Shown here one piece after another: positions 1 through 64,000 of a DNA stretch of 64,000 nucleotides; within the stretch, counting starts at the first letter, position 1, and every line of letters begins with the position of its first letter. Position numbers and translations under genes: made by a program. This stretch comes from Rosettibacter firmus (GTDB taxonomy: Bacteria; Bacteroidota; Ignavibacteria; Ignavibacteriales; Melioribacteraceae). The stretch lies in the NCBI RefSeq assembly GCF_036860695.1, contig NZ_JAYKGJ010000001.1, positions 1,364,001-1,428,000 on the forward strand. Reading direction: 5' to 3'. Under the pieces are notes generated by a model that made no database searches, was not told the DNA's origin, and saw only the letters and a list, made by a program, of their open reading frames with translations.

Positions 1-1341
1 AAGGGACGTATTAAATCCATAGATGATTGGAGATGTCGTCGTGCAGAAATTGGTGCACAAATTCAATATTATGAACTCGGAAAAAAACCTGAACCACCAG
101 ATACACTGTTAGCAACTTTTTCACCAGATAGCATATTGACAGTTACAATTATAGAAAATGGAGATACACTTATATTAACTTCAAAAGTTACTTTACCTGA
201 TGGCGAGGGACCATTTCCAGCTGTAATTGGCGTTGGTTTCGGGGGCGGAACAGGAAGTTTACCACCAGATATTTTTATAAATCGAAAAATTGCTACTATT
301 CAATTCAGATTCTGGGAATTAGCACCCTGGGGTTTTGATATTAAAAGAGGAACCGGTGGATTTTATAAACTTTATCCTGATTCAAAAGTTGGATTCTTTA
401 CTGCATGGGCATGGGGTGTAAGTAGAATTATTGATGGGATAGAAAAAGCTCTTAAGACAAAAATCGATATGAAACGATTAGCCATAACGGGTTGTTCGTT
501 TGCTGGTAAAATAGCACTATTCTCTGCAGCATTTGATGAACGAATTGCTCTAACAATTGCACAGGAACCGGGTGGTGGTGGAGATGCCGCCTGGAGAGTA
601 ACAGAAACTTTAAGTGGCAGTAGAGAAACTCTAAGAAATGCTCAGGGAGCTCCATGGTATCATCAAGACATTCGTCAATTCAATAATTTAGTAAATAAAC
701 TTTCATTCGATCATCATGAATTAATGGCTATGATTGCACCAAGAGCACTCCTTGTTCTTGGCAATCCAGATTATGAATGGCTTGCAGAAGAATCCGGTCA
801 TGTATCCTGTAAGGCAGCTAAAGAAGTCTGGAAAGCTCTTGGAGTTCCAGATAGATTTGGATTTTCTAAAGTAGCCGGTCATATTCATTGTCAACTACCC
901 GATATTCAAAGACCTGAAGTTATAGCATTTGTAGAAAAATTTCTTCTGGGAAATAAAAATGTAAATACAAATATTGAAATCAGTCCATATAATCCAGACC
1001 TTACTAAATGGATTCCATGGAGTACTCCAGAACTTTCAACAGCCACAGATATACATGAAGAAGAAACAAAAAAAATTAGAAACTTCAATCTCAAGCAAAA
1101 TTATCCTAATCCATTTAATCCCGAAACAATAATTTCATTCACATTAACAGAAAAAACAAAAGTCAGTTTGATAGTCTATGATGTTCTTGGAAAATTAATT
1201 AAAGTTCTTCTTGATGAAGAGAAAGAACCTGGTGAATATCAAATTAAATACACGCCAGATTCACTTTCTTCCGGGACTTTAATTTATCAGCTTAAAACTC
1301 CACAGGGTTCATTAAATAGAAAAATGGTTTATGTCAAATAA
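1..1341 (+). CDS. CE15-type glucuronoyl methylesterase with type IX sorting domain (5' end missing)
   Basis: The frame is open from base 1, so the start lies outside the window; 446 residues are visible. The body resembles carbohydrate esterase family 15, which cleaves the ester between lignin and 4-O-methyl-glucuronate on xylan. Supporting motifs are RRAEIGAQIQYYELG near the visible N-terminus, the nucleophile motif GCSFAGK (Ser codon 496-498), an EPGGGG motif and a late GHIHC that could supply the catalytic His. The last ~80 residues are a separate domain beginning NYPNPFNPETIISF and ending NRKMVYVK, the type A C-terminal sorting signal of the type IX secretion system. The enzyme is therefore probably exported and surface-attached or released. 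A TTG at 136 is an in-frame codon inside the gene, not its start. Confidence 0.85.
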   Translation, partial: KGRIKSIDDWRCRRAEIGAQIQYYELGKKPEPPDTLLATFSPDSILTVTIIENGDTLILTSKVTLPDGEGPFPAVIGVGFGGGTGSLPPDIFINRKIATIQFRFWELAPWGFDIKRGTGGFYKLYPDSKVGFFTAWAWGVSRIIDGIEKALKTKIDMKRLAITGCSFAGKIALFSAAFDERIALTIAQEPGGGGDAAWRVTETLSGSRETLRNAQGAPWYHQDIRQFNNLVNKLSFDHHELMAMIAPRALLVLGNPDYEWLAEESGHVSCKAAKEVWKALGVPDRFGFSKVAGHIHCQLPDIQRPEVIAFVEKFLLGNKNVNTNIEISPYNPDLTKWIPWSTPELSTATDIHEEETKKIRNFNLKQNYPNPFNPETIISFTLTEKTKVSLIVYDVLGKLIKVLLDEEKEPGEYQIKYTPDSLSSGTLIYQLKTPQGSLNRKMVYVK

Positions 1342-1460
1342 ATTCATTACAAAATTATTCATGGTTTGAGATAATTCAGAATCTGTTTTAATAACAATTA
1401 ATTTGCGAATGAAACTTATGCCACATAATTTGCTATACAAAATATTTCAGGTTATGTAGA

Positions 1461-1673
1461 ATGCCAACATTTTTCAATTCCTGGTTACCTTTCATTTATT
1501 TATATGTAGGTGGTGGAATATTTTTTATTGCAGGATTAATATTAATCCGCAAAACCAAAGCATTAGATATGAGACTAAAGCGTCATCGATTCTGGTGGAA
1601 GGTTCTAATCTTTGGATATTTTTATTTTATGGCCATACATGCCTTTCTAATAATCGCCGCACTTTACTTGTGA
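1461..1673 (+). CDS. Small two-helix membrane protein upstream of the symporter
   Basis: A 70-residue protein with two hydrophobic segments, about residues 9-29 and 46-68, separated by a basic loop (RKTKALDMRLKRHRFWWK). It ends 7 bp before the symporter ATG, so the two are almost certainly cotranscribed. Some solute symporters have a small membrane partner encoded just upstream (YjcH beside ActP is the familiar example). That role here is inferred from position only; I do not recognise the sequence. Confidence 0.6.
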   Translation: MPTFFNSWLPFIYLYVGGGIFFIAGLILIRKTKALDMRLKRHRFWWKVLIFGYFYFMAIHAFLIIAALYL

Positions 1674-1680
1674 GACTACC

Positions 1681-3795
1681 ATGGAACAAATACACAATAT
1701 AGGAACTCAACTCGACTGGGCAGTACTGGTTATATACATGATAACCATGCTGCTTTTTGGTTCATACTTTGCAAAATATAATAAAGATACAAATGATTTT
1801 TTCTTTGGGGGAAGAAGATTTAGCTGGTGGCTTATTGCAATGTCTATAGTTGCAACGGGAATAAGCAGTCATAGTTTTATAAAATATTCGGCTATGGGTT
1901 TTAAATATGGATTTTCTTCTTCAATGTCTTATATGAATGACTGGTTCTTTGTTCCCCTTTTTATGTTTGGATGGTTACCAATTATTATATATTCAAGAAT
2001 TCGTTCAATCCCAGAATATTTTGAAAGAAGGTTTTCTCCATTTGCAAGGTTTTTAGTTACTGTCCTTCAACTACTTTACCTTATTGGATATGTTGGTATA
2101 GGCTTTCTAACTATGGGCAAAGCAATTATGCCCTTGATGCCAGAATATTTCTCATTCTTCGGTTATCAAATTCATGTTACATTAATGGGATTAATCTGGG
2201 TTACTGCAGCAATTACAGGAATTTATATAACATTTGGAGGACAAACAGCTGTTATCTTTACAGATTTAGTTCAGGGTACAATGCTCTTGGTTGCTGGCTT
2301 ATTAGTATTCTTTCTGGGAATTTCATATGTAGGCGGATGGGATTCATTCTGGAATTTACTTCCTAAAAGCTGGAAATTACCATTTGCTGGATTTAATGAG
2401 CCCGCAGAATTTAATTCTGTTGGAACATTCTGGGAAGATGCAATTGCAGGATCTGTTGGTTTTCTTTTTATGAATATGGGTTTAATAATGAGATTTATGG
2501 CTACAAAAAGTGTTCACGAAGGAAGAAAAGCTGCAGCAGCAAATGTTCTTTTTATGTTACCAATCTCTGCTATTGTTGTTGGAGGTGGAGGTTGGGTTGC
2601 AAAAGCTATATCTGTTATGAATCCCAGTATTATACCTCCCGATATTAATCCTGATTCAGTTTTTATAGTTGTCTCAAATATATTAACTGGACCGGGAGTA
2701 TTTGGATTTGTAGTTGCAGCAATAGCAGCCGCTCTTATGTCTACAGTAAGCACTCTGGTTAATGCTGCATCAGCAATTTATGTTAATGATGTTGATAGAC
2801 CTATAAGAATCTGGCTCAAAAAACTAAGTAGAGATAAACATCTTCCTGAAAAAAAAGCAATGCTCGTTGCAAGAATTTCGACTGTGGGATTAACATTGCT
2901 GGGTGTATTAGCTGTTTATGCATTTGTTTCTTATCCTACAGTTTATCAAGCACATGCATTCTTTCATGCAACTCTTACACCACCATTAATGGTTGCAATC
3001 TTTTTTGGTGCTTTCTGGAAAAAATTTACTCCAGCTGGATTAATAACAACTGTTATTGGTGGAATCTCTTTAATGCTACTCGGAAATAGATTTCCGTATG
3101 AATTAATAAGACCAATTGCTCATGGCACACCATACGATCCCGTACATCCTTATACCTATATGAGTGCACTCTATAATCTAATTGTTTGTGTTTCACTTGC
3201 TGTTCTTACAACAGTATTTAGACGCCAACTTAAAAAGCTTTCTGACATTATTATAGATTCAAAAAAACATTTTATAATGTATCCAATAATTGGATTTACC
3301 GTTATTGTTGTTGTAGTAGATATTCTGGTTGCAGTTCTTAAATTAGAAACCTTCTCTCTTGAACTCTTATTAACATCTACTATCTTAGCATCTTTCTTTG
3401 TAGCATTAATTTCCACACATTATATTAAATACGATGCCGAGCGTCAAACTCAGGGTTTAACTATCTGGTCAATTAACAAAGCAATGGAAATGTATAAAGG
3501 AAAAAAAGTAAACGAGAGAGAAGGCGAAGTGGTAAAAGTTCACTGGAAATTAATTAAAGATGATAATGACGATGTAGTAAATTTTTCTGAACGGGATATG
3601 CACAAAATGGCTGCAGAAGTTGGCGATTTAGTTTATATATCAGACGCTCGAAAATATCTTGGTGGTTTGAAATCTGTGCACTCTGTTTATGGTGAACCTC
3701 ATAATGAAGATGGTATAGTATATATAAGAAAAAGACATCTTGAACATGGTTTGTTTGTAGATGGGAGAATTCTTATTGCAGAAAAAGAAATGTAA
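1681..3795 (+). CDS. Sodium:solute symporter (SSS family)
   Basis: A 704-residue polytopic membrane protein. It opens with a helix and the FFFGGRRFSWWLIAMSIVATGIS stretch typical of the SSS family, in which substrate uptake is driven by sodium. About 13-15 hydrophobic helices run to roughly residue 580, followed by a ~120-residue hydrophilic cytoplasmic tail that is longer than in basic SSS members. The substrate cannot be read from sequence. The upstream neighbour is a secreted hemicellulose esterase, so a sugar or sugar acid is a reasonable guess but not shown. The start is an ATG 4 bp after the small membrane gene's stop. Confidence 0.88.
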   Translation: MEQIHNIGTQLDWAVLVIYMITMLLFGSYFAKYNKDTNDFFFGGRRFSWWLIAMSIVATGISSHSFIKYSAMGFKYGFSSSMSYMNDWFFVPLFMFGWLPIIIYSRIRSIPEYFERRFSPFARFLVTVLQLLYLIGYVGIGFLTMGKAIMPLMPEYFSFFGYQIHVTLMGLIWVTAAITGIYITFGGQTAVIFTDLVQGTMLLVAGLLVFFLGISYVGGWDSFWNLLPKSWKLPFAGFNEPAEFNSVGTFWEDAIAGSVGFLFMNMGLIMRFMATKSVHEGRKAAAANVLFMLPISAIVVGGGGWVAKAISVMNPSIIPPDINPDSVFIVVSNILTGPGVFGFVVAAIAAALMSTVSTLVNAASAIYVNDVDRPIRIWLKKLSRDKHLPEKKAMLVARISTVGLTLLGVLAVYAFVSYPTVYQAHAFFHATLTPPLMVAIFFGAFWKKFTPAGLITTVIGGISLMLLGNRFPYELIRPIAHGTPYDPVHPYTYMSALYNLIVCVSLAVLTTVFRRQLKKLSDIIIDSKKHFIMYPIIGFTVIVVVVDILVAVLKLETFSLELLLTSTILASFFVALISTHYIKYDAERQTQGLTIWSINKAMEMYKGKKVNEREGEVVKVHWKLIKDDNDDVVNFSERDMHKMAAEVGDLVYISDARKYLGGLKSVHSVYGEPHNEDGIVYIRKRHLEHGLFVDGRILIAEKEM

Positions 3796-3906
3796 TAAAA
3801 ATTAGAAAAGAGTCGATTTACTTTTAAGAAGTTCTTTTATAAGGTTCGATATGTTCATAAGAAATGTGTAGAATAATTTCTGATATAAACATTTCTAAAA
3901 ATTCAC

Positions 3907-3955
3907 TTGAGAAGCTAAAGTTTTATAAAGTCATCTTCTCTCAAAATAATTTTTT
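3907..3955 (+). terminator. Possible terminator between convergent symporter and coaD
   Basis: TTGAGAAG (3907-3914) can pair with CTTCTCTCAA (3935-3944) with one bulge, and a run of six T follows at 3950-3955. It lies between two convergent genes, where a terminator is expected. The loop is long (20 nt), so support is modest. Confidence 0.35.
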
Positions 3956-4434
3956 CAATAACCAAACTTTTCTTTTAATTTTCTTTCAACTATTGGTGGA
4001 ACAAATTCTGATACATTACCATGAAATTGAGCAAGATTTTTAATAATGGTTGAATTAAGATATGTATATTTATCGTGTGGCATTAACAAAATAGTAGTAA
4101 TTTCACCTGCTAATTTTCTATTCATAAGTGCCATTTGAAATTCATATTCAAAATCGCTAACTGCTCTTAATCCCCTGATTATTCCAATTGCACCAACCTG
4201 TTTTGCGTGGTCTACTACAAGTCCATCAAAAGAATCGACTATAACATTCTTAAAATCTTTTAAGCTCTCTCTTAACATCTCAAGTCTTTCTTCAACAGAA
4301 AAAAGTGCTGTTTTCATTGGATTGCGAGCAACAGTAACTACAACTTCTTCAAAAAGTTCACTGGCTCTTTCAACAATATCAATATGTCCATTTGTAACTG
4401 GATCGAATGTACCGGGATAAATTACTTTTGCCAT
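3955..4434 (-). CDS. coaD: Phosphopantetheine adenylyltransferase
   Basis: A 159-residue nucleotidyltransferase, the usual CoaD length. It transfers AMP from ATP to 4'-phosphopantetheine to make dephospho-CoA, the penultimate step of CoA synthesis, in the cytosol. The start MAKVIYPGTFDPVTNGHIDI carries the GTFDPxTxGH nucleotide-binding motif. A second signature, YLNSTIIKNLAQFHGNVSEF, near the C-terminus matches the family's ISSTxVR-like segment. It is the last gene of the minus-strand run that begins at hrcA, 21 bp after rsmD. Confidence 0.96.
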   Translation of the reverse strand: MAKVIYPGTFDPVTNGHIDIVERASELFEEVVVTVARNPMKTALFSVEERLEMLRESLKDFKNVIVDSFDGLVVDHAKQVGAIGIIRGLRAVSDFEYEFQMALMNRKLAGEITTILLMPHDKYTYLNSTIIKNLAQFHGNVSEFVPPIVERKLKEKFGY

Positions 4435-4455
4435 GATTTTTCTCGTTAATATTTT

Positions 4456-5004
4456 TTAATTGTTTTCAAAAAGATAAATTAGACTATCCCCAATTTTCTT
4501 AAATGGTTCGCATTTAAAATTTTCTGTGTCTTCACTTTTTGTTTGAACAGAGCGTTCAACTATCATTATACCATTTTCAATTAAATAATTTCTTTCGATT
4601 ATATTTCGAACAACCATATGAATATCATTTTTAAAAAATGGCGGATCTGCTAAAATTAAATCATATTTATCGTGATTTTTCATTCGAGTAAATTTTATTG
4701 CTTCTGTTTTGTATATCTTACAATTCTCTTCGGCATCAAGAGATAAAATATTTTCTTTAAGAACTTTTACAACAAAAAAATCTTTTTCAACAAAGTGAAC
4801 TTCGGCAGCACCTCTACTCAGTGCTTCTAAACCCAGAGAACCTGAACCTGCATAAATATCACATACTTTTATTCCCTCAAAATCAATTTGATTTGATAAA
4901 TAATTGAATAACGATTCTTTCACTTTGTCTGTAGTTGGTCGCACCAGTTTAGAATTCGGAAATTTAATAATTCTTCCTTTATATTTTCCTGCAATTATTC
5001 TCAT
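4456..5004 (-). CDS. rsmD: 16S rRNA (guanine966-N2)-methyltransferase
   Basis: A 182-residue Rossmann methyltransferase that uses SAM to methylate G966 of 16S rRNA in the assembled 30S subunit. Visible motifs are MRIIAGKYKGR at the N-terminus, RPTTDKVKESLFNYL, the SAM loop DIYAGSGSLGLEALSRGA and the catalytic LILADPPF. The start overlaps the stop of the upstream PilM-like gene by 4 bp, suggesting translational coupling. The rsmD-coaD pairing is common across bacteria. Confidence 0.95.
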   Translation of the reverse strand: MRIIAGKYKGRIIKFPNSKLVRPTTDKVKESLFNYLSNQIDFEGIKVCDIYAGSGSLGLEALSRGAAEVHFVEKDFFVVKVLKENILSLDAEENCKIYKTEAIKFTRMKNHDKYDLILADPPFFKNDIHMVVRNIIERNYLIENGIMIVERSVQTKSEDTENFKCEPFKKIGDSLIYLFENN

Positions 5005-5930
5005 ATTACTCTAAGTGCCATTCCTGTTGCTGCCATAAATGAATTATATTGTGAAATATAAAAAGGATTATTCTTAAATGAATCATTAATTTTTAATTTT
5101 TCGAAGGGATTTATTTTTATCAATTTTCGATTAAACTTTTCTTCCAGTTTTAAAATCACCTCATCGGTTATGTTTTGTCCATTAATAATAATTTGATTTG
5201 CAGAATTAATATTAACTCCATACCTGTTCAGCTGTAAAAGGATATCATCAATAATATCGAGAATTTTTATAGTATCAAAAGTCTTAAAGAAAAAAGGAAT
5301 TCTTCCTTCAAGAACTGCAAGAGATGAAAGCTTCTGGTCGATGTAAAAACTAAATGTTATATCATTATTTTTCTTTTCATCGAGTATATGCAAAAATGCA
5401 GTGGATGCGAGATGAGCATTATCAACATATTTTAATTCGAGGTTATTCACTTTACAAAATTTATTAATGATGTTAATTACATTTTTATTTAAGTAAAAAA
5501 CTATAGCAACTTCTTCTGTTCTTATAGAAGTTTTATTTACTTCAATATGTTGAATTAGATAATCTTCGGATTTAAGGTGTGGATATAAAACCGAGAGTTC
5601 CCACTTAAAATGCTCGTTTAAATCTTTTTTTATTAATGTTGGTTCAAAAGGGATTTCAATAACTACAAAAAACTCATTTGCCAGTGAAAATGAAATAAAT
5701 TTTGAAATCGGATTTTTCTTAGAAATTATTTTATTATAAGATTCCTGAAGAAGCGATATTATCTTTGATTCCGATTCAATATTAAAGCCCTTCTGCAGTG
5801 AAGGGCTTAAGTTTTCTTTGAAAATTATCTGGTCTATATTTTCCAGATAAAAAGATTTTTGTTTATAACTTATCTCAACAAACTGAAATTTAGTTTCAGT
5901 TAAATTTATGCCAATATGATTTTGATACAC
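5001..5930 (-). CDS. PilM-like actin-fold protein (hypothetical)
   Basis: A 309-residue protein opening YQNHIGINLTETKFQFVEIS, like the first strands of actin/PilM-type ATPases, and closing with a conserved-looking FMAATGMALRVI as in PilM/GspL cytoplasmic domains. No membrane segment was seen. It sits directly downstream of a pseudopilin-like membrane protein, which supports a pilus- or secretion-related scaffold role. The active-site loops are too diverged to assign ATP binding. A second, clearer PilM-type gene lies in the 55-64 kb operon. A GC-rich hairpin lies inside the gene at 5785-5808. Confidence 0.55.
   Translation of the reverse strand: MYQNHIGINLTETKFQFVEISYKQKSFYLENIDQIIFKENLSPSLQKGFNIESESKIISLLQESYNKIISKKNPISKFISFSLANEFFVVIEIPFEPTLIKKDLNEHFKWELSVLYPHLKSEDYLIQHIEVNKTSIRTEEVAIVFYLNKNVINIINKFCKVNNLELKYVDNAHLASTAFLHILDEKKNNDITFSFYIDQKLSSLAVLEGRIPFFFKTFDTIKILDIIDDILLQLNRYGVNINSANQIIINGQNITDEVILKLEEKFNRKLIKINPFEKLKINDSFKNNPFYISQYNSFMAATGMALRVI
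5785..5808. repeat. Palindromic word inside the PilM-like gene
   Basis: AAGCCCTT and AAGGGCTT form an 8-bp perfect stem around an 8-nt loop inside coding sequence. The encoded peptide SPSLQKGF sits in an otherwise AT-rich, low-complexity stretch. It resembles in style the palindromes found in the prophage but is a single copy here. Confidence 0.4.
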
Positions 5931-5946
5931 ATTGACTCAGTTAATT

Positions 5947-6504
5947 TTATTCCCATGATGCTGTATGTTTAAGAGCATCACTTCTGAGGTCGCCAATTGT
6001 ACCATAACCATCCGGGCATTCGATATAATATCTCTGACCAATTGTTTTAACAGAATCAATTTTAATTATTCTGCCAAGTCTATCAATTATTGTATCGGCT
6101 ACAACAGAAGTATCCACTTTCAGTATATAAGGTCTTCCTGATTTGGGAGAATGTGTAATTGAATCCCAGACTAATCTTCCATCTGATAATTTCACAAATG
6201 GATTTGTTGATCTACCTGTTAAAGAGTCAACTCCTTCCATTGCTTTTTTAACACTGGGATCGGTTTTTAGAAAGTTAATTAAATCATTAAGATTATCTGT
6301 AAACCTTCCATATTTAGCTTCCCATAATTTTTCTGCTGCACGAAGATTCGACATTCTCAATCTCGATTCTTGTTTATAGTACTTTTCTTTTTCAAGAATT
6401 TCATTGGGATCTAAGTATGCAACTTTTATTAATACATATACCAGTATAGCAATAATAACATATAAAACTGCATGGATATACCATGGTTCTGACTTGTAAC
6501 TCAT
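5947..6504 (-). CDS. Single-pass membrane protein, pseudopilin-like
   Basis: 185 residues from the ATG at 6504, chosen because GGAGG lies 5 nt upstream; a TTG 12 bp earlier falls inside that ribosome site. One N-terminal membrane helix (about residues 11-31, HAVLYVIIAILVYVLIKVAY) is followed by a helical linker. The soluble domain's RAAEKLWEAKYGRFTDNLNDL motif resembles the hydrolysed-residue-counting segment found after the helix of type II secretion pseudopilins and related periplasmic proteins. There is no prepilin-peptidase site I can see, so it may not be a true pseudopilin. It lies between a ComEA-like gene and a PilM-like gene. Confidence 0.5.
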   Translation of the reverse strand: MSYKSEPWYIHAVLYVIIAILVYVLIKVAYLDPNEILEKEKYYKQESRLRMSNLRAAEKLWEAKYGRFTDNLNDLINFLKTDPSVKKAMEGVDSLTGRSTNPFVKLSDGRLVWDSITHSPKSGRPYILKVDTSVVADTIIDRLGRIIKIDSVKTIGQRYYIECPDGYGTIGDLRSDALKHTASWE

Positions 6505-6524
6505 TATTTCCTCCAAAAAAAGAT

Positions 6525-7052
6525 TTACTTAATTGTAATTCGATTTTTTATTTTATCAAATTTTGCTCTGCCAATACCTTTAATCTTCAGCAAATCTTCA
6601 ATCTTCTTAAAAGCTCCGTGTGTATTTCTGTAATTTATTATTTCTGCTGCTGTTTTTTCACCTATTCCCGGCAAACTTATAAATTCAGATATATTTGCTG
6701 AATTTATATTAATTAGCTCTAAGCTATCTTTTCTAATCCTTTGTGCTTTTTCTTTTAATTTTTTGTTGCTAAAATCTAAAAGTTCTTGTTGATAATCAAC
6801 TTTTGCATTTACATATTTTTCTGAATTGATACTATCTGAAAAAATGATGTTTCTAAAAAGGCTATCTTCTTTTTCATAATTATATTCTAATAAATCTTTT
6901 CCATGACGATTCTTTAAAAAATTAATTGAAGCACCAACAAATAGTGCAATAAGTAAAAATAAAATTACTTTGATTTCGGTATCAGTAAAGCCAAATTTAT
7001 GTGATATTTTTCTTAAAAGGTTAATATTAAACCTCTTACAAAGAAGAATCAA
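6525..7052 (-). CDS. Helix-hairpin-helix protein, ComEA-like
   Basis: 175 residues with one N-terminal membrane segment (about 27-45) and a C-terminal double helix-hairpin-helix domain: NINSANISEFISLPGIGEKTA then FKKIEDLLKIKGIGRAKFD. This is the arrangement of ComEA, the DNA receptor of natural competence, although some HhH membrane proteins serve other roles. The proposed start is a TTG at 7052, only 8 bp past the dnaJ stop; no ATG occurs before the membrane helix, so the exact start is uncertain. Cotranscription with pilus-like genes favours DNA uptake. Confidence 0.7.
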   Translation of the reverse strand: MILLCKRFNINLLRKISHKFGFTDTEIKVILFLLIALFVGASINFLKNRHGKDLLEYNYEKEDSLFRNIIFSDSINSEKYVNAKVDYQQELLDFSNKKLKEKAQRIRKDSLELININSANISEFISLPGIGEKTAAEIINYRNTHGAFKKIEDLLKIKGIGRAKFDKIKNRITIK

Positions 7053-7060
7053 ATAAAAGA

Positions 7061-8179
7061 CTAATCACCAACTTTTATATTTGGCATTTTCTGAAGCTCT
7101 TTCAAAAGTTCTTTTTCTTTTGCAGTTACATTTTTAGGAACATGTATATTTATTTTAACAAGCTGATCACCTGCTCCATGGCTATTAAGGTGTTGTATTC
7201 CTTTATCTCGCATTTTGAGGAATTTGCCGGGTTGTGTACCGGGTTCAATTTTTAATTTTGCTTTTCCAGTTAATGTGGGAACTTCTACTTCGGTACCTAA
7301 AACTGCTTCTGGGAAGCTTATGTATAATTCATAAATAACATTATCACCATCTCTTGTAAAATATTCATGTGGCAATTCTTGAAATACAACAATAATATCA
7401 CCAGCGGGGCCTCCATTTTTACCAACATTACCTTCCCCTTTTAAAGTCATATAACTACCATCGTGCACACCTGCAGGTACATTAATTTTAATTGTAGTTT
7501 CGCCATAAACTCTTCCATCACCAGAACAGGTTGGACATGGTTCCGAAATAACTTTACCTGTACCACCACAATTTTTGCAAGTTGTTATATTAACAAATTG
7601 TCCAAAGATCGAACGCGATACCTGTCGTATCTCTCCAGTTCCATTACATGCAGAACAGGTTTTATAACCCGAAGAAGCTTTAGCTCCGGTACCATTGCAC
7701 GTTTCACATCTATTATATTTTTTAATTTTTACTTTCTTGGTTGTACCTGTAGCAATTTCTTCGAGTGTTAGTTTCAATGTAATTTTTATATCAGAACCAG
7801 GAGTTCCGGTTGTTTTCTTTTGTGTTCTTTGTGATGTTGTGGTTCCAAAGAAATCATCAAAGATTGATGAACCACCAAAAGCACTACCAAAAATATCTGA
7901 GAAGTGACTGAATATATCACTAACATTTTCAAAGCCTCTGTAGTCTTCGCCACCACGCAAACCACTATGACCATATCTATCGTATTTAGCTCGTTTTTCT
8001 GGATTGCTTAGAACTTCATATGCTTCGGCAGCTTCTTTAAATTTTTCTTCTGCTTCTTTATCGCCTGGATTTCTATCGGGATGATATTGCATTGCTAATC
8101 TTCTATAAGCTTTTCTTATTTCTTCTTCACTTGCATCTCTGCTTACACCCAATACTTCGTAATAATCTCTTTTAGCCAT
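7061..8179 (-). CDS. dnaJ: Chaperone protein DnaJ
   Basis: 372 residues from the ATG at 8179 ([11 protein letters not shown]), preceded by GAGGGTAG; an upstream TTG in frame would add only five residues. It stimulates DnaK ATPase and delivers unfolded substrates. The J domain (1-70) has the HPD motif in [17 protein letters not shown] Gly/Phe-rich segment follows. Next is the zinc domain with four CxxCxGxG repeats ([32 protein letters not shown]), then the C-terminal substrate domains. It follows grpE and hrcA in one transcription unit. Confidence 0.97.
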
Positions 8180-8190
8180 AAAATCTACCC

Positions 8191-8850
8191 TCAATTATTA
8201 TTGGTTGAATTAATATTATTTTCATCTGGTTTATTTTCTTCTGACTTATTTTCTTCTTGAGTTATCTCTGAACTTACAATTACTTTTGCATGTCGAATTA
8301 CTTTATCTTTATAAATATATCCATGTTCTAAAATCTCAAGAACAGTATGCGGTGGAACATCTGCTGCTGGTTTTTGCATTAATGCTTCGTGGAGTTCAAC
8401 ATCAAAAGGTTGACCAACAGCATCTATTTTTCTTACGCCATGTGAATCCAGAATTTTCGTAAACTTATCATAAATAAGCTCTAAACCTTTTTTCAGAGAT
8501 TCAAAGTTATTATCATCTGTAATATGATTTAAAGAACGTTCGAGATCGTCGTAAATAGTTAATATGTTTTTAATAAAAGGTTCAGCAGCATATTTAATTA
8601 TATTTAATTGATCGTTTTCGGTTCTTCTCTTATAATTTTCAAACTCAGCAGCTTTTCTTAAAAAAGCATCTTTTAATTCATTATTAGATTTTTCAAGTTC
8701 AGCAATTTTTTCTTCAAGTTCTTTAATTCGTTTCTCTGTTTCGTTTAAAATAGTCTCTTCCTGCTCAGAACTTTCTTGAGCAGTATTTTCCTGTTGTTCT
8801 TTCGGTAATTCTGATTGGTTATTTATTTCTTGTTTAATTGCGTCTTCCAT
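8191..8850 (-). CDS. grpE: Nucleotide exchange factor GrpE
   Basis: 219 residues from the ATG at 8850 (MEDAIKQE), which has AAGGTGATT just before it; an upstream ATG at 8868 is less likely. GrpE releases ADP from DnaK. A charged, low-complexity N-terminus leads into a long coiled coil (roughly 40-90). The conserved core [19 protein letters not shown] and the C-terminal beta domain ([25 protein letters not shown]...[20 protein letters not shown]) follow. The acidic, Asn-rich tail is unusual but harmless. dnaJ starts 11 bp downstream. Confidence 0.96.
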
Positions 8851-8870
8851 AATCACCTTCTTTTCCATTT

Positions 8871-9914
8871 TTACTTTTTAGTTAATTCTGCAGAAAGTTG
8901 CTGTGCTACATAAACAACTGCAGCTATAATTTTTGAATAATCCATACGCTTAGGACCCATAATACCAACGGTTCCCTGCAAATCACCAATTTTATATTCT
9001 TTTGTTATCATGCTGTAGTCAGAAAATTTTTCATCACGGTTTTCTTCGCCAATTGTAACAACTACATCATCTTTGTTAGATGGTTGTTTCTTATCAAGAA
9101 TATGTATGATAATATCTTTATTTTCAATTAATTCAATTATACTTTGAAATTGTTCATGATCAGCAAATTCAGGTTGTTTAAGAATATTTTTTGCACCGGA
9201 TAAAACAATCTTGTCACTTTGAATATCTGTAAAAATTCTATCAACAGAATCAAGAAAAACTCTAACTATTGGACGATATGTTTCCTCATCAAAATTCTTT
9301 ATTCTTTCACCTATTGTATTTCTAATTTCATAAAATTTTAATCCAGATAATTTTTCATTTAAAAATTGCTGAACTGCTGCTAATTGTTCTTCTTTTACCT
9401 CTGCATCAATCTCAAGTGTAATTGTTCTTATTAACCCGGATTTTACAGTAACAACTACAAGTATTCTTGTAGAAGATAATTGAACAATCTGAATCCTTTC
9501 GAGTACAGCCTGTTCAAATTTTGGATAGGTGACCATTGCAAGCTGATTTGTAAGGTCACTTAAAATATTTGTAGTTACTTTTAATAATTCTTCTGTCTCA
9601 CTTGGAGCCTGACTTAAATTCACATCAATAATTTGTTTGGTCTGCATATCAAGCACCGGGGGATCCATTAAAGAATCAACATAAACACGATAGCCTTTAT
9701 CAGTAGGCACTCTACCAGCAGACGTATGAGGATGATCCAGAAATCCTAATTCCTCCAGGTCTGCCATAATATTTCTAATAGAAGCTGGCGATAATCCAAT
9801 ATTATATTTTTTCGAAATGTTTCTTGAGCCTACTGGACTTGCGGTCAATATAAATTGATGAATCACAAATCTTAATATTGCCTTCTCTCTATCTTTTAAT
9901 TGATACTCTTGCAT
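8871..9914 (-). CDS. hrcA: Heat-inducible transcription repressor HrcA
   Basis: A 347-residue repressor with an N-terminal winged helix (LKDREKAILRFVIHQFI...GLSPASIRNIMADLEELGFL) followed by SAGRVPTDKGYR and the HrcA dimer domain, ending MDYSKIIAAVVYVAQQL. HrcA represses chaperone genes by binding CIRCE. I looked for the CIRCE inverted repeat (TTAGCACTC-N9-GAGTGCTAA) in the 160 bp upstream and did not find it, so this operon may not be autoregulated in the usual way. It heads the hrcA-grpE-dnaJ run. Confidence 0.95.
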   Translation of the reverse strand: MQEYQLKDREKAILRFVIHQFILTASPVGSRNISKKYNIGLSPASIRNIMADLEELGFLDHPHTSAGRVPTDKGYRVYVDSLMDPPVLDMQTKQIIDVNLSQAPSETEELLKVTTNILSDLTNQLAMVTYPKFEQAVLERIQIVQLSSTRILVVVTVKSGLIRTITLEIDAEVKEEQLAAVQQFLNEKLSGLKFYEIRNTIGERIKNFDEETYRPIVRVFLDSVDRIFTDIQSDKIVLSGAKNILKQPEFADHEQFQSIIELIENKDIIIHILDKKQPSNKDDVVVTIGEENRDEKFSDYSMITKEYKIGDLQGTVGIMGPKRMDYSKIIAAVVYVAQQLSAELTKK

Positions 9915-10043
9915 AGACTTTTACACCTTAATCACAGATTCAAAAATATTAAAAATTGAACAATTTTTCAGATTAGATGATTTTATTTAGAATGCGTTGC
10001 ATAAGACAACTTTACTTAAACCAAAGTTTCAAATGAATATTCG

Positions 10044-10051
10044 TATATTTG
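10044..10051 (+). promoter_or_regulatory. Possible -7 element for purM (TATATTTG)
   Basis: TATATTTG matches the Bacteroidota -7 consensus TAnnTTTG and lies 24 bp before the purM start codon. No clear matching upstream -33 TTG was seen at the expected distance, so this is tentative. Confidence 0.3.
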
Positions 10052-10074
10052 TAATTAAAATTTAAGAGGAACTC

Positions 10075-11070
10075 GTGGGAATAAGTTATAAAGATGCCGG
10101 TGTTAATATTCAAGCTGGCGAAAATACAGTAGATAGAATAAAAGCATTAGCAAAATCTACTTTTAATAATAATGTATTACACGGTATTGGACATTTTGGT
10201 GCATTCTATAAAATAGACTTAAATAAATGGAAACATCCAGTACTTGTTTCAAGTGTGGATGGTGTTGGTACAAAAATAAAAATTGCTATAGCACTGGATA
10301 AACACGATACAATTGGACAGGATTTAGTAAATCATTGTGTTAACGACATAGCTGTTTGTGGTGCTGAACCACAATACTTTATGGATTATATTGCATTTGG
10401 AAAATTAATTCCCGAAAAAGCCGAACAAATTATTAAAGGTTTTTCTATTGCATGTAAAGAAAATAATGTTGCTTTAATTGGTGGAGAAACTGCTGAAATG
10501 CCCGGACTTTATGCAGAAAATGAATATGATGTTGCTGGAACTATAGTCGGTTTAGTTGAACAAGAAAAAATAATTGATGGTAAATCTGTTACAAAAGGTG
10601 ATATGCTTATTGGTTTTTCTTCAAATGGATTACATACTAATGGTTATTCGCTTGCAAGAAAAGTATTGCTTAACAAATACAAACTCGATGATAAACCTGA
10701 AGAATTAAATCTAACTCTTGGCGAAGAACTTTTAAAAATTCATAAATCTTATCTGCCTTTAATAAATTTATTGAAAGAAAATATTTCTATTAAAGCATTT
10801 TCACATATTACTGGTGGAGGAATAATTGGAAATACAAAAAGAGTTATTCCGGAAAATTTAAAAATGAAAATAGACTGGAATTCTTGGGAAGTACCTGCAA
10901 TATTTGAATTAATTCAAAAAGCAGGAGAAATTGAAGACAACGAAATGAGAGAGGTCTTCAACCTTGGAATTGGACTTGTTGCAATCGTAAATAAAAATGA
11001 TGTAGATAAAACATTAACTCTTGGCAAATCAATTGGTGAAACTGGATTTGTTATTGGAGAAATTACTTAA
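10075..11070 (+). CDS. purM: Phosphoribosylformylglycinamidine cyclo-ligase (AIR synthetase)
   Basis: 331 residues. It converts FGAM and ATP to aminoimidazole ribotide in purine synthesis. The GTG start at 10075 follows AGAGGA with good spacing. Family motifs seen are SYKDAGVNIQAG at the N-terminus, SSVDGVGTKIKIA, HDTIGQDLVNHCVNDIAVCGAEPQ (split here only for length), GGETAEMPG and the C-terminal AFSHITGGGIIGN and FNLGIGLVA. It is a single gene, divergent from hrcA; no other pur genes are in view. Confidence 0.96.
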   Translation: MGISYKDAGVNIQAGENTVDRIKALAKSTFNNNVLHGIGHFGAFYKIDLNKWKHPVLVSSVDGVGTKIKIAIALDKHDTIGQDLVNHCVNDIAVCGAEPQYFMDYIAFGKLIPEKAEQIIKGFSIACKENNVALIGGETAEMPGLYAENEYDVAGTIVGLVEQEKIIDGKSVTKGDMLIGFSSNGLHTNGYSLARKVLLNKYKLDDKPEELNLTLGEELLKIHKSYLPLINLLKENISIKAFSHITGGGIIGNTKRVIPENLKMKIDWNSWEVPAIFELIQKAGEIEDNEMREVFNLGIGLVAIVNKNDVDKTLTLGKSIGETGFVIGEIT

Positions 11071-11152
11071 AGTCAATTTTTTGAATGAATATAACTTTTA
11101 ATTTGTTCTATAATTTGTGAATTAGTTTATAAACCAAACAAAGAAAAAAATT

Positions 11153-12514
11153 ATGTTTATAGATACACACGCACATCTCTTTTATCCAAATTTTAATGGC
11201 GAAGTTGATCAGGTTGTAAAAAGAGCAATTGAATCTGATGTAAAAGTCATCATAGTACCGGCAACCGATTTAATATCATCTCAACAAGCAATCGAACTTA
11301 CAGAAAAATATGAGAATATTTATGCAGCTGTTGGTGTTCATCCCCATGATAGTAAAGAATGGAATGACAATATAATTAATAAACTGGAAGAACTTGCAAA
11401 AAATAAAAAAGTAGTTGCAATAGGCGAAATAGGACTGGATTATTATTATGATTTTTCGCCAAGAGATATTCAATTAAAAGCATTTGAAGAACAAATTCAA
11501 TTAGCATTAAAATTGAAACTTCCTATTATTGTTCATAATCGTCAGGCAAACGATGATATAATGAATATTATAAGAAAATATAAAGATACAGGCTTACGTG
11601 CTCAATTTCACTGCTTTGCTGGTTCATTAAAAGATGCAAAAGAATTAATAGAAATGCATCATTTAATTTCCTTTACTGGAAATATAACTTTTAATAAAGC
11701 AGAAAGTTTGCGTCATATAGTATCTAATATTTCGATTGAAAGTATGTTACTCGAAACAGATTCACCTTTTATGACTCCAGTTCCTCACAGAGGAAATAGA
11801 AATGAACCGGCTTATATAAAATTAATTGCAGAAAAAATTGCTGAAGTTCAAAATCTAACTGTTGAAGATGTTGCAAGAGCTACAACTTATAATGTTTATA
11901 AATTATTTGGGATTGGAAGTAAACCTCCTGTTAGTTTCACTTATAAAATTGGTAATTCACTTTATATCAATGTAACCAATCGTTGTAATGCAGATTGTAT
12001 ATTTTGCGATCGAAAGGGAGATGCTGTAATCAATGGCTATAATTTAAAGATGAAAAAATCCGAAGAACCAGAAGCAGAAGTTTATATTAAAGAAATTGGT
12101 GATCCAAAAAAATATAAAGAGATAGTCTTTTGTGGCTATGGCGAACCTACAATAAGATGGGAAGTTGTTAAAAAAATTGCAAAATATGTTAAAGATAATG
12201 GTGGAATAACAAGATTAAATACAGATGGTCATGGAAATGTTATAAATAAACGAGATATTACACCAGAACTCGAAGGTTTAATTGATGTTGTCTCAATAAG
12301 CTTAAATTCTGTTGACCCAGAACAATATGCAAAATTAATGCGAGTTGATCCGTCACTTCACGCAGAGATGATTGACTTTGCAAAAAAAGCAAAAAAATAT
12401 TCACGTGTTGTAATGACTATAGTTGGTATGAACGAAGTTGATTCTGAAGCAGCAAAAAAATTTGTAACAGATGTACTTGGAGTTGAATTTAGAGAAAGAG
12501 AATATTTTTCATAA
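11153..12514 (+). CDS. TatD-family hydrolase fused to a radical SAM domain
   Basis: 453 residues in two parts. Residues 1-255 are a TatD-type metal-dependent deoxyribonuclease: FIDTHAHL, GVHPHD, GEIGLDYYY, VHNRQA, FHCFAGS, ETDSPF and TYNVYKLFGI are all present. Residues 265-453 are a TatD-linked radical SAM protein with the [4Fe-4S] motif CNADCIFC and the GYGEPT SAM-binding loop. The two are usually adjacent or fused genes; the radical SAM part's substrate is unknown to me. The gene ends right at the left boundary of the prophage, and its final residues (EFREREYFS) look complete or nearly so. Confidence 0.88.
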   Translation: MFIDTHAHLFYPNFNGEVDQVVKRAIESDVKVIIVPATDLISSQQAIELTEKYENIYAAVGVHPHDSKEWNDNIINKLEELAKNKKVVAIGEIGLDYYYDFSPRDIQLKAFEEQIQLALKLKLPIIVHNRQANDDIMNIIRKYKDTGLRAQFHCFAGSLKDAKELIEMHHLISFTGNITFNKAESLRHIVSNISIESMLLETDSPFMTPVPHRGNRNEPAYIKLIAEKIAEVQNLTVEDVARATTYNVYKLFGIGSKPPVSFTYKIGNSLYINVTNRCNADCIFCDRKGDAVINGYNLKMKKSEEPEAEVYIKEIGDPKKYKEIVFCGYGEPTIRWEVVKKIAKYVKDNGGITRLNTDGHGNVINKRDITPELEGLIDVVSISLNSVDPEQYAKLMRVDPSLHAEMIDFAKKAKKYSRVVMTIVGMNEVDSEAAKKFVTDVLGVEFREREYFS

Positions 12515-12538
12515 AATGAATATAACTTCTCACTCAAA

Positions 12539-12571
12539 GTGGCAAAAATTATCACTTATTTTGGCAAAATA
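12539..12571 (+). promoter_or_regulatory. Putative transposase-binding sites, left end of prophage
   Basis: Two direct copies of a TGGCAAAA word start at 12540 and 12562, 22 bp apart (two helical turns). Inverted and direct copies of the same word cluster at the other end of the prophage. Mu ends carry several ordered transposase sites, so this is the likely role. It is not proven by sequence alone. Confidence 0.5.
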
Positions 12572-12620
12572 AAATGTTATATATTATAATATTTATTATT
12601 AAAGATGGTGTGACATATTG

Positions 12621-13244
12621 TCATAATTTCGTAAAAATTCTTGTAGTAAAGCCTTTATTAAATCCTTTAATGTAAGAACAATCTTCCCAATAGATTTGTT
12701 TCATGTTCTTGAAAACTCTTTTATAATTTCTTGGGAAATGTTTCCAACTTATTGATTTTTCATCCTCAATAGTAATGATATTATTAGTTATTCGTATCAT
12801 TTCATTGAATATCCATTCACTTTTTTTATGAATGTGTTCTAATACTGCCATAGTAAATATCAAATCATATTCATTTTGTTTTATCTTTTTTATAACATTT
12901 TCTACAGCATCATTAATTATAATTACATTATCATAACATTGTTTATAATGTATGCTCATTAATTTAATAGCTTCTTTATTAATTTCTATACCGGTTAATT
13001 TTTTATAACCGTTTTTATATAAGTAATTTAAATTTCTACCAACATTACTGCCAATTTCTAATATTTTAATATTCTTATCCGGGAACCATTTGTTTATTAG
13101 GTTTATTAAATAAATTGTTCTTTCATTTGTATTATTATTATCTAAATAATATACTGGGTTATTATTTTCATCAGGATTTTCCCAATATCCCAAATTATAT
13201 TTTAAATCTTTAGTTTTAATTAATGATAATATTTTTTTTATCAT
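12621..13244 (-). CDS. SAM-dependent methyltransferase at the end of the phage tail operon
   Basis: 207 residues, class I methyltransferase. The SAM-binding motif is ILEIGSNVGRNLNYLYKNGY, followed by the acidic GIEINKEAI and a motif IV/post-IV segment DLIFTMAVLEHIHKKSEW. Its ATG overlaps the fibre gene stop (ATGA), so translation is probably coupled to the fibre. The target is unknown. A fibre-linked methyltransferase could modify surface glycans or the fibre, or act as lysogenic cargo. The gene is very AT-rich compared with the transposase genes, suggesting separate acquisition. A small palindrome TGACATATTGTCA lies just past the stop at 12611-12623. Confidence 0.75.
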   Translation of the reverse strand: MIKKILSLIKTKDLKYNLGYWENPDENNNPVYYLDNNNTNERTIYLINLINKWFPDKNIKILEIGSNVGRNLNYLYKNGYKKLTGIEINKEAIKLMSIHYKQCYDNVIIINDAVENVIKKIKQNEYDLIFTMAVLEHIHKKSEWIFNEMIRITNNIITIEDEKSISWKHFPRNYKRVFKNMKQIYWEDCSYIKGFNKGFTTRIFTKL

Positions 13245-14893
13245 AATCCTAAATTTATTAGTAATTGGCTTAATCCTTGAATATTACTAAATACTACTAC
13301 AGGATAACTATATGTATTTGAAGGTTCATCAACTGTTATTCCTATACCATTAAATTTATTTTCAGGATGGAAAAATATCTGATAGCCTGGATTTCTGCCT
13401 TCATTAGTAGTATATGTATATATTGTTTTAATTGTATTAGATAACCATCCATTTGTATTATTAAATACTTCTTTAGCAAGCCCATAAATTACATTAAGTT
13501 TCTGTGGGGAAGATGGTCTTAAAGTATAGTAAAGTGCTAGTATGCCAATACCGTTATAATCAATATAATTTAAATCAGGCATTGGTACTTGACCAGAAGT
13601 ACTTGGGGTCCAACTAATGCTTGTAATATATCCCATATTAGTCCAGGTAATTCCATAATCATCAGATTTAAATTGCATAAAATTATTACCATTGTCAACT
13701 CTAGATACTATTATAAATCGTCCACCACCAATATATACTGCAGAAGATTCGGTAGTTTTAATAGTTCCAGAATAAACGTTGTAACTAGTCCAAGTTATTC
13801 CGTTGTCATTTGATTTCATCAAAAAAACATTATATGTATTGTTTGATGTATTAATCCCATACCATGTTTGATATAATGTACCATTTTCATCATATATTAA
13901 TTTACCATACGTACTATAAGCGTTTGTATTTTGAGTATCAATAAAATTCTCATTACTCCAAGTAAGACCATCATCATCACTATACCTATATGCAATTGCT
14001 TGCCAGGTTGTTGCTTGGTAATATTTCCCATAAAATATTATCAATCTACCATTTTTTGTATAACCCCCAGCGCAATTTCTTAAATCATAATTATTTTCTG
14101 AAAATAATAAAATAGGTGTTGACCAGGTTTTTCCACCATTTGTGCTTTTTATCATTCTTATTAAACTATTATTTGAGATGTGTGCTGTACCTGTACGAAA
14201 TATCCAGATCATTGTACCATTTAAAGGATTAACACATAATATTCCAAAATGATGATATGAACTATCTTGCAAAATTGTAAGATTAAAATTATCAGACGCT
14301 ATAGTAGATCGTAATGGGAACAAAAAATTAACTCCTCCACTTCCACCTCCACCTCCACTTGGTGTGCTCCATTGTCCTAATCCATTAAGATATTGATTTG
14401 CGTCCCCACTTAACTTCGGCAAAAATCCGTGTCTGGTTACTGATGCATTAGTAGTTGTTTCATCCTGCAAACTTAAATCTGTGTCTTTTACCTGTACCCA
14501 ATTTCCAAGTCCATTAAAAAATTGTGCTGCAATGCCACTTAATTTCGGTAAAAATCCATGTCTTGTGCTTGTGGCATTAGTAGTTGTTTCATCCTGCAAA
14601 CTTAAATCTGTGTCTTTTACCTGTACCCAATTTCCAAGTCCATTAAAAAATTGTGCTGCAATGCCAGAAAGCTTTTTCATTAAACCATGACGTGTTGTAC
14701 TTACATCTAAATTAGTATTATCAATTGGTTCGCCAAGTTGATCAATTCTTATACCTGAAATTAAAGTTGCAGGTGTAACTTTTTTGTTTTTATTCGATAA
14801 ATCAGTTTCGCTCGCATCAACAATTTCGAGGTAATCGTTAGCAGCATCAACTTGTGTTAATGTTGTCATCTCTGTAATTTTTTTATCTGCCAT
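13241..14893 (-). CDS. Tail fibre/spike with sialidase-like propeller
   Basis: 550 residues. The N-terminus (DYLEIVDASETDLSNKNKKV) resembles a phage tail attachment segment also seen in the 26.3 kb gene. Next come three copies of a 43-residue repeat (TRHGFxPKLSGxAxQFxNGLGxW), the first two pairs being near identical, and a Gly/Ser linker (SGGGGGSGG). The C-terminal ~370 residues carry at least four Asp-box motifs: STNGGKTW, SDDDGLTW, SNDNGITW and SDDYGITW. These mark a BNR/sialidase-type beta propeller. It likely binds or cleaves host surface glycans. It is the last structural gene of the minus-strand late block. Confidence 0.85.
   Translation of the reverse strand: MADKKITEMTTLTQVDAANDYLEIVDASETDLSNKNKKVTPATLISGIRIDQLGEPIDNTNLDVSTTRHGLMKKLSGIAAQFFNGLGNWVQVKDTDLSLQDETTTNATSTRHGFLPKLSGIAAQFFNGLGNWVQVKDTDLSLQDETTTNASVTRHGFLPKLSGDANQYLNGLGQWSTPSGGGGGSGGVNFLFPLRSTIASDNFNLTILQDSSYHHFGILCVNPLNGTMIWIFRTGTAHISNNSLIRMIKSTNGGKTWSTPILLFSENNYDLRNCAGGYTKNGRLIIFYGKYYQATTWQAIAYRYSDDDGLTWSNENFIDTQNTNAYSTYGKLIYDENGTLYQTWYGINTSNNTYNVFLMKSNDNGITWTSYNVYSGTIKTTESSAVYIGGGRFIIVSRVDNGNNFMQFKSDDYGITWTNMGYITSISWTPSTSGQVPMPDLNYIDYNGIGILALYYTLRPSSPQKLNVIYGLAKEVFNNTNGWLSNTIKTIYTYTTNEGRNPGYQIFFHPENKFNGIGITVDEPSNTYSYPVVVFSNIQGLSQLLINLGL
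14404..14690 (-). repeat. 129-bp in-frame tandem repeat in the fibre gene
   Basis: Adjacent copies are 129 bp apart (for example GTAGTTGTTT at 14451 and 14580), equal to 43 codons. DNA identity between the two copies is very high, so the duplication is recent or maintained by recombination. A third, diverged copy precedes them at the protein N-terminal side. Confidence 0.85.
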
Positions 14894-14903
14894 TTTTAAA
14901 CTC

Positions 14904-16349
14904 CTAATTTAATCTATAATTATTGTCTTCTAATAATCTCTTAAATGAATCTTCTGTAAGTCTATATGATTGTTGTATAGGTTCTTGATAAGCTCCAATC
15001 TCATAGCCTTCGAGCAATCTTTTAGAATAATCTGTTGTTAATCTTAATGTACCATCCTCTAATAACCTGCTTGTAAAAGGTATAATCCCAACCTGTCTTA
15101 GTGATATTTTGGTAGTATTTTTAATAAAATTATATTTAAAACGAGTTGCTCTGAAAACAATATCGCTACCTGGGATCATATAAAAACCCGGTTCCCAGTT
15201 CAATCCTTTTACTTCTATTTCTACACCAATTCTTTCGGATTTAATTTTCTCCCATACATCATCCGCAACAATTTTATATAATGCTTTATAATCTGAATAA
15301 GAGCCATCTAATTTTTTATAACGGATACGATCAAATTCAATCCAATAAATTGTTGAGTTATATATAACTGCTATGCCACTATACCCACCACCAGGATAAG
15401 TACCGGCAGGTTGATCAATGTAAAGTTTCTCACATAATCTATCCCCATCCACATAATTGCCTAATTGATAAATGTAATAATTATTATCTTTCGGATAACC
15501 CCCTTTCCACACATTTACTTGCATTCCTTTTATGCGTTGTATCATTTTATAGTCGGATATTGATATTATTTGATTGTGTGTTATAACATTTATATAGTTG
15601 AATTCGATAAAACGAGGAATTAAATACAGAGTTCTATTTTGCCCTACATATACTATTAAATTATAATTAACTAAAATCGATTTCAAAACATCGTTAATCG
15701 TTGCATAATTAGAATTTTGCCCATAATAAAATGATAACGCAGCTCTAAATTGATTAAATGGGAAAGTTATATATTCAGTATAATTTATAAGTATTTGGCC
15801 TTCGAGATTGCTTAGACATATAAGATTATTGACATAAGGATCATAGAAATAGTGTGTAAAAATATCATAGATAATTTCAGTTATTAATTTTGTATCATCC
15901 AAATTATAATTAAAAGGATTAAGTTTTGGATCGAGATCTTTTATTCTACTATATTCATCGATAAGATTTAATCTGATAGATTTTTCCATATAATTCAATT
16001 TCATTTTATCTAAGTCTTTGTCAACATAACCTTTCCAGATTAAATTCCCATTTATTCTAATATAAGTATGAATTGACCACCTGTTCCTATATGCGATATA
16101 GTTAAATAAATCAATAACATCTTTCAAAGGTTTATCTAATAGACAAAATTCTATATTAATTTCGCCTGGCATCATTATTAGATCGCTATCATCATCATTC
16201 CCAATTTTTAACTCGCTCATATTTAATAATTCTGCATTTAAATCAATTCCTTCATCAGGAGGAAGTATATATGGTGTTAATATCATTTCAATCTGTAAAT
16301 TACCAGCTGGTATTATGCTGTTTATGTATATTTTCTGTACGTAATACAT
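14904..16349 (-). CDS. Distal tail/baseplate-like protein
   Basis: 481 residues, located directly after the tape measure gene and before the fibre, the position of distal tail or hub proteins in siphoviruses. Visible features include an IYINSIIPAGNLQIEMIL start and a GNLIWKGYVDKDLDKM segment like those in tail-hub proteins. The C-terminus contains imperfect repeats of the form (Y/R)RLxEDxxxRLL (RLLEDGTLRLT, YRLTEDSFKRLLEDN). The family is not recognised with certainty; the assignment rests mainly on order. The stop lies 10 bp before the fibre's ATG. Confidence 0.6.
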   Translation of the reverse strand: MYYVQKIYINSIIPAGNLQIEMILTPYILPPDEGIDLNAELLNMSELKIGNDDDSDLIMMPGEINIEFCLLDKPLKDVIDLFNYIAYRNRWSIHTYIRINGNLIWKGYVDKDLDKMKLNYMEKSIRLNLIDEYSRIKDLDPKLNPFNYNLDDTKLITEIIYDIFTHYFYDPYVNNLICLSNLEGQILINYTEYITFPFNQFRAALSFYYGQNSNYATINDVLKSILVNYNLIVYVGQNRTLYLIPRFIEFNYINVITHNQIISISDYKMIQRIKGMQVNVWKGGYPKDNNYYIYQLGNYVDGDRLCEKLYIDQPAGTYPGGGYSGIAVIYNSTIYWIEFDRIRYKKLDGSYSDYKALYKIVADDVWEKIKSERIGVEIEVKGLNWEPGFYMIPGSDIVFRATRFKYNFIKNTTKISLRQVGIIPFTSRLLEDGTLRLTTDYSKRLLEGYEIGAYQEPIQQSYRLTEDSFKRLLEDNNYRLN

Positions 16350-18688
16350 TAATATTGTATTTTATTTTTTCTTAAATTAATTTTATCAATTGCTGTTACA
16401 AAATCATATCCGTCAAATCTCAAAGTAAATTCTTTTTGCCAATTATCTAATTTTTCAATCAATAAATCATATCGATTATCATAGACCTGATTATTATAAA
16501 TCTGAGGTCTTAATTCTTGTTTAAATATTTCTACAAATGTTCGTTCTGGAGCTATAATTTCATTTTCGTAACCTTCTATAAAACCTGTTTCCCCTTTTCT
16601 TAATCTACCCCCTGATTGATAGCCCGGCACTTTTACCGAGCTTATCGCATTTACCCTTGCCAAGCCTTGTGCTATTGCTGTTGCTGCAGCTATAGAAGCA
16701 AGTGTAGGACCAACAACAGGTATACTCACGAGTGATTTATATGCAGCTTGTGCAGATTGATAAGTATCAATTAATGTTTGAGCAATTGCAAATAATTTAT
16801 ATGCAAGTGTATGCTTTGCAAAAAATAAAGATAAAGCCCCAAACATATTTGAATAAACTTCAAGAGTTGTATTTGCAATTTCTTCATCAAGTTCTGCTTT
16901 TCTACGAGCATATTCTTCATTTAAAGCATTTAACATTTCTGTACTATTTTCGTATGTCTTTATTTTTTCCTGTTCTGTTTGATACCATAATTCAATCTCT
17001 TGTTGTTTACTCATACGTGCATATTCTAAAATGTTACCATATTGAATATCGGTTAATTCTATATCTTCAGGTTGTTCTAATTCTAATTCTGGTGGTTTTA
17101 ATTTTAATTTTAATTCTATCTCAGTTTCATTAAGCATATTAATAAGTTGTGTAATATCTTGTCCGTATTGCCGATATAATTGAATCATTTCGTTTAGATG
17201 CTTCTTTTTTTGCTCTAATTCTAATAGTTCATTATCTTCAGTAATTTTTAATAATGCAGCTTCATGTCGTTGTTTTTCTGTTAATATCTCACGATTTTTA
17301 TCAAATTCTTTTTTTAATTCTTCATCAGAAAGTTTAATTACTTTCTGTTTTTGGTTTATTACTTCAGTATATATTTTAATTTTTTCTTCTTCGAGTTTTA
17401 ATAAATATTCTGTTTGTTTAAGTTGCTCAGATAGTTTTTTTGATTCTTCTGTATCATAATAGTTCTTATACTCATATCCTTCCTTATCTTTTGTGACTAT
17501 CTCTTTTTTCGCTTTTTGTATATCATTTTTAAGTTTTTCTATATCCTTGAGTATCTTTTCTTTTTGCTTTTCAGCATCATTTAACATCCAGTCGAGCTCA
17601 TTTTTTTTTGCTTTTAATGCATCAGAGCGTATTTGATCCAATATATTATTAAATGATTGTTCCCCGTTAGATTTTATGTTCTGCCATTTTTCATAAGCTT
17701 TTGCAAGTTCATAAAATCCATAACCAAGCGCGGTGACTAATGCACCTATACCTGTTTTAATAAATGCGGCTTTTAACCCGGTTAAAGCAACTCCAAATAA
17801 TTCAATTGATTTTATTGCTGGCAAAATTCCAGTAACTCTTAAAGTAATAAATGCAGTAGTAATTGATCCAAGTAATCCAATAAACCCACTCAGTTGTGGT
17901 GAAATTGTGTTTAATTGCCCGATTATATTAGCAATCATATTAACAAATGGACCAAGAGCCTGGCTAAGCATCTGTCCTGTATTTTCTTTCAAATCTCCAA
18001 TAGCATTATTCATTCTTGCAATTGCACCAACGCTCGTCTGTCCAATTGCCTCAGCCTGCCCACCTATTCTTTCATTAAGCATACTTAATATTTTGTTAAG
18101 ATCTCCACTCTTAATTATAGTTTCATCCAGTCCCTTAATATATCTGCCAATTAAACCTGTATTCCCTTGAAATAGATCTGCCATAGCTCGGGCGGCGGTA
18201 TTTAGATCGGTGCCCATTACTGTTGCAAGATTTGCTGCTTGGAGTGTAGCCTGTTTTGTTTGCTCAATATTTAATCCCATGGCGAGCAACTGAGCCATCA
18301 CAGTTTCTGTGACTTCATCACCGTATACGGTAGTTTGCTGTAACTTTTGTGCATATTCGGTTAATGATTTTACATTTTCATCGGTAAGTTGATTTGATTG
18401 TGCAAGAGCCGTGTTTAATTTTATTAATGCTGCTTCTTGTTCCCGGTAGGCATTTAGATGTGTACTGAAAGCCGAAGCGATTACATTATATGCCTCTTTA
18501 AAACCCTGTATTATCTCTCTTGCATTGTTAAACCCCTGCGATATAGCAGTAGTTAATCCATTTACTTCTTGTTTTCCATACTTGAAACTTTTATAAAGTT
18601 CTTTTATATTGTTATCAGTTAAATTAAGAGTAGCATTTGCTTCTTTACCATCTATAACTAATTTAAGAATTATTTCATTGGCAGCCAT
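16349..18688 (-). CDS. Tail tape measure protein
   Basis: 779 residues, the longest late gene. It sets tail length and helps DNA delivery. The N-terminal third has the TMP_2-type pattern (YGDEVTETVMAQLLAMGLN...ATVMGTDLNTAARAMADL, split here only for length). A hydrophobic region around 280-340 follows, then a long charged coiled coil (about 365-560) and a Gly/Ala-rich membrane-like segment (about 650-690) before the C-terminal domain. It comes right after the frameshifted tail chaperone pair, the conserved order in long-tailed phages. An 87-bp gap separates it from the chaperone stop. Confidence 0.9.
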   Translation of the reverse strand: MAANEIILKLVIDGKEANATLNLTDNNIKELYKSFKYGKQEVNGLTTAISQGFNNAREIIQGFKEAYNVIASAFSTHLNAYREQEAALIKLNTALAQSNQLTDENVKSLTEYAQKLQQTTVYGDEVTETVMAQLLAMGLNIEQTKQATLQAANLATVMGTDLNTAARAMADLFQGNTGLIGRYIKGLDETIIKSGDLNKILSMLNERIGGQAEAIGQTSVGAIARMNNAIGDLKENTGQMLSQALGPFVNMIANIIGQLNTISPQLSGFIGLLGSITTAFITLRVTGILPAIKSIELFGVALTGLKAAFIKTGIGALVTALGYGFYELAKAYEKWQNIKSNGEQSFNNILDQIRSDALKAKKNELDWMLNDAEKQKEKILKDIEKLKNDIQKAKKEIVTKDKEGYEYKNYYDTEESKKLSEQLKQTEYLLKLEEEKIKIYTEVINQKQKVIKLSDEELKKEFDKNREILTEKQRHEAALLKITEDNELLELEQKKKHLNEMIQLYRQYGQDITQLINMLNETEIELKLKLKPPELELEQPEDIELTDIQYGNILEYARMSKQQEIELWYQTEQEKIKTYENSTEMLNALNEEYARRKAELDEEIANTTLEVYSNMFGALSLFFAKHTLAYKLFAIAQTLIDTYQSAQAAYKSLVSIPVVGPTLASIAAATAIAQGLARVNAISSVKVPGYQSGGRLRKGETGFIEGYENEIIAPERTFVEIFKQELRPQIYNNQVYDNRYDLLIEKLDNWQKEFTLRFDGYDFVTAIDKINLRKNKIQY

Positions 18689-18775
18689 ATGGATAATTTA
18701 ATTTTTTGGTTCACAATATTGTTTATTATCATTTTTGCTGATTGGTTAACTATTAAATTATTTTATAAAAAATAA

Positions 18776-19332
18776 TCATTTATTTTTTATCTTTTTCCAC
18801 TCTGCAATTCTCATTTTCATTTCATTTAACTCACGTACTTTTATTAAATAATACCAATTATAACACAACTCAAAATCCAATTCATTTATTACATTGATTT
18901 TCGATATATCGCCATCTGCAAGCTTGAACAATAAAGGATCTATATCAATTGATGCGGGTTCATAATATTTTATTTTTAATTCACTTAATCTTTCAAGTTC
19001 TCTATATGTCCTTTCATATTCTTCATTTAAATGTTTGAAGAGCTTATCGTATTTTTGATCAAGCTTGTTTTTCTCGAAAAAAAATCCTTTATAATTCTAT
19101 TTATCTCTTCAAAGTCATCTTCGTATAATTCATTAATTTTATTTTGCGATGTATCAAGTATTATATTTAATAAGTCTGTTACTTTATCTTCTGCAAGTAA
19201 ATTTATAATTATACTTTGTTCGTCTTTAGCATTGGCAGAATTTATTATTTCAAGTATCTTGCCCCAATCTTTTAAAGTATATTTTTGTTTTAACCTATAT
19301 TCAATGCCATTAATTAGATACATTTTTATCAC
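18776..19332 (-). CDS. Tail assembly chaperone, long -1 frameshift product (GT-like)
   Basis: Reading the upstream gene to the T8 run at 19084-19077 and slipping back one base opens a second frame. It runs without a stop to 18776 and adds 100 residues to the first 85, for a fused protein of about 185 residues. The extension (FEKNKLDQKYDKLFKHLNEE...ELCYNWYYLIKVRELNEMKM...) has no start codon of its own near its beginning, which argues it is reached only by frameshifting. Lambda G/GT and many long-tailed phages use the same trick in the gene just before the tape measure. The fusion's role is to load the tail tube protein onto the tape measure. Confidence 0.85.
19027..19332 (-). CDS. Tail assembly chaperone, short product (G-like)
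   Basis: A 101-residue zero-frame product of the same start as the frameshift fusion, MIKMYLINGIEYRLKQKYTLKDW. It lies two genes upstream of the tape measure in an operon that otherwise lacks a chaperone. Zero-frame translation past the slip site continues for 16 residues and stops at 19027. It overlaps the start of the gene before it by 23 bp. Confidence 0.75.
   Translation of the reverse strand: MIKMYLINGIEYRLKQKYTLKDWGKILEIINSANAKDEQSIIINLLAEDKVTDLLNIILDTSQNKINELYEDDFEEINRIIKDFFSRKTSLIKNTISSSNI
19077..19084 (-). promoter_or_regulatory. Slippery site for -1 ribosomal frameshift (T8)
   Basis: On the minus strand the zero frame reads GAT TTT TTT TCG, so T-TTT-TTT fits the X-XXY-YYZ slippery heptamer. 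Slippage gives TTC GAG AAA AAC and enters the 100-codon open frame to 18776. No strong stem-loop was identified immediately downstream by eye. Confidence 0.8.
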
Positions 19333-19549
19333 CTTTTATTTTCTTTATTTCACCTTCTTGAATTATTTTTAAACTATTCAATTCTTTTAATTCGTATTTA
19401 ACTGAACCATCAGGCACATTACATATAAGCTCGTCATCTGAATAATCAAATCCACCAAGTCGACTGCTTGTATAAAATATTTCAATACCATTTTTATCGT
19501 ATGTACGCAAAGCATAATTGCCTTTGCCAATTTTAATTTTCAATAACAT
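19310..19549 (-). CDS. Small phage protein between tail tube and tail chaperone
   Basis: 79 residues, MLLKIKIGKGNYALRTYDKN..., ending in a Lys-rich tail that overlaps the chaperone start. It is predicted to be beta-rich with no membrane segment. I do not recognise it. Its position between tail tube and chaperone genes suggests a tail completion or accessory role. Confidence 0.6.
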   Translation of the reverse strand: MLLKIKIGKGNYALRTYDKNGIEIFYTSSRLGGFDYSDDELICNVPDGSVKYELKELNSLKIIQEGEIKKIKGDKNVSN

Positions 19550-19563
19550 AATCGCTCCAATTA

Positions 19564-20508
19564 TTAATAACCAAATTTGATTGTACCACCTGTAGTACCT
19601 TTAGTATCACTAACATCACCACCATTGCCAGAACCAACCAAAAATGTAATATCATAAATTGGTACACTCCCTTCCAATAATATTTTTAATGTTCTATTAC
19701 TATCATCTATCATAAATTCATCTGTCTGTGTCAACACATTCGTATTAAAATCGAATTTATCATATAATAATGTAGAATTTTTATCCTGGTAAATTACACT
19801 TTCGAGTTGTCCTTTATTTAGTCTTGTTATAAAATCTGATATTGCAGCCTCTCTGCCAGTTATTTCTAATGATATGATTAACTTATCCACCAGGCTGATA
19901 TTATTTAATGATTTTTGACTTTCTGTTTTTATTTTTAATTCACGTACTGTTATTAGATCTGATGCATTTAATAATGTACCGCCAGGCTTTTCAATCTTAT
20001 CTGGATTAAAACCTCTATAAATATTTATATCAGTACCATCGTCGTTAATTGAAGGGAAATTAACTGCAGTTTCATTATCAACAGTGTCAATAAAGACTAC
20101 AGCATCATTGTATGGCAAAGCTCTTTCAAGTGTTATTTTGCAACTACGACCTTCTTGATTGTAAGTCCATTCAAAATCAATCCCAAGCTCCTTTCCACTC
20201 ACAAACTTAAATACATCTTTATTCGATGCATTTTGTTTTTGTGTTATAATTTGAGTGTCGACATTACCATTAAGCCAGTTAATTAATTTTTTGAATAAAA
20301 AGATAGTTGGTTGTAATGTATCAACTTCAACTTTAAAGTTGAGCATATTTCTAAATTTTCGTTTGCGATAATCTTCAACTTGCTTAAAATGTTCTATTGT
20401 TAATTTAGCTTCTTTGCGAATCCCCATCGCAATTGGGTCAACTGGTGTGGTTGCTAATGTACCTTTATCGCATAATACTATTTGTTTTAATCCTGCTGGT
20501 GAATACAT
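19564..20508 (-). CDS. Major tail (tube) protein
   Basis: 314 residues, the first gene of the tail module, upstream of the chaperone and tape measure, as expected for the tube protein. It opens MYSPAGLKQIVLCDKGTLAT and has the mixed beta character and moderate size typical of siphoviral tube proteins with an added C-terminal domain. Near the end is a glycine-rich stretch (VGSGNGGDVSDTKGTTGG). The family is inferred from order rather than from a diagnostic motif. Confidence 0.7.
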   Translation of the reverse strand: MYSPAGLKQIVLCDKGTLATTPVDPIAMGIRKEAKLTIEHFKQVEDYRKRKFRNMLNFKVEVDTLQPTIFLFKKLINWLNGNVDTQIITQKQNASNKDVFKFVSGKELGIDFEWTYNQEGRSCKITLERALPYNDAVVFIDTVDNETAVNFPSINDDGTDINIYRGFNPDKIEKPGGTLLNASDLITVRELKIKTESQKSLNNISLVDKLIISLEITGREAAISDFITRLNKGQLESVIYQDKNSTLLYDKFDFNTNVLTQTDEFMIDDSNRTLKILLEGSVPIYDITFLVGSGNGGDVSDTKGTTGGTIKFGY

Positions 20509-20515
20509 TTTTACC

Positions 20516-20827
20516 TCAATTTTTTGGTGTTTTTAATTTTAATATTGTCAATAGCTCTTTGATAATTCCCCATGTTGCGAGTCCATTTGCCATAAGTGTT
20601 GCAGATACACTATATATAATTATGTAATACCATTCAATATATTCAAACATTCCTATCCGTAACACAAAACCAATAATGCTTATTATTAATGCAACCAAAT
20701 AACTTACCACTATTGTTAATGTGCCTTTTATTGATAGTTTATTCTTAATAAATTCAGTAATCAATAATATTGCTGTTGCCATGCCATTTAATGATATAAA
20801 AGTTGTTTGTAATAATTCTGCTTCCAT
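20516..20827 (-). CDS. Probable holin
   Basis: 103 residues with three hydrophobic segments (about 14-28, 36-58 and 65-92), a short charged N-terminus and a basic C-terminal tail (KELLTILKLKTPKN). Holins are small inner-membrane proteins that open holes to trigger lysis. It immediately follows a single-gene spanin and an endolysin, completing a lysis cassette. The topology and neighbours, rather than sequence similarity, support the call. Confidence 0.7.
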   Translation of the reverse strand: MEAELLQTTFISLNGMATAILLITEFIKNKLSIKGTLTIVVSYLVALIISIIGFVLRIGMFEYIEWYYIIIYSVSATLMANGLATWGIIKELLTILKLKTPKN

Positions 20828-20828
20828 T

Positions 20829-21203
20829 TTATCTGCTCCATTTTATTGCTACTATTATAATTGACAATATTATTACTAAAATCAGAATATTAGTAACCTC
20901 ATTGTTTTTATTTATTAATTGTGTCTTAACTGTATCAATTTTTAAAATTGTAACCGTATCTGGTTTTGCTTTTACGTAAAACTTTTTTGCAACAGGGAAA
21001 TATTTTACAATTATTGCTGTATCTTTTTTATTAATTTTATCTGCAACGATCACTGTGTCTGTGATAATCTTAGCTTTAATAGTATCTTCTATTACTGGAC
21101 TTGCTACTTTTATAGTATCTATTTTTACTTTTTCTATATATTGAATTTCTTTACAAGCTATAAGAATTATTAAGACAAATAATATTTTTAATTTATTAAT
21201 CAT
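20829..21203 (-). CDS. Unimolecular spanin (u-spanin)
   Basis: 124 residues from the ATG at 21203, which overlaps the endolysin stop; an ATG at 21230 would add nine residues. The N-terminus MINKLKILFVLIILIAC is a lipoprotein signal with the lipobox Cys at 17. The middle is a beta-prone alternating segment rich in Thr, Val and Asp. The C-terminus is a membrane helix (NILILVIILSIIIVAIKW). An outer-membrane lipid anchor plus an inner-membrane helix in one chain is the hallmark of u-spanins such as T1 gp11 (131 aa), which fuse the two membranes at the end of lysis. It implies a Gram-negative envelope. Confidence 0.85.
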   Translation of the reverse strand: MINKLKILFVLIILIACKEIQYIEKVKIDTIKVASPVIEDTIKAKIITDTVIVADKINKKDTAIIVKYFPVAKKFYVKAKPDTVTILKIDTVKTQLINKNNEVTNILILVIILSIIIVAIKWSR

Positions 21204-21639
21204 TTGACTCGAATAATTTTTTTTCTTCATTTCTTCGTTTAACTAATCCTGGTAATTCTTTTAGTCCAACTGGTGAAATCGCTTTTGTCCACTTTAAGAA
21301 TTCATTAGCTGCTTCTTTATAATTGCCTTCATTTAATTTTTTTAATAGAGTTGATTTTTTAAATTTATCTGTACCAATATTGAAGACAAAACTTATTAAT
21401 GCATCAAACTGATTCTGAGTTAAAGGCACTTTTACAAGCTCATTAATAGCTTTTTCAAAATCCTTTAAATCCTGTTTTAATAATAATTCTGCCATCTCTT
21501 TATTAATTGTCATACCTGGTTTAACAGTTTTAGTATGCCCATATCCAATTGTTAGTATTCCAGATGGACACCTATATGCTGTCAACCTGAGTCCTTCATA
21601 TTTTTTTATCAGTTCAATTGCTTTTTCACTTGCCTGCAT
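21196..21639 (-). CDS. Phage lysozyme (GH24 endolysin)
   Basis: 147 residues of the T4-type lysozyme family, which hydrolyses the MurNAc-GlcNAc bond of peptidoglycan. KYEGLRLTAYRCPSGILTIGYGHT aligns with the T4 catalytic region: Glu15 matches E11, Cys24 replaces D20 and Thr30 matches T26. Cys at this place is common in phage lysozymes and compatible with activity. The C-terminal lobe shows FDALISFVFNIG and GLVKRRNEEKKLF. There is no signal peptide or SAR helix, so release depends on the holin. Confidence 0.93.
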   Translation of the reverse strand: MQASEKAIELIKKYEGLRLTAYRCPSGILTIGYGHTKTVKPGMTINKEMAELLLKQDLKDFEKAINELVKVPLTQNQFDALISFVFNIGTDKFKKSTLLKKLNEGNYKEAANEFLKWTKAISPVGLKELPGLVKRRNEEKKLFESND

Positions 21640-21648
21640 CTGTCTTAA

Positions 21649-22068
21649 TTAATTTGATTGAAAAAATTCAACAGGTACAACAAAAGTTGCTGCATAACTC
21701 CATATTCCCGCTTCTTCTCCAAGCCATTCATCCTGGCTACAATAAACGGTGCGTTTGGAATCAGTCTGATAGCCACTAAGTTGTTCAATTGCATAATCAA
21801 GATATTCTTCTGGTTTCATTTCTTCTCTGTATCTTGCAGTTACTACAACCATTATTTCAATATCTCTGTCCTGGGCAATAATATTTTTTACATCTTTCTG
21901 TTTGAATGAACTGCCCTTATAAATAACTAAATAAGCTCCAATTGGATGACTCAATTTGTATTGATCAATTGAGATAGGTATTTCAACTGGTATCCTTAAT
22001 TGTTGTGGTAAATTACTCACTGCAGCTTCCAGATTACTCTTTATCATATTTTTAATTTCTGTAATCAT
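21649..22068 (-). CDS. Mu gp37-like head-tail (neck) protein
   Basis: 139 residues. The size and the patterns (IKNMIKSNLEAAV... early, then AQDRDIEIMVVVTARY and a C-terminal YAATFVVPVEFF) resemble the DUF1834/gp37 family of Mu-like phages. It directly follows the gp36-like gene, with a 4-bp overlap of stop and start. It probably acts at the head-tail joining region. The next gene downstream is the endolysin, so the lysis cassette begins immediately after it. Confidence 0.65.
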   Translation of the reverse strand: MITEIKNMIKSNLEAAVSNLPQQLRIPVEIPISIDQYKLSHPIGAYLVIYKGSSFKQKDVKNIIAQDRDIEIMVVVTARYREEMKPEEYLDYAIEQLSGYQTDSKRTVYCSQDEWLGEEAGIWSYAATFVVPVEFFQSN

Positions 22069-22493
22069 AGCATTTCTAATTTGTCTATATCATATAATCT
22101 ATCTTGAGATGTTTTATTAATTTTAATGAATCCAGCCTCAGATTTTTTGGGTAGAGATAGAACAATTTCTCCCTTTGCTATGCGCTGAAGTTTCTGCAAT
22201 GTATCTTCATGTAATTTTACTAAAGATTCTGGCATCTCCAATCTATATCGTCTTTTATATAAATTATAAATCGTAAGATCTACTGTAATTTGTATTAGTA
22301 TTCCCGGTAGCTCTGCCGGGAATGCTGATTTATCATATAATTGAATCAAGTATCCATCTATTTCGTTTTCAGCATTATTAATAGCTTCATCAAGAACTTG
22401 TTGATTAACTGCTCCAAGATTCTGATCATCTGTTAATCTAATTAATTCCTGTTCATCGATATATTTTATTAATATATCTCTATTTATATACAT
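22065..22493 (-). CDS. Mu gp36-like protein (DUF1320)
   Basis: 142 residues. INRDILIKYIDEQELIRLTDD followed by an all-helical AENEIDGYLIQLYDKSAFPAELPGIL segment and DLTIYNLYKRR matches the DUF1320/gp36 family, head-completion or neck proteins of Mu-like phages. It lies after the major capsid gene with a hairpin between. A palindrome at 22300-22323 falls within the coding region (SAFPAELPGIL). Confidence 0.75.
   Translation of the reverse strand: MYINRDILIKYIDEQELIRLTDDQNLGAVNQQVLDEAINNAENEIDGYLIQLYDKSAFPAELPGILIQITVDLTIYNLYKRRYRLEMPESLVKLHEDTLQKLQRIAKGEIVLSLPKKSEAGFIKINKTSQDRLYDIDKLEML
22300..22323. repeat. Palindrome inside the gp36-like gene
   Basis: ATTCCCGG and CCGGGAAT form a perfect 8-bp stem around TAGCTCTG. 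It is GC-rich against an AT-rich gene. One copy only, and the encoded peptide fits the family length, so it may be fortuitous. Confidence 0.35.
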
Positions 22494-22505
22494 GTTTTTC
22501 CTTTA

Positions 22506-22525
22506 AAGCCCACCGAAGTGGGCTT
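22506..22525 (-). terminator. Hairpin between major capsid and gp36-like gene
   Basis: AAGCCCAC-CGAA-GTGGGCTT, a perfect 8-bp stem with a tetraloop (TTCG on the minus strand). The T run after it on the minus strand is weak (TTTAAAGG). It may attenuate transcription after the highly expressed capsid gene or protect the capsid mRNA 3' end. Confidence 0.55.
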
Positions 22526-22562
22526 GTTTAATTTATACCCCACCCAATATATTTATGATTTT

Positions 22563-23480
22563 CTATGCTAATCTAATTCCTTCAAGCTTTGCAACACTTT
22601 TATCGTTTAATAATACAATATCAGCATCAAACTCAACGCTGTGAGTATAATGTACACCAACAAGTCCAAGATCTTTAACTTCAACACCAACATTGGTTGC
22701 AATGCTTAAGTCTGCACCTTCACCGAATCTAACAGCATAAATTGAAGTGCAGTCTGTGCTTGTCCCGACGGTCTCATCAAAACCAATAATTAAATTACCG
22801 TCTTTGTCATATCCGGCATCTCTGATAGGTATTCCGTTGAAATAAGGAATCAATTGCCCAAATTGATTCACCTGCCACTGAATAAACTCTCTCGCAATTG
22901 TGGTTAATCTACTAAGAGTATCTCCATTCATAAATAGTACTTGTGCACCACCATCAATTTTTCGTATTAATTTATTCACAAGTTCCAGAAATTTTTGCTG
23001 CGAAGTCTTTGCAGTATTATCATTCCCGAGTGGTATACTTAAACCATTCGTAGCAGCAACTATTTTTTGAGAAGTTGGGACTATATTTTTTAATCCGTCA
23101 AATTCAGTTGCCGATGCCTGTCCATTAAAGAAGTATTTTTGGAATTGTTTTCCAAGGCTTTGTGCAAAATTCATTAATTCTCTTGCTCTTACACTTGCAA
23201 TATCCAAACCTCTTCTTTCATGTGCTCGATCAACTTGAACCTTGTCTCCTAATATTTTAAGTATTGGATTTGCAAATGCAGGGCTAATTTTATTATCTGG
23301 ATAATCACTATCAAGTGCTCTAAATTGTCCTCCACTTGCAGCAGCTGCTTTACGTGTATAATCTGCATTGCCAATAATAGAGTAAAATTCTGCAAATTCA
23401 AGTACAGTTGCTCTTGAGATCATTTGAGTAACTACTTGTTGTGTTAATGTGTCTTGTGCTGATATTTGTTGTAGTTTCAT
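22563..23480 (-). CDS. Major capsid protein (Mu gpT-type)
   Basis: 305 residues, HK97-fold type by family and order: it follows the protease/scaffold gene. MKLQQISAQDTLTQQVVTQM opens a helical N-terminus. RAHERRGLDIASVRARELM lies in the centre, and the C-terminal SIYAVRFGEGADLSIATNVG and EVKDLGLVGVHYTHSVEFD resemble the P-domain and C-terminus of capsid proteins in transposable siphophages. It has its own ribosome site and a terminator-like hairpin downstream, consistent with high expression. Confidence 0.85.
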   Translation of the reverse strand: MKLQQISAQDTLTQQVVTQMISRATVLEFAEFYSIIGNADYTRKAAAASGGQFRALDSDYPDNKISPAFANPILKILGDKVQVDRAHERRGLDIASVRARELMNFAQSLGKQFQKYFFNGQASATEFDGLKNIVPTSQKIVAATNGLSIPLGNDNTAKTSQQKFLELVNKLIRKIDGGAQVLFMNGDTLSRLTTIAREFIQWQVNQFGQLIPYFNGIPIRDAGYDKDGNLIIGFDETVGTSTDCTSIYAVRFGEGADLSIATNVGVEVKDLGLVGVHYTHSVEFDADIVLLNDKSVAKLEGIRLA

Positions 23481-23502
23481 ATTATTCCTCTAATTATTAT
23501 AG

Positions 23503-24471
23503 TTATTTCATGTTTTTTCTTATTTCCTCTGCTAATATTTTGCTTACCGGAATATCATTTTTCTTTTGATTATTCTTAGTCTCTTCAAAGTCTATCAATT
23601 TAGGCATTGAATTAATTAAATCTATTAACAATTCTGATGTCTTTGTTTTAACTCCTTCACTAAATTCATATACAGGAGTTAAGGACACAACTTCAAATAA
23701 TTTTGTCATAGTATCTTTCATCTTGGGTAATAGCTTGCCATCGGCGATTGCTTTATCAACTTTTTCTGCAAATTCTTTTAATTGAGTTTCTCTTTTCTGT
23801 TTTTCTATCTCTTTTTCCAGAGCGGATTTTTCAACAAGCAACTGAGTATATTTTGTCTGGAGTTCTTCAAATTCTTTTTCTTTCTGATCAAGTTTTTTCA
23901 ATTGCTCTTCATATTGTTTCAATTTAGTTTTAAGTTCTATATATTCCTCTCTCTTAGAAAATTCATGGGAATCCATCCCTTCGGGAGGAGTATTATTATC
24001 TCCTTTCTTTGGGAATCCATCCCTTCGGGAGGGGTCGGGGGTGTTACTTTCTTCAAGATCAATATTGCCTTCTGTTTCTATTGAACTGAAATTGTCTTCG
24101 TCTTTAAATTCAACATCTGGTAAACCTTTTACCGCCGGCGGCTGTGCACCAAGAAATCCTACATGCCTCAGCGTTCCATCTGGATAAAGGCTTATAGATC
24201 TTTTTTTGAAAAGACCTTTGTTTACCATTTCTACGAATTCATTTGCAAGCTGCTTAGGCAATGCATATAATGTATCACCTACTCTCTTCAGCTTTTCGAT
24301 CCAGCCGAAAGCTGGCGCATTTGTTTTAGGATGACCAATCACAATCGGCGCTTCGTGTTTTTTTGGATCGTAATTCTCAACAATTTTATCTAAATCAGCC
24401 TCAGTCCATTCTCTCGTATTACCTGAACTATCAGTATGTTTGCCAGTCTTAAAAATTGAAAACCACTTCAT
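23503..24471 (-). CDS. Prohead protease with scaffold domain (Mu gpI-like)
   Basis: 322 residues. The N-terminal ~120 match the Mu gpI protease: MKWFSIFKTGKHTDSSGNTR, EAPIVIGHPKTNAPAFGWI, RSISLYPDGTLRHVGFLGA and PPAVKGLPDVEF. The C-terminal half is a long charged coiled coil (about 165-240), as in gpI/Z where it acts as scaffold and is removed during maturation. Two copies of a palindromic 20-bp word sit in the linker between the halves (23967-24032), encoding PSRRDGFPKK and PPEGMDSHE. These residues are absent from what the family requires, so they look like insertions. Confidence 0.87.
   Translation of the reverse strand: MKWFSIFKTGKHTDSSGNTREWTEADLDKIVENYDPKKHEAPIVIGHPKTNAPAFGWIEKLKRVGDTLYALPKQLANEFVEMVNKGLFKKRSISLYPDGTLRHVGFLGAQPPAVKGLPDVEFKDEDNFSSIETEGNIDLEESNTPDPSRRDGFPKKGDNNTPPEGMDSHEFSKREEYIELKTKLKQYEEQLKKLDQKEKEFEELQTKYTQLLVEKSALEKEIEKQKRETQLKEFAEKVDKAIADGKLLPKMKDTMTKLFEVVSLTPVYEFSEGVKTKTSELLIDLINSMPKLIDFEETKNNQKKNDIPVSKILAEEIRKNMK
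23967..23988. repeat. Palindromic word, copy 1 (GGGAATCCATCCCTTCGGGA)
   Basis: The 20-bp word plus GG lies inside the protease gene. On the gene's strand it reads CCC GAA GGG ATG GAT TCC, giving PEGMDS. The core TCCC-TTC-GGGA folds on itself. Copies 2 and 3 are at 24011 and 31539. Confidence 0.85.
24011..24032. repeat. Palindromic word, copy 2
   Basis: Same 22 bases as copy 1, 44 bp away, so it is read in another frame of the same gene, giving RRDGFP. The two copies are in direct orientation and could recombine. Confidence 0.85.
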
Positions 24472-24598
24472 ATTAACTCCTTTTTTATAAAGTATTTATT
24501 ACAAAGTTATTGCTACAAATAAATAAGATATACTGCACGGTTCAAAATATTTGTAACCAAATTCATTTTATATTATGTATAAAATTTTGGAGTCTTAA
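24472..24598. promoter_or_regulatory. Divergent late promoter region
   Basis: 127 bp between the minus-strand head-tail block and the plus-strand packaging block; both must start here. TTACAAA (24499-24505) and TTTGTAA (24550-24556) form a symmetric pair 51 bp apart, centred in the gap. They are candidate activator or promoter elements facing each way. A GGAG ribosome site lies 8 bp before the plus-strand ATG at 24599. No promoter consensus is clear enough to assign. Confidence 0.4.
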
Positions 24599-24835
24599 AT
24601 GGATTTAAGTGCAGACGTCTTAAAAGTTCTTGCTAATGGGGGAATAGCAATAATTATATTTGTTATATGGTATGTTACATACAAAACACAATCAAAAAAC
24701 TATACGGATTTAGTTGAAAGATTATTTAAGCAAATCGAGCAAGATTTGAAATATAAAGAACTCCTCATTGGCATTTTGACGCGACTGGAAACTAAAATCG
24801 ACATTCAAGATAGGAGAATGAGAAATGAGCAGTAA
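24599..24835 (+). CDS. Small membrane protein with coiled coil (Mu gp25-like position)
   Basis: 78 residues. One membrane helix (about 13-30, GGIAIIIFVIWYVTY) is followed by an amphipathic coiled coil to the C-terminus. Mu encodes a similar small membrane/coiled-coil protein ahead of its terminase genes. The function is unknown; a holin-like or accessory role is possible. Its end overlaps the next gene by 11 bp. First gene of the plus-strand packaging block. Confidence 0.6.
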   Translation: MDLSADVLKVLANGGIAIIIFVIWYVTYKTQSKNYTDLVERLFKQIEQDLKYKELLIGILTRLETKIDIQDRRMRNEQ

Positions 24836-25076
24836 CGAATTATTAATTGCAAAAGGTCGCTTAAGCGAATTAAACGAACGATATAAAGAATATGAGATGA
24901 AAGCAGATTCTCTTTTAATCCAAATAAGAGAATTACTCAATCCATTCAGCGATTTCCTTGAACTAGATCTAGAAAAAGTATTGATGCTCGTAAAAGAATT
25001 TCGCCAACTACAACTTAAAGCAAGAGAATGTAGCGACAAGATTTATAAAATAAAAGAAACTTATAATATAGGTTGA
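24825..25076 (+). CDS. Small coiled-coil protein (Mu gp26-like position)
   Basis: 83 residues, almost entirely predicted helix (LLIAKGRLSELNERYKEYEM... and LDLEKVLMLVKEFRQLQLKA), with no membrane segment. It overlaps both neighbours, consistent with tight coupling to the small terminase. In Mu-like phages a comparable small coiled-coil gene precedes gp27. I infer the correspondence from order only. Confidence 0.6.
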   Translation: MSSNELLIAKGRLSELNERYKEYEMKADSLLIQIRELLNPFSDFLELDLEKVLMLVKEFRQLQLKARECSDKIYKIKETYNIG

Positions 25077-25468
25077 AGATGAAAAATGCAGCTTTATACG
25101 AAGAAGCAAAAAGATTATATGTAAACGAAGGTTTTTCAATTGATGCAATTGTAGAACTTTTAAAAAATCATGTCTCAAGAAAAACTCTATACAACTGGAA
25201 AGTTGCAAATAACTGGGATGACCAGCGCAAAGCTTATCAGCAGGAAAATGAAGATCTCCAGAAAGAGATTAAAGAAATTGCTCGCATTGCTATTAAAGAA
25301 GCTAAAGCTAATCCAACTCCGCATAATATTTATGCGGTTGTTAAAGCACTAAGTGCTCTCAAACTTATGCAAGGAATACAAATAATTGAAGATGGTAATG
25401 AAGAGAAAGTCAAAAATATATCAAAAGATACTATTGAATTCATTCAGAAAGAAATATTGGGTTTATAA
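25073..25468 (+). CDS. Small terminase subunit (Mu gp27-like)
   Basis: 131 residues. The N-terminus EEAKRLYVNEGFSIDAIVEL followed by VSRKTLYNWKVANNWDDQR is a helix-turn-helix with the KTLYNWK recognition segment of small terminases. These bind the packaging site and regulate the large subunit. A helical C-terminal oligomerisation region follows. It is unusual that the large terminase is not next: a tail-fibre cassette of about 2 kb separates them. Confidence 0.8.
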   Translation: MKMKNAALYEEAKRLYVNEGFSIDAIVELLKNHVSRKTLYNWKVANNWDDQRKAYQQENEDLQKEIKEIARIAIKEAKANPTPHNIYAVVKALSALKLMQGIQIIEDGNEEKVKNISKDTIEFIQKEILGL

Positions 25469-25637
25469 CCGAATCTTTCTGATTCGGCGAAAATGGGTTG
25501 AGACAGCTTATTAATTTCGTTTAAAACCCATTTAAAACCCATTTAAAAATTACGATCTTTTTTCGGACGATATAAACTATGGCTTTTTTGAGATCTTGGC
25601 TTATAAACGATTTATGAAAGAAATTTGAGGATATATA
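25469..25637. other. Non-coding gap with hairpin and repeated AAAACCCATTT
   Basis: CCGAATC-TTTCT-GATTCGG (25469-25487) starts on the base after the small terminase stop; there is no T run, so it is not a standard terminator. AAAACCCATTT occurs twice in tandem at about 25523-25546, and its complement AAAATGGGTT lies at 25490-25499, so an alternative fold is possible. No gene is seen. The gap marks the left edge of the inserted fibre cassette. Confidence 0.5.
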
Positions 25638-25964
25638 ATGGTTAAAATGGATCAAAATGGGCACATTTATTGGGTTAAGGGTGATACTTTTTATTTTAAT
25701 CTTATTGCACAAGAAAATAGTACACCCATAGATTTTACAAATTGGCATATAAAGTTTATAGTTTATGATCATAATGATGATATTAAATTTATACTCGATG
25801 AAACAAATGGTATTGATTTATCAACACCAGGTTTAATAAAATTTTCAAAAGATTTATCTACTATTAATATCGAGCGTGGAAAATATAAATATGATTTAAT
25901 CGTTACAAGAGCAAATGGAATAATTGAAACATGGTTAAATAATAAATCATTTATGGTAGAATAA
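25638..25964 (+). CDS. Baseplate/fibre N-terminal adaptor-like protein
   Basis: 108 residues, beta-rich: GHIYWVKGDTFYFNLIAQEN, then IDFTNWHIKFIVYDHNDD and ERGKYKYDLIVTRANGIIET. The KGDTFYF and WxIKF pattern resembles the N-terminal domains of phage baseplate upper and fibre-attachment proteins. It probably anchors the following fibre proteins. It heads a four-gene cassette of very AT-rich DNA between the terminase genes. Confidence 0.55.
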   Translation: MVKMDQNGHIYWVKGDTFYFNLIAQENSTPIDFTNWHIKFIVYDHNDDIKFILDETNGIDLSTPGLIKFSKDLSTINIERGKYKYDLIVTRANGIIETWLNNKSFMVE

Positions 25965-25965
25965 A

Positions 25966-26307
25966 ATGGTAACATTAACATTTATTAATAATAATATTAA
26001 TTTATCAACTTATATGTCCCCAATAACATTGTCTATTGCAACTTCTCCAATAATAATTAATCAAGGGGATACAAATATAATTGATGATAATTTGATTTTA
26101 GAAAATAAAACTTTTAGTTCATATAAAATAAATAGTACATATATACCGAAATCGATTATTAATGCGAAAGGAGACTTAATAATTGGTGATTTATATGGGC
26201 AACCATCACGATTACCAATAGGTTCTCCTGATTATATTCTTATAGTGGATCCCAATTCAGATAGGGGATTTAATTTTACAAAAATTATTGACGGTGGAAC
26301 TTTCTAA
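25966..26307 (+). CDS. Small fibre-associated protein ending IDGGTF
   Basis: 113 residues. An Asn/Ile-rich N-terminal part is followed by AKGDLIIGDLYGQPSRLPIG, the motif of phage fibre repeat segments, and the end reads KIIDGGTF. The same six-residue ending closes the next gene. It likely forms part of a trimeric fibre or collar. Start follows the previous stop by 1 bp. Confidence 0.55.
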   Translation: MVTLTFINNNINLSTYMSPITLSIATSPIIINQGDTNIIDDNLILENKTFSSYKINSTYIPKSIINAKGDLIIGDLYGQPSRLPIGSPDYILIVDPNSDRGFNFTKIIDGGTF

Positions 26308-26327
26308 TTAATATTAAGGAGGATAAA

Positions 26328-26786
26328 ATGCCACAAATAATTAAAATTAAAAGAGGATTACAAGCAAATTTACCAACAACAGGATTAAATGTTGGCGAAC
26401 CTTTGTTTACAACTGATCGTGGTACTTTACACATCGCTACAGATGCTACAACATTGAAAACTGTTGTACCTGCCATTGAGACTTTAAATACTATACCATC
26501 TATATCAGGAGCAGAGGATCTTTTAATAATTCACGATGCATCTGAAACAACAGGGCAAAAAGAAAAGAAAATTACATTTAATGATTTTAAAAGTGCATTG
26601 AATATACCGCCAACTTCTACAGATGAAAAAGTTGCAGTTGTTAATGGGGGAACTGCGGGATATATATGGGGGACAGATGGCACAGATGGAGTGATAAGAA
26701 TGGGGTCTTCTATGCAATGGGCTAAGGATGTAAGCAATAATTATGTTACAATAGATGTTGCTGTAATAGATGGAGGAACATTTTAA
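26328..26786 (+). CDS. Tail fibre protein ending IDGGTF
   Basis: 152 residues after a good AAGGAGG site. PQIIKIKRGLQANLPTTGLN, GEPLFTTDRGTLHIATDATT and LLIIHDASETTGQKEKKIT are phage fibre motifs: the last resembles EIVDASETDLSNKNKKV of the minus-strand fibre at 14.8 kb. It ends VIDGGTF. The next gene starts at the stop with a 1-bp overlap (TAATG). Confidence 0.65.
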   Translation: MPQIIKIKRGLQANLPTTGLNVGEPLFTTDRGTLHIATDATTLKTVVPAIETLNTIPSISGAEDLLIIHDASETTGQKEKKITFNDFKSALNIPPTSTDEKVAVVNGGTAGYIWGTDGTDGVIRMGSSMQWAKDVSNNYVTIDVAVIDGGTF

Positions 26787-27604
26787 TGGCTCGGGATAAA
26801 ATATTAAAATTTCTTCGCACAACAAGAGCTAATCTTGATAATCAAAAATCATTGGGTAATTTAATTCAAGGTGAGCCTTATTTAATAACAGATGAAAATC
26901 GTTTTGCAATTGGAATTGCTAATAATAATTATGAAGATTTTGCTAAAAAATCCGAATTAGATTCCAAAAAAAATGATTATGTATCGGCTAATTCAAGAAT
27001 CCTGGGAAGAAAGTCAACAGGTTCGGGGGCAATTGAGGAATTAACACTAAATGAAATTCTTGATTTTATTGGTTCTGCTCAAGAAGGTGATATATTATAT
27101 CGTGCTTCAACAGGATGGCAAAGATTACCTAAAGGCACAGATGGGCAGGTATTAACGCTGGCAAATGGATTGCCTGTGTGGAGTAATACAGGTGGCTATA
27201 AATCTCTTAAATATCTTACATCGGATTTTACGACATCATCAACCAGTCCAGTGGAAATAACAAACTTAACTCATCAACTCCCAGCTAATAAATTATTTTA
27301 TTTTAGCGTCTGGTTATTTCCCGATAATAGTAATCAATCTACAATCTATTTTAGTTTTAATATTAATTCAATATTATTTGCTGTGGCAAGACGAAAAATA
27401 GCGTCGGCTGAAGTAGCAGAAATTTCATATAATTATCTTAACTATATAATATCACATATCAATAGTTCCCCTAACTATCTTGTTTTGGAAGGCTATGTAT
27501 TTACAAATGCGAATACTAATGCAATCGTAAAAACATATTGTACAGATAGTAGTTCTCCGGCCATTATTAGGATGGGATCAGTGGTCTATATCGCTGAAAT
27601 ATAG
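26786..27604 (+). CDS. Tail fibre / receptor-binding protein
   Basis: 272 residues. The N-terminus has the same QGEPYLITDENRFAIG attachment motif as its neighbour. A middle segment (ILGRKSTGSGAIEEL, GTDGQVLTLANGLPVW) is typical of fibre shafts. The C-terminal ~120 residues (from about YLTSDFTTSSTSPVEI) form a beta-rich head with no recognised fold, the probable receptor-binding part. Confidence 0.7.
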   Translation: MARDKILKFLRTTRANLDNQKSLGNLIQGEPYLITDENRFAIGIANNNYEDFAKKSELDSKKNDYVSANSRILGRKSTGSGAIEELTLNEILDFIGSAQEGDILYRASTGWQRLPKGTDGQVLTLANGLPVWSNTGGYKSLKYLTSDFTTSSTSPVEITNLTHQLPANKLFYFSVWLFPDNSNQSTIYFSFNINSILFAVARRKIASAEVAEISYNYLNYIISHINSSPNYLVLEGYVFTNANTNAIVKTYCTDSSSPAIIRMGSVVYIAEI

Positions 27605-27612
27605 AATAAATT

Positions 27613-27717
27613 ATGAGAATAAAAATAAAAACAAATAATAACATAATTGATTATAAAATAGAAGTTAAATATAACAAATATTTCAATGCTACTAATTATA
27701 AAGAAATTATCAATTGA
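27613..27717 (+). CDS. Possible small protein after the fibre genes
   Basis: 34 codons from ATG to TGA, MRIKIKTNNNIIDYKIEVKY..., lying between the fibre gene and the large terminase with no overlap. It is Lys/Asn-rich and could be a real small protein or the worn end of a fibre gene. No clear ribosome site. Confidence 0.3.
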   Translation: MRIKIKTNNNIIDYKIEVKYNKYFNATNYKEIIN

Positions 27718-27741
27718 ATTTGGTTAAAGCTCAATAAACTT

Positions 27742-29109
27742 ATGAGCAATAACATTAATAAATATTTCTTACAATATCAGATCAATTGGCTGAATGATAA
27801 CAGTCAAATTAAGGTATGGGAAAAAAGCAGACGCATCGGTGCAACCTATGTGCAGGCTTACGAGGATGTGCGTGATGTTGTGCTTGGTAATGTCCCGGCG
27901 GTGTGGTTTTCTTCAGCAGACGAAAGTGCTGCTAAAGAATACATACTGTATTGTGCTCAGTGGGCTAAACTCTTTGACAAAGGTGCTCGTGATTTAGGCG
28001 AGCAGGTTCTCGAATCCGACAAATCAATAAAAACATTCACAATTGAATTCACAAACGGCAAACGCATAAATGCTTTGTCCAGCAATCCAAAAGCATTTAG
28101 AAGCAAAGGTGGTAAAGTTGTTCTGGATGAATTTGCTTTTCATAATGATGCTGTTCAGCTCTGGAAAGCCGCTAAACCCGTAATCACCTGGGGCTATCCA
28201 CTTAGAATACTCTCCACTCACAAAGGAAAACAAAGTTTGTTTTATAAATTCGTTGAATCAATTAAAACAGGCAAACTCAACTGGTCATTACATACAACAA
28301 CAATCTTTGATGCAGTAGAACAGGGTTTAGTTGATAAAATCTATAAAAGACCAACCACAAAAGAAGAAAGAGATGCCTGGTTAAAAGAACAAGAAGAAAA
28401 TTCCTTCGACCGCACAACCTGGCTCGAAGAATATTGCTGCACTCCGGTTGATGAAGCAATTGCATTCCTGTCTTACGAACAAATTTTTGCCATCGAACGA
28501 GAAGGAATCATTGATGATGTAATTCTGAGCCTGCCTGACGGCAAGGAAGCGAAGAATCTTTATATCGGTGTTGACATCGGCAGGAAGAAAGACCTCACTG
28601 TTATCTGGATTGCAGAAGAAGTCGAAAAGTTTTTATTTACACGAAAAGTAATTGAGCTCGAACGAACTCCATTCAAAGCACAGAAGGAAATTTTATTTAG
28701 TTACTTGAGCTTACCAGGATTTCGCAGAGCTTGTATCGACGCCACTGGTCTTGGTATGCAGCTTGCTGAGGAAGCTCAGGATAAATTCGGACGATTCAGA
28801 GTTGAGCCAATTACTTTTACTGGCAAGACAAAGGAAGAGCTCGCATATAATTTATTAAGGATGGTTGAAGATAGACAAATTTTTATTCCGCCTGATAAAA
28901 ATATCCGGGAAGATTTACATTCGGTTAGAAAAGTTACAACTGCAAGTAATAACATAAGATTTGATGTGCAGCAATCTGAAGTAAGCGGACATGCTGACAG
29001 ATTCTGGGCATTAGCACTTTGCTGCTATGCAGCCAAGAGCAATGCAGGAATCACATTTGCAAAATCAAAAGGCAAAAGAGAATCCTATAAATTAATTGAA
29101 AATTTTTAA
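27742..29109 (+). CDS. Large terminase subunit (Mu gp28-like)
   Basis: 455 residues. It packages DNA into proheads using an ATPase and an RNase H-fold nuclease. The ATPase has a Walker A-like SRRIGATY early, and LSSNPKAFRSKGGKVVLDEF contains the Walker B strand VVLDEF. The nuclease begins YIGVDIGRKKDLTVIWIAE with its metal-binding Asp, followed by RACIDATGLG and a late SGHADRFWALAL. The family is that of Mu-like transposable phages. Its base composition is more GC-rich than the fibre cassette just before it. Confidence 0.92.
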   Translation: MSNNINKYFLQYQINWLNDNSQIKVWEKSRRIGATYVQAYEDVRDVVLGNVPAVWFSSADESAAKEYILYCAQWAKLFDKGARDLGEQVLESDKSIKTFTIEFTNGKRINALSSNPKAFRSKGGKVVLDEFAFHNDAVQLWKAAKPVITWGYPLRILSTHKGKQSLFYKFVESIKTGKLNWSLHTTTIFDAVEQGLVDKIYKRPTTKEERDAWLKEQEENSFDRTTWLEEYCCTPVDEAIAFLSYEQIFAIEREGIIDDVILSLPDGKEAKNLYIGVDIGRKKDLTVIWIAEEVEKFLFTRKVIELERTPFKAQKEILFSYLSLPGFRRACIDATGLGMQLAEEAQDKFGRFRVEPITFTGKTKEELAYNLLRMVEDRQIFIPPDKNIREDLHSVRKVTTASNNIRFDVQQSEVSGHADRFWALALCCYAAKSNAGITFAKSKGKRESYKLIENF

Positions 29110-29133
29110 TGTAGCACAGACTATTAGTCTGTG
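29110..29133. repeat. Palindromic repeat before the portal gene (copy 1)
   Basis: A 24-bp sequence, TGTAG followed by CACAGACTATTAGTCTGTG, starts on the base after the large terminase stop. Its 19-bp palindromic core pairs CACAGACT with AGTCTGTG. An identical copy follows the portal gene. Confidence 0.85.
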
Positions 29134-29153
29134 CCTCAACAAATGAGGTAAAT

Positions 29154-30593
29154 ATGGATACAAAAACTTTAACAAGTGAAATAGCAACCAGACAGAATTT
29201 TGAGAAGATAGTTACTTATTGGAATATGCTTCCGGATCCTGACCCTATTCTAAGAAAAATAGGTAAAGACATCACAACCTACCGTGAACTGATGACAGAC
29301 CCTCATCTCTTTTCTACAATACAGCAACGTAAATCAGGAGTACTTTCTCTTAACTGGGAACTTCAACAACTTGATTCTAACCAAAATGAATATGATTTAA
29401 TTAATAATTTTCTCAATTCTATCAATCTTGAAAATCTTATTGATCAAATTCTTAATACACCACTATTTGGCTTTACAGTTTTTGAAATAATCTGGAAAAA
29501 AGATGGCAGCTATTTAATTCCAGAAAGAATTGATGAGAAACCGCAGGAATGGTTTTTCTTCGATCAATATAATAATCTTAATTATAAGAAAAACTTTAAT
29601 CCAAATCTTGGTACAAATGAAGGCGAGATCATTAATCCGCTTAAGTTTATTTTAGTACAACATAAACCAACATACCAAAACCCTTACGGCGAGCGTGTAT
29701 TAAGCCGTTGTTTTTGGCCGGTTACATTCAAACGTGGCGGATTAAAATTCTGGATTACATTCACCGAGAAATATGGCAATCCATTTCTGGTTGGCAAACT
29801 TCCTCGGGGATCTTCTCAACAAGATATTGATAACCTGCTTTCTTCACTTGATAATATGATTCAGGATGCTGTTGCTGTCATTCCAGATGACTCAAGCGTG
29901 GAAATCAAAGAAGCTCAACGCTCCAGCTCTGTAGAAGTTTTCAAAGAGCTTATGAACTTTATGAACTCCGAAATCTCTAAAGCAATTCTTACTCAAACAT
30001 TAACTACAGAAGTTCAAGATACAGGCACTTATGCTGCGTCTAAAACAATGGGTGATATGCTTGAAAAAGTGCAGCAAGCAGATAAGAGAATTGTTGAAAG
30101 AACTATCAACAAAATTATTGATTTAATTTATCAGATTAATTTTAACTCGCCTAATAAACCTAAGTTTATCCTTTATGCCGACGAAGATGTTGATAAACTG
30201 CTCGCAGAAAGAGATCAGATATTAGTCAATACAGGAATTAAATTCACCAAAGATTATTATATCCGCAATTATAATCTGCTTCCTGATGACTTCGAAATAA
30301 ATACAAGCGAAGCTTCAAGCTTCGCTGAAAAAGAAAAAGTAAACGAAGCTTCCAGCTTCGAAAACAAAGACATAACCGATAATATAATCACCCAGCTCCC
30401 GGACAAGCTTCTTCAACTCCAGATTGAAAGCACTTTAAAGCCCGTTTTATCGCTAATCGAAAAAGGAGAATCTTACGAAACAATTATGGAAGAACTTGCA
30501 AAAACTTATCCGGCAATGTCAACAAATCAACTTGAAGATTTATTAGCAAAACTTCTATTCATAAGCGAAATAATCGGTCGTAATCAATTGTAG
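29154..30593 (+). CDS. Portal protein (Mu gp29-like, DUF935)
   Basis: 479 residues. It forms the dodecameric ring at the capsid vertex for DNA entry and exit. DUF935 features include LTSEIATRQNFEKIVTYWNM, LFSTIQQRKSGVLSLNWEL, TPLFGFTVFEIIWKKDG, YQNPYGERVLSRCFWPVTF and EKYGNPFLVGKLPRGSS. Near residues 385-402 the peptide EASSFAEKEKVNEASSFENK is encoded by two palindromic words. The stop codon TAG lies inside the second 24-bp repeat. Start follows a GAGG site. Confidence 0.93.
   Translation: MDTKTLTSEIATRQNFEKIVTYWNMLPDPDPILRKIGKDITTYRELMTDPHLFSTIQQRKSGVLSLNWELQQLDSNQNEYDLINNFLNSINLENLIDQILNTPLFGFTVFEIIWKKDGSYLIPERIDEKPQEWFFFDQYNNLNYKKNFNPNLGTNEGEIINPLKFILVQHKPTYQNPYGERVLSRCFWPVTFKRGGLKFWITFTEKYGNPFLVGKLPRGSSQQDIDNLLSSLDNMIQDAVAVIPDDSSVEIKEAQRSSSVEVFKELMNFMNSEISKAILTQTLTTEVQDTGTYAASKTMGDMLEKVQQADKRIVERTINKIIDLIYQINFNSPNKPKFILYADEDVDKLLAERDQILVNTGIKFTKDYYIRNYNLLPDDFEINTSEASSFAEKEKVNEASSFENKDITDNIITQLPDKLLQLQIESTLKPVLSLIEKGESYETIMEELAKTYPAMSTNQLEDLLAKLLFISEIIGRNQL
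30306..30360. repeat. Two CGAAGCTTC-type palindromes in the portal gene
   Basis: At 30306-30326 a 10-bp stem centred on CGAAGCTTCAAGCTTCG, and at 30344-30360 CGAAGCTTCCAGCTTCG. Each encodes EASSF. The second word is identical in the transposase gene at 37425-37441, in the opposite coding sense. Confidence 0.85.
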
Positions 30594-30612
30594 CACAGAC
30601 TATTAGTCTGTG
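30589..30612. repeat. Palindromic repeat after the portal gene (copy 2)
   Basis: Identical 24 bp to 29110-29133 in the same orientation. The portal TAG stop is within it, and the MuF ATG is 13 bp downstream. Two direct copies bracket the whole portal gene. Confidence 0.85.
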
Positions 30613-30625
30613 TGTTGGAGTTGCA

Positions 30626-31915
30626 ATGCCAGAAAATATCGACATAAAACTTGCAATCGGACTTAAGCCAGAACAGATAATCGAATATCTTAAACGCAAA
30701 GGATACAAGATAAGCTGGAATTGGCAGGACACCTGGAAAGAAGCATACACCAAAGCTTTTACTGTTGCAAAAGCAATGAGACTCGATATATTATCAGACA
30801 TCAGAAATGAGCTTCAGAAAGCAATTGATAACGGTTTAACATATCAACAATTCAAAGAAAACTTAAAACCAACTCTTAAGGCAAAAGGCTGGTGGGGGAA
30901 AGTTAAAGCTAAAGATGTACCATCGGACTTCCCATTGCCGGAAGATATTGATCCGGAAAAAGAAATTCTTCTCGGCTCTCCCTGGCGTCTTAAAACAATT
31001 TATCGCACTAATATTGACGTTGCTTATGCAAGCGGGCATTACAAAGCAATGATAGACAACATTGATGATAGACCTTACTGGATGTATAACGCAGTACTGG
31101 ATAGCAATACAAGACCATCTCACCGTGCATTACACGGCAAAGTTTTCCGTGCTGATGATCCTATATGGGATAAAATATACCCACCAAACGATTGGGGCTG
31201 CAGATGTTCTGTTATTCCACTTGACAATGACGACCTCAAAGAAATGAATATACCGCGACCTTCCAGATTGCCAAACGAAGAAGCTGAGAAGTTTATAAAG
31301 AAGCTTAAGCCCGGCAAAGGATGGGAATATAATCCAGGAAAAGCAGCACTTGAATTTGATAATGATTTCGGAAAATTTTCACTTTATCAACTTCAACCTA
31401 CATTTAGAGATAATAATAGACCATCAATTGAAGAGTTAGATGATTCATATTTTATACAACAACCAGATAAATTCCCATCAATTAAGGAAATTGGTAAAGA
31501 TAATTTATGGAAATTGATAGAAAAAGAATTTGATTTTTGGGAATCCATCCCTTCGGGAAAAGACAATTATGCAATTATTCCTACTGCTGATAACGACCTG
31601 GCAGTTGTTTCAAAAAATCGATTAAATTATTTGCTTACAAAATCCGATAATAGAGAACAATTTATACCATTTATAAAACCTACTCTTCAAGATCCATTTG
31701 AAGTTTATCTTGCTTTGTATCAATCCGATAAAGGATTTGTTGAATATCGTAAACATTATATCGGTTTGTTCAAAGACAAAAAGAAAAGAAGTTATTTTGT
31801 TGTGCTGAGAATGGAAAAAGATTCAACAATATTCTATAATGCATTCCCTTATAACCTTAAAGATATTGATAGAGTTCGAAAGGGGAAACTTATTTATACA
31901 AAAAAGCCCCGATAA
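30626..31915 (+). CDS. MuF head protein with C-terminal nuclease-toxin-like domain
   Basis: 429 residues. The N-terminal ~250 are phage Mu gpF/gp30: a helical start then RALHGKVFRADDPIWDKIYP and PPNDWGCRCSVIPL. The C-terminal ~120 (from KFPSIKEIG, with KPTLQDPFEVYLALYQSDKG, YIGLFKDKKKRSYFVVLRM and FYNAFPYN) resembles the PBECR type (barnase/EndoU/colicin-like) domains found on many MuF proteins of temperate phages. These are thought to be injected toxins or host-takeover nucleases. The linker carries the third copy of the palindromic word (WESIPSGK). The stop codon lies inside a terminator. Confidence 0.85.
   Translation: MPENIDIKLAIGLKPEQIIEYLKRKGYKISWNWQDTWKEAYTKAFTVAKAMRLDILSDIRNELQKAIDNGLTYQQFKENLKPTLKAKGWWGKVKAKDVPSDFPLPEDIDPEKEILLGSPWRLKTIYRTNIDVAYASGHYKAMIDNIDDRPYWMYNAVLDSNTRPSHRALHGKVFRADDPIWDKIYPPNDWGCRCSVIPLDNDDLKEMNIPRPSRLPNEEAEKFIKKLKPGKGWEYNPGKAALEFDNDFGKFSLYQLQPTFRDNNRPSIEELDDSYFIQQPDKFPSIKEIGKDNLWKLIEKEFDFWESIPSGKDNYAIIPTADNDLAVVSKNRLNYLLTKSDNREQFIPFIKPTLQDPFEVYLALYQSDKGFVEYRKHYIGLFKDKKKRSYFVVLRMEKDSTIFYNAFPYNLKDIDRVRKGKLIYTKKPR
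31539..31558. repeat. Palindromic word, copy 3
   Basis: GGGAATCCATCCCTTCGGGA inside the MuF gene, same orientation as copies 1 and 2. This gene runs on the opposite strand to the protease, and the word is read GAA TCC ATC CCT TCG GGA, giving ESIPSG. It sits in the linker before the toxin-like domain. Confidence 0.85.
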
Positions 31916-31924
31916 CTCGGGGCT
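31905..31924 (-). terminator. Terminator between convergent early and packaging blocks
   Basis: AGCCCCGA-TAAC-TCGGGGCT: 8-bp stem. On the minus strand it is followed by TTTTT, so it ends the early transcript that comes from 39.4 kb. The plus-strand MuF stop codon (31913-31915) lies within it, so it also stops that block. Confidence 0.85.
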
Positions 31925-31929
31925 GAATA

Positions 31930-31999
31930 CTGTAAGCATTATCCAGTTCCGTGCCTGCTTACAGACGATGTAAGGTTATGCTCACGGAAGCACCTTACA
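31930..31999. ncRNA. Nested hairpin / kissing-loop element between operons
   Basis: 70 nt with three stems: CTGTAAGC (31930) with GCTTACAG (31957); TGTAAGG (31969) with CCTTACA (31993); and TTCCGTG (31947) with CACGGAA (31983), which lie in the two loops. The same words also nest as one long arm: TGTAAG/CTTACA outer, TTCCGTG/CACGGAA middle, CTTACA-GACGA-TGTAAG inner. It is non-coding, between the MuF terminator and the virion morphogenesis gene. It may act as a processed or structured RNA, or as a DNA site. Confidence 0.5.
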
Positions 32000-32034
32000 C
32001 CGGTATTATAAATTATCATTTTATTCCTTCCTTG

Positions 32035-32595
32035 TCAATCCTGCCTGTCGGCAGACAGGGCTTCTATTATCTTCTTCTTTATCTTCTCAATATCCTGATT
32101 ATTTAATTGCATAAATGGTCTTGCCGGTATCCTGATCGAACTCATCTTATTGCTTCCAGCCTTATATTGCAGTTGACTTTTAGTCAACGGATTTAAATTT
32201 ATTTTTCTCTTGAGATAGGTTTTCAAAGTACTTCTATGTATCACTCCGCCATAATTCTGTATTGCAGCATAAATTAAATTTGTGCTTACCTGTGCATAAT
32301 CTTCACCATAGCTGCTAATAATACTTCTTTTTAACTGTCCTGTCTTCTGTAATATTTTCCCAGGCCAATAACCTTTCTTTTCACGCTGTTTAATTGTCTG
32401 ATGCGATAGTCTCTGCCAGGGCTTCCCGATTCTGCTGCCTTCAGTCTCAAAATTTTTCAGAACTGCAGAACGCATTGTTTCTGCAATAGCTACCATTAAT
32501 TTGCTTTTGTTTGAAAGTTTATTCTTAAGTAATTCAATTATTTCAGGAGATTTAAATTCATTATTCATTTTCATCCTTATATTTATTTTCTTCAA
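32035..32595 (-). CDS. Phage virion morphogenesis protein
   Basis: 186 residues of the tail-completion family (P2 gpS / Mu gp31). Features are FETEGSRIGKPWQRLSHQT, QREKKGYWPGKILQKTGQL, KRSIISSYGEDYAQVSTNLI and YAAIQNYGGVIH. It helps join head and tail. Unusually it is at the end of the early block, on the other strand from the rest of the structural genes. The C-terminus SADRQD is encoded by a palindromic word (CCTGTC-GGCA-GACAGG, 32044-32059), which supplies the last codons. Confidence 0.82.
   Translation of the reverse strand: MKKINIRMKMNNEFKSPEIIELLKNKLSNKSKLMVAIAETMRSAVLKNFETEGSRIGKPWQRLSHQTIKQREKKGYWPGKILQKTGQLKRSIISSYGEDYAQVSTNLIYAAIQNYGGVIHRSTLKTYLKRKINLNPLTKSQLQYKAGSNKMSSIRIPARPFMQLNNQDIEKIKKKIIEALSADRQD
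32044..32059. repeat. Palindrome at the 3' end of the virion morphogenesis gene
   Basis: CCTGTC-GGCA-GACAGG overlapped by CTGCC-TGT-CGGCAG. Encodes the terminal ADRQD. Similar CTGCC/GGCAG palindromes that create SADRQ or GRQ endings are known to me from Bacteroidota and candidate-phyla proteins, but I cannot search here. Confidence 0.5.
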
Positions 32596-32770
32596 AAAAT
32601 CTTTTTACTTCTCTTACTAATTCTTCAGTTATTAATTTTCTATAATAACTTCGTGAATCTTTTGGATCCAAACTTACTTCCATTGATAATTCATATCTTT
32701 TATATGAATGCCATGGATCATCAGTATGTCTTGTTTCTCCATATGTTACTATAATTTTTTCAATTTTCAT
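32561..32770 (-). CDS. Small early phage protein
   Basis: 69 residues, MKIEKIIVTYGETRHTDDPW..., with a charged C-terminal helix (YYRKLITEELVREVKRFFEE). No family recognised. It overlaps the virion morphogenesis start by 35 bp and is 3 bp after the Mor-like gene. Confidence 0.55.
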   Translation of the reverse strand: MKIEKIIVTYGETRHTDDPWHSYKRYELSMEVSLDPKDSRSYYRKLITEELVREVKRFFEENKYKDENE

Positions 32771-32773
32771 TTT

Positions 32774-33076
32774 TTACTCCTTTTCAAATAAATCCTGTTG
32801 TTCTTTTAATATAATTTTTTGCTCAGCAACTTTATAAATAAGTCTTTCACTTACACCAAGCAATCTTGCAAGTTCTTTTTCATTTTTATATCCAAAATAC
32901 TTTCTTATATATTCTTGTTTCATTTCCATTAGAGGTTTCTCGCTAAAATATATACTTGTTTTGCCAAAATAATTATAAAGTTCTATAAATTTATCGATAC
33001 CAATAATTTCTTCAAGCAATTTTAAATCACCTTGAAGAAATTTCTTATAATCTATTTCTTTGAACCATTCGTTCAT
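32774..33076 (-). CDS. Mor-like transcription activator
   Basis: 100 residues. The pattern LLEEIIGIDKFIELYNYFGK, TSIYFSEKPLMEMKQEYIRK and KNEKELARLLGVSERLIYKV matches the Mor/C family: a dimerisation part, a short beta segment (TSIYF) and a C-terminal helix-turn-helix (ELARLLGVSERLIY). In Mu, Mor and C switch on middle and late promoters. Here it is the obvious candidate to activate the divergent late promoters at 24.5 kb. Overlaps gemA by 4 bp. Confidence 0.82.
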   Translation of the reverse strand: MNEWFKEIDYKKFLQGDLKLLEEIIGIDKFIELYNYFGKTSIYFSEKPLMEMKQEYIRKYFGYKNEKELARLLGVSERLIYKVAEQKIILKEQQDLFEKE

Positions 33077-33510
33077 AAATTCTCAATTGCTTTTTTAATT
33101 TTTCTCACATCATTCATCATTAGCCACTCAATTCTATCAATTCCTGTTATTCTTTTACAAAACTTTCTAAATGCATCCTCTGTTTTATTTTCAACTCTCG
33201 GCGATGTCATCCACATCGCCTCAAGCATTCTCAGTTGTTTAGGCGTTGCATAGTGCTGCTTCAGTTTTTCATTCCATCTTATTCCAAGTTCATCATATTT
33301 CTTATATTTTTTCTTTTCTTTATATTCCAAATATTGTGGCAATAGTTTAACAAGTTTTTTTATTAAGTCTGATGCCTGCTCATAACTTAAATCCTTACTG
33401 GTAGTAACTCCATAACTTCCCAACGCAGCACTATATTCTTCGTCAGATAATTTTAACTGGCTTTTTAATGCGTGTATCTTAGCTATTTGAGCTTTATTTA
33501 TTTCCATCAC
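33073..33510 (-). CDS. GemA-like regulator (Mu gp16, DUF1018)
   Basis: 145 residues. INKAQIAKIHALKSQLKLSD, then YGVTTSKDLSYEQASDLIKK and a C-terminal ATPKQLRMLEAMW and FCKRITGIDRIEWL fit GemA. It modulates host gene expression and DNA topology in Mu. It overlaps the winged-helix gene upstream by 17 bp. An 8-bp GC-rich palindrome at 33200-33220 is within it but encodes conserved residues, so it is probably incidental. Confidence 0.85.
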   Translation of the reverse strand: MMEINKAQIAKIHALKSQLKLSDEEYSAALGSYGVTTSKDLSYEQASDLIKKLVKLLPQYLEYKEKKKYKKYDELGIRWNEKLKQHYATPKQLRMLEAMWMTSPRVENKTEDAFRKFCKRITGIDRIEWLMMNDVRKIKKAIENL

Positions 33511-33811
33511 TAAATAATTTTAATTGTGGATCAATTCTCGTTACCTTCCAGAGGCTTACTGCCTTGCCGCTTTTTGGACTCCGCCCAATATCATAAAAAT
33601 ATACAAGCCCCATTTCTCGCAACTCCTTAACCCTCGGTGTAATCTGGTGCGGATAAACATTCAGAGTTATTGCTATAAATTCTGTAGAGCAGGGACCATA
33701 TCTCTTGATAATATCATAAACTTTCTTCTGCATATTACCAAGCTTATCCAGCTGCTCTACATAAGCAATATCTCTTATCTTTTCACTTAAATATCCTTCT
33801 CTCGTTTTCAT
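33494..33811 (-). CDS. Winged-helix DNA-binding protein, early phage
   Basis: 105 residues. LGNMQKKVYDIIKRYGPCST, EFIAITLNVYPHQITPRVKE and LREMGLVYFYDIGRSPKSGK form a MarR-like winged helix with a wing and basic tip. It is placed before gemA in the early operon and probably regulates phage genes. It is not a known Mu gene. Confidence 0.68.
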   Translation of the reverse strand: MKTREGYLSEKIRDIAYVEQLDKLGNMQKKVYDIIKRYGPCSTEFIAITLNVYPHQITPRVKELREMGLVYFYDIGRSPKSGKAVSLWKVTRIDPQLKLFSDGNK

Positions 33812-34053
33812 TTGTTGTAATTAAATAAATAATGATTTTTATATTCTTTTAGCGAAAAATATTTGTCCCTATTTTTTATCTTATACATCTTTTTCTTTTT
33901 CTTTTTCTTTTTATCCCATAATTCTATGCCATATCTTTTAATTTTCGAATAAATTGCCATATGAGATTTACCAGTCATTTTGATTATTTCATCTCTTGTT
34001 ACAATTTTTTTTCTATAAAGCTCAAGCAATTCTTTCCCTATCGCTTTCCCCAT
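33808..34053 (-). CDS. Small HTH protein with poly-Lys tract
   Basis: 81 residues. KKIVTRDEIIKMTGKSHMAI is a helix-turn-helix, followed by a run of eight lysines (from repeated AAAAAG) and a basic, aromatic tail. It probably binds DNA; the Lys tract is slippage-prone. It overlaps both neighbours by a few bases. Confidence 0.6.
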   Translation of the reverse strand: MGKAIGKELLELYRKKIVTRDEIIKMTGKSHMAIYSKIKRYGIELWDKKKKKKKKMYKIKNRDKYFSLKEYKNHYLFNYNK

Positions 34054-34223
34054 TTTTCACCTACCTTAAAAAAATATCTTTGTTCATCTAAATCGTCTAT
34101 TATATGCATTCTATATTTTTGTGCCTTAAATTGTTGTTTTATATCCTGTAATGTCACTTTTATTGCCTTTAAAAATGTTCTATATGCTAATCTCCAGTGA
34201 GATTTTACTGAGAGTGATAACAT
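34038..34223 (-). CDS. Small early phage protein, basic
   Basis: 61 residues, MLSLSVKSHWRLAYRTFLKA..., basic and helical, then an acidic IIDDLDEQRYFF. No family recognised. Overlaps the next gene by 16 bp. Confidence 0.5.
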   Translation of the reverse strand: MLSLSVKSHWRLAYRTFLKAIKVTLQDIKQQFKAQKYRMHIIDDLDEQRYFFKVGEKWGKR

Positions 34224-34224
34224 T

Positions 34225-34602
34225 TTAACCTCCTATTGCAAAATATTTTTTGTAATCTTTTACCGTAGCAAGCACTTCTTCCTTGCTGCTTCTTGGTATC
34301 TGCGCATCAAATGTTTCTTTTTCATTGATTATTACATCTCCTCTCTGTTCTGCTTCTTTCTTGATCTCATTAATCTTGTCTCTCAATTCTTTTAATTGCA
34401 CTTCAACAAATTCATCGAACTTCTTCTCAACTTTTTTTGTAAGATGAAACTCAACACCATCATAATCTGCTTTGCCTTCTGGGTATTTCTTTAATTCCCT
34501 TAGTGCAAGTGGATGTAAATCTTTTAAGATCTCTTCAAATGCTTTATACATTTTGTAATACTTGGCATAAGCTTTTAAAAATTTCATTTTATTCATCCTC
34601 AA
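34225..34602 (-). CDS. Early phage protein of unknown function
   Basis: Up to 125 residues, helical and highly charged. KADYDGVEFHLTKKVEKKFD and a central coiled coil (LKELRDKINEIKKEAEQRGD) are visible, and the end reads KDYKKYFAIGG. The start is uncertain: ATGs at 34596 and 34587 are both plausible, the former overlapping the stop of the small membrane gene upstream. Position resembles the uncharacterised genes between B and gemA in Mu. Confidence 0.6.
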   Translation of the reverse strand: MRMNKMKFLKAYAKYYKMYKAFEEILKDLHPLALRELKKYPEGKADYDGVEFHLTKKVEKKFDEFVEVQLKELRDKINEIKKEAEQRGDVIINEKETFDAQIPRSSKEEVLATVKDYKKYFAIGG

Positions 34603-34690
34603 ATTTCTTTATTGCGAAATATGTAATTACTGCAATCCCTATAGCGCCAAATATAAACCCCATTATGAATGCGAAAAATAATTCGTACAT
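34589..34690 (-). CDS. 33-residue membrane protein
   Basis: ATG at 34690 after AAGGAGAATAAT, an excellent ribosome site. The sequence begins MYELFFAFIMGFIFGAIGIA, followed by VITYFAIKKFEDE and a stop. One membrane helix with a Gly-rich face. It ends inside the start of the next gene (GATGAATAA overlap). Likely a real small phage membrane protein, function unknown. Confidence 0.6.
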   Translation of the reverse strand: MYELFFAFIMGFIFGAIGIAVITYFAIKKFEDE

Positions 34691-34691
34691 A

Positions 34692-34928
34692 TTATTCTCC
34701 TTGTTTATTTAAATATTCTTTATGAACCATTTCAGCTATTTTGCTTTTGTACCCATTTAGAAAAATAAAAAGTTCGAGTTCATCTTTATAATCAATCATT
34801 GCTTTATCTTTTAGCATTATTCTGTTATAAAGTAATGTGCTGTATTTATCTATTGCTTCGAATGCATTGTCTGATTCGGGGAACATATCTAATAGAAGTT
34901 TACCTAATATTTTTGCCGTTATTTCCAC
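34692..34928 (-). CDS. Small early phage protein
   Basis: 78 residues, helical, MEITAKILGKLLLDMFPESD..., ending EMVHKEYLNKQGE. No family recognised. It is the translational predecessor of the small membrane protein (1-bp gap). Confidence 0.55.
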   Translation of the reverse strand: MEITAKILGKLLLDMFPESDNAFEAIDKYSTLLYNRIMLKDKAMIDYKDELELFIFLNGYKSKIAEMVHKEYLNKQGE

Positions 34929-35157
34929 TATTCCTCCTTATTGGATAAATTGTAACTATACATTTATTCTTTACTATGTATTCTATCATTAAATTATCAT
35001 CACGAAATAATATCCCATTCTTATTGTCACTTATATAACGAGCTTGTTTAAATATTTCTTTTATCTGATTTATAATTTGCTTTTCATCTATTGCCTCATT
35101 CAATAATATTCTGTTTTTATATGCTTTAATTGCATGATTTGATATTCTTATCTTCAT
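34900..35157 (-). CDS. Early phage protein of unknown function
   Basis: 85 residues. MKIRISNHAIKAYKNRILLN and a beta-strand half (DNLMIEYIVKNKCIVTIYPI) suggest a small alpha/beta fold. A RelE-like resemblance is weak and no antitoxin partner is adjacent. Its ATG overlaps the MuB-like stop by 4 bp. Confidence 0.55.
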   Translation of the reverse strand: MKIRISNHAIKAYKNRILLNEAIDEKQIINQIKEIFKQARYISDNKNGILFRDDNLMIEYIVKNKCIVTIYPIRRNSGNNGKNIR

Positions 35158-36074
35158 AACATCAACACCTCCGCAGCAGATTTAACCAATTTATCTGTAA
35201 TTTCTTTCTTACTGGTTCTTGCTGCCCTTGATGTTCTTAAAATTAATTTTTCAAGCTTTCTTCCATTGCCTTTCGAAAGCTCATAAAAGGTTTTATAAAC
35301 GCCGTTTGTTGATGGAAATACTGTCTGAATTATTAACTTTGCATCGCTTTCACTCCAGTCTTCAAGCTGCGTCACTATCCCTACACGGCTATATAATTGC
35401 TTGAATTCACCTCGTTTACCTCTTAGATTTGCAATCAATCTCGGTAAACCAATTAGCAATATTCCAACATTTGCTTTATCATAAAGTCTGCGGACCATAT
35501 CCAATGCTCTGTAAGGTAAATTTTCAGCTTCATCAATGATTATAAGTCTATTACTATCCTTCAGCTTCTCGCAACAATCTGTAAATAAATCATATATTCC
35601 ACCATTACCATCCATTCCAAGCTTCTTATGAAGTTCTCGGAAGAAAACTTTTGTAGTATAACTTAAATCAGCTTCTATTAGTACTACGTCTGGATTTTGC
35701 TTTGCATATTCCTTTGCTGCTTTTGTTTTACCCGTGCCGGCCTCTCCTATTACTACTCCAATCTCTTGATCCAGGTGTGCAATCTTTGCTGTTTGGAATA
35801 GCAATTCTGCATTAGTAATTGGGCAAAATGGAATCATCTCTTTGGGCATTGCCTCAATTTCTTCCTGTCGCATAAGAAATGAAGCAATTGCCCATTCAAG
35901 TTTTTGTACATCACCCGGATATTTACCTTGAAGATATGTTGAGATGACGCTGGCACTGTAGCCGATTTGCTTCGCAATTCTATTTATCGAAACTTCTTTT
36001 CGTTCGATATAATCACGAAGCTTATTTAAAATATTTCCTTCCATCATAGGAAGATTTTCATTATTTTTGTTCAT
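35154..36074 (-). CDS. MuB-like AAA+ transposition ATPase
   Basis: 306 residues from the ATG at 36074, chosen because GGAG lies 5 nt upstream and the length fits MuB (312). A longer frame to 36164 would run through a large hairpin. MuB binds target DNA and delivers it to MuA. The N-terminal domain is a helix-turn-helix (VSINRIAKQIGYSASVISTY), then the AAA+ core: Walker A GEAGTGKT, Walker B NRLIIIDEAEN, sensor GILLIGLPRLIANLRGKRGE. Directly downstream of a small unknown protein and the transposase. Confidence 0.9.
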   Translation of the reverse strand: MNKNNENLPMMEGNILNKLRDYIERKEVSINRIAKQIGYSASVISTYLQGKYPGDVQKLEWAIASFLMRQEEIEAMPKEMIPFCPITNAELLFQTAKIAHLDQEIGVVIGEAGTGKTKAAKEYAKQNPDVVLIEADLSYTTKVFFRELHKKLGMDGNGGIYDLFTDCCEKLKDSNRLIIIDEAENLPYRALDMVRRLYDKANVGILLIGLPRLIANLRGKRGEFKQLYSRVGIVTQLEDWSESDAKLIIQTVFPSTNGVYKTFYELSKGNGRKLEKLILRTSRAARTSKKEITDKLVKSAAEVLML

Positions 36075-36110
36075 GTTAACTCCATTTTTGTTAACGTTAT
36101 TGTTTTTTTC

Positions 36111-36139
36111 ACTCCGCAAGTCTCGTCTACTTGCGGAGT
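36111..36139. repeat. Large hairpin upstream of the MuB-like gene
   Basis: ACTCCGCAAG-N9-CTTGCGGAGT, a perfect 10-bp stem. It lies between the preceding stop and the proposed MuB start, with GTTAAC repeated at 36076 and 36091 nearby. There is no T run, so it is not a standard terminator; it fits the palindromic-word class or an mRNA control element. Confidence 0.6.
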
Positions 36140-36144
36140 TATTA

Positions 36145-36429
36145 TCAAAATATATTTTCATCAAGTTCGATTTTCTGTAAAATCCTCTCAGCTTCTTCTA
36201 TTTCTCTCAATCTGTAATTAAGCTTATTATTTAATATTTCCTTTGCTTTTTCTATTTTAGAAGAGTCTATCGTTTCAATTTCACATTTTTTATCTACAAA
36301 ATCTTTTATTTTCTTATAAACATCCGCTACTTTTTCGCTTTCTTCTATCTCTACCTGTAATTCAATTCGTACATGCTCGTAATTACCTTTGTTGACTAAA
36401 CGACCATAAGAAATTAATTTAGGTTTCAT
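36145..36429 (-). CDS. Coiled-coil protein between transposase and MuB-like genes
   Basis: 94 residues, with a start after AAGGAGAAATAAA. MKPKLISYGRLVNKGNYEHV leads into a beta strand segment (RIELQVEIEESEKV), then a long charged helix to the end. Not recognised. A gene of this kind between A and B is not part of Mu itself, so it may be specific to this phage group. Confidence 0.6.
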   Translation of the reverse strand: MKPKLISYGRLVNKGNYEHVRIELQVEIEESEKVADVYKKIKDFVDKKCEIETIDSSKIEKAKEILNNKLNYRLREIEEAERILQKIELDENIF

Positions 36430-36453
36430 TTTATTTCTCCTTTTTGTTTATAA

Positions 36454-38607
36454 TTATCCTTTTTTTAACAATGCCTCAATGGGATTGCTGTAAATCTTCG
36501 ACTCAATCCCGCACAATTTCATATATTCCTTAAATGCATTTTTCTTCTTTGGCTGCTTTTTCTCTTCTTTCTTTGGCATTTCAAAAACATCAACTTGCTT
36601 TTTAGGTATCAATTCATTACCTAATTTTACAATCTCCTTAAATTGCTCCATAGTCTCATTCTTCATCTGCTGTTTTTTCCTCAATGCTTCCTGCAGCAGT
36701 ACAATATCCTCATCCTTCCCCAGCAGCCTTGCTGCCGGATGATAACGATAATCATCCTTACTTGCCGTAAATAAAAATCTCTCTTTTTCATCAAGAACTA
36801 TAATTTCTTTATCGTCCCAAATGTCATATTTAATCACTACCCGGCTCCCGATTATCCTCGGCATTTCTTCATTGTAATAATAATTCCCTCTAAATCTTAT
36901 TCCATTCTTACCTATTGTCCTCGTCTCATCACTTAGCATTAAATAGTTAAGTTCTTGCTTGCTTATCAATCTGCCTTTCAATCGCTCCGGCTCACTCTTT
37001 ATTTTATTAACGCTGTGCATAAATACCTCAGCCGGACATAATCCCTTATATTGCCCGTCCTGGTGTGGCTGTTCTGCATATTCTTTAATAAATTCTTCAA
37101 GAGTAGCAGCCAAACTATCAACATGAATCGGAGTATTATCAAAAAGTCTCTGGTGGAGCTTCTCATTTCTCATAAGCATTGCAGGTTTACCGGCAATATT
37201 GGTCCCAGTATATGCAGGTAAACGTCTCTCAAATTCTCCAAGCGTCTTAAACCATCTTTCAATTGTCTTCGATTGCCCGTGATAAGGCGTTGCATACATC
37301 GTTTCAATGCCAAGTTTTCCAAATAATCCCGGCACTATTGAATCCCTGAAATCCTTAATCCCTCTGAAATATTTAGCTCTGAAAGCCCGTCCATTATCCA
37401 GATAAGCAATCCTCGGAATGTAACCGAAGCTTCCAGCTTCGGAATTATTCCCAAAAAACCTTCCCAGCAGCAATATCGTTCTTCTCAGTGCACTCGCAAT
37501 CGTCAGCACATTCTCAGTCGGCATTATTTCCCAGCCAAGTGGCATTGAAGACTTAAAATCAAAAAACATTATCAGCGTCATCCTCTGCGATCTGCCGGTA
37601 AGTGGATTTATCACCATTACATTAAGCGTATGACCATCAGCTACAACTATGTCACCGACTTCCACACGGTCCTTATCACGCAAAATATCTTTCATTATTT
37701 TATCATTGAATGCCTTCATTCCATACCTTCCAAGCGTCCATAGATCTATGTTTCTTTTTGTCCATTCCTGGATAAATCTTCTGTAAGTAATATCGCTTTT
37801 TATTGCAATTCCACGATTCAAAAATTCCTGTTTAGCTCTCTTAATTATTTCACTTATTAATGGGCGATTCGGATTAAGTAACATTGGTATAATCACCTCT
37901 GCTTCTTTGTTTGAAATGGTTCTTGCGGCGGGCTTTAACTTTTTCTCAAATATACTTATGTCCCAATTATTATCTATTAATGTCTTGTACCAGCGGTAAA
38001 CTGATCTCATACTTATTTTTCCAACACTCTCGAGCAATTTCGGGTAACTTCCCTGGTTAAAACTATTAACAAACTTTTCAACTGCAATTGTCTTCTTATC
38101 CGCCTTTAATATTACCTCATCCAGTAGCTTGCATATCTGGTACTTTGCCAATGCCTCATCTGTTGTTATTGTATTGACAGAGCTTGCTCTGTCCGTCCCA
38201 TCCGATATAATTTCGCTTGAATTTTCCGAAAGCTCCTGTATCCACCCCAAAATCTTCTCACACTTATCCCAATCACCAATAGAATTATAGTAATTAAACA
38301 TACTTTCCAGGGCAATTTCATATCCAAAACCACCATTCATCTTCACCTTACGTGTGACAAAATGTCCTTTGGAAACGTGTTTTCTTAAAGCTTGCTGAGA
38401 TATACCTAAGTGGTTGCGACCTTCAAGAGTGCTTATCCATTTAACTGATTGCTGTAAGTTCTTATTTTCTATTATTTTATCATTGGTAACAACCATATTT
38501 GTTTCGGTTGCGACCTTGGTTGCGACCTTCCCCTCAAAGGTCGCAACCGCATCGGCTGAATTTTCATTGATATTATTACTGCAATTTTCAGCAAAAGGGT
38601 CCTTCAT
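36454..38607 (-). CDS. MuA-like DDE transposase
   Basis: 717 residues from the ATG at 38607, which overlaps the previous stop (ATGA) and follows GGAG; a frame opening 39 bp earlier is less likely. It cuts and joins the phage ends. Order: winged-helix end-binding domains (GISQQALRKHVSKGHFVTRK and others), then the RNase H-like core with VVADGH (Asp324), YLDNGRAF (Asp404) and SKTIERWF (Glu450), a DDE triad spaced as in MuA, then the C-terminal barrel and a Lys-rich MuB-contact tail. Palindromic words are embedded at 37424-37442 (SEAGSF) and 38176-38193 (DRASSV). Repeats of GGTTGCGACCTT lie near the 5' end. Confidence 0.93.
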   Translation of the reverse strand: MKDPFAENCSNNINENSADAVATFEGKVATKVATETNMVVTNDKIIENKNLQQSVKWISTLEGRNHLGISQQALRKHVSKGHFVTRKVKMNGGFGYEIALESMFNYYNSIGDWDKCEKILGWIQELSENSSEIISDGTDRASSVNTITTDEALAKYQICKLLDEVILKADKKTIAVEKFVNSFNQGSYPKLLESVGKISMRSVYRWYKTLIDNNWDISIFEKKLKPAARTISNKEAEVIIPMLLNPNRPLISEIIKRAKQEFLNRGIAIKSDITYRRFIQEWTKRNIDLWTLGRYGMKAFNDKIMKDILRDKDRVEVGDIVVADGHTLNVMVINPLTGRSQRMTLIMFFDFKSSMPLGWEIMPTENVLTIASALRRTILLLGRFFGNNSEAGSFGYIPRIAYLDNGRAFRAKYFRGIKDFRDSIVPGLFGKLGIETMYATPYHGQSKTIERWFKTLGEFERRLPAYTGTNIAGKPAMLMRNEKLHQRLFDNTPIHVDSLAATLEEFIKEYAEQPHQDGQYKGLCPAEVFMHSVNKIKSEPERLKGRLISKQELNYLMLSDETRTIGKNGIRFRGNYYYNEEMPRIIGSRVVIKYDIWDDKEIIVLDEKERFLFTASKDDYRYHPAARLLGKDEDIVLLQEALRKKQQMKNETMEQFKEIVKLGNELIPKKQVDVFEMPKKEEKKQPKKKNAFKEYMKLCGIESKIYSNPIEALLKKG
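37424..37442. repeat. CGAAGCTTCCAGCTTCG palindrome in the transposase gene
   Basis: CCGAAGCT-TCC-AGCTTCGG, sharing all 17 inner bases with the portal-gene copy at 30344. It lies between the first and second catalytic Asp motifs, in a loop (NNSEAGSFGYI), so insertion there is tolerated. Confidence 0.85.
38176..38193. repeat. GACAGAGC-TT-GCTCTGTC palindrome in the transposase gene
   Basis: 8-bp stem with a 2-nt loop, encoding DRASSV on the gene's strand, in the linker after the N-terminal DNA-binding region. Single copy in the window. Confidence 0.55.
38412..38548. repeat. GGTTGCGACCTT repeats at the 5' end of the transposase gene
   Basis: Three direct copies (38412, 38506 and 38518, the last two in tandem) and one inverted copy (38537-38548). 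The tandem copy and the inverted one can fold into a 12-bp stem with a 7-nt loop. On the protein they encode VAT repeats (KVATKVATETN). Confidence 0.8.
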
Positions 38608-39071
38608 AACTCCAGCTCCATTTGTCCCTGATAATGTTTGTTGCAATATTTTTTTGCCTCTGCAGACTTTGTCATAACCAACTGCAAAGCTTCTATTACT
38701 TCATTATAGTGGTTTTCGGTTGGCTTATCGAGGAATTTCTTCAGGCATCTAACCGCCAGCGTCGTTGCATCCTGGTAATCAGCCACTAATTCTGTCCCCT
38801 CCGTCTTTGGTATCCTTACCTTTGGCTCTTTAACCAGCAAAAACCCACAAATCCACGCAATTTTTTCCAAAATCGCATAATTTCCGGTTGCTTTCATTAG
38901 TGGAATTAAATAATCAAGTGGGAATTTCACTCCGCTTTCTTCCAGCGGAAGACCTGCTCTATATAGGTAATTGCTGCTTATTCCTATCTCATCAGCAATT
39001 TGTTCTACAGACTTTTTATTCCGGTGAATAGTTTCATAAAGAATTGTTTTAATAGATTTACTTTGTGCCAT
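38604..39071 (-). CDS. CII-like phage regulator
   Basis: 155 residues from ATG at 39071 (MAQSKSIKTILYETIH), with GGGAAG upstream; a frame start at 39113 would add 14 residues. The N-terminus has RNKKSVEQIADEIGISSNYL, a helix-turn-helix, and the body matches phage regulatory proteins of the CII/CP76 type (PLDYLIPLMKATGNYAILEK). It probably regulates early transcription. Its stop overlaps the transposase ATG, suggesting coupled translation. Confidence 0.75.
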   Translation of the reverse strand: MAQSKSIKTILYETIHRNKKSVEQIADEIGISSNYLYRAGLPLEESGVKFPLDYLIPLMKATGNYAILEKIAWICGFLLVKEPKVRIPKTEGTELVADYQDATTLAVRCLKKFLDKPTENHYNEVIEALQLVMTKSAEAKKYCNKHYQGQMELEL

Positions 39072-39136
39072 TAAAAACTTCCCGGATAATTTTAATTGTT
39101 TATCATTGTACAATTATTTAATTTAGAACAAACAAA

Positions 39137-39180
39137 AAATGCCGCTTAAAGAGCTTTTAATAAGCTCTTAAGCAGCATTT
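39137..39180 (-). terminator. Hairpin after the Ner-like gene (terminator/attenuator)
   Basis: About 18 bp of stem: AAATGCCGCTTAAAGAGCTT (39137-39156) pairs with AAGCTCTTAAGCAGCATTT (39162-39180) with two imperfections. On the minus strand six T follow. It sits between the first early gene and the rest of the operon, so it should cut transposase expression unless read through. Confidence 0.8.
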
Positions 39181-39344
39181 TTTACAATTTCTATAATTTT
39201 AGCGAGTAATTTATCGTTCTTTCTTTTACCTGAAAGCACTAATGAGATCATTGCTTCGCTATAACCAGTGCGTCTTGCTATTTCCGCCTGGTTAATTAAC
39301 TTACGATCAAGTTTTAATTTTAATGGCTGCTTTTCGTCAGTCAT
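39168..39344 (-). CDS. Ner/Cro-like HTH regulator
   Basis: 58 residues, first gene of the early operon. MTDEKQPLKLKLDRKLINQA and EIARRTGYSEAMISLVLSGK form a helix-turn-helix, then a basic helix to the end (IIEIVKNAA). In Mu the same place holds Ner, a small negative regulator of early transcription. The stop codon lies in the hairpin that follows. The ribosome site is weak. Confidence 0.8.
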   Translation of the reverse strand: MTDEKQPLKLKLDRKLINQAEIARRTGYSEAMISLVLSGKRKNDKLLAKIIEIVKNAA

Positions 39345-39378
39345 TTTTTTATTAAAAATTATTAAAGGTTTCTTTACA

Positions 39379-39407
39379 AATATAGGTAATTACCTAATTC
39401 TTGTCAA
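39379..39407 (-). promoter_or_regulatory. Early promoter
   Basis: On the minus strand TTGACA (39407-39402), a 17-bp spacer, then TATATT (39384-39379), close to the sigma70 consensus. The spacer is filled by an operator palindrome. It reads towards the Ner-like gene, whose ATG is 35 bp further on. Confidence 0.85.
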
Positions 39408-39428
39408 GTATTTTTTTAGGTAATTATA
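39383..39428. promoter_or_regulatory. Repressor operators
   Basis: TAGGTAATTACCTA, a 14-bp perfect palindrome at 39383-39396, and TAGGTAATTATA at 39417-39428, a matching half plus. Centres are about 34 bp apart, close to three helical turns. One lies in the early promoter, the other over the repressor promoter. Confidence 0.75.
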
Positions 39429-39430
39429 AA
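39401..39430 (+). promoter_or_regulatory. Repressor promoter
   Basis: TTGTCA (39401-39406) and TATAAA (39425-39430) with an 18-bp spacer. Transcription would begin near 39437, the repressor ATG itself, implying a leaderless message as with lambda cI from PRM. It shares its upstream element with the early promoter in reverse. Confidence 0.55.
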
Positions 39431-39436
39431 ATTTTT

Positions 39437-39784
39437 ATGACAATAGGTGAAAAACTTCGTTTTTTTGCAGAAAATTATATTGGTTCGGTTGCTAAACTTG
39501 CCGAATTACTTGATATGAAGCCACCGAGCTTATATGTTTATCTAAATAATGAGAGTATTCCTGGTGGAGATATACTAAGGAAGCTGAAGGACCTTGGTTG
39601 CGACATTAATTGGCTCTTAAGCGACACCCCGGATCCGCCGCCAGAGACAATACAAACGCTACTAACTCGGCTAAAAGAGTTAGAGGAGGAGAATCAACGC
39701 CTTAGGGATAGTATTAGCCGTTTTCTTCTCCTCGCTCAAGAAGTAGAGCAGCAAAAAAAAAGTAAGCGTAAACCCAAAAAGTAG
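39437..39784 (+). CDS. Phage repressor with HTH and coiled coil
   Basis: 115 residues from the ATG at 39437; an in-frame start 36 bp earlier would fall inside the promoter. TIGEKLRFFAENYIGSVAKL, AELLDMKPPSLYVYLNNES and ILRKLKDLGCDINWLLSD form an XRE-type helix-turn-helix as in CI-like repressors. A Pro-rich hinge and a leucine-type coiled coil (LLTRLKELEEENQRLRDSI) for dimerisation follow, then a Lys-rich end. There is no peptidase domain, so induction is probably not by RecA-stimulated self-cleavage. Divergent from the early operon. Confidence 0.82.
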   Translation: MTIGEKLRFFAENYIGSVAKLAELLDMKPPSLYVYLNNESIPGGDILRKLKDLGCDINWLLSDTPDPPPETIQTLLTRLKELEEENQRLRDSISRFLLLAQEVEQQKKSKRKPKK

Positions 39785-39862
39785 GCAATATTTTTTCTGC
39801 CAAATTTGTGTAAAAAGTGGCAAAAAAATGTAAAATTCTTTGCCAAGCACTATTGCCGTCGC
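39783..39862. promoter_or_regulatory. Putative transposase-binding sites, right end of prophage
   Basis: Copies of TGGCA/GGCAA words in both directions: reverse at 39802, 39845 and 39858, forward at 39784 and 39818. They match TGGCAAAA words at the left end in inverted orientation. This region and 85 bp beyond it hold the phage end and the dacB upstream sequence. A further reverse copy at 39936 lies close to dacB. Confidence 0.5.
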
Positions 39863-39946
39863 ACATTACTTAACTTATTATATTTATTTCACTTATGGTA
39901 TTTTATTTAATATATTCATCTTTGCCATTTTACCTGAAAAATTATA

Positions 39947-41374
39947 ATGAATAATAAAATTTTCATCCTTTGTTTTATAATATTCTTATCACTATTCAAA
40001 TCTTCTTATTCACAATTAGATACAAATTCTCTCTCTAATTCTCTTGATAGTTTATTTGCAGATGAATTTTTTAATTCTACCCAAATAGCAATTGATATTT
40101 ATGATTTAAACGCAAACAAAAAACTCTATTCAAAAAACGAAAAGTTGCTATTGCGTCCAGCTTCTTTACAAAAAATTTTAACTACAGGTGCTGCTCTACT
40201 TTTCCTAAATGATTATAAATTCCAAACCAAAATTTATTACGATGGAGAGATTGAAGATTCAGTATGTAATGGTAATTTATATGTAGCTGGAGGATTTGAT
40301 CCACTTTTTTCACTGAATGATTTAGACTCTCTGGTTAAAGAAATAAAAAAATTAGGCATAAAAGAAATACGTGGAAACCTGTGCGGTGATATTTCAATAA
40401 TGGATTCTCTATACTGGGGCGAAGGCTGGATGTGGGACGATGACCCATATCCTTTTGCTTCATACATATCTGCACTCTCGATAAACGAAAATAGTTTCAA
40501 CGTAATTTATAAACCATCAAACATAGGCGAACCAGCAATCATTAATATTATCCCCCAAACAAATTATTTTGATATAATTAATAACTCTACAACCGTAAAA
40601 GATACTATTTCTACATTTTCTATTACACGTGACTGGCTAAATAAACAAGATAAAATTATAGCCAGTGGAAATATTCCTTTTTTACTAAATGCAGATACAT
40701 TAAAATTCAGTGTCGCAAAGCCTGCATTGTATTTTATGACTTTGCTCAAAGAAAGATTAATTGAAAACAAAATTATCATTAATGGTAATATCGAATTTAA
40801 AAGTGTCCCGAATAATGCCGATGAAATCTTTTCTTTTGAAAGAAATATCGATACAGTATTACTTAAAACTAATAAAGAGAGCTATAACTTAGGTGCTGAA
40901 CTAATTTTACGAACACTTGCATTGGAATATTATGGTAAACCAGCTTCGGCAAAAAGGGGAATAAAATTAATTGATAGCTTGATAACAATTGCAGGTTTCG
41001 ACCCAAAGAATTTTAAAATTGTAGATGGATCTGGTTTATCGTTCTATAATCTGGTTACTGCAGAACTAATTACTTCCATACTAAAATATTTCTATTATGA
41101 AAAAGAAGACTTATTCATAAAACTTTATAACACTTTTCCAATTTCTGGTTACGATGGTACATTAAAAAACAGAATGCTTAACAACAAAGCATACAAAAAA
41201 GTAAGAGCCAAGACTGGAACTTTAAGTGGAGTAAGTAATCTTGCTGGTTATATGTTTAATAAAAATAATCATCTTATTGCATTTTGTATAATGATGCAGA
41301 ATTTTACTACTCCTGCAAAAAAAGCAAGAGATATTCAGGATAAAATTTGTGAATTAATTTATCAACGTAATTAA
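39947..41374 (+). CDS. dacB: D-Ala-D-Ala carboxypeptidase (PBP4 family)
   Basis: 475 residues with an N-terminal signal peptide (KIFILCFIIFLSLFKSSYSQ). It trims or opens peptidoglycan crosslinks in the periplasm. Class C PBP motifs: SLQK (SxxK) in LLRPASLQKILTTGAAL, DGSGLSFYNLV for SxN, and AKTGTLSGVSNLAGY for KTG. The middle domain (about 70-270) is the PBP4-type insertion. The prophage lies just upstream, so its promoter region may have been affected. Confidence 0.9.
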   Translation: MNNKIFILCFIIFLSLFKSSYSQLDTNSLSNSLDSLFADEFFNSTQIAIDIYDLNANKKLYSKNEKLLLRPASLQKILTTGAALLFLNDYKFQTKIYYDGEIEDSVCNGNLYVAGGFDPLFSLNDLDSLVKEIKKLGIKEIRGNLCGDISIMDSLYWGEGWMWDDDPYPFASYISALSINENSFNVIYKPSNIGEPAIINIIPQTNYFDIINNSTTVKDTISTFSITRDWLNKQDKIIASGNIPFLLNADTLKFSVAKPALYFMTLLKERLIENKIIINGNIEFKSVPNNADEIFSFERNIDTVLLKTNKESYNLGAELILRTLALEYYGKPASAKRGIKLIDSLITIAGFDPKNFKIVDGSGLSFYNLVTAELITSILKYFYYEKEDLFIKLYNTFPISGYDGTLKNRMLNNKAYKKVRAKTGTLSGVSNLAGYMFNKNNHLIAFCIMMQNFTTPAKKARDIQDKICELIYQRN

Positions 41375-41414
41375 GCTCAATAAACTACTATTTTATAATT
41401 AATGAGTAATACAA

Positions 41415-42266
41415 ATGAAAAACTTCAAACAATTTACCATTACCACAATTCCAAAAAACTTTGAGATTATAAGTGGCTTATTGTGGCAATTAGATTTAAA
41501 TGGTATAAATGAAACCGAGAATGAATTAATCATCTTTATTGATGAAACAAAAAATATTTCATTGAAAGAAATAAAAGAAATACTCGAAGAAGCTAAAAAA
41601 AATAATTTAATTGAATCTTATCAGATAAGCGAAGATATACTTGAAGATAAAAACTGGAATGAAGAATATGAAAAAAGAGTAAATGTAATAGAAGTTTCTG
41701 ATAGAATTGTAATTAAACCATCTTTTAAAGAATATCAACCCAAAGAAAATCAAATAGTTATAATAATCGATCCAAAAATGTCTTTTGGAACAGGTGAACA
41801 TCAAACTACAAAAATGGTTTTAAGATTTTTAGAACAATATATAAAAAAAGATGACTTTGTTTTAGATGTTGGAACAGGGACAGGTATTCTTGCAATTGCA
41901 TCTGTATTTCTTGGTGCACAAAGAGCAATTGGAATCGATAATGATGAATGGTGTTTTCTTAATGGCAATGAAAATATAAAAATGAATAAAGTTGAAGATA
42001 AAGTTGAAATCCGTTTGTCTGAAATTCATCAAATAGAAGAAAAAGACTTTGATGTGATTGTTGCAAATATTAACAAAAACATATTGCTTGAAATAGCAGA
42101 GGAAATTAAAAAGAAAATAAAAAAGACCGGAATTGTAATATTATCCGGTCTTCTAATTTCTGATGAGATTGATATTGTCAAAAAATATAATTCATTAGGC
42201 TTCGATCAAATCGCAAAAATGCAAATGGACGAATGGATCTGCCTATCATTTAAGCTACAAAATTAA
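41415..42266 (+). CDS. prmA: Ribosomal protein L11 methyltransferase
   Basis: 283 residues. PrmA methylates lysines and the N-terminus of L11. Motifs: DPKMSFGTGEHQTTKMVLRF, LDVGTGTGILAIASVFLGA and DVIVANINKNILLEIAEEI (NxxxN). The first 100 residues are the family's substrate-binding domain. A 9-bp hairpin AAGACCGGA...TCCGGTCTT at 42123-42152 lies in the coding region and encodes a conserved segment. The stop overlaps the convergent marR stop. Confidence 0.92.
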   Translation: MKNFKQFTITTIPKNFEIISGLLWQLDLNGINETENELIIFIDETKNISLKEIKEILEEAKKNNLIESYQISEDILEDKNWNEEYEKRVNVIEVSDRIVIKPSFKEYQPKENQIVIIIDPKMSFGTGEHQTTKMVLRFLEQYIKKDDFVLDVGTGTGILAIASVFLGAQRAIGIDNDEWCFLNGNENIKMNKVEDKVEIRLSEIHQIEEKDFDVIVANINKNILLEIAEEIKKKIKKTGIVILSGLLISDEIDIVKKYNSLGFDQIAKMQMDEWICLSFKLQN

Positions 42267-42694
42267 AAAGCTAATTTCTCTAATAAAGATATAAGTTGCT
42301 TTTGCTCACTTTCTGTCAAAGACGAAGTAACCGAAATAACTTTTTCAATATATTGAGGCATAATTTGATCAAGTTTAGCTTTACCAGCAGGTGTTAGTTC
42401 ACCAAGAATTACTCGTCTGTCTTCTTTAGAGTGTACTCTTTTTACCAGTCCTTCTTTTTCAAGATTATCAACAACACAGGTTATATTAGCCCCTGTAACA
42501 AGCATCTCTTCACTAATTTTTTTTAGTGGTAAAGGGCCCATTCTGTAAAGAATCTCCAACACCCCAAATTGAGGAGCTGTAAGTTTTTGCTCAAACATAT
42601 ACTTAGCTTGAAGTTTTCTGAACTTATCCCCTGCTTTTGTAACTTTTTCCATAAGTTGGAGTGCTGCTTCCCCTTTTTCTTGTTGCATTGCCAT
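42263..42694 (-). CDS. MarR-family transcription regulator
   Basis: 143 residues with a GGAG site before ATG. LTAPQFGVLEILYRMGPLPL, KKISEEMLVTGANITCVVDN and LVKRVHSKEDRRVILGELTP are the MarR winged helix and wing. It is divergent from menF with a 71-bp gap, so it may control itself or the menaquinone genes; target unknown. Similar regulators respond to phenolics or oxidants. Confidence 0.85.
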   Translation of the reverse strand: MAMQQEKGEAALQLMEKVTKAGDKFRKLQAKYMFEQKLTAPQFGVLEILYRMGPLPLKKISEEMLVTGANITCVVDNLEKEGLVKRVHSKEDRRVILGELTPAGKAKLDQIMPQYIEKVISVTSSLTESEQKQLISLLEKLAF

Positions 42695-42710
42695 TTTCTC
42701 CTTCCTTTTT

Positions 42711-42725
42711 AGTTACTAATTAACT
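42711..42725. promoter_or_regulatory. Inverted repeat between marR and menF
   Basis: AGTTA-CTAAT-TAACT, a 15-bp dyad in the 71-bp divergent gap. Possible MarR operator; short and AT-rich. Confidence 0.35.
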
Positions 42726-42765
42726 TCCCCAGCCCTCATATAAAAAATCTAACCTGCTAAATAAT

Positions 42766-44223
42766 TTGTTCTTCAATTATAAATCTATAGAATTAAAACT
42801 ATATAGAAAAAGTTGTTTCGAGTCTTTTTATTATTTTGCATCTGCAAATAAAAATATTAAAAGAACATTTAAATTGAAAGTTAATAATAAAAGTTTTACA
42901 ACATTTATTTTTAAATTACAAAAAATTTCTAAACCTGTGAATGCAATTCATATTTGCAGCTATATTCAGGAAATTAACAAGATTACTTACTATAAATATT
43001 ATAATTCTATTCTGAATAATACAAACTTTTTTTTATTAAACTTACCAGAAAAAAATTGCTCTTTTATAGCACTTGGAAATATCTTTAATTATAATAAAAA
43101 ATTCAGTCGTACTAACAAATTGCACATACAACACATTCATAATTTTAAAAAAAACAAGTTTAATTTCTATCCATTATTTGTTGGAGGAATAAAATTCCCG
43201 ATAAAAGAAAAATCCAATCTTTGGAATGACTTTCCCACTGAAATCTGGTATGTGCCTGAAATTTCTTTTATCACATACAAGAATAGATATTTCTTTGCAT
43301 TTAATTTTATGTTTGATGATGTTATTAATACCGAAACTCTTAACAAAAAGCTAAAGACTATATTCAGACCACAAAAAAATATAACAGAATCTTTAAACGA
43401 AGTTTTCCTAAAGAGCACCACGTTTAATCAATGGGAAAAAATGGTTTCGACTGCTTTTAAAAAGATTGAAAGTGGAGAACTTTATAAAGTAGTTTTAGCA
43501 AGATTAAAAAAGAGACCGCTTAAAACTAACATTAACCTGAAAGAACTAATAGAAAAATTAAAGAAAGAAAATTCGGAGTGTTATGTTTTTTGCTGGAAAA
43601 ATAACGATTCTATTTTTTTAGGAGCTTCTCCTGAATTACTTGGAAAATTTTCAAATAACAAATTTGAAACAGATGCACTGGCTGGTTCAATTAGAAGAGG
43701 AACAAATCACAACGAAGATGATCTACTGGCAAATCAATTATTAAATGACAAAAAAAATATCAACGAGCATAATAGTGTGGTAAATTATTTAATTCATAAA
43801 TTATCAGAATACTCAACCAGTGTAACTTATGATAAAACAAAAATTAGAAAACTGAAAAACATCCAGCATTTATGGACACCCATCAAAGCAAAAGTTAGAA
43901 AAAATATTTCAATTATTGAGTTAATTAAAAATATCTTTCCAACACCTGCAATTTGTGGTTTACCAAAAGTAAAAGCATTAAAAACAATTGAACAACTTGA
44001 AAACTTCGACAGAGGTTTATATGCTGGAGTGATGGGATGGTTTAATCTAAATGGAAATGGTGAATTTTTTGTGAGCATCCGCTCCGCTCTTATTAAAAAT
44101 TCATCATTATATTTATTTGCCGGGAGCGGAATAGTTGAAGAATCAGAAATTAAAAATGAATTCGAAGAAACTGAACTAAAGTTCAAAACATTGATGTCAA
44201 TATTTAAACTAAATCAAATATGA
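42766..44223 (+). CDS. menF: Isochorismate synthase
   Basis: 485 residues. It makes isochorismate from chorismate, the first committed step to menaquinone. The C-terminal chorismate-binding half has SGELYKVVLARLKKRPLK, DSIFLGASPELLGKF, TDALAGSIRRGTNHNEDDL, TPAICGLPKVKALKTIEQL and GLYAGVMGWFNLNG. The first ~200 residues are diverged. The start at a TTG (42766) is tentative; the upstream sequence offers no better choice. First gene of the men operon; stop overlaps menD start. Confidence 0.9.
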   Translation: MFFNYKSIELKLYRKSCFESFYYFASANKNIKRTFKLKVNNKSFTTFIFKLQKISKPVNAIHICSYIQEINKITYYKYYNSILNNTNFFLLNLPEKNCSFIALGNIFNYNKKFSRTNKLHIQHIHNFKKNKFNFYPLFVGGIKFPIKEKSNLWNDFPTEIWYVPEISFITYKNRYFFAFNFMFDDVINTETLNKKLKTIFRPQKNITESLNEVFLKSTTFNQWEKMVSTAFKKIESGELYKVVLARLKKRPLKTNINLKELIEKLKKENSECYVFCWKNNDSIFLGASPELLGKFSNNKFETDALAGSIRRGTNHNEDDLLANQLLNDKKNINEHNSVVNYLIHKLSEYSTSVTYDKTKIRKLKNIQHLWTPIKAKVRKNISIIELIKNIFPTPAICGLPKVKALKTIEQLENFDRGLYAGVMGWFNLNGNGEFFVSIRSALIKNSSLYLFAGSGIVEESEIKNEFEETELKFKTLMSIFKLNQI

Positions 44224-46004
44224 AAATATCAGTTAATAGAAATACTATCTGGTGTGATTTATTTGTAAATAGATTAATCGAATATGGAGTAAAATATGCC
44301 TGTATATCACCAGGTTCAAGAAGTACTCCTCTTACTTTAGCATTCTCACAAAATAAATCTATAAAGTTGTTTCAAATAGTTGATGAACGTTCGTCTGCTT
44401 TTTTTGCTCTTGGACTTGCAAAAAAATCAAAATCTCCTGTTGCAATAGTAACTACTTCTGGTACTGCAGTAGCCGAACTTTATCCAGCAATCATCGAAGC
44501 ATTTTATCAAAGAATTCCACTAATTGTTTGCACTGCAGATAGACCACATTACTTAAGAAATACAGGTGCAAATCAAACAATAAATCAGGATAATATTTTT
44601 AGAAACCACATAAGATATTTTGCAGATGTTGGTTTACCCGATGTCAATCTAAAAAGTTTATCATCCTTAATTAAAAAAACTGATACCGCATTAAATATTG
44701 CATTGATAGAAAATGTGGGTCCCATCCATCTTAATTTTCAATTTGAAAAACCATTCGAGCCAGATACATACACAGAAAAAATTGATGTCAATTACATTAA
44801 TAAAATTTACAGCCTTTTTAATAAAATCGATTTTAAAGAAAGAAAAGAAACAACATCGATTGATAAGGTATTAAAAAAACTAACTCACTTTGAAAAAGGA
44901 TTAATAATTGTCGGATACAATAACTACGATAATCAATTTTCAAATCTTTGTGCCAGATTATCCAGTAAATTAAAATATCCAGTATTTGCAGATGCTTCTT
45001 CTGGTTTAAGATGTTGTAACCACTCACAAAAAAATGTAATAGAAAATTTTACATCATTAATAAGATCAAAAAACTACAAAAAAGAATTTGACCCTGAAAT
45101 AATAATTCAATTTGGTGGAACTCCAACTTCAAATATTGTTCAAAACTTCTTTAAAGAATCAAAAGCAGAAAAAATTATTGTTAACGAATTTGGTGATAAA
45201 AACGATCCATCATTAACAGCCAGAACAATTTTAAAGATCAAACCAGAAGAATTTTGTCAACTCATTTTAGAAAAAATAAATCTACAAAAATTAACCAGAA
45301 GACAGGATTGGTTTGAAAAAAACATCAAACTAAATGAAATAGCAGAAACAATTAAACGTAGAGAATTTCAAAAAGAAGAAATTAATTTTGAAGGAAAGAT
45401 TATTTATGAATTATACAATCTTCTTCCTTCGAAATCCAATTTAATGATTTCAAATAGTTTACCAATAAGGGATGCCGATTTTTTTGTTTCCTGTACCAAC
45501 AAACAAATAAACATTTTTAGTAATCGTGGGGCAAGTGGAATTGATGGAATAAACTCAACTGCACTTGGAATTGCAAAACTATCAAAAGAACCAACTGTAC
45601 TTGTTACTGGCGATTTAGCTTTTTATCACGATATGAATGGACTACACAATGCAATTAAATTTAATATTCCTTTGACAATAGTTTTAATAAACAATAATGG
45701 TGGGGGAATTTTTGAATCTCTACCAATATCAAGATATGGAAAAACATATATTCAAAATTTTGTAACTCCATTAGATATTGACTTTTCAAAATTTGTAGAA
45801 GCTTATGGGGGCAAACATTATCTAATTAGTAATTTTAATGAATTTAAAATGAAACTTGATGAATCATTAAAAAGTAGAAAGTTATCAGTTCTTGAAATTA
45901 GAACAAATGCAAAAGAATCAAAATTAATTCGCGAAAAAATCTGGCGTTCAATTACTTCAGCAATTGATTTGTATCTGAATGAAAATAAAAGTAGATCAAA
46001 TTGA
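44220..46004 (+). CDS. menD: SEPHCHC synthase
   Basis: 594 residues, a thiamine-diphosphate enzyme. It joins isochorismate and 2-oxoglutarate. N-terminal CISPGSRSTPLTLAFSQN and the catalytic ERSSAFFALGLAKKS, central Rossmann-like domain, and C-terminal TGDLAFYHDMNGLHNAIKF followed by NNNGGGIFESLP, the ThDP-binding motif. Overlaps menF and menH. Confidence 0.95.
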   Translation: MKISVNRNTIWCDLFVNRLIEYGVKYACISPGSRSTPLTLAFSQNKSIKLFQIVDERSSAFFALGLAKKSKSPVAIVTTSGTAVAELYPAIIEAFYQRIPLIVCTADRPHYLRNTGANQTINQDNIFRNHIRYFADVGLPDVNLKSLSSLIKKTDTALNIALIENVGPIHLNFQFEKPFEPDTYTEKIDVNYINKIYSLFNKIDFKERKETTSIDKVLKKLTHFEKGLIIVGYNNYDNQFSNLCARLSSKLKYPVFADASSGLRCCNHSQKNVIENFTSLIRSKNYKKEFDPEIIIQFGGTPTSNIVQNFFKESKAEKIIVNEFGDKNDPSLTARTILKIKPEEFCQLILEKINLQKLTRRQDWFEKNIKLNEIAETIKRREFQKEEINFEGKIIYELYNLLPSKSNLMISNSLPIRDADFFVSCTNKQINIFSNRGASGIDGINSTALGIAKLSKEPTVLVTGDLAFYHDMNGLHNAIKFNIPLTIVLINNNGGGIFESLPISRYGKTYIQNFVTPLDIDFSKFVEAYGGKHYLISNFNEFKMKLDESLKSRKLSVLEIRTNAKESKLIREKIWRSITSAIDLYLNENKSRSN

Positions 46005-46827
46005 ATTTAATATTCTGATTGATGAAAAAAATTATAAAGAAGAAAAAACACCTATAATTTTTCTTCACGGTTTTACTGGATGTGCAGAAGATTGGTTATT
46101 CATTTTCGATAAACTTCCTTCAGAATATTATCCCATCGCAATTGATTTAATTGGTCATGGTTTAACCGACTCGCCAGATGATCCCAATTATTATACCTGT
46201 AGAGCTATAGTTAATCAACTTAATTATATTTTTGAATCTCTAAAAATTCATAAATTAATTCTCTGTGGATATTCAATGGGGGGAAGAGCTGCTTTATCTT
46301 ATTGCCTACATTATCCCCAAAAAATTATTGCATCTATCTTCGAAAGTACAACTGCTGGAATTGAAGACATAACCATAAAAAAAGAAAGAGTAATTTCAGA
46401 TTTCTTACTTGCAGAAAAAATACGTGAAGAAGGAATTGAGAGTTTTATTGATTACTGGATGAATAACCCATTATTCAAAACACAAAAAGAAATTCCAGAA
46501 TATGAATTGATTAAGAAAAAAAAATATAAAAATAGTGTAATCGGTCTATCAAATTTATTAATGGGATTTAGTACTGGTTTAATGCCCAGTTACTGGGATA
46601 AAATAAATCAACTTGAATTTCCAGTTCTTCTAATTACTGGAAGTTTAGATGAAAAGTATACTTCGATTTCAAAAAGAATGAAAGAAAAATTAAAGAATGC
46701 AGAACATAAAATCGCAGAAAGTTGTGGTCACAATGTTCACTTAGAAAAACCTGATGTTTTTATTAAATTTGTTCTGGACTTCTTAAACAATAAAAAAAGG
46801 AAACAGTATGAATTACAATTGGATTAA
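45979..46827 (+). CDS. menH: SHCHC synthase-type alpha/beta hydrolase
   Basis: 282 residues. It removes pyruvate from [38 protein letters not shown], nucleophile elbow [12 protein letters not shown] and late [14 protein letters not shown] (His) are clear. The start overlaps menD by 26 bp, on the basis of the first ATG in frame. Placed between menD and menB as in many men operons. Confidence 0.9.
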
Positions 46828-47641
46828 AGCAAAAGAATATCAGGATATTATTTACGAAAAGATGGATGGAATAGCAAAAATAACTATTAATCGACCAGAA
46901 AAAAGAAATGCTTTCCGTCCAGAAACAGTTTCGGAATTATACGATGCTTTTAATGATGCACGAGAAGATACAAATATTGGAGTAATCTTGTTAACCGGAA
47001 AAGGACCAGCTAAAGATGGTAAATATGCATTCTGTTCTGGTGGCGATCAATCAATTCGTGGTGATAAAGGTTATGTTGGTAAAGATGGTATCCCAAGATT
47101 AAATATTCTTGATGTTCAAAAACAAATAAGAAGTATCCCCAAACCAGTTATTGCTTTAGTAGCCGGATATGCAATTGGGGGAGGTCATGTATTGCATGTT
47201 GTTTGTGATTTAACAATAGCAGCCGATAATGCAATATTTGGTCAAACTGGACCTAAAGTGGGAAGCTTTGATGGCGGATTTGGTGCAAGTTATCTTGCAA
47301 GAATTGTTGGTCAGAAAAAAGCTCGCGAAATCTGGTATCTATGCCGCCAATATAATGCTCAGGAAGCTCTTGAAATGGGCTTAGTGAATAAAGTTGTTCC
47401 GGTTGAACAACTTGAAGAAGAAGGTATAAAGTGGGCAAAAGAAATTCTGGAAAAAAGTCCTCTTGCAATTCGTTTACTCAAATCTGCATTTAATGCTGAA
47501 TTAGATGGTCAGGCTGGAATTCAGGAATTAGCAGGAAATGCAACTTTACTTTATTATATGACCGAAGAAGCTCAGGAAGGAAAAAATGCTTATCTCGAAA
47601 AAAGGAAACCAGATTTTTCAAAATTTCCAAGAGTACCATAA
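46808..47641 (+). CDS. menB: 1,4-dihydroxy-2-naphthoyl-CoA synthase
   Basis: 277 residues of the crotonase family. It cyclises OSB-CoA. Motifs: [48 protein letters not shown] and [20 protein letters not shown], the last specific to MenB. Ribosome site AAAGGAAAC at good spacing. Overlaps menH by 20 bp. Confidence 0.96.
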
Positions 47642-47657
47642 TAAAGAATTTTATAAA

Positions 47658-48557
47658 ATGGATATCACAATAATTGATTTAAGAAGAAAAATTTATAATT
47701 GGATTCTTGCAGCTCGACCAAAAACTTTACCAGCTGCTTTAAATCCTGTAATAGTAGGAACATCCATCGCTATTTATTATGATAAATTTCATTTCATTGC
47801 AGCATTAATAGCTCTACTTTGTTCATTGTTATTCCAAATTGGAGCTAATTTTACAAACGACCTTTTTGATTATCTTCATGGTGCAGACAAAAAAGAAAGA
47901 ACAGGGCCACAAAGAGTAGTGGCTTCTGGTTTAATCTCAATTGATGAAATGAAAACTGGAATAATTATAACTTTTGGCTTAAGCTTTCTGCTTGGTTTGT
48001 ATCTTGTGTATCTTGGTGGATGGTTTATTTTTCTAATTGGAGTTCTTTCAATCATTACTGCAATTGCTTACACAGCTGGACCTTTCCCGCTTGCTTATCA
48101 TGCACTGGGAGATTTAGCTGTGTTTATCTTTTTTGGTTTTGCTGGAACAATTGGAACATATTATGTCCAGGCACACGAATTTGAACCATTAGCATTCTGG
48201 GCTTCAATTCCTGTTGGTGCTTTAATAACCAATATCCTTGTTGTTAATAATTACAGGGATATAGAAGAAGATAAATTAAGTAACAAAAATACACTTGCAG
48301 TTATCATCGGAGAAAAACTAACAAGATTACAATATTTATTCTTTGTAGTAGTGTCATATTTAATTCTATTTATTGTCTACTTCCTGTATAAAAAAAATCT
48401 TATTATTTTCCTTCCACTACTTTCTATACCATTATCAATTAAATTAATTAAAATGATTTATACACTTAAAGGGAAAGAACTAAATAAAACCTTAGAACTT
48501 ACTGCAAAGTTTTCTATTATTTATGGTTTGCTCTTTGCAGCTGGAATAATATTATGA
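47658..48557 (+). CDS. menA: 1,4-dihydroxy-2-naphthoate polyprenyltransferase
   Basis: 299 residues from the ATG at 47658 (MDITIIDLRRKIYNWILAAR); a frame start at 47586 would lie inside menB and add 24 residues. An integral membrane UbiA-family enzyme that attaches the isoprenoid chain. Two Asp-rich motifs: NFTNDLFDYLHGADK and NNYRDIEEDKLSNKNT. Nine or so membrane helices. Confidence 0.93.
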   Translation: MDITIIDLRRKIYNWILAARPKTLPAALNPVIVGTSIAIYYDKFHFIAALIALLCSLLFQIGANFTNDLFDYLHGADKKERTGPQRVVASGLISIDEMKTGIIITFGLSFLLGLYLVYLGGWFIFLIGVLSIITAIAYTAGPFPLAYHALGDLAVFIFFGFAGTIGTYYVQAHEFEPLAFWASIPVGALITNILVVNNYRDIEEDKLSNKNTLAVIIGEKLTRLQYLFFVVVSYLILFIVYFLYKKNLIIFLPLLSIPLSIKLIKMIYTLKGKELNKTLELTAKFSIIYGLLFAAGIIL

Positions 48558-49606
48558 TCTTAGAAGAAATAAAATATTTTCAGTACTCATTCCCTTTAAA
48601 ATCTGAATTCAAAAATTCATCGACGTCTATAAAAAAAAGAGAAGGATTTATTATTTCTGCCAGAGATGAATTTAAAAACATTTCTTATGGCGAAGCTTCG
48701 CCTTTAGAAAATTTCAGTGTAGAAACATTAAAAGAAACCGAAAATAATTTACAATTAATCACTTCAAAAAGAATAATATTAAGTGAAAATATCTTCGAAG
48801 CTTCAAATCAAATTAAAGAACTTACACAACTGCATCCACTACGATTTGCACTGGAGCAAATTTTTCTAAATCTCTTATTTATAAGAAATAATAAATTACC
48901 AGACGTTCTTTCTGGCAAAAATTTCAAGAAAGAAATTTATGTAAATGCTGTCTTGGGCATTTATGAATCAGCTTTCATTATAAATGAGATTAAAAAGAAA
49001 TTTAATCTTGGATACAAAACATTCAAAATCAAAGTTGGAAGAAATAATATCCAGGATGATTTATCGCTTGTGGATAGTATTTATAAAAATTTTGGTGATA
49101 AAATAAAAATAAGATTGGATGCAAATGGTAAATGGGAATTTAATGAAGCACTGAACTTTCTTGAAAATCTCGAAAAATATGAAATTGAATATATTGAAGA
49201 ACCATGCTTTAATTTAGATAATAACTTGAAATTAATCGAGCATACAAGAATTAAAATTGCTCTTGATGAATCAATTACAAATATTGCTCAGGCAAAACAA
49301 ATTATCGATAACTCCAAAATTGAATTCATAATTATCAAACCAATGATATACGGCTCTATATTTGATATAATTGATCTAATAAATTATGCCGAATCAAAAA
49401 ATAAATTCATAATTATATCATCAGCTTTCGAAAGTAATATTGGAAAAAGTGCACTGGTATTACTTGCTTCTTTAACATCACACACTTATGCACATGGTCT
49501 GGATGCGGCTGATATTTTTTCAAATAACTTCGATGATTTTTACAAAGTTAATAACGGCAGAATAAATTTTAATATAGACTTCTTTCCTCCAAGATATGAT
49601 CTATAA
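48554..49606 (+). CDS. menC: o-Succinylbenzoate synthase
   Basis: 350 residues of the enolase superfamily. It dehydrates SHCHC. Seen are YGEASPLENFSVETL, TFKIKVGRNNIQDDL (KxK), RLDANGKWEFNEA (Asp), YIEEPCFNL (Glu), ALDESITNI (Asp) and IIIKPMIYGS (Lys). Overlaps menA by 4 bp. GGCGAAGCTTCGCC at 48689-48702 is a palindrome but encodes the conserved GEASP motif. Confidence 0.92.
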   Translation: MILEEIKYFQYSFPLKSEFKNSSTSIKKREGFIISARDEFKNISYGEASPLENFSVETLKETENNLQLITSKRIILSENIFEASNQIKELTQLHPLRFALEQIFLNLLFIRNNKLPDVLSGKNFKKEIYVNAVLGIYESAFIINEIKKKFNLGYKTFKIKVGRNNIQDDLSLVDSIYKNFGDKIKIRLDANGKWEFNEALNFLENLEKYEIEYIEEPCFNLDNNLKLIEHTRIKIALDESITNIAQAKQIIDNSKIEFIIIKPMIYGSIFDIIDLINYAESKNKFIIISSAFESNIGKSALVLLASLTSHTYAHGLDAADIFSNNFDDFYKVNNGRINFNIDFFPPRYDL

Positions 49607-49608
49607 AT

Positions 49609-51072
49609 ATGAATTTAATAGAAAAAAATAATCACTGGTTATATACACAGAGCATAAACAATCCTGATTCCATTGCAATAATTTCAAAGACCGAAAAAAT
49701 AAGCTATAAAGAATATTACAGGTACGCTGTTCAATATTGTTGCAGTCTTACAGAATCAGGAATTAAAAACAAAGATAGAGTTGGAGTACTTTTAAACAAC
49801 TCAAAAGAATTTCTTTTTATAATAAATGCACTCTGGTTTTGTGGTGCTGTTCCAGTTGTATTAAATACAAGATTAACAGAGAATGAATTAACTCAACAAA
49901 TAGAAAACATAAAGTTATCATATTTGATTGCAGAAGAAACCAGGTTTAGCAAAAATTTTGTTGAAGTAATTTCTCTTTCTTCCTTAAAATCAAAATCACA
50001 AATAAATCAAAAGTGCATTCAAGACTTTGATCTAAAGAATGATGCATTAATAATGTTTACATCTGGCAGTACTGGAAAATCGAAAGCAGTAGTTCATACA
50101 TTTGAAAACATATATGAAAGTGTATTCTCTCTAAATTCATTCATAAATTTAAATGATAACGATAGATGGCTGGCTTCGTTACCATTTTATCACATTGGTG
50201 GCTTTATGATTTTATGTCGCTCACTTATTTCAGGAAGTACTTTAATAATTCCTTCCTCCATTAAGCACGAAGAGATTAAATACTTTATTGAAAAATTCGA
50301 ACCAACTCATATCTCATTTGTTTCTACAACTCTCAAGAAATTAATTAATGAAAGATTCAAAGCTAATAAAAACATAAAATATGTCTTTCTTGGTGGTGGA
50401 CCCGTAGAAGCATCACTTTGTAAACAGGCAATTAAAGAAGGATGGAATATTATTAAAGTATATGGCTCTACAGAAACATGTTCAATGATTGCAGCTTTAA
50501 GCAGCAAAGATTTTATTTTAAAACCAGATTCTGCAGGTAAACCACTTAGAAATGTGAATATAGAAATTGTTGATTCTACAGGTTCATTTCTTAAACATAA
50601 TCAAAAAGGGGAAATTGCTGTAAAGAGCAAAACCTTGTTTAAAGAATATTTATTTTCTATAGGAACAAAAAGAGAAATAGATGGATTTTTTCTTACTGGA
50701 GATTATGGATGGATTGACGAAGACGGTTATTTATATGTAGAATCAAGAAAGGATGATATAATTATTACAGGTGGAGAAAATGTAAGTGCCCGGGAAGTTG
50801 AAGATGCTCTAAATAATTTAGATGAAGTTGAAGATGCATATGTGTTTTCTGAAAATGATGAAATCTGGGGACAATCAATCTCTGCAGCAGTAGTAATTAA
50901 ATACAAAATAGATATTGACGGGATAAAAACAAAACTCGGTTCATTAATAGCTAATTATAAAATTCCCAAGAATTTTTATTTTGTTTCTGAAATACCAAGA
51001 ACAGAATTGGGCAAGGTTGATAAAGAAAAACTAAACTCAATAATAAAAGCAATTGATGGTGCAATTCATTAA
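49609..51072 (+). CDS. menE: o-Succinylbenzoate-CoA ligase
   Basis: 487 residues, adenylate-forming. It activates OSB with ATP and CoA. ALIMFTSGSTGKSKAVVHTF is the phosphate loop, KVYGSTETCSMIAALSSKD the adenine-side motif, and FLTGDYGWIDEDGYLYVESR with the C-terminal hinge DDIIITGGENVSAREVEDAL. It lies 2 bp after menC and ends the men operon. Confidence 0.94.
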   Translation: MNLIEKNNHWLYTQSINNPDSIAIISKTEKISYKEYYRYAVQYCCSLTESGIKNKDRVGVLLNNSKEFLFIINALWFCGAVPVVLNTRLTENELTQQIENIKLSYLIAEETRFSKNFVEVISLSSLKSKSQINQKCIQDFDLKNDALIMFTSGSTGKSKAVVHTFENIYESVFSLNSFINLNDNDRWLASLPFYHIGGFMILCRSLISGSTLIIPSSIKHEEIKYFIEKFEPTHISFVSTTLKKLINERFKANKNIKYVFLGGGPVEASLCKQAIKEGWNIIKVYGSTETCSMIAALSSKDFILKPDSAGKPLRNVNIEIVDSTGSFLKHNQKGEIAVKSKTLFKEYLFSIGTKREIDGFFLTGDYGWIDEDGYLYVESRKDDIIITGGENVSAREVEDALNNLDEVEDAYVFSENDEIWGQSISAAVVIKYKIDIDGIKTKLGSLIANYKIPKNFYFVSEIPRTELGKVDKEKLNSIIKAIDGAIH

Positions 51073-51113
51073 CAAATTTATAGCCTGCTAAAAATTAGCT
51101 TCGTTTAAAGGTT

Positions 51114-51794
51114 TTAAACTTCCTTGTTGCCAAGATCTGCTTCAAGATCTACAATGTGCAAATTGTTTACATATGGAGTAATAACTGGTTTTTTAATCGA
51201 GCCTAATTTTTCAAGCACTTTAATAATATCATTTGCAGCTTTCTCAATAAATTCAATTCTTTTAATTATTGCTTCCTTCGAAAAGTTTTCTTTTGCAAGT
51301 TCTCTTCTAATAGCTGCTGTTGAGAGATTGATTAAAGTAAGAGGTTGTTTTATTTCATGATTGGCTGTGGTTACTGTAGCAGCAAATGTTTTTATTTTTT
51401 CTATTTCAATTAAGAATTTATTTGTTTCACTAAAACGGAGTGCAGAATTAATTCTCGCAATTAATTCAGTTTTATTAAAAGGCTTTTTAATATAATCAAA
51501 TGCACCTGCCTGTAATCCTTCTTTTAAATTTTCTGCTTCTGTAAGTGCAGTTAAAAGAATTATGGGAATTTGCTTTGTTTCTTCTCTTGTAGTAAGAGTT
51601 TTACATACTTCATAACCAGAAATGCCGGGCATCATAATATCAAGAAGTATTAAATCTGGTTTTTCTTCTATTGCTTTTTGAATTCCCATTAAACCATCAT
51701 AAGCTTTTATTACTTCAAAGCCTTCCTGTTCAAGTCTATCCTGAATTAAAAATACATTATCGGGATAATCGTCTATTACTAATATTTTTTTCAT
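51114..51794 (-). CDS. Receiver-DHp protein without a kinase ATPase domain
   Basis: 226 residues. The receiver (1-120) is canonical: DD8-9, phosphoacceptor Asp52 in LILLDIMMPG, Thr82 and Lys104. A HisKA-like dimerisation domain follows, with an H-box at His146 in TTANHEIKQPLTLINLSTAA and a second helix (IEFIEKAANDIIKVLEKLGS). No HATPase domain follows, so it may be a phosphorelay intermediate for the hybrid kinase 2 bp upstream. The C-terminal tail is short. Confidence 0.82.
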   Translation of the reverse strand: MKKILVIDDYPDNVFLIQDRLEQEGFEVIKAYDGLMGIQKAIEEKPDLILLDIMMPGISGYEVCKTLTTREETKQIPIILLTALTEAENLKEGLQAGAFDYIKKPFNKTELIARINSALRFSETNKFLIEIEKIKTFAATVTTANHEIKQPLTLINLSTAAIRRELAKENFSKEAIIKRIEFIEKAANDIIKVLEKLGSIKKPVITPYVNNLHIVDLEADLGNKEV

Positions 51795-51796
51795 AA

Positions 51797-54700
51797 TTAA
51801 ACTTTTACTTTCAGAAAATTATTAACTCTATTTAATATTGTAGAAGAATCAACTGGTTTCGTTACGAGATCATTAAAACCATTTTTTTCAATTACTTCTT
51901 TATTTTCGAGCATTGCATACGCTGTAAGTGCAATAACGGGAAGATTAGCTGTCCTACTACTGGAACGAATTCTCTTTATTGTTTCAAAACCATCCATTAC
52001 TGGCATCATTATATCAAGAAAGATTAAATCGGGTAATATATGATTTAATGTTAATAAACATTCCATACCATTGTGAGCATATATTGTATTGCAATTCAAT
52101 TCTTTCAATATTTCACCAATAGTAAATAATGTATCTTCGTCATCATCTACAATCATAATTGTTGGTTTATTCAGATTATCTGAATGTTCAACTGGATTTT
52201 TATTAATAATTGATGTTTCAATCATAAGATTTAATCTTTTGTTTGCTTCACTATCGTCAATTTGTAATCTATCTTTAATAAATTTCAAAATATCAAGTGG
52301 ATGATTTTTTTCTCTTAATGTAAGTGCATTAAATGTATTTGTTAATTCTTTAACATCTTCTTCGTTAAGACTATCTGGAAGCAAGAAGACAACAAATATA
52401 TTTCTTGTATATTTGTTCTGTCTAATCAAAGAACTAAATAAGAGTGCATCTGATTTAAATGTTTCAACATCAATTAGATACAGTTGAGATTGTGAGTAAT
52501 CAATAAGACTCATAGCAGATTCAAGTGTGTTTCTCCACTCTACATTAAATTTGGGTAGAACTGCATCTTTTAAGATTTCAAATTCAGCTTTATTGCCAGA
52601 TACATAAATTATTTTTTCAATTTGCACACCGGCAAACAATTCAATTTGTTGTAATAATTTGCCAATGGTAATATCATTTACTGGTTTTATTTGATAATCA
52701 AAAATACATGGTGCCCATCCTAATTTTTCTTTTTCCATTACATTGCATAATATTATTGGCACATCATTCGCCAGAGGATTTCTTCTTATCAATGCCAGTA
52801 AATTCCAGATATCCGAATCATTAATGGCAGAATTAATAATAATAGAGTTTATTTTTTGTTTAGCAATAACATCAAGACTTGTCTTTTTATTATCACTGGT
52901 AATTAACTGGTAATTATAAGTATTTAAATAATCTTTTATCAATTTATTGGCGTTTTCGTTACTGCCGATAATCAAAGCGGAAGGCTGTTCATTATTTTCT
53001 ATATTATTTTCTAACTTGAGAAATTCACTTTCATCTACATCAATTAATTCTACTATAACGTCATTCAATATAAAAGAAAATTTAGTTCCTTCACCTAATT
53101 TACTTTCGAGAGAAAGATGACTACCAAGTAATTCTACATATCTTTTGCATATTGTTAAACCTAATCCTGTGCCGCCAAAATGTTTAGAATTTCCGGTTTC
53201 GATTTGTTTGAATTCCGAAAAAATTATTTCTTTATTTTCTTCAGAAATACCAATGCCTGTATCTGAAACAGTAAATTTAATAGATTGATTATCCAGCAAT
53301 TCTACTGATAATCTAACTTCTCCAGCATCTGTAAACTTAATTGCATTCATTAAAAGGTTAGAAAGTATATGATCGAGTTTGCTTTTATCGGTATTCAGTA
53401 AAATATTTTTTCCTGTTGGCAAATCAATAACAAGTTTCAATTTTTTATCCCGTGCAGAGCTTTCAAAGTTTTGTCTCAACTCATCGATTAATTCATTCAA
53501 TAAAAACTTTTCTTTTTTTATTTCAATTTTACCAGATTCAATCCGTGAAAACTCAAGTATATTTGTAATAAGCTTCAATAGTTTTTTACCATTTCTATAG
53601 ATAATATTCAATCTTTCATAAAGGTTTTGATTATGCCGAAATTCTTTTAATAGCAATTCAGATAATCCAATAATTGAAATTAACGGCGTTCGCAATTCAT
53701 GTGACATGCTTGCAAGAAATTGAGATTTTACTTTTGTGAGCTCAATGGCTTTTTGTTTTTGTTTTTCAAGTTCATCAGCTTTTTCTTTTAATTGTTTATG
53801 AAGTTCTTTTAATTCTTCATTCTGTATAGTGATTTGAGTATTCTGTTTTTGATACTCATCATTTAATTTTCTTAATTCTGTAATATAATTTTCGAGTTGT
53901 TCGAGCGACATTGCATTAACCAAGCCAATTGCAAAATGTTCATGCACATTATCAAGATAACTTTTTACTTCTGCATCCGGTATATTAGTTGATGCAAGCT
54001 CGAGCAGAGCTATTGTTTCTTTGTTATAAAGTATTGGATAAATCAATAAGTATTTTAATTTAATTGATGTTAATCCAGTATTTATTTCTGGAAAGTTTTC
54101 ATTAAATATAAATTCTCGAGTTTCTTTTTTATCAATTACATTAGAATAAATTTCAGAGAAATTTCTCGATTCAACTGTTTCTCTATTTATACCATATGAC
54201 GATATCAATCTTAATTTTTTATTTTCCAGTACATATAGCAAACCAAAAGAACATTTTGTTGCATTTATAATTTTTTCGAGTGCTGCTTCCGAAACTTCTT
54301 TAAGTGTAGGATTTTGATTAACAAGCTTAATAAAATCAATGTATTGTTGTTCCAGTTCTTCTTTCTTCTGAATAACATCAAGCATTCTATTAAATGCATG
54401 ACCAAGTTTGCCAATTTCATCTTTTATAATTACAGTTACACGATGGTTTAAATTGCCTCTGGCTGTAATTTCGGTGGCTTCGCTTAAAAGTGTAATTTGT
54501 TTTCTGAACTTATATGTAAACACCAGAACAAATAAAAATGTAAGCGTAGAAATTGCTATAACTATTAGAATAATTACATTTCTTAAAACCAATCTAAAAC
54601 TTGCTGCTTCTTCATAAGAAGAAAAGATTATAAAATTAAACTTCCCGCCGGGTGTAAGTATTTGTTTTGGTGTATAAAGAGCTGCATAATAATCAGCACT

Positions 54701-55315
54701 TTCAAGCTGGTCATAATAAAGATCGTAACTATTCTTAAATTTTAGGTTTTGTATCGATTTATTAATTACTGGAATTAATATTTTATTTTTATCTGAATTT
54801 GAAAATTCATAGAGCTCATTATTAATTACAAGTGCAATATCAACTCTTGTTTTTTCTGCAATTTTATTCAAGAAGTCATAATTAATAGCTTTACCATAAT
54901 AAAGAATATCATTTTTATATGGTGTATAGAATAACATTACATTTGGATTATCAACAAAAAATTTTTTAAATGATCGAGTAGCTATATTCAAATTCGAGTT
55001 TTTGTTTTTGAACAGGTTATTAACATTAATTAAAGAATCGTTTTCAAGTGTAAAAATGAAATCGATACTGGTTGAATCGAGATTTATATTTTTAGTATCT
55101 GTTAAGTTTGGTAATATTTTTCTGAAGTCGTATTGAATTTGTTCAACTGAATTCTGGAAAGCAAAAATAAAATCGTTTGTAGAGGTTAAGATTGATTGTG
55201 ATTGATATCTTTGTAATAATCTATTGGTAAGTGAATAATATATTATAGCCGAAGCTGTTGATGTAATTACAACAATGACAAAAGCAAATAATATTAGTTT
55301 CGCATTCAGTTTCAT
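51797..55315 (-). CDS. Hybrid sensor histidine kinase
   Basis: 1172 residues. Membrane helix 7-28, a ~215-residue extracytoplasmic sensor, second helix about 246-270, HAMP (to ~325), a GAF-like domain (~340-470), coiled coil, HisKA with SMSHELRTPL (His near 538), HATPase with NAIKFT, DTGIGI and GGTGLGL motifs, two REC-like domains that lack the phosphoacceptor Asp (about 795-900 and 915-1020), and a terminal intact receiver (MIVDDDED, LIFLDIMMPVMDGF near 1098). Signal unknown. It is downstream of the pilus/secretion operon with a 51-bp gap. Confidence 0.92.
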   Translation of the reverse strand: MKLNAKLILFAFVIVVITSTASAIIYYSLTNRLLQRYQSQSILTSTNDFIFAFQNSVEQIQYDFRKILPNLTDTKNINLDSTSIDFIFTLENDSLINVNNLFKNKNSNLNIATRSFKKFFVDNPNVMLFYTPYKNDILYYGKAINYDFLNKIAEKTRVDIALVINNELYEFSNSDKNKILIPVINKSIQNLKFKNSYDLYYDQLESADYYAALYTPKQILTPGGKFNFIIFSSYEEAASFRLVLRNVIILIVIAISTLTFLFVLVFTYKFRKQITLLSEATEITARGNLNHRVTVIIKDEIGKLGHAFNRMLDVIQKKEELEQQYIDFIKLVNQNPTLKEVSEAALEKIINATKCSFGLLYVLENKKLRLISSYGINRETVESRNFSEIYSNVIDKKETREFIFNENFPEINTGLTSIKLKYLLIYPILYNKETIALLELASTNIPDAEVKSYLDNVHEHFAIGLVNAMSLEQLENYITELRKLNDEYQKQNTQITIQNEELKELHKQLKEKADELEKQKQKAIELTKVKSQFLASMSHELRTPLISIIGLSELLLKEFRHNQNLYERLNIIYRNGKKLLKLITNILEFSRIESGKIEIKKEKFLLNELIDELRQNFESSARDKKLKLVIDLPTGKNILLNTDKSKLDHILSNLLMNAIKFTDAGEVRLSVELLDNQSIKFTVSDTGIGISEENKEIIFSEFKQIETGNSKHFGGTGLGLTICKRYVELLGSHLSLESKLGEGTKFSFILNDVIVELIDVDESEFLKLENNIENNEQPSALIIGSNENANKLIKDYLNTYNYQLITSDNKKTSLDVIAKQKINSIIINSAINDSDIWNLLALIRRNPLANDVPIILCNVMEKEKLGWAPCIFDYQIKPVNDITIGKLLQQIELFAGVQIEKIIYVSGNKAEFEILKDAVLPKFNVEWRNTLESAMSLIDYSQSQLYLIDVETFKSDALLFSSLIRQNKYTRNIFVVFLLPDSLNEEDVKELTNTFNALTLREKNHPLDILKFIKDRLQIDDSEANKRLNLMIETSIINKNPVEHSDNLNKPTIMIVDDDEDTLFTIGEILKELNCNTIYAHNGMECLLTLNHILPDLIFLDIMMPVMDGFETIKRIRSSSRTANLPVIALTAYAMLENKEVIEKNGFNDLVTKPVDSSTILNRVNNFLKVKV

Positions 55316-55366
55316 ATTTTCTTAAATTCATGCTAAAAGCTTTATAATTCTACAAAAACAATTAAA

Positions 55367-56617
55367 TTATTTTTTAGGGTCATCACTTTTTATATTAGAT
55401 TCCTGTTTATAGTTTTCCATTGCTTCTTTATTTTTTAATAATTCATCTTTCAAAACACCACGTTCTCTTTTTGTTGAGATTCTTTCTTTAAGTGGTGGTA
55501 GAATTTCTGCTTTAATCAGTATAATGATTTCTTTAGTTGTTACAGTTTTTTGGTCGTAACCAAAGATATATTTTAATCCAAAAACCCACCAGGGCAAATC
55601 TTTAAGAATTGGAACACCACGTCTATCAACGCTTTCTTCGTTAAGGAATAAGCCACCGATAGCAGTTTCTTCACCGTCAAGCAAAAGAACATTTGTTTCG
55701 GCTGCAGTTTTTCTAATTTCAGTAGTAATTGTTCCGGGTATTGCAGAGCTTCTTTCTACTTTAAGCTTCATATAAACATAATCAATTCCTTCTTCTGTAT
55801 AGATGTATGGAGTTACTTCTATGATTGTTCCTGTTGAATAAAATCTATCAATTAAATTTCCAGCGAAATCTCTTTCTTTGATTGAAATATCCGAACCAAC
55901 CTGTGTTCTTCCTTTAACTCCATTAACAGTACTTATTGTTGGTCTTGATATAATTTTACCAAGATTTTGTGATTCAAAAAATCTAAATAGAGAAGTAGCA
56001 GAACCATCAAATTTGCCCATAGAAAATTCGGATTGAGTTTCTACACTAAATTCTGGTGGTTTTTGTTGAACTTGAGTAGTAGTTCCAGTTTGTTGTTGAA
56101 CTTGCTCTTGAACAGTAACTAATTTTCCACCTATAGAAAGTCCACTGCGTGATAGTAAAAATTCCCAGTTTATACCGCGTTCACGCATTTCTGCTACATT
56201 GGCTTCAAATAGAACAGCAGATATACGAACTTCGCGTTCGTCAACTGGAGCATAAACATCTTTTGCAAGTTGTGCTTTTGGTTCTTCTTTTTTCTTTACA
56301 ATTATTGTTGATTCAGTTTCTTCTAATGTTAGATTATTATATTGAACAATGATAAACAAAGCCTTTTTATAATGAATTTTATCTAACTCAACTCCAATTG
56401 GAGTTGTCAAATTCACAGTTGAAACTATTTTTTTACCGCTAACCTTCTGGCTAACTGCACTAAGCACTTCAATTGCTTGATTGAAGGGAATGTTTTCTGA
56501 AAGTGTTACAAGTTCTTCTGGATTAACATATCCTTTCAATTTTTGTTGAAGGTCTATTTGAGCATTTAAATGCAAGCATTGAATTAGCAATATCAAAAGT
56601 ATAAATGATCTTTTCAT
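55367..56617 (-). CDS. Short secretin (GspD/PilQ-like)
   Basis: 416 residues with a signal peptide (KRSFILLILLIQCLHLNA). An N-domain (PFNQAIEVLSAVSQKVSGKK ... IVQYNNLTLEETESTIIV, split for length) is followed by the secretin core: VREVRISAVLFEANV-like strands, GKIISRPTISTVNGVKGRTQ, the VTPYIYTEEG strand, the ETNVLLLDGEETAIGGLF lip and VPILKDLPWWVFGLKYIFG. It is shorter than typical secretins (over 550), with only one N-domain, so its periplasmic gate may be built differently. Last of the pilus genes. Confidence 0.82.
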   Translation of the reverse strand: MKRSFILLILLIQCLHLNAQIDLQQKLKGYVNPEELVTLSENIPFNQAIEVLSAVSQKVSGKKIVSTVNLTTPIGVELDKIHYKKALFIIVQYNNLTLEETESTIIVKKKEEPKAQLAKDVYAPVDEREVRISAVLFEANVAEMRERGINWEFLLSRSGLSIGGKLVTVQEQVQQQTGTTTQVQQKPPEFSVETQSEFSMGKFDGSATSLFRFFESQNLGKIISRPTISTVNGVKGRTQVGSDISIKERDFAGNLIDRFYSTGTIIEVTPYIYTEEGIDYVYMKLKVERSSAIPGTITTEIRKTAAETNVLLLDGEETAIGGLFLNEESVDRRGVPILKDLPWWVFGLKYIFGYDQKTVTTKEIIILIKAEILPPLKERISTKRERGVLKDELLKNKEAMENYKQESNIKSDDPKK

Positions 56618-56618
56618 T

Positions 56619-57506
56619 TTATTTACTCTTCTTAATTTCTTTGTCGAGTTTTAAAGTTACAGTTTCAATAATTCCACCTTTATTAAGAACAAAGCTTACT
56701 TCGTTTTTATCATAATTAATGTTAGTTAAATAACCGAGATAAACTTTATCTCCTTCCCACAAGAGAAACGTATTCCCACTTGCATCAGAAAGAAATGCAC
56801 CTTCTGGAATCAATGCCAGTAATTTAGCATTCTGAACATCGAGCAAACCTTCTGTGTTTGGTGGAATTTCATTACGTATTAATGGATAGAAAATATCGTA
56901 AGCAGGATTTGGTATCAATCTATTTTCAACAAAATCTTTTACATAAAAACGATCATCATTAGAAAAATAAACATCGACTTTGAACTTAAATGTAACAAGA
57001 TAGTGTGGTATTCCATCTTCGTCTACTTTTACATTGTTGCTCATCTCTACATTAGAAATTTTTTTGAGCATTTTACTTTCTTCTATTGCATAGATAAGTG
57101 TATTCAAATCATTATATTCTGCTGTTCCACTTAGTATATATCGATAAATACTTAGTGGATTGCCCTGCACGGTTGTTTCATATTCAATATTTACAAACGA
57201 GTATGGAGAAAAAGAATAACTAATTTCATTAATGAAGTTGTAAAAATCCGATTGTGAAAGATTGTAAGGCACATTATATTTTCTATTAGCAAGAATTGAA
57301 TCGAGCTGAGCAACTCTTTTTCGCAGTAAAGCAAGTTGTTCTGTTAAGGTTTCTGGATCCAGCTGGTAGAGAGTTAATTCTTTAATTTTTTTCTCTTTAT
57401 CAGAAATTTTATTTTTCAAATAAACATAATTAAACAATCCACCAACGAGCAATATTAACAACAGAATAACTGCAATAATAATTGTATTTTTTACTTTACT
57501 ATTCAT
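56619..57506 (-). CDS. PilO-like protein with PilP-like C-terminal domain
   Basis: 295 residues. Membrane helix 9-31 and coiled coil (to ~75) then a ferredoxin-like periplasmic domain (FYNFINEISYSFSPYSFVNI...) as in PilO. The last ~85 residues (LLALIPEGAFLSDASGNTFL, VYLGYLTNINYDKNEVSFVL) resemble the beta-sandwich of PilP/GspC. A PilO-PilP type fusion is inferred. It connects the inner platform to the secretin coded next. Overlaps the PilM-N gene by 4 bp. Confidence 0.7.
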   Translation of the reverse strand: MNSKVKNTIIIAVILLLILLVGGLFNYVYLKNKISDKEKKIKELTLYQLDPETLTEQLALLRKRVAQLDSILANRKYNVPYNLSQSDFYNFINEISYSFSPYSFVNIEYETTVQGNPLSIYRYILSGTAEYNDLNTLIYAIEESKMLKKISNVEMSNNVKVDEDGIPHYLVTFKFKVDVYFSNDDRFYVKDFVENRLIPNPAYDIFYPLIRNEIPPNTEGLLDVQNAKLLALIPEGAFLSDASGNTFLLWEGDKVYLGYLTNINYDKNEVSFVLNKGGIIETVTLKLDKEIKKSK

Positions 57507-59059
57507 TGTGTTTTTGGAGTCTCTTCTTCCAGTTTAAAATTAATTACAAAAGAGAAAGCATTTTTTTCCCGTATAGTTTCAAAGTTAATGTTTTTAATAA
57601 TAGCAGAAGGATATAATTCTGAAAATTCTGTTAAAACACTTCTTGAAAGAGAATAACCAGTTATTTTAATTTCGTTTGGAGATGCCATTTCAAGACGACT
57701 GATCCAGAAGTTTCTTCTTCTTTCAATGAAGTCAGATATTTTATTTAAATTTTTATTCCATATACCTGCACCAGCCGAAGCAGAATCTAAGATTGCCTGT
57801 GTTGCATCAAAATTTCTTATTCGATTATCTAAAGGAGTAATTTCCTGTAATAGTGCCTGATTCTGAAGCTGAAGCATATTTAATCTTTCTATCTCTAAAT
57901 CCAGCTCTTTCATTTGTTCATAGCTCGAAAGGATTTTAAATGTGAAAAAGAATGTTGCCCCAAAAAGTAATGGAAGCATTGCATAACTATGCCATCCAAA
58001 CTGGAAGAATTTTTGTCTCTCCTGAATATATTTTGGCAGGAAATTAATCCCCGTATAAGTCTTATCAAGTTCGTCAAAGTACTCAACACCAACAGATAAT
58101 GGAATTGCATAGAGAGCTAAGTTATTAATTTCTGGTTCTGTTAAGGAAGAAGTATCCAGACCTTCAAATTTCAATTCAAATACATTTGCTTCTGGAAATG
58201 TTCCATAAAATGATAATATTAAATTTTCAGAACGATCTTCTCCACAAAGAATTATATTATCCAATTTTGGGATAGCACCATTTTCCATTTCAAGTAGAAT
58301 CTTAGAAAAATAAACATCGTATGTGTGAAGATTTTTTGTACCAATATCGAGTGTTGCTCCAATGTGCTTGAGTTTTTGACCTTCTAAGAAAATTAACTTA
58401 CTATATTCTTTACCAATGTGAATAATAAGCGTGTTATCTTCTGGAAAGAATTTATGAGTTTTACCAACATAATATGCAAGAGCAAGTTCTGCAGGTTTAA
58501 CAGTTGGTATTTTTAAATATCTTCTTTTATTATAACTTGCAAGTAAATCAACAATAGAAGCTCCTGCAATATCTCCTTCAATAAAAACACTTAATAATGT
58601 ATTTTCATTAAACTCAATGAAATCAATTAAGTCAAGTGGAACAGTAATCCCTTTGGTGTTCTGAATATCTGATACTATTGCCTGAAGTAATTTCTTCTTA
58701 TTTTCTTCTTTAGGTCCTTCATATAAATGATAATTTACTATTGGTTCGCCAACTATAGGAATAAACTGAAGAGATTTTATATTTAATCCTGATAGTGAAG
58801 TTTGAAGCTGACTGATATCTGAAGAATCCCCCATCTCTGCTGCTCCAGAATCAATCTTCTCTATGCTATCAAAAGAAATTTCATCAGAAGTATCAATATT
58901 TCCAAGATCAGACAAATCTTCGTGTTTTGATTTTGTTTGAAGCACAGATGGCATGGTAAGCGAAATAACACGATTAATTGTTACAGCTTCCCCATTTTTT
59001 GACATTACAACCAGCTTAACGTCTATACCTTCGTTATATAAACAGACTACCTGTTTCAT
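57503..59059 (-). CDS. PilM-PilN fusion protein (GspL-like)
   Basis: 518 residues. The N-terminal ~330 are an actin-like PilM/GspL cytoplasmic domain (NTLIIHIGKEYSKLIFLEGQ, NIILCGEDRSENLIL) with a long acidic insert at 40-85. YTGINFLPKYIQERQKFF is the PilN signature ahead of a membrane helix (about 355-375). A coiled coil and a periplasmic ferredoxin-like domain follow. In most T4P systems M and N are separate; fusion makes it GspL-like. The insert may be a regulatory linker. Confidence 0.8.
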   Translation of the reverse strand: MKQVVCLYNEGIDVKLVVMSKNGEAVTINRVISLTMPSVLQTKSKHEDLSDLGNIDTSDEISFDSIEKIDSGAAEMGDSSDISQLQTSLSGLNIKSLQFIPIVGEPIVNYHLYEGPKEENKKKLLQAIVSDIQNTKGITVPLDLIDFIEFNENTLLSVFIEGDIAGASIVDLLASYNKRRYLKIPTVKPAELALAYYVGKTHKFFPEDNTLIIHIGKEYSKLIFLEGQKLKHIGATLDIGTKNLHTYDVYFSKILLEMENGAIPKLDNIILCGEDRSENLILSFYGTFPEANVFELKFEGLDTSSLTEPEINNLALYAIPLSVGVEYFDELDKTYTGINFLPKYIQERQKFFQFGWHSYAMLPLLFGATFFFTFKILSSYEQMKELDLEIERLNMLQLQNQALLQEITPLDNRIRNFDATQAILDSASAGAGIWNKNLNKISDFIERRRNFWISRLEMASPNEIKITGYSLSRSVLTEFSELYPSAIIKNINFETIREKNAFSFVINFKLEEETPKTQ

Positions 59060-59060
59060 A

Positions 59061-60287
59061 TTACACTGCTTTTAATAATTGCATAATACGAGTTTTATTA
59101 TTGGCATAAGCAATTGCATTTTCCTTCGAAATTTTCTTTTCCATATAAAGACGCAACAAATCTTGTTCCATTGTAATCATGCCCTGTGGTCCACCTTGAT
59201 TAATCATCATATAAATTTCACTCGTGTTATTGTTTTTAATAGCAGCACGAACACTTGGCGTTACAATTAAAACTTCTTTTGCTAAAACTCTTTTGCCATC
59301 AAGACTTGGAACAAGTTTTTGAGATACTACTGAAATTAAAACATCTGCCAATCTATTTCTTACTCTTTCCTGTTCAACTGGATGAACTTCAGCAATTATA
59401 CGATCAATTGACTCTACAGCCGAAGATGTATGCAATGTAGAAAATACTTTATGACCTGTATCTGTTACCTCTAAAGCTGCCATAATTGTATCGGGGTCTC
59501 TCATTTCTCCAATAACAATTATATCTGGATCCTGACGCAACGATTGTATTACTCCATCTTTAAATGATAATACATCTCGTCCTACTTCTCTGTGTTTTAT
59601 TATAGAAACTTTTGATGTATGAACATATTCAACTGGAGAAGCAATTATAACTATATGACATGGATCAAATTGATTATGGTAATCAATAATAGCATCCAAT
59701 GTTGTGGATTTACCAGAACCAGTTATTCCTGTAACCAGCGAAAGACCAAACTTAATGTAATTATGGCTCATTGTTTTAATAGCGAGTGGATGAAATTCAA
59801 GAGATTCTAAAGGTCTAATTTTAGCTTGAATTGCTCTCATATTTAAGGCAAGAGTATCAAGATCGAAGTAAGCATCTGCACGAAATCTTACATTTGTATT
59901 TTGTTTATCATAAAAAAAAGTATAACTGAAATCGAGATTTCTTTGTTCAAGCAAATAATTTCTTTGATTCTTATTTAATAAAGATAAGATAAGTACAGCA
60001 GCCTGGTCGGGTGTCATTGTAGGCAAATCTTTTACACGCTCTTTTTTTCCAAAAATTCTAAACCATACATAACCCTGAGTACCAAATCCACCTATTTCAA
60101 CATCAGAAGCCTGTCGTTCTATCATTAAACTCAAAATGTGATTTGCAAATTGAATTATTAATAATTTTTGATCGTCTGGTATGCTCTCAATATGGTCAGC
60201 AATAAATTTTACCCGTTCAGGTCCAAAAACCGTAGCAGGAATTTTATTTGCAAAATTTGCAAGTATTTGTTTTGCTTCTTCAATCAT
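59061..60287 (-). CDS. PilT-like secretion/retraction ATPase
   Basis: 408 residues. Walker A GITGSGKSTT, Asp box/Walker B DPDIIVIGEMRDPDTIMAAL, HKVFSTLHTSSAVESIDRII with the His box, and the N-terminal region (VEIGGFGTQGYVWFRIFGKK) as in PilT/PilU. PilT powers pilus retraction. Presence beside a PilB-type ATPase suggests a dynamic pilus rather than a pure type II secretion system. Confidence 0.88.
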   Translation of the reverse strand: MIEEAKQILANFANKIPATVFGPERVKFIADHIESIPDDQKLLIIQFANHILSLMIERQASDVEIGGFGTQGYVWFRIFGKKERVKDLPTMTPDQAAVLILSLLNKNQRNYLLEQRNLDFSYTFFYDKQNTNVRFRADAYFDLDTLALNMRAIQAKIRPLESLEFHPLAIKTMSHNYIKFGLSLVTGITGSGKSTTLDAIIDYHNQFDPCHIVIIASPVEYVHTSKVSIIKHREVGRDVLSFKDGVIQSLRQDPDIIVIGEMRDPDTIMAALEVTDTGHKVFSTLHTSSAVESIDRIIAEVHPVEQERVRNRLADVLISVVSQKLVPSLDGKRVLAKEVLIVTPSVRAAIKNNNTSEIYMMINQGGPQGMITMEQDLLRLYMEKKISKENAIAYANNKTRIMQLLKAV

Positions 60288-60427
60288 AAATCAGGAAAAA
60301 CTCGCTTTTTATATTAAAAATAAATGCAAAATTTTTATTTAACTTAATTTAAATGAAGTTAATATCAAAGAATTATTTTACTAATGACAAATTTATTATC
60401 GAACAACTTTCTGAATTTGTTAAACTA

Positions 60428-62212
60428 TCAATCTTCCATTGTTGCACCAATAACTTCCTGAATTGAAGTCAAACCAAGTTTTACTTTTTCAAAACCAGAT
60501 TCACGAAGACTGATAGTTCCATCTTTTCTTGCCTGTTCACGAATTGCTTCTTCATCAACTTCTTCGCCAGAGCGAACAATTATTCTTCTAATTTCTTTTG
60601 TGAAATAAAGAGCTTCGTGAATTGCCATTCTTCCTTTATAACCAGTATTATTACACTTATCACATCCAACTGCTTCATAAATTTCATAACCAAGCCAGTC
60701 TTGCGGATTTAAACCTGCACTTTTTACATGTTCTTCAATGTTTGTTACTTTTCTTTTACAATGTTCACACAGTTTTCTGATTAATCGTTGAGCAACAATA
60801 ATATTAATTGCATATGCAATTAAGAAAGGTTCTATTCCCATTTTATAAAGTCGTGCAACAGCACTTGGAGCATCATTTGTGTGAAGTGTTGAAAAAGTCA
60901 GGTGACCTGTATTTGCAAGTTTTATAGCAGTTTCTGCAGTTTCTTTATCACGCATTTCTCCTACAAGAACAATATCGGGATCGTGACGAAGTATTGATCT
61001 TATTGCCTGTTCAAAATTCATTTTGTGACCAATCTTAAGCTGTCTTGCCCCTTCAATAACATATTCAACTGGATCTTCTACAGTGAGAACATTTTTAGTT
61101 GGATTAATAACCTGATACAATGCTGCTATTAGTGTTGTAGATTTTCCACTTCCTGTAGGACCTGTTAAAATTATCATTCCCTGTGGTTGATTTATTGCTT
61201 TTACAAATGCTTGATGTGCATAGCCTGTCAATCCAAGTTTATTTAAATCTTTTATAACTTTTCTATCATCAAGTATTCTTATTACAATGCTTTCAAATTT
61301 ATTTTTTAACTCTGTTCCAACTATTGGAAGAACAGAAACTCTGAAACGAATTATATGTCCATCAATTTCTCTTTGCATAAAACCATCCTGAGCTTTTTCT
61401 CTTTCAAAACGATCGAGACCTTTAGAACGATCTTTAACAACAGCCATAATTGCTTCGGGCATTGTATTTTCCTGAACATGCCATAATTGAAGTTTTCCAT
61501 CAATTCTAAAATGTATTTCAGTTCGCATTGCTCCTTTAGGAATAATATGAATATCACTCACACCTTTTCGAACACCTTCAACCAATGCAGCTTCGATTAA
61601 ATTAATTAATGCACTTTTATTTATTTCGGCATCTAATTCTTCTTCGTCTATTGTTTCTTCCTGAACAACGTGAAGTTCTTCGCCTGCTTCCTCAATCATT
61701 TTAAGATATACATTTTCGGAAGCAATGATCATATTGATAAGTTTATCATAATCTTTTTTTCTTAAATAATTTATTTCATACTTCTTAACATTCAGTGCAT
61801 AAGCAACTTTTGCAATTGCCCTATCGGTTGGATCAACAGCAGCAAGAATAAGTTTATCTTTAACCTTCTCATCATATTTGAAAGGAATAATCCGATGTTC
61901 AAGAAGCATTTGTTTAACTTCTTGCGGTTGCCTGTTAATAAAATTTTTTATTTCATTAATTCTTTCCTCGGGAAGTTCTTCTGGTCGAATGTTTAATTCT
62001 TTAAATGCATAAAGAATGGCTACTTCTCTAAAAATTACATCGTGTTCAAATCCAAATTCTTCCACAAGAATTTGTGCAAGATTACGCTTTTTATTTGTCT
62101 GATCTGCTTCTTTTACTTTTAATGCCTGTTCCAAAATTTTTGAATCGATAATTCCCTTTTTTAATAATAGATATCCAATTTTATCCGCCATTTCCAATTG
62201 GGCATCTAACAT
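60428..62212 (-). CDS. GspE/PilB-type assembly ATPase
   Basis: 594 residues. N-terminal MshEN-type domain (MADKIGYLLLKKGIIDSKIL from the second Met on), a linker, then the ATPase with GPTGSGKSTT, HDPDIVLVGEMRDKETAETA, TGHLTFSTLHTNDAPSAV and the zinc site CEHCKRKV/CDKCNNTGYKG. It powers pseudopilus or pilus assembly. It starts 39 bp after the platform gene. Confidence 0.92.
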   Translation of the reverse strand: MLDAQLEMADKIGYLLLKKGIIDSKILEQALKVKEADQTNKKRNLAQILVEEFGFEHDVIFREVAILYAFKELNIRPEELPEERINEIKNFINRQPQEVKQMLLEHRIIPFKYDEKVKDKLILAAVDPTDRAIAKVAYALNVKKYEINYLRKKDYDKLINMIIASENVYLKMIEEAGEELHVVQEETIDEEELDAEINKSALINLIEAALVEGVRKGVSDIHIIPKGAMRTEIHFRIDGKLQLWHVQENTMPEAIMAVVKDRSKGLDRFEREKAQDGFMQREIDGHIIRFRVSVLPIVGTELKNKFESIVIRILDDRKVIKDLNKLGLTGYAHQAFVKAINQPQGMIILTGPTGSGKSTTLIAALYQVINPTKNVLTVEDPVEYVIEGARQLKIGHKMNFEQAIRSILRHDPDIVLVGEMRDKETAETAIKLANTGHLTFSTLHTNDAPSAVARLYKMGIEPFLIAYAINIIVAQRLIRKLCEHCKRKVTNIEEHVKSAGLNPQDWLGYEIYEAVGCDKCNNTGYKGRMAIHEALYFTKEIRRIIVRSGEEVDEEAIREQARKDGTISLRESGFEKVKLGLTSIQEVIGATMED

Positions 62213-62251
62213 AACCTTTCCCCTTCTTTAATATTTTATATTATCAACACA

Positions 62252-63595
62252 TTATTGTGCTAATGGTGATTTTGGACTTATAGTTGCTGTCTCAGCAGAT
62301 ATTAATGTCAAGCCTATCATAACTATCATTATTACCATAGCAATAGCAAGTTGAATCATTTCAATTATATTTTTTAATCTGAATACGGTTTCGCTTTCAT
62401 AATAATTAGCAAGTTGAAGAGCAGTATTTTTAATAGTTCCAGTTTCTTCGCCAGAATGGAATCTCGATAATGCTGTTTCTGTAAATACTCCACTTGCCTG
62501 AAAGGCATCTGTTATACCCATTCCTCTTTTAATCATTAAAGGTATAGCAACGTTTTTTATTTGATTTTCAAAGTAACTATTTCCCGTTGCTTCTGCTGCA
62601 ATTCTAATAGGATCAATACTTTCTGCCGAACCAGTATAAAGTGTATAAAACACACGACAGAATACTTCAATAGAAGTTTTGTGAATAAGATTCCCGATAA
62701 TTGGTATTTTATACATCAGTCTATCAACTATCAATTTCCCTTTTTTGGTTTTTGCAAATTGAAAAAGAATAATAGGTGGTAATATTATTGCAAGTGTAAC
62801 CCATAAAATATTACCAATTAGAAAATCACTAATTTTTAATGTTGCAGCAGTTAGTGGTGGCAAATCAATTTTAAATTTCACAAATAATTTGGCTGTTTCT
62901 GGAAAGATGTAACCAACATAAAATATTACAGCAAGAAATAGAACAAACAATGTAACCAGCGGTGTAATTAATGCACTTCTTAAATTCTTTTTAAATTCCT
63001 GTTGACGTTCAAGAAATTTTGCTGTGGCTTTATAAATTTCTGCCATATTACCACTTTTAGATGCAAGACCAAGCATATAGGCAGTAAACTTTCCAAACAC
63101 AGATTGATATCTAAGAAAAGTAGTTTCGCTATCAGCCCCTTTTTTAAGTTCGTTGTTAATTTGCCTTAAAGTTTCACGGAGTGTTTTATTCTGTATATCA
63201 TTTATTAAAAGAGTTAGAATCTCGCTGTACGGTAATTTTTGATCTAAAAGTTCTGCACTAATTTTTACATAAGAAACAATATCCTGTTGTGGTGGTTTGA
63301 AATTAAATTCAAAATATTTTTTGTTGACGGATATAACCTCATAACCAAGTTTTCGCAATGCATTTACAACTTCTTCTTTACTAAATGCTCTTTGTTCTCC
63401 TACAATTGGTTTTTCGTTGCCTCTTCTAATTTTATAAATGTATGTGCTTTTTTTCTGAATGGAATGAATTTTTAAGTTATTTTTTTGAGCAAGTTTATGA
63501 ATTTTCTTTTTTGCTTCTCCATAAGTAGGCTCTGTAAGTGTTCCACTTATTGCCTGTCCTGTAGGTCTTATTGCATTAAATCTTACTTCTATCAT
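62252..63595 (-). CDS. Inner-membrane platform protein (GspF/PilC)
   Basis: 447 residues. An N-terminal ~100-residue extension (FNAIRPTGQAISGTLTEPTY) precedes two T2SSF domains: helix-rich repeat with LPYSEILTLLINDIQNKTLR, membrane pair near 215-290, then GRVFYTLYTGSAES-like second domain, TALSRFHSGEETGTIKNTAL and a last membrane helix (MIQLAIAMVIMIVMIGLTLI). First gene of the operon in view. It follows a 361-bp non-coding gap. Confidence 0.9.
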   Translation of the reverse strand: MIEVRFNAIRPTGQAISGTLTEPTYGEAKKKIHKLAQKNNLKIHSIQKKSTYIYKIRRGNEKPIVGEQRAFSKEEVVNALRKLGYEVISVNKKYFEFNFKPPQQDIVSYVKISAELLDQKLPYSEILTLLINDIQNKTLRETLRQINNELKKGADSETTFLRYQSVFGKFTAYMLGLASKSGNMAEIYKATAKFLERQQEFKKNLRSALITPLVTLFVLFLAVIFYVGYIFPETAKLFVKFKIDLPPLTAATLKISDFLIGNILWVTLAIILPPIILFQFAKTKKGKLIVDRLMYKIPIIGNLIHKTSIEVFCRVFYTLYTGSAESIDPIRIAAEATGNSYFENQIKNVAIPLMIKRGMGITDAFQASGVFTETALSRFHSGEETGTIKNTALQLANYYESETVFRLKNIIEMIQLAIAMVIMIVMIGLTLISAETATISPKSPLAQ

Positions 63596-63956
63596 TTTTT
63601 CCCTCTATTTATCAAATCTTCCACTTAAAATCCTTTATTAAATTAAGAAAATATTATTAAAATAAATAGATTAACTAAATATCTGTTTATTATAATCGAC
63701 AAATTACTTCAAATATTAAACCATTACATAAAATAGGTAAGAAATTATTTGCGTGAAGATATTAAATATAAAAACCCTTTCAGCCATGTTTTGAAAATAA
63801 AAATGGTTTTTTAAAATGAAATTGTGTGTTACTAAAATCGATTTGCATTAATTGAAGAAATAACTAATCTAAAACTTTATCCTAAGTTATAAGTCCAATG
63901 AAAAGAAAAAAGGCCGCCATTTTCAGGCAGCCTGTAAAATCATTTTTAATTATTAT
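63596..63956. other. Non-coding gap before the pilus operon
   Basis: 361 bp, AT-rich, no supported gene. The promoter of the pilus operon (minus strand) must lie here, near 63600-63700, but I could not identify elements with confidence. At its right edge is the terminator of the next gene. Confidence 0.6.
63905..63933 (-). terminator. Terminator of the partial gene at the right edge
   Basis: On the minus strand AGGCTGCC-TGAAAAT-GGCGGCCT, an 8-bp stem with one G-T pair, followed by TTTTTTCTTTT. A classic rho-independent terminator. Confidence 0.88.
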
Positions 63957-64000
63957 TTAATTATTAATAGTTGTAGATGTTATCCTTGTAGGACCAACTA
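63957..64000 (-). CDS. C-terminal end of an unidentified protein
   Basis: The last 13-14 codons of a minus-strand gene running off the window, ending GPTRITSTTINN before TAA. Beta/Thr-rich end. A strong terminator follows. The identity cannot be told; a pilin or surface protein upstream of the pilus operon is only a guess. Confidence 0.6.
   Translation of the reverse strand, partial: VGPTRITSTTINN

Follow-up and report, generated by a model that had tools for sequence, protein, structure and literature searches.

Does the gene preceding the tape measure gene in a prophage of Rosettibacter firmus encode one protein or two? The question arises from a short open reading frame (ORF1) that overlaps, at a run of eight T's, a second frame (ORF2) in the -1 register. 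This layout recalls the G/GT pair of phage lambda, whose pattern and wide conservation are described in PMC5009743. We analyzed a 64,000-nucleotide stretch of DNA (the window), corresponding to positions 1364001-1428000 of its contig in a 3.24-Mb genome, for which a preliminary description had proposed a G/GT-type -1 frameshift chaperone. Gene position, the two-ORF layout and the -1 register all support this proposal, and two versions of a tail-building helper protein are very probably made from one gene.

ORF1 lies on the minus strand (19027..19323), running from an ATG at 19323 to a TAA at 19029-19027, and comprises 98 codons plus the stop. Its unshifted product, which was aligned in 22 loci, would be a G-like tail assembly chaperone. 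The run of eight T's (19084-19077, minus strand) is read in the ORF1 frame as GAT TTT TTT TCG. It contains an in-frame heptamer T_TTT_TTT (19084-19078), within the codons GAT TTT TTT for Asp80-Phe81-Phe82, and extends one T further, to 19077, which bears out the slippery site named in the preliminary description. The -1 frame is open from shortly 5' of the T run, for 106 codons in total. As had been claimed, 100 of these follow the slip site, up to a TGA at 18778-18776. This extension (18776..19078, minus strand; 100 codons plus TGA) would encode a T-like domain, expected solely within the fusion, and the stretch between slip site and ORF1 stop (19027..19078, minus strand) is dual-coding. The fusion had been put at 185 residues, with ORF1 starting at a GTG at 19332. 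That GTG sits within AAAAGGTG (19330..19337, minus strand), which on direct reading is the probable Shine-Dalgarno sequence of ORF1, and several homologues start with M-Y-x-I-N, matching initiation at ATG 19323. The ATG thus appears better placed as the start, and the length of the fusion is corrected to 182 residues. AlphaFold models of the two parts have pLDDT values of 83.9 (ORF1) and 87.0 (extension); the latter is all helical, with a first predicted long helix at residues 2-32.

Directly 3' of the extension lies a gene (16349..18688, minus strand) matching several PHROG tape measure families (best E 9.2e-14), so that the order proposed in the preliminary description holds. In the relatives introduced below, the next ORF downstream, considered by length alone, has at least 451 codons in 19 of 22 loci; in two others the contigs end within about 110 bases, and in one (L030) the following 2994 bases hold no long ORF. 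On the other side, a 79-aa gene to which no function was assigned (19310..19549, minus strand) overlaps the start of ORF1, and an ORF resembling it by eye also precedes ORF1 in locus L003. It is preceded by a gene for a 314-aa product (19564..20508, minus strand), named putative major tail (tube) protein by position alone, with a weak match to a PHROG of unknown function (E 0.0066). The prophage is a Mu-like transposable phage, as shown by matches to Portal_Mu (E 4.4e-97), Mu-transpos_C (E 4.8e-17), Phage_Mu_F, GemA, Gp36, Gp37 and a transposition protein. Its terminase, portal and gpF genes form a plus-strand block (24599-31915) between early and late minus-strand genes, and a plus-strand block amid minus-strand genes is unusual for a Mu-like prophage. 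The last gene of this block (30626-31915, plus strand) encodes a Mu gpF-like minor head protein with a C-terminal PBECR2 nuclease-like domain (E 6.9e-19).

The arrangement recurs in related loci. A search of 196 related genomes gave 18 distinct loci in 17 genomes, window included, with three of the genomes (G006, G022 and G066) belonging to the same family as the window, and IMG/VR added seven loci. Three identical loci (L020, L008 and L009) were each counted once, with L028, L030 and L031, respectively, and L037 was counted in spite of being near-identical to L036. Three loci were kept out of the resulting set of 22: L003, with a one-base insertion in ORF2; L005, which lacks ORF1; and L016, a fragment. 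The last of these (G063:C236) consists of a piece of the extension (860-991) adjoining an apparent CRISPR array at about 1-860, the repeats of which are visible in translation. In all 22 intact loci, window included, ORF2 is in the -1 register and an in-frame heptamer of the T6 or A6 type lies inside the overlap. By the terms of the preliminary description, its reading would have to be abandoned if close relatives showed a stop, or a lack of conservation, in the -1 frame. We found neither in the intact set: the extension is open for 91-108 codons past the slip site in 22 of 22 loci, and its mean column identity is 47%, as compared with 30% for ORF1. One near relative outside this set is an exception, namely L003/L027 (G115, CP053447.1), where the one-base insertion in the extension would break the fusion. 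Some 640 bases of it align with L004 at near identity, and the insertion reflects either decay or an assembly error.

A profile search widened to 391 genomes of the class found matches in 25 and yielded 15 new places, 10 of them interpretable (the others were L043, which is broken, L054, L058, L063 and L066). The heptamer is present in the -1 register in nine of these 10 distant loci, including L062, with a GC content of 0.64. L065, whose ORF1 is also cut short upstream, lacks a canonical heptamer and was counted as a failure. Overall, 31 of 32 interpretable loci, window included, have both the -1 register and a heptamer of the T6 or A6 type. When 395 sampled genomes of the phylum were searched, nine had a match, none of them outside the class. 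The letters of the site vary: in L011 and L013 it reads A_AAA_AAA and lies, in the protein alignment, no more than a few residues from the site of the others, and L014 has T_TTT_TTA, which indicates that the heptamer is retained even when its letters change. In nine of the 22 loci the -1 frame is closed by a TGA immediately 5' of the heptamer, which rules out entry into that frame further upstream in those loci. A second in-frame A_AAA_AAA is found exactly 12 nt past the first heptamer in eight of the 22 loci (L004, L028, L031, L032, L033, L036, L037 and L038) and is absent from the window prophage; it could possibly serve as a back-up slip site.

Both parts of the gene evolve as proteins. Among pairs of 13 closer loci, many of which are near saturation at synonymous sites, the median uncorrected pN/pS was 0.40 for ORF1 up to the slip site and 0.42 for the extension. 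The latter value argues that the -1 frame is maintained as protein and, as judged from these alignments, purifying selection acts on the extension, which is conserved. The heptamer requires more caution. Ten other late genes, 3292 codons in all, contain 18 in-frame heptamers of the T6/A6 type, which corresponds to about 0.13 expected per 23 codons, and on this sequence background the presence in 31 of 32 loci is more than chance. Nevertheless, when synonymous codons were resampled using the codon usage of the window, the heptamer recurred in 66-97% of draws per locus across the 22 loci. Because a conserved Asp-Phe-Phe and AT-rich codon usage together produce such sites, the heptamer carries little weight on its own where genomes are AT-rich. 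Asp80, Phe81 and Phe82 are indeed the sole nearly invariant columns in the 22-member ORF1 alignment. Two further analyses, both performed after the site was known and the resampling result had been seen, concern the codons themselves and the distant loci. In 12 sequences (L037 omitted), 26 columns have an invariant residue; two of these are Trp, leaving 24 with a synonymous choice, and a single codon is used throughout at just two of the 24, GAT80 and TTT81. The codon for Phe82 is TTT in 10 sequences and TTC in two, and this constancy at codons 80-82 is what a T_TTT_TTY site would be expected to show. For six distant loci whose GC content is 0.43-0.64, resampling recreated the heptamer in only 6-31% of draws each, and it is present in six of six. 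The values for the AT-rich distant loci L055 (90%) and L056 (62%) make its presence there unsurprising, and L068, for which there were no codons, was left out of this comparison.

Recoding signals may include an RNA structure 3' of the slip site, which we sought using pseudoknot-free models. In the window prophage, the 60-90 nt that follow the slip fold better than shuffled sequences (z about -2.8 to -3.1), and two possible hairpins can be drawn (19020..19064, minus strand); these concern the window prophage alone and find no support in the alignment of relatives. RNAalifold on 12 sequences returned -1.33 kcal/mol with 0 of 7 pairs compensated, the solely predicted pairing being that of the T run with an A run. 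Single-sequence folds of the 22 loci gave a mean z of -0.83 downstream versus -0.14 upstream, with very uneven values in either direction. We therefore rejected a conserved stimulatory hairpin, given the lack of covariation in the 12 sequences and the uneven z scores in the 22 loci. Any structure is possibly confined to the window prophage, and the slippery heptamer is the one element of the signal that is conserved.

Homology searches did not name the protein. No chaperone-named Pfam or PHROG family matched 22 ORF1 members at E 0.1, no chaperone-named PHROG matched 22 extension members at E 0.1, and no chaperone-named family of either collection matched the window fusion at E 1. The best match of the fusion was phrog_15521, of unknown function (E 9.2e-4, residues 69-104). 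A PDB sequence search returned nothing naming the protein, and tblastn of the window fusion against INPHARED phages gave no matches at E 1. Foldseek likewise returned nothing at E 0.001 for ORF1 against PDB and BFVD or for the extension against BFVD; the best BFVD entry for ORF1 was the unnamed A0A516L841 (TMq 0.69, E 0.07), and an entry named tail assembly chaperone, A0A8S5LMY4, had an E of 0.89. When the extension was compared by VIA-align with the PDB candidates of Foldseek, it resembled helical proteins with Z up to 6.2, a likeness that we took for a common arrangement. The ORF1 model (1-91) aligns with the HK97 chaperone (PDB 2ob9) over 73 residues, but with a Z of just 2.9, an rmsd of 3.9 and 11% identity, as the second entry, tied with unrelated folds. 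This modeled similarity seems too weak to count.

ORF1 carries an in-frame X_XXY_YYZ heptamer close to its 3' end and is followed by ORF2 in the -1 register, the pair is directly upstream of the tape measure gene, and the -1 extension is conserved as protein without a start of its own near its beginning. Lambda gpG/gpGT, in the account given in PMC5009743, shares the gene position before the tape measure, a short G ORF, an extension in the -1 frame that is entered shortly before that ORF ends, and a fusion linking the two products. The present locus differs from it in its heptamer, which is T_TTT_TTT or T_TTT_TTC, and A_AAA_AAA in a few relatives, and in the absence of a chaperone-named profile match. 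Compared with the chaperone of Mu (FluMu gp41 type), both the transposable Mu-like nature of the phage and the position of the gene are alike. However, Mu is described in PMC2628397 as having a contractile tail and shifting by -2, whereas the shift here would be -1 and a search of the R. firmus genome, with a positive control in 3 of 14 genomes, did not find the sheath family PF04984. A contractile tail, judged from PF04984 as the one sheath family considered, is unlikely.

If the fusion is made, the polymerase rather than the ribosome might be responsible: RNA polymerase could add a U within the run of eight T's, so that part of the mRNA would encode the fusion by ordinary translation. Such slippage is efficient in bacteria on runs of nine A's or T's, according to PMC5009743, and runs of 9-10 T's or A's are found in eight of the 22 loci. 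The full distribution, however, is T6 in four loci, T7 in seven, T8 in three, T9 in six, and A9 and A10 in one each. The -1 register is kept all the same in the five loci with just six T's (L014, L025, L028 and L030 in this set, plus the distant L067) and in the seven with seven, and what is conserved is an in-frame heptamer with a free seventh base, not the length of the run. Since the four six-T and seven seven-T loci of the set are too short for the known nine-base polymerase slippage, ribosomal slipping is the simpler common cause, and we consider transcriptional slippage distinctly improbable as the explanation. Somewhat less improbable, though still doubtful, is an undescribed chaperone family of Ignavibacteria phages in which a bare six-T/six-A heptamer operates without a conserved stimulator, the run drifts from 6 to 10, and ribosomal and polymerase slippage both feed the fusion or replace each other.

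Initiation inside ORF1, or coupled re-initiation, could instead release a separate T protein from the -1 frame. The two ORFs do overlap, and a 51-aa ORF with a TTG start (18776-18931) figures in the mechanical ORF list. But this TTG at 18931 is the earliest ATG, GTG or TTG of the -1 open frame, after 55 of its 106 codons and beyond the first long helix, in agreement with the claim that no start codon lies near the beginning. Only two of 15 loci (L011 and L015) have any of these codons in the first 30, and similarity among relatives begins immediately past the slip site, which makes this route very hard to credit. A sequencing error or a decaying gene, by which an indel in the T run split an ancestral single ORF, has a negligible probability: homopolymers are error-prone, the ORF2 of L003/L027 contains an indel at another place, and two loci (L005 and L043) are broken, yet 31 of the 32 loci that could be interpreted, which come from many assemblies and IMG/VR contigs, agree in register and site type, and no uninterrupted fusion ORF was seen in any locus inspected, close or distant.

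We are thus left with a lambda-like G/GT chaperone pair produced by -1 ribosomal frameshifting, a reading in which we have considerable confidence. Most ribosomes would stop at the ORF1 TAA and release the 98-residue G-like chaperone. A minority would slip back by one base when tRNA-Phe occupies the P and A sites on T_TTT_TTT, re-pairing with TTT TTT; a tandem slip on an X_XXY_YYZ heptamer restores pairing in both sites, as set out in PMC10885494. Reading of 100 more codons would then yield the 182-residue GT-like fusion. By analogy with lambda, the tape measure protein would be coated by many copies of G and few of GT, and tail tube subunits would be brought in by the T domain, functions to which gene order and architecture point. 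That the locus works in a G/GT-like manner has a high likelihood; descent from the G/GT family is a separate claim, which this grade does not cover.

The recoding trick itself has long been known from phage lambda and is not a new kind of biology. A limited literature search, which is no proof of being unpublished, found no paper on an Ignavibacter prophage that is Mu-like or has a frameshift. What the locus offers is the extension of a well-known recoding event to phages of Ignavibacteria and to a protein family that is not named chaperone in the Pfam and PHROG copies used, in a gene whose second half could easily be lost in automatic annotation. With no conserved stimulator seen, the 31 loci with runs of at least six T's or A's represent natural variants in which slippery letters and run length may be related to the shift.
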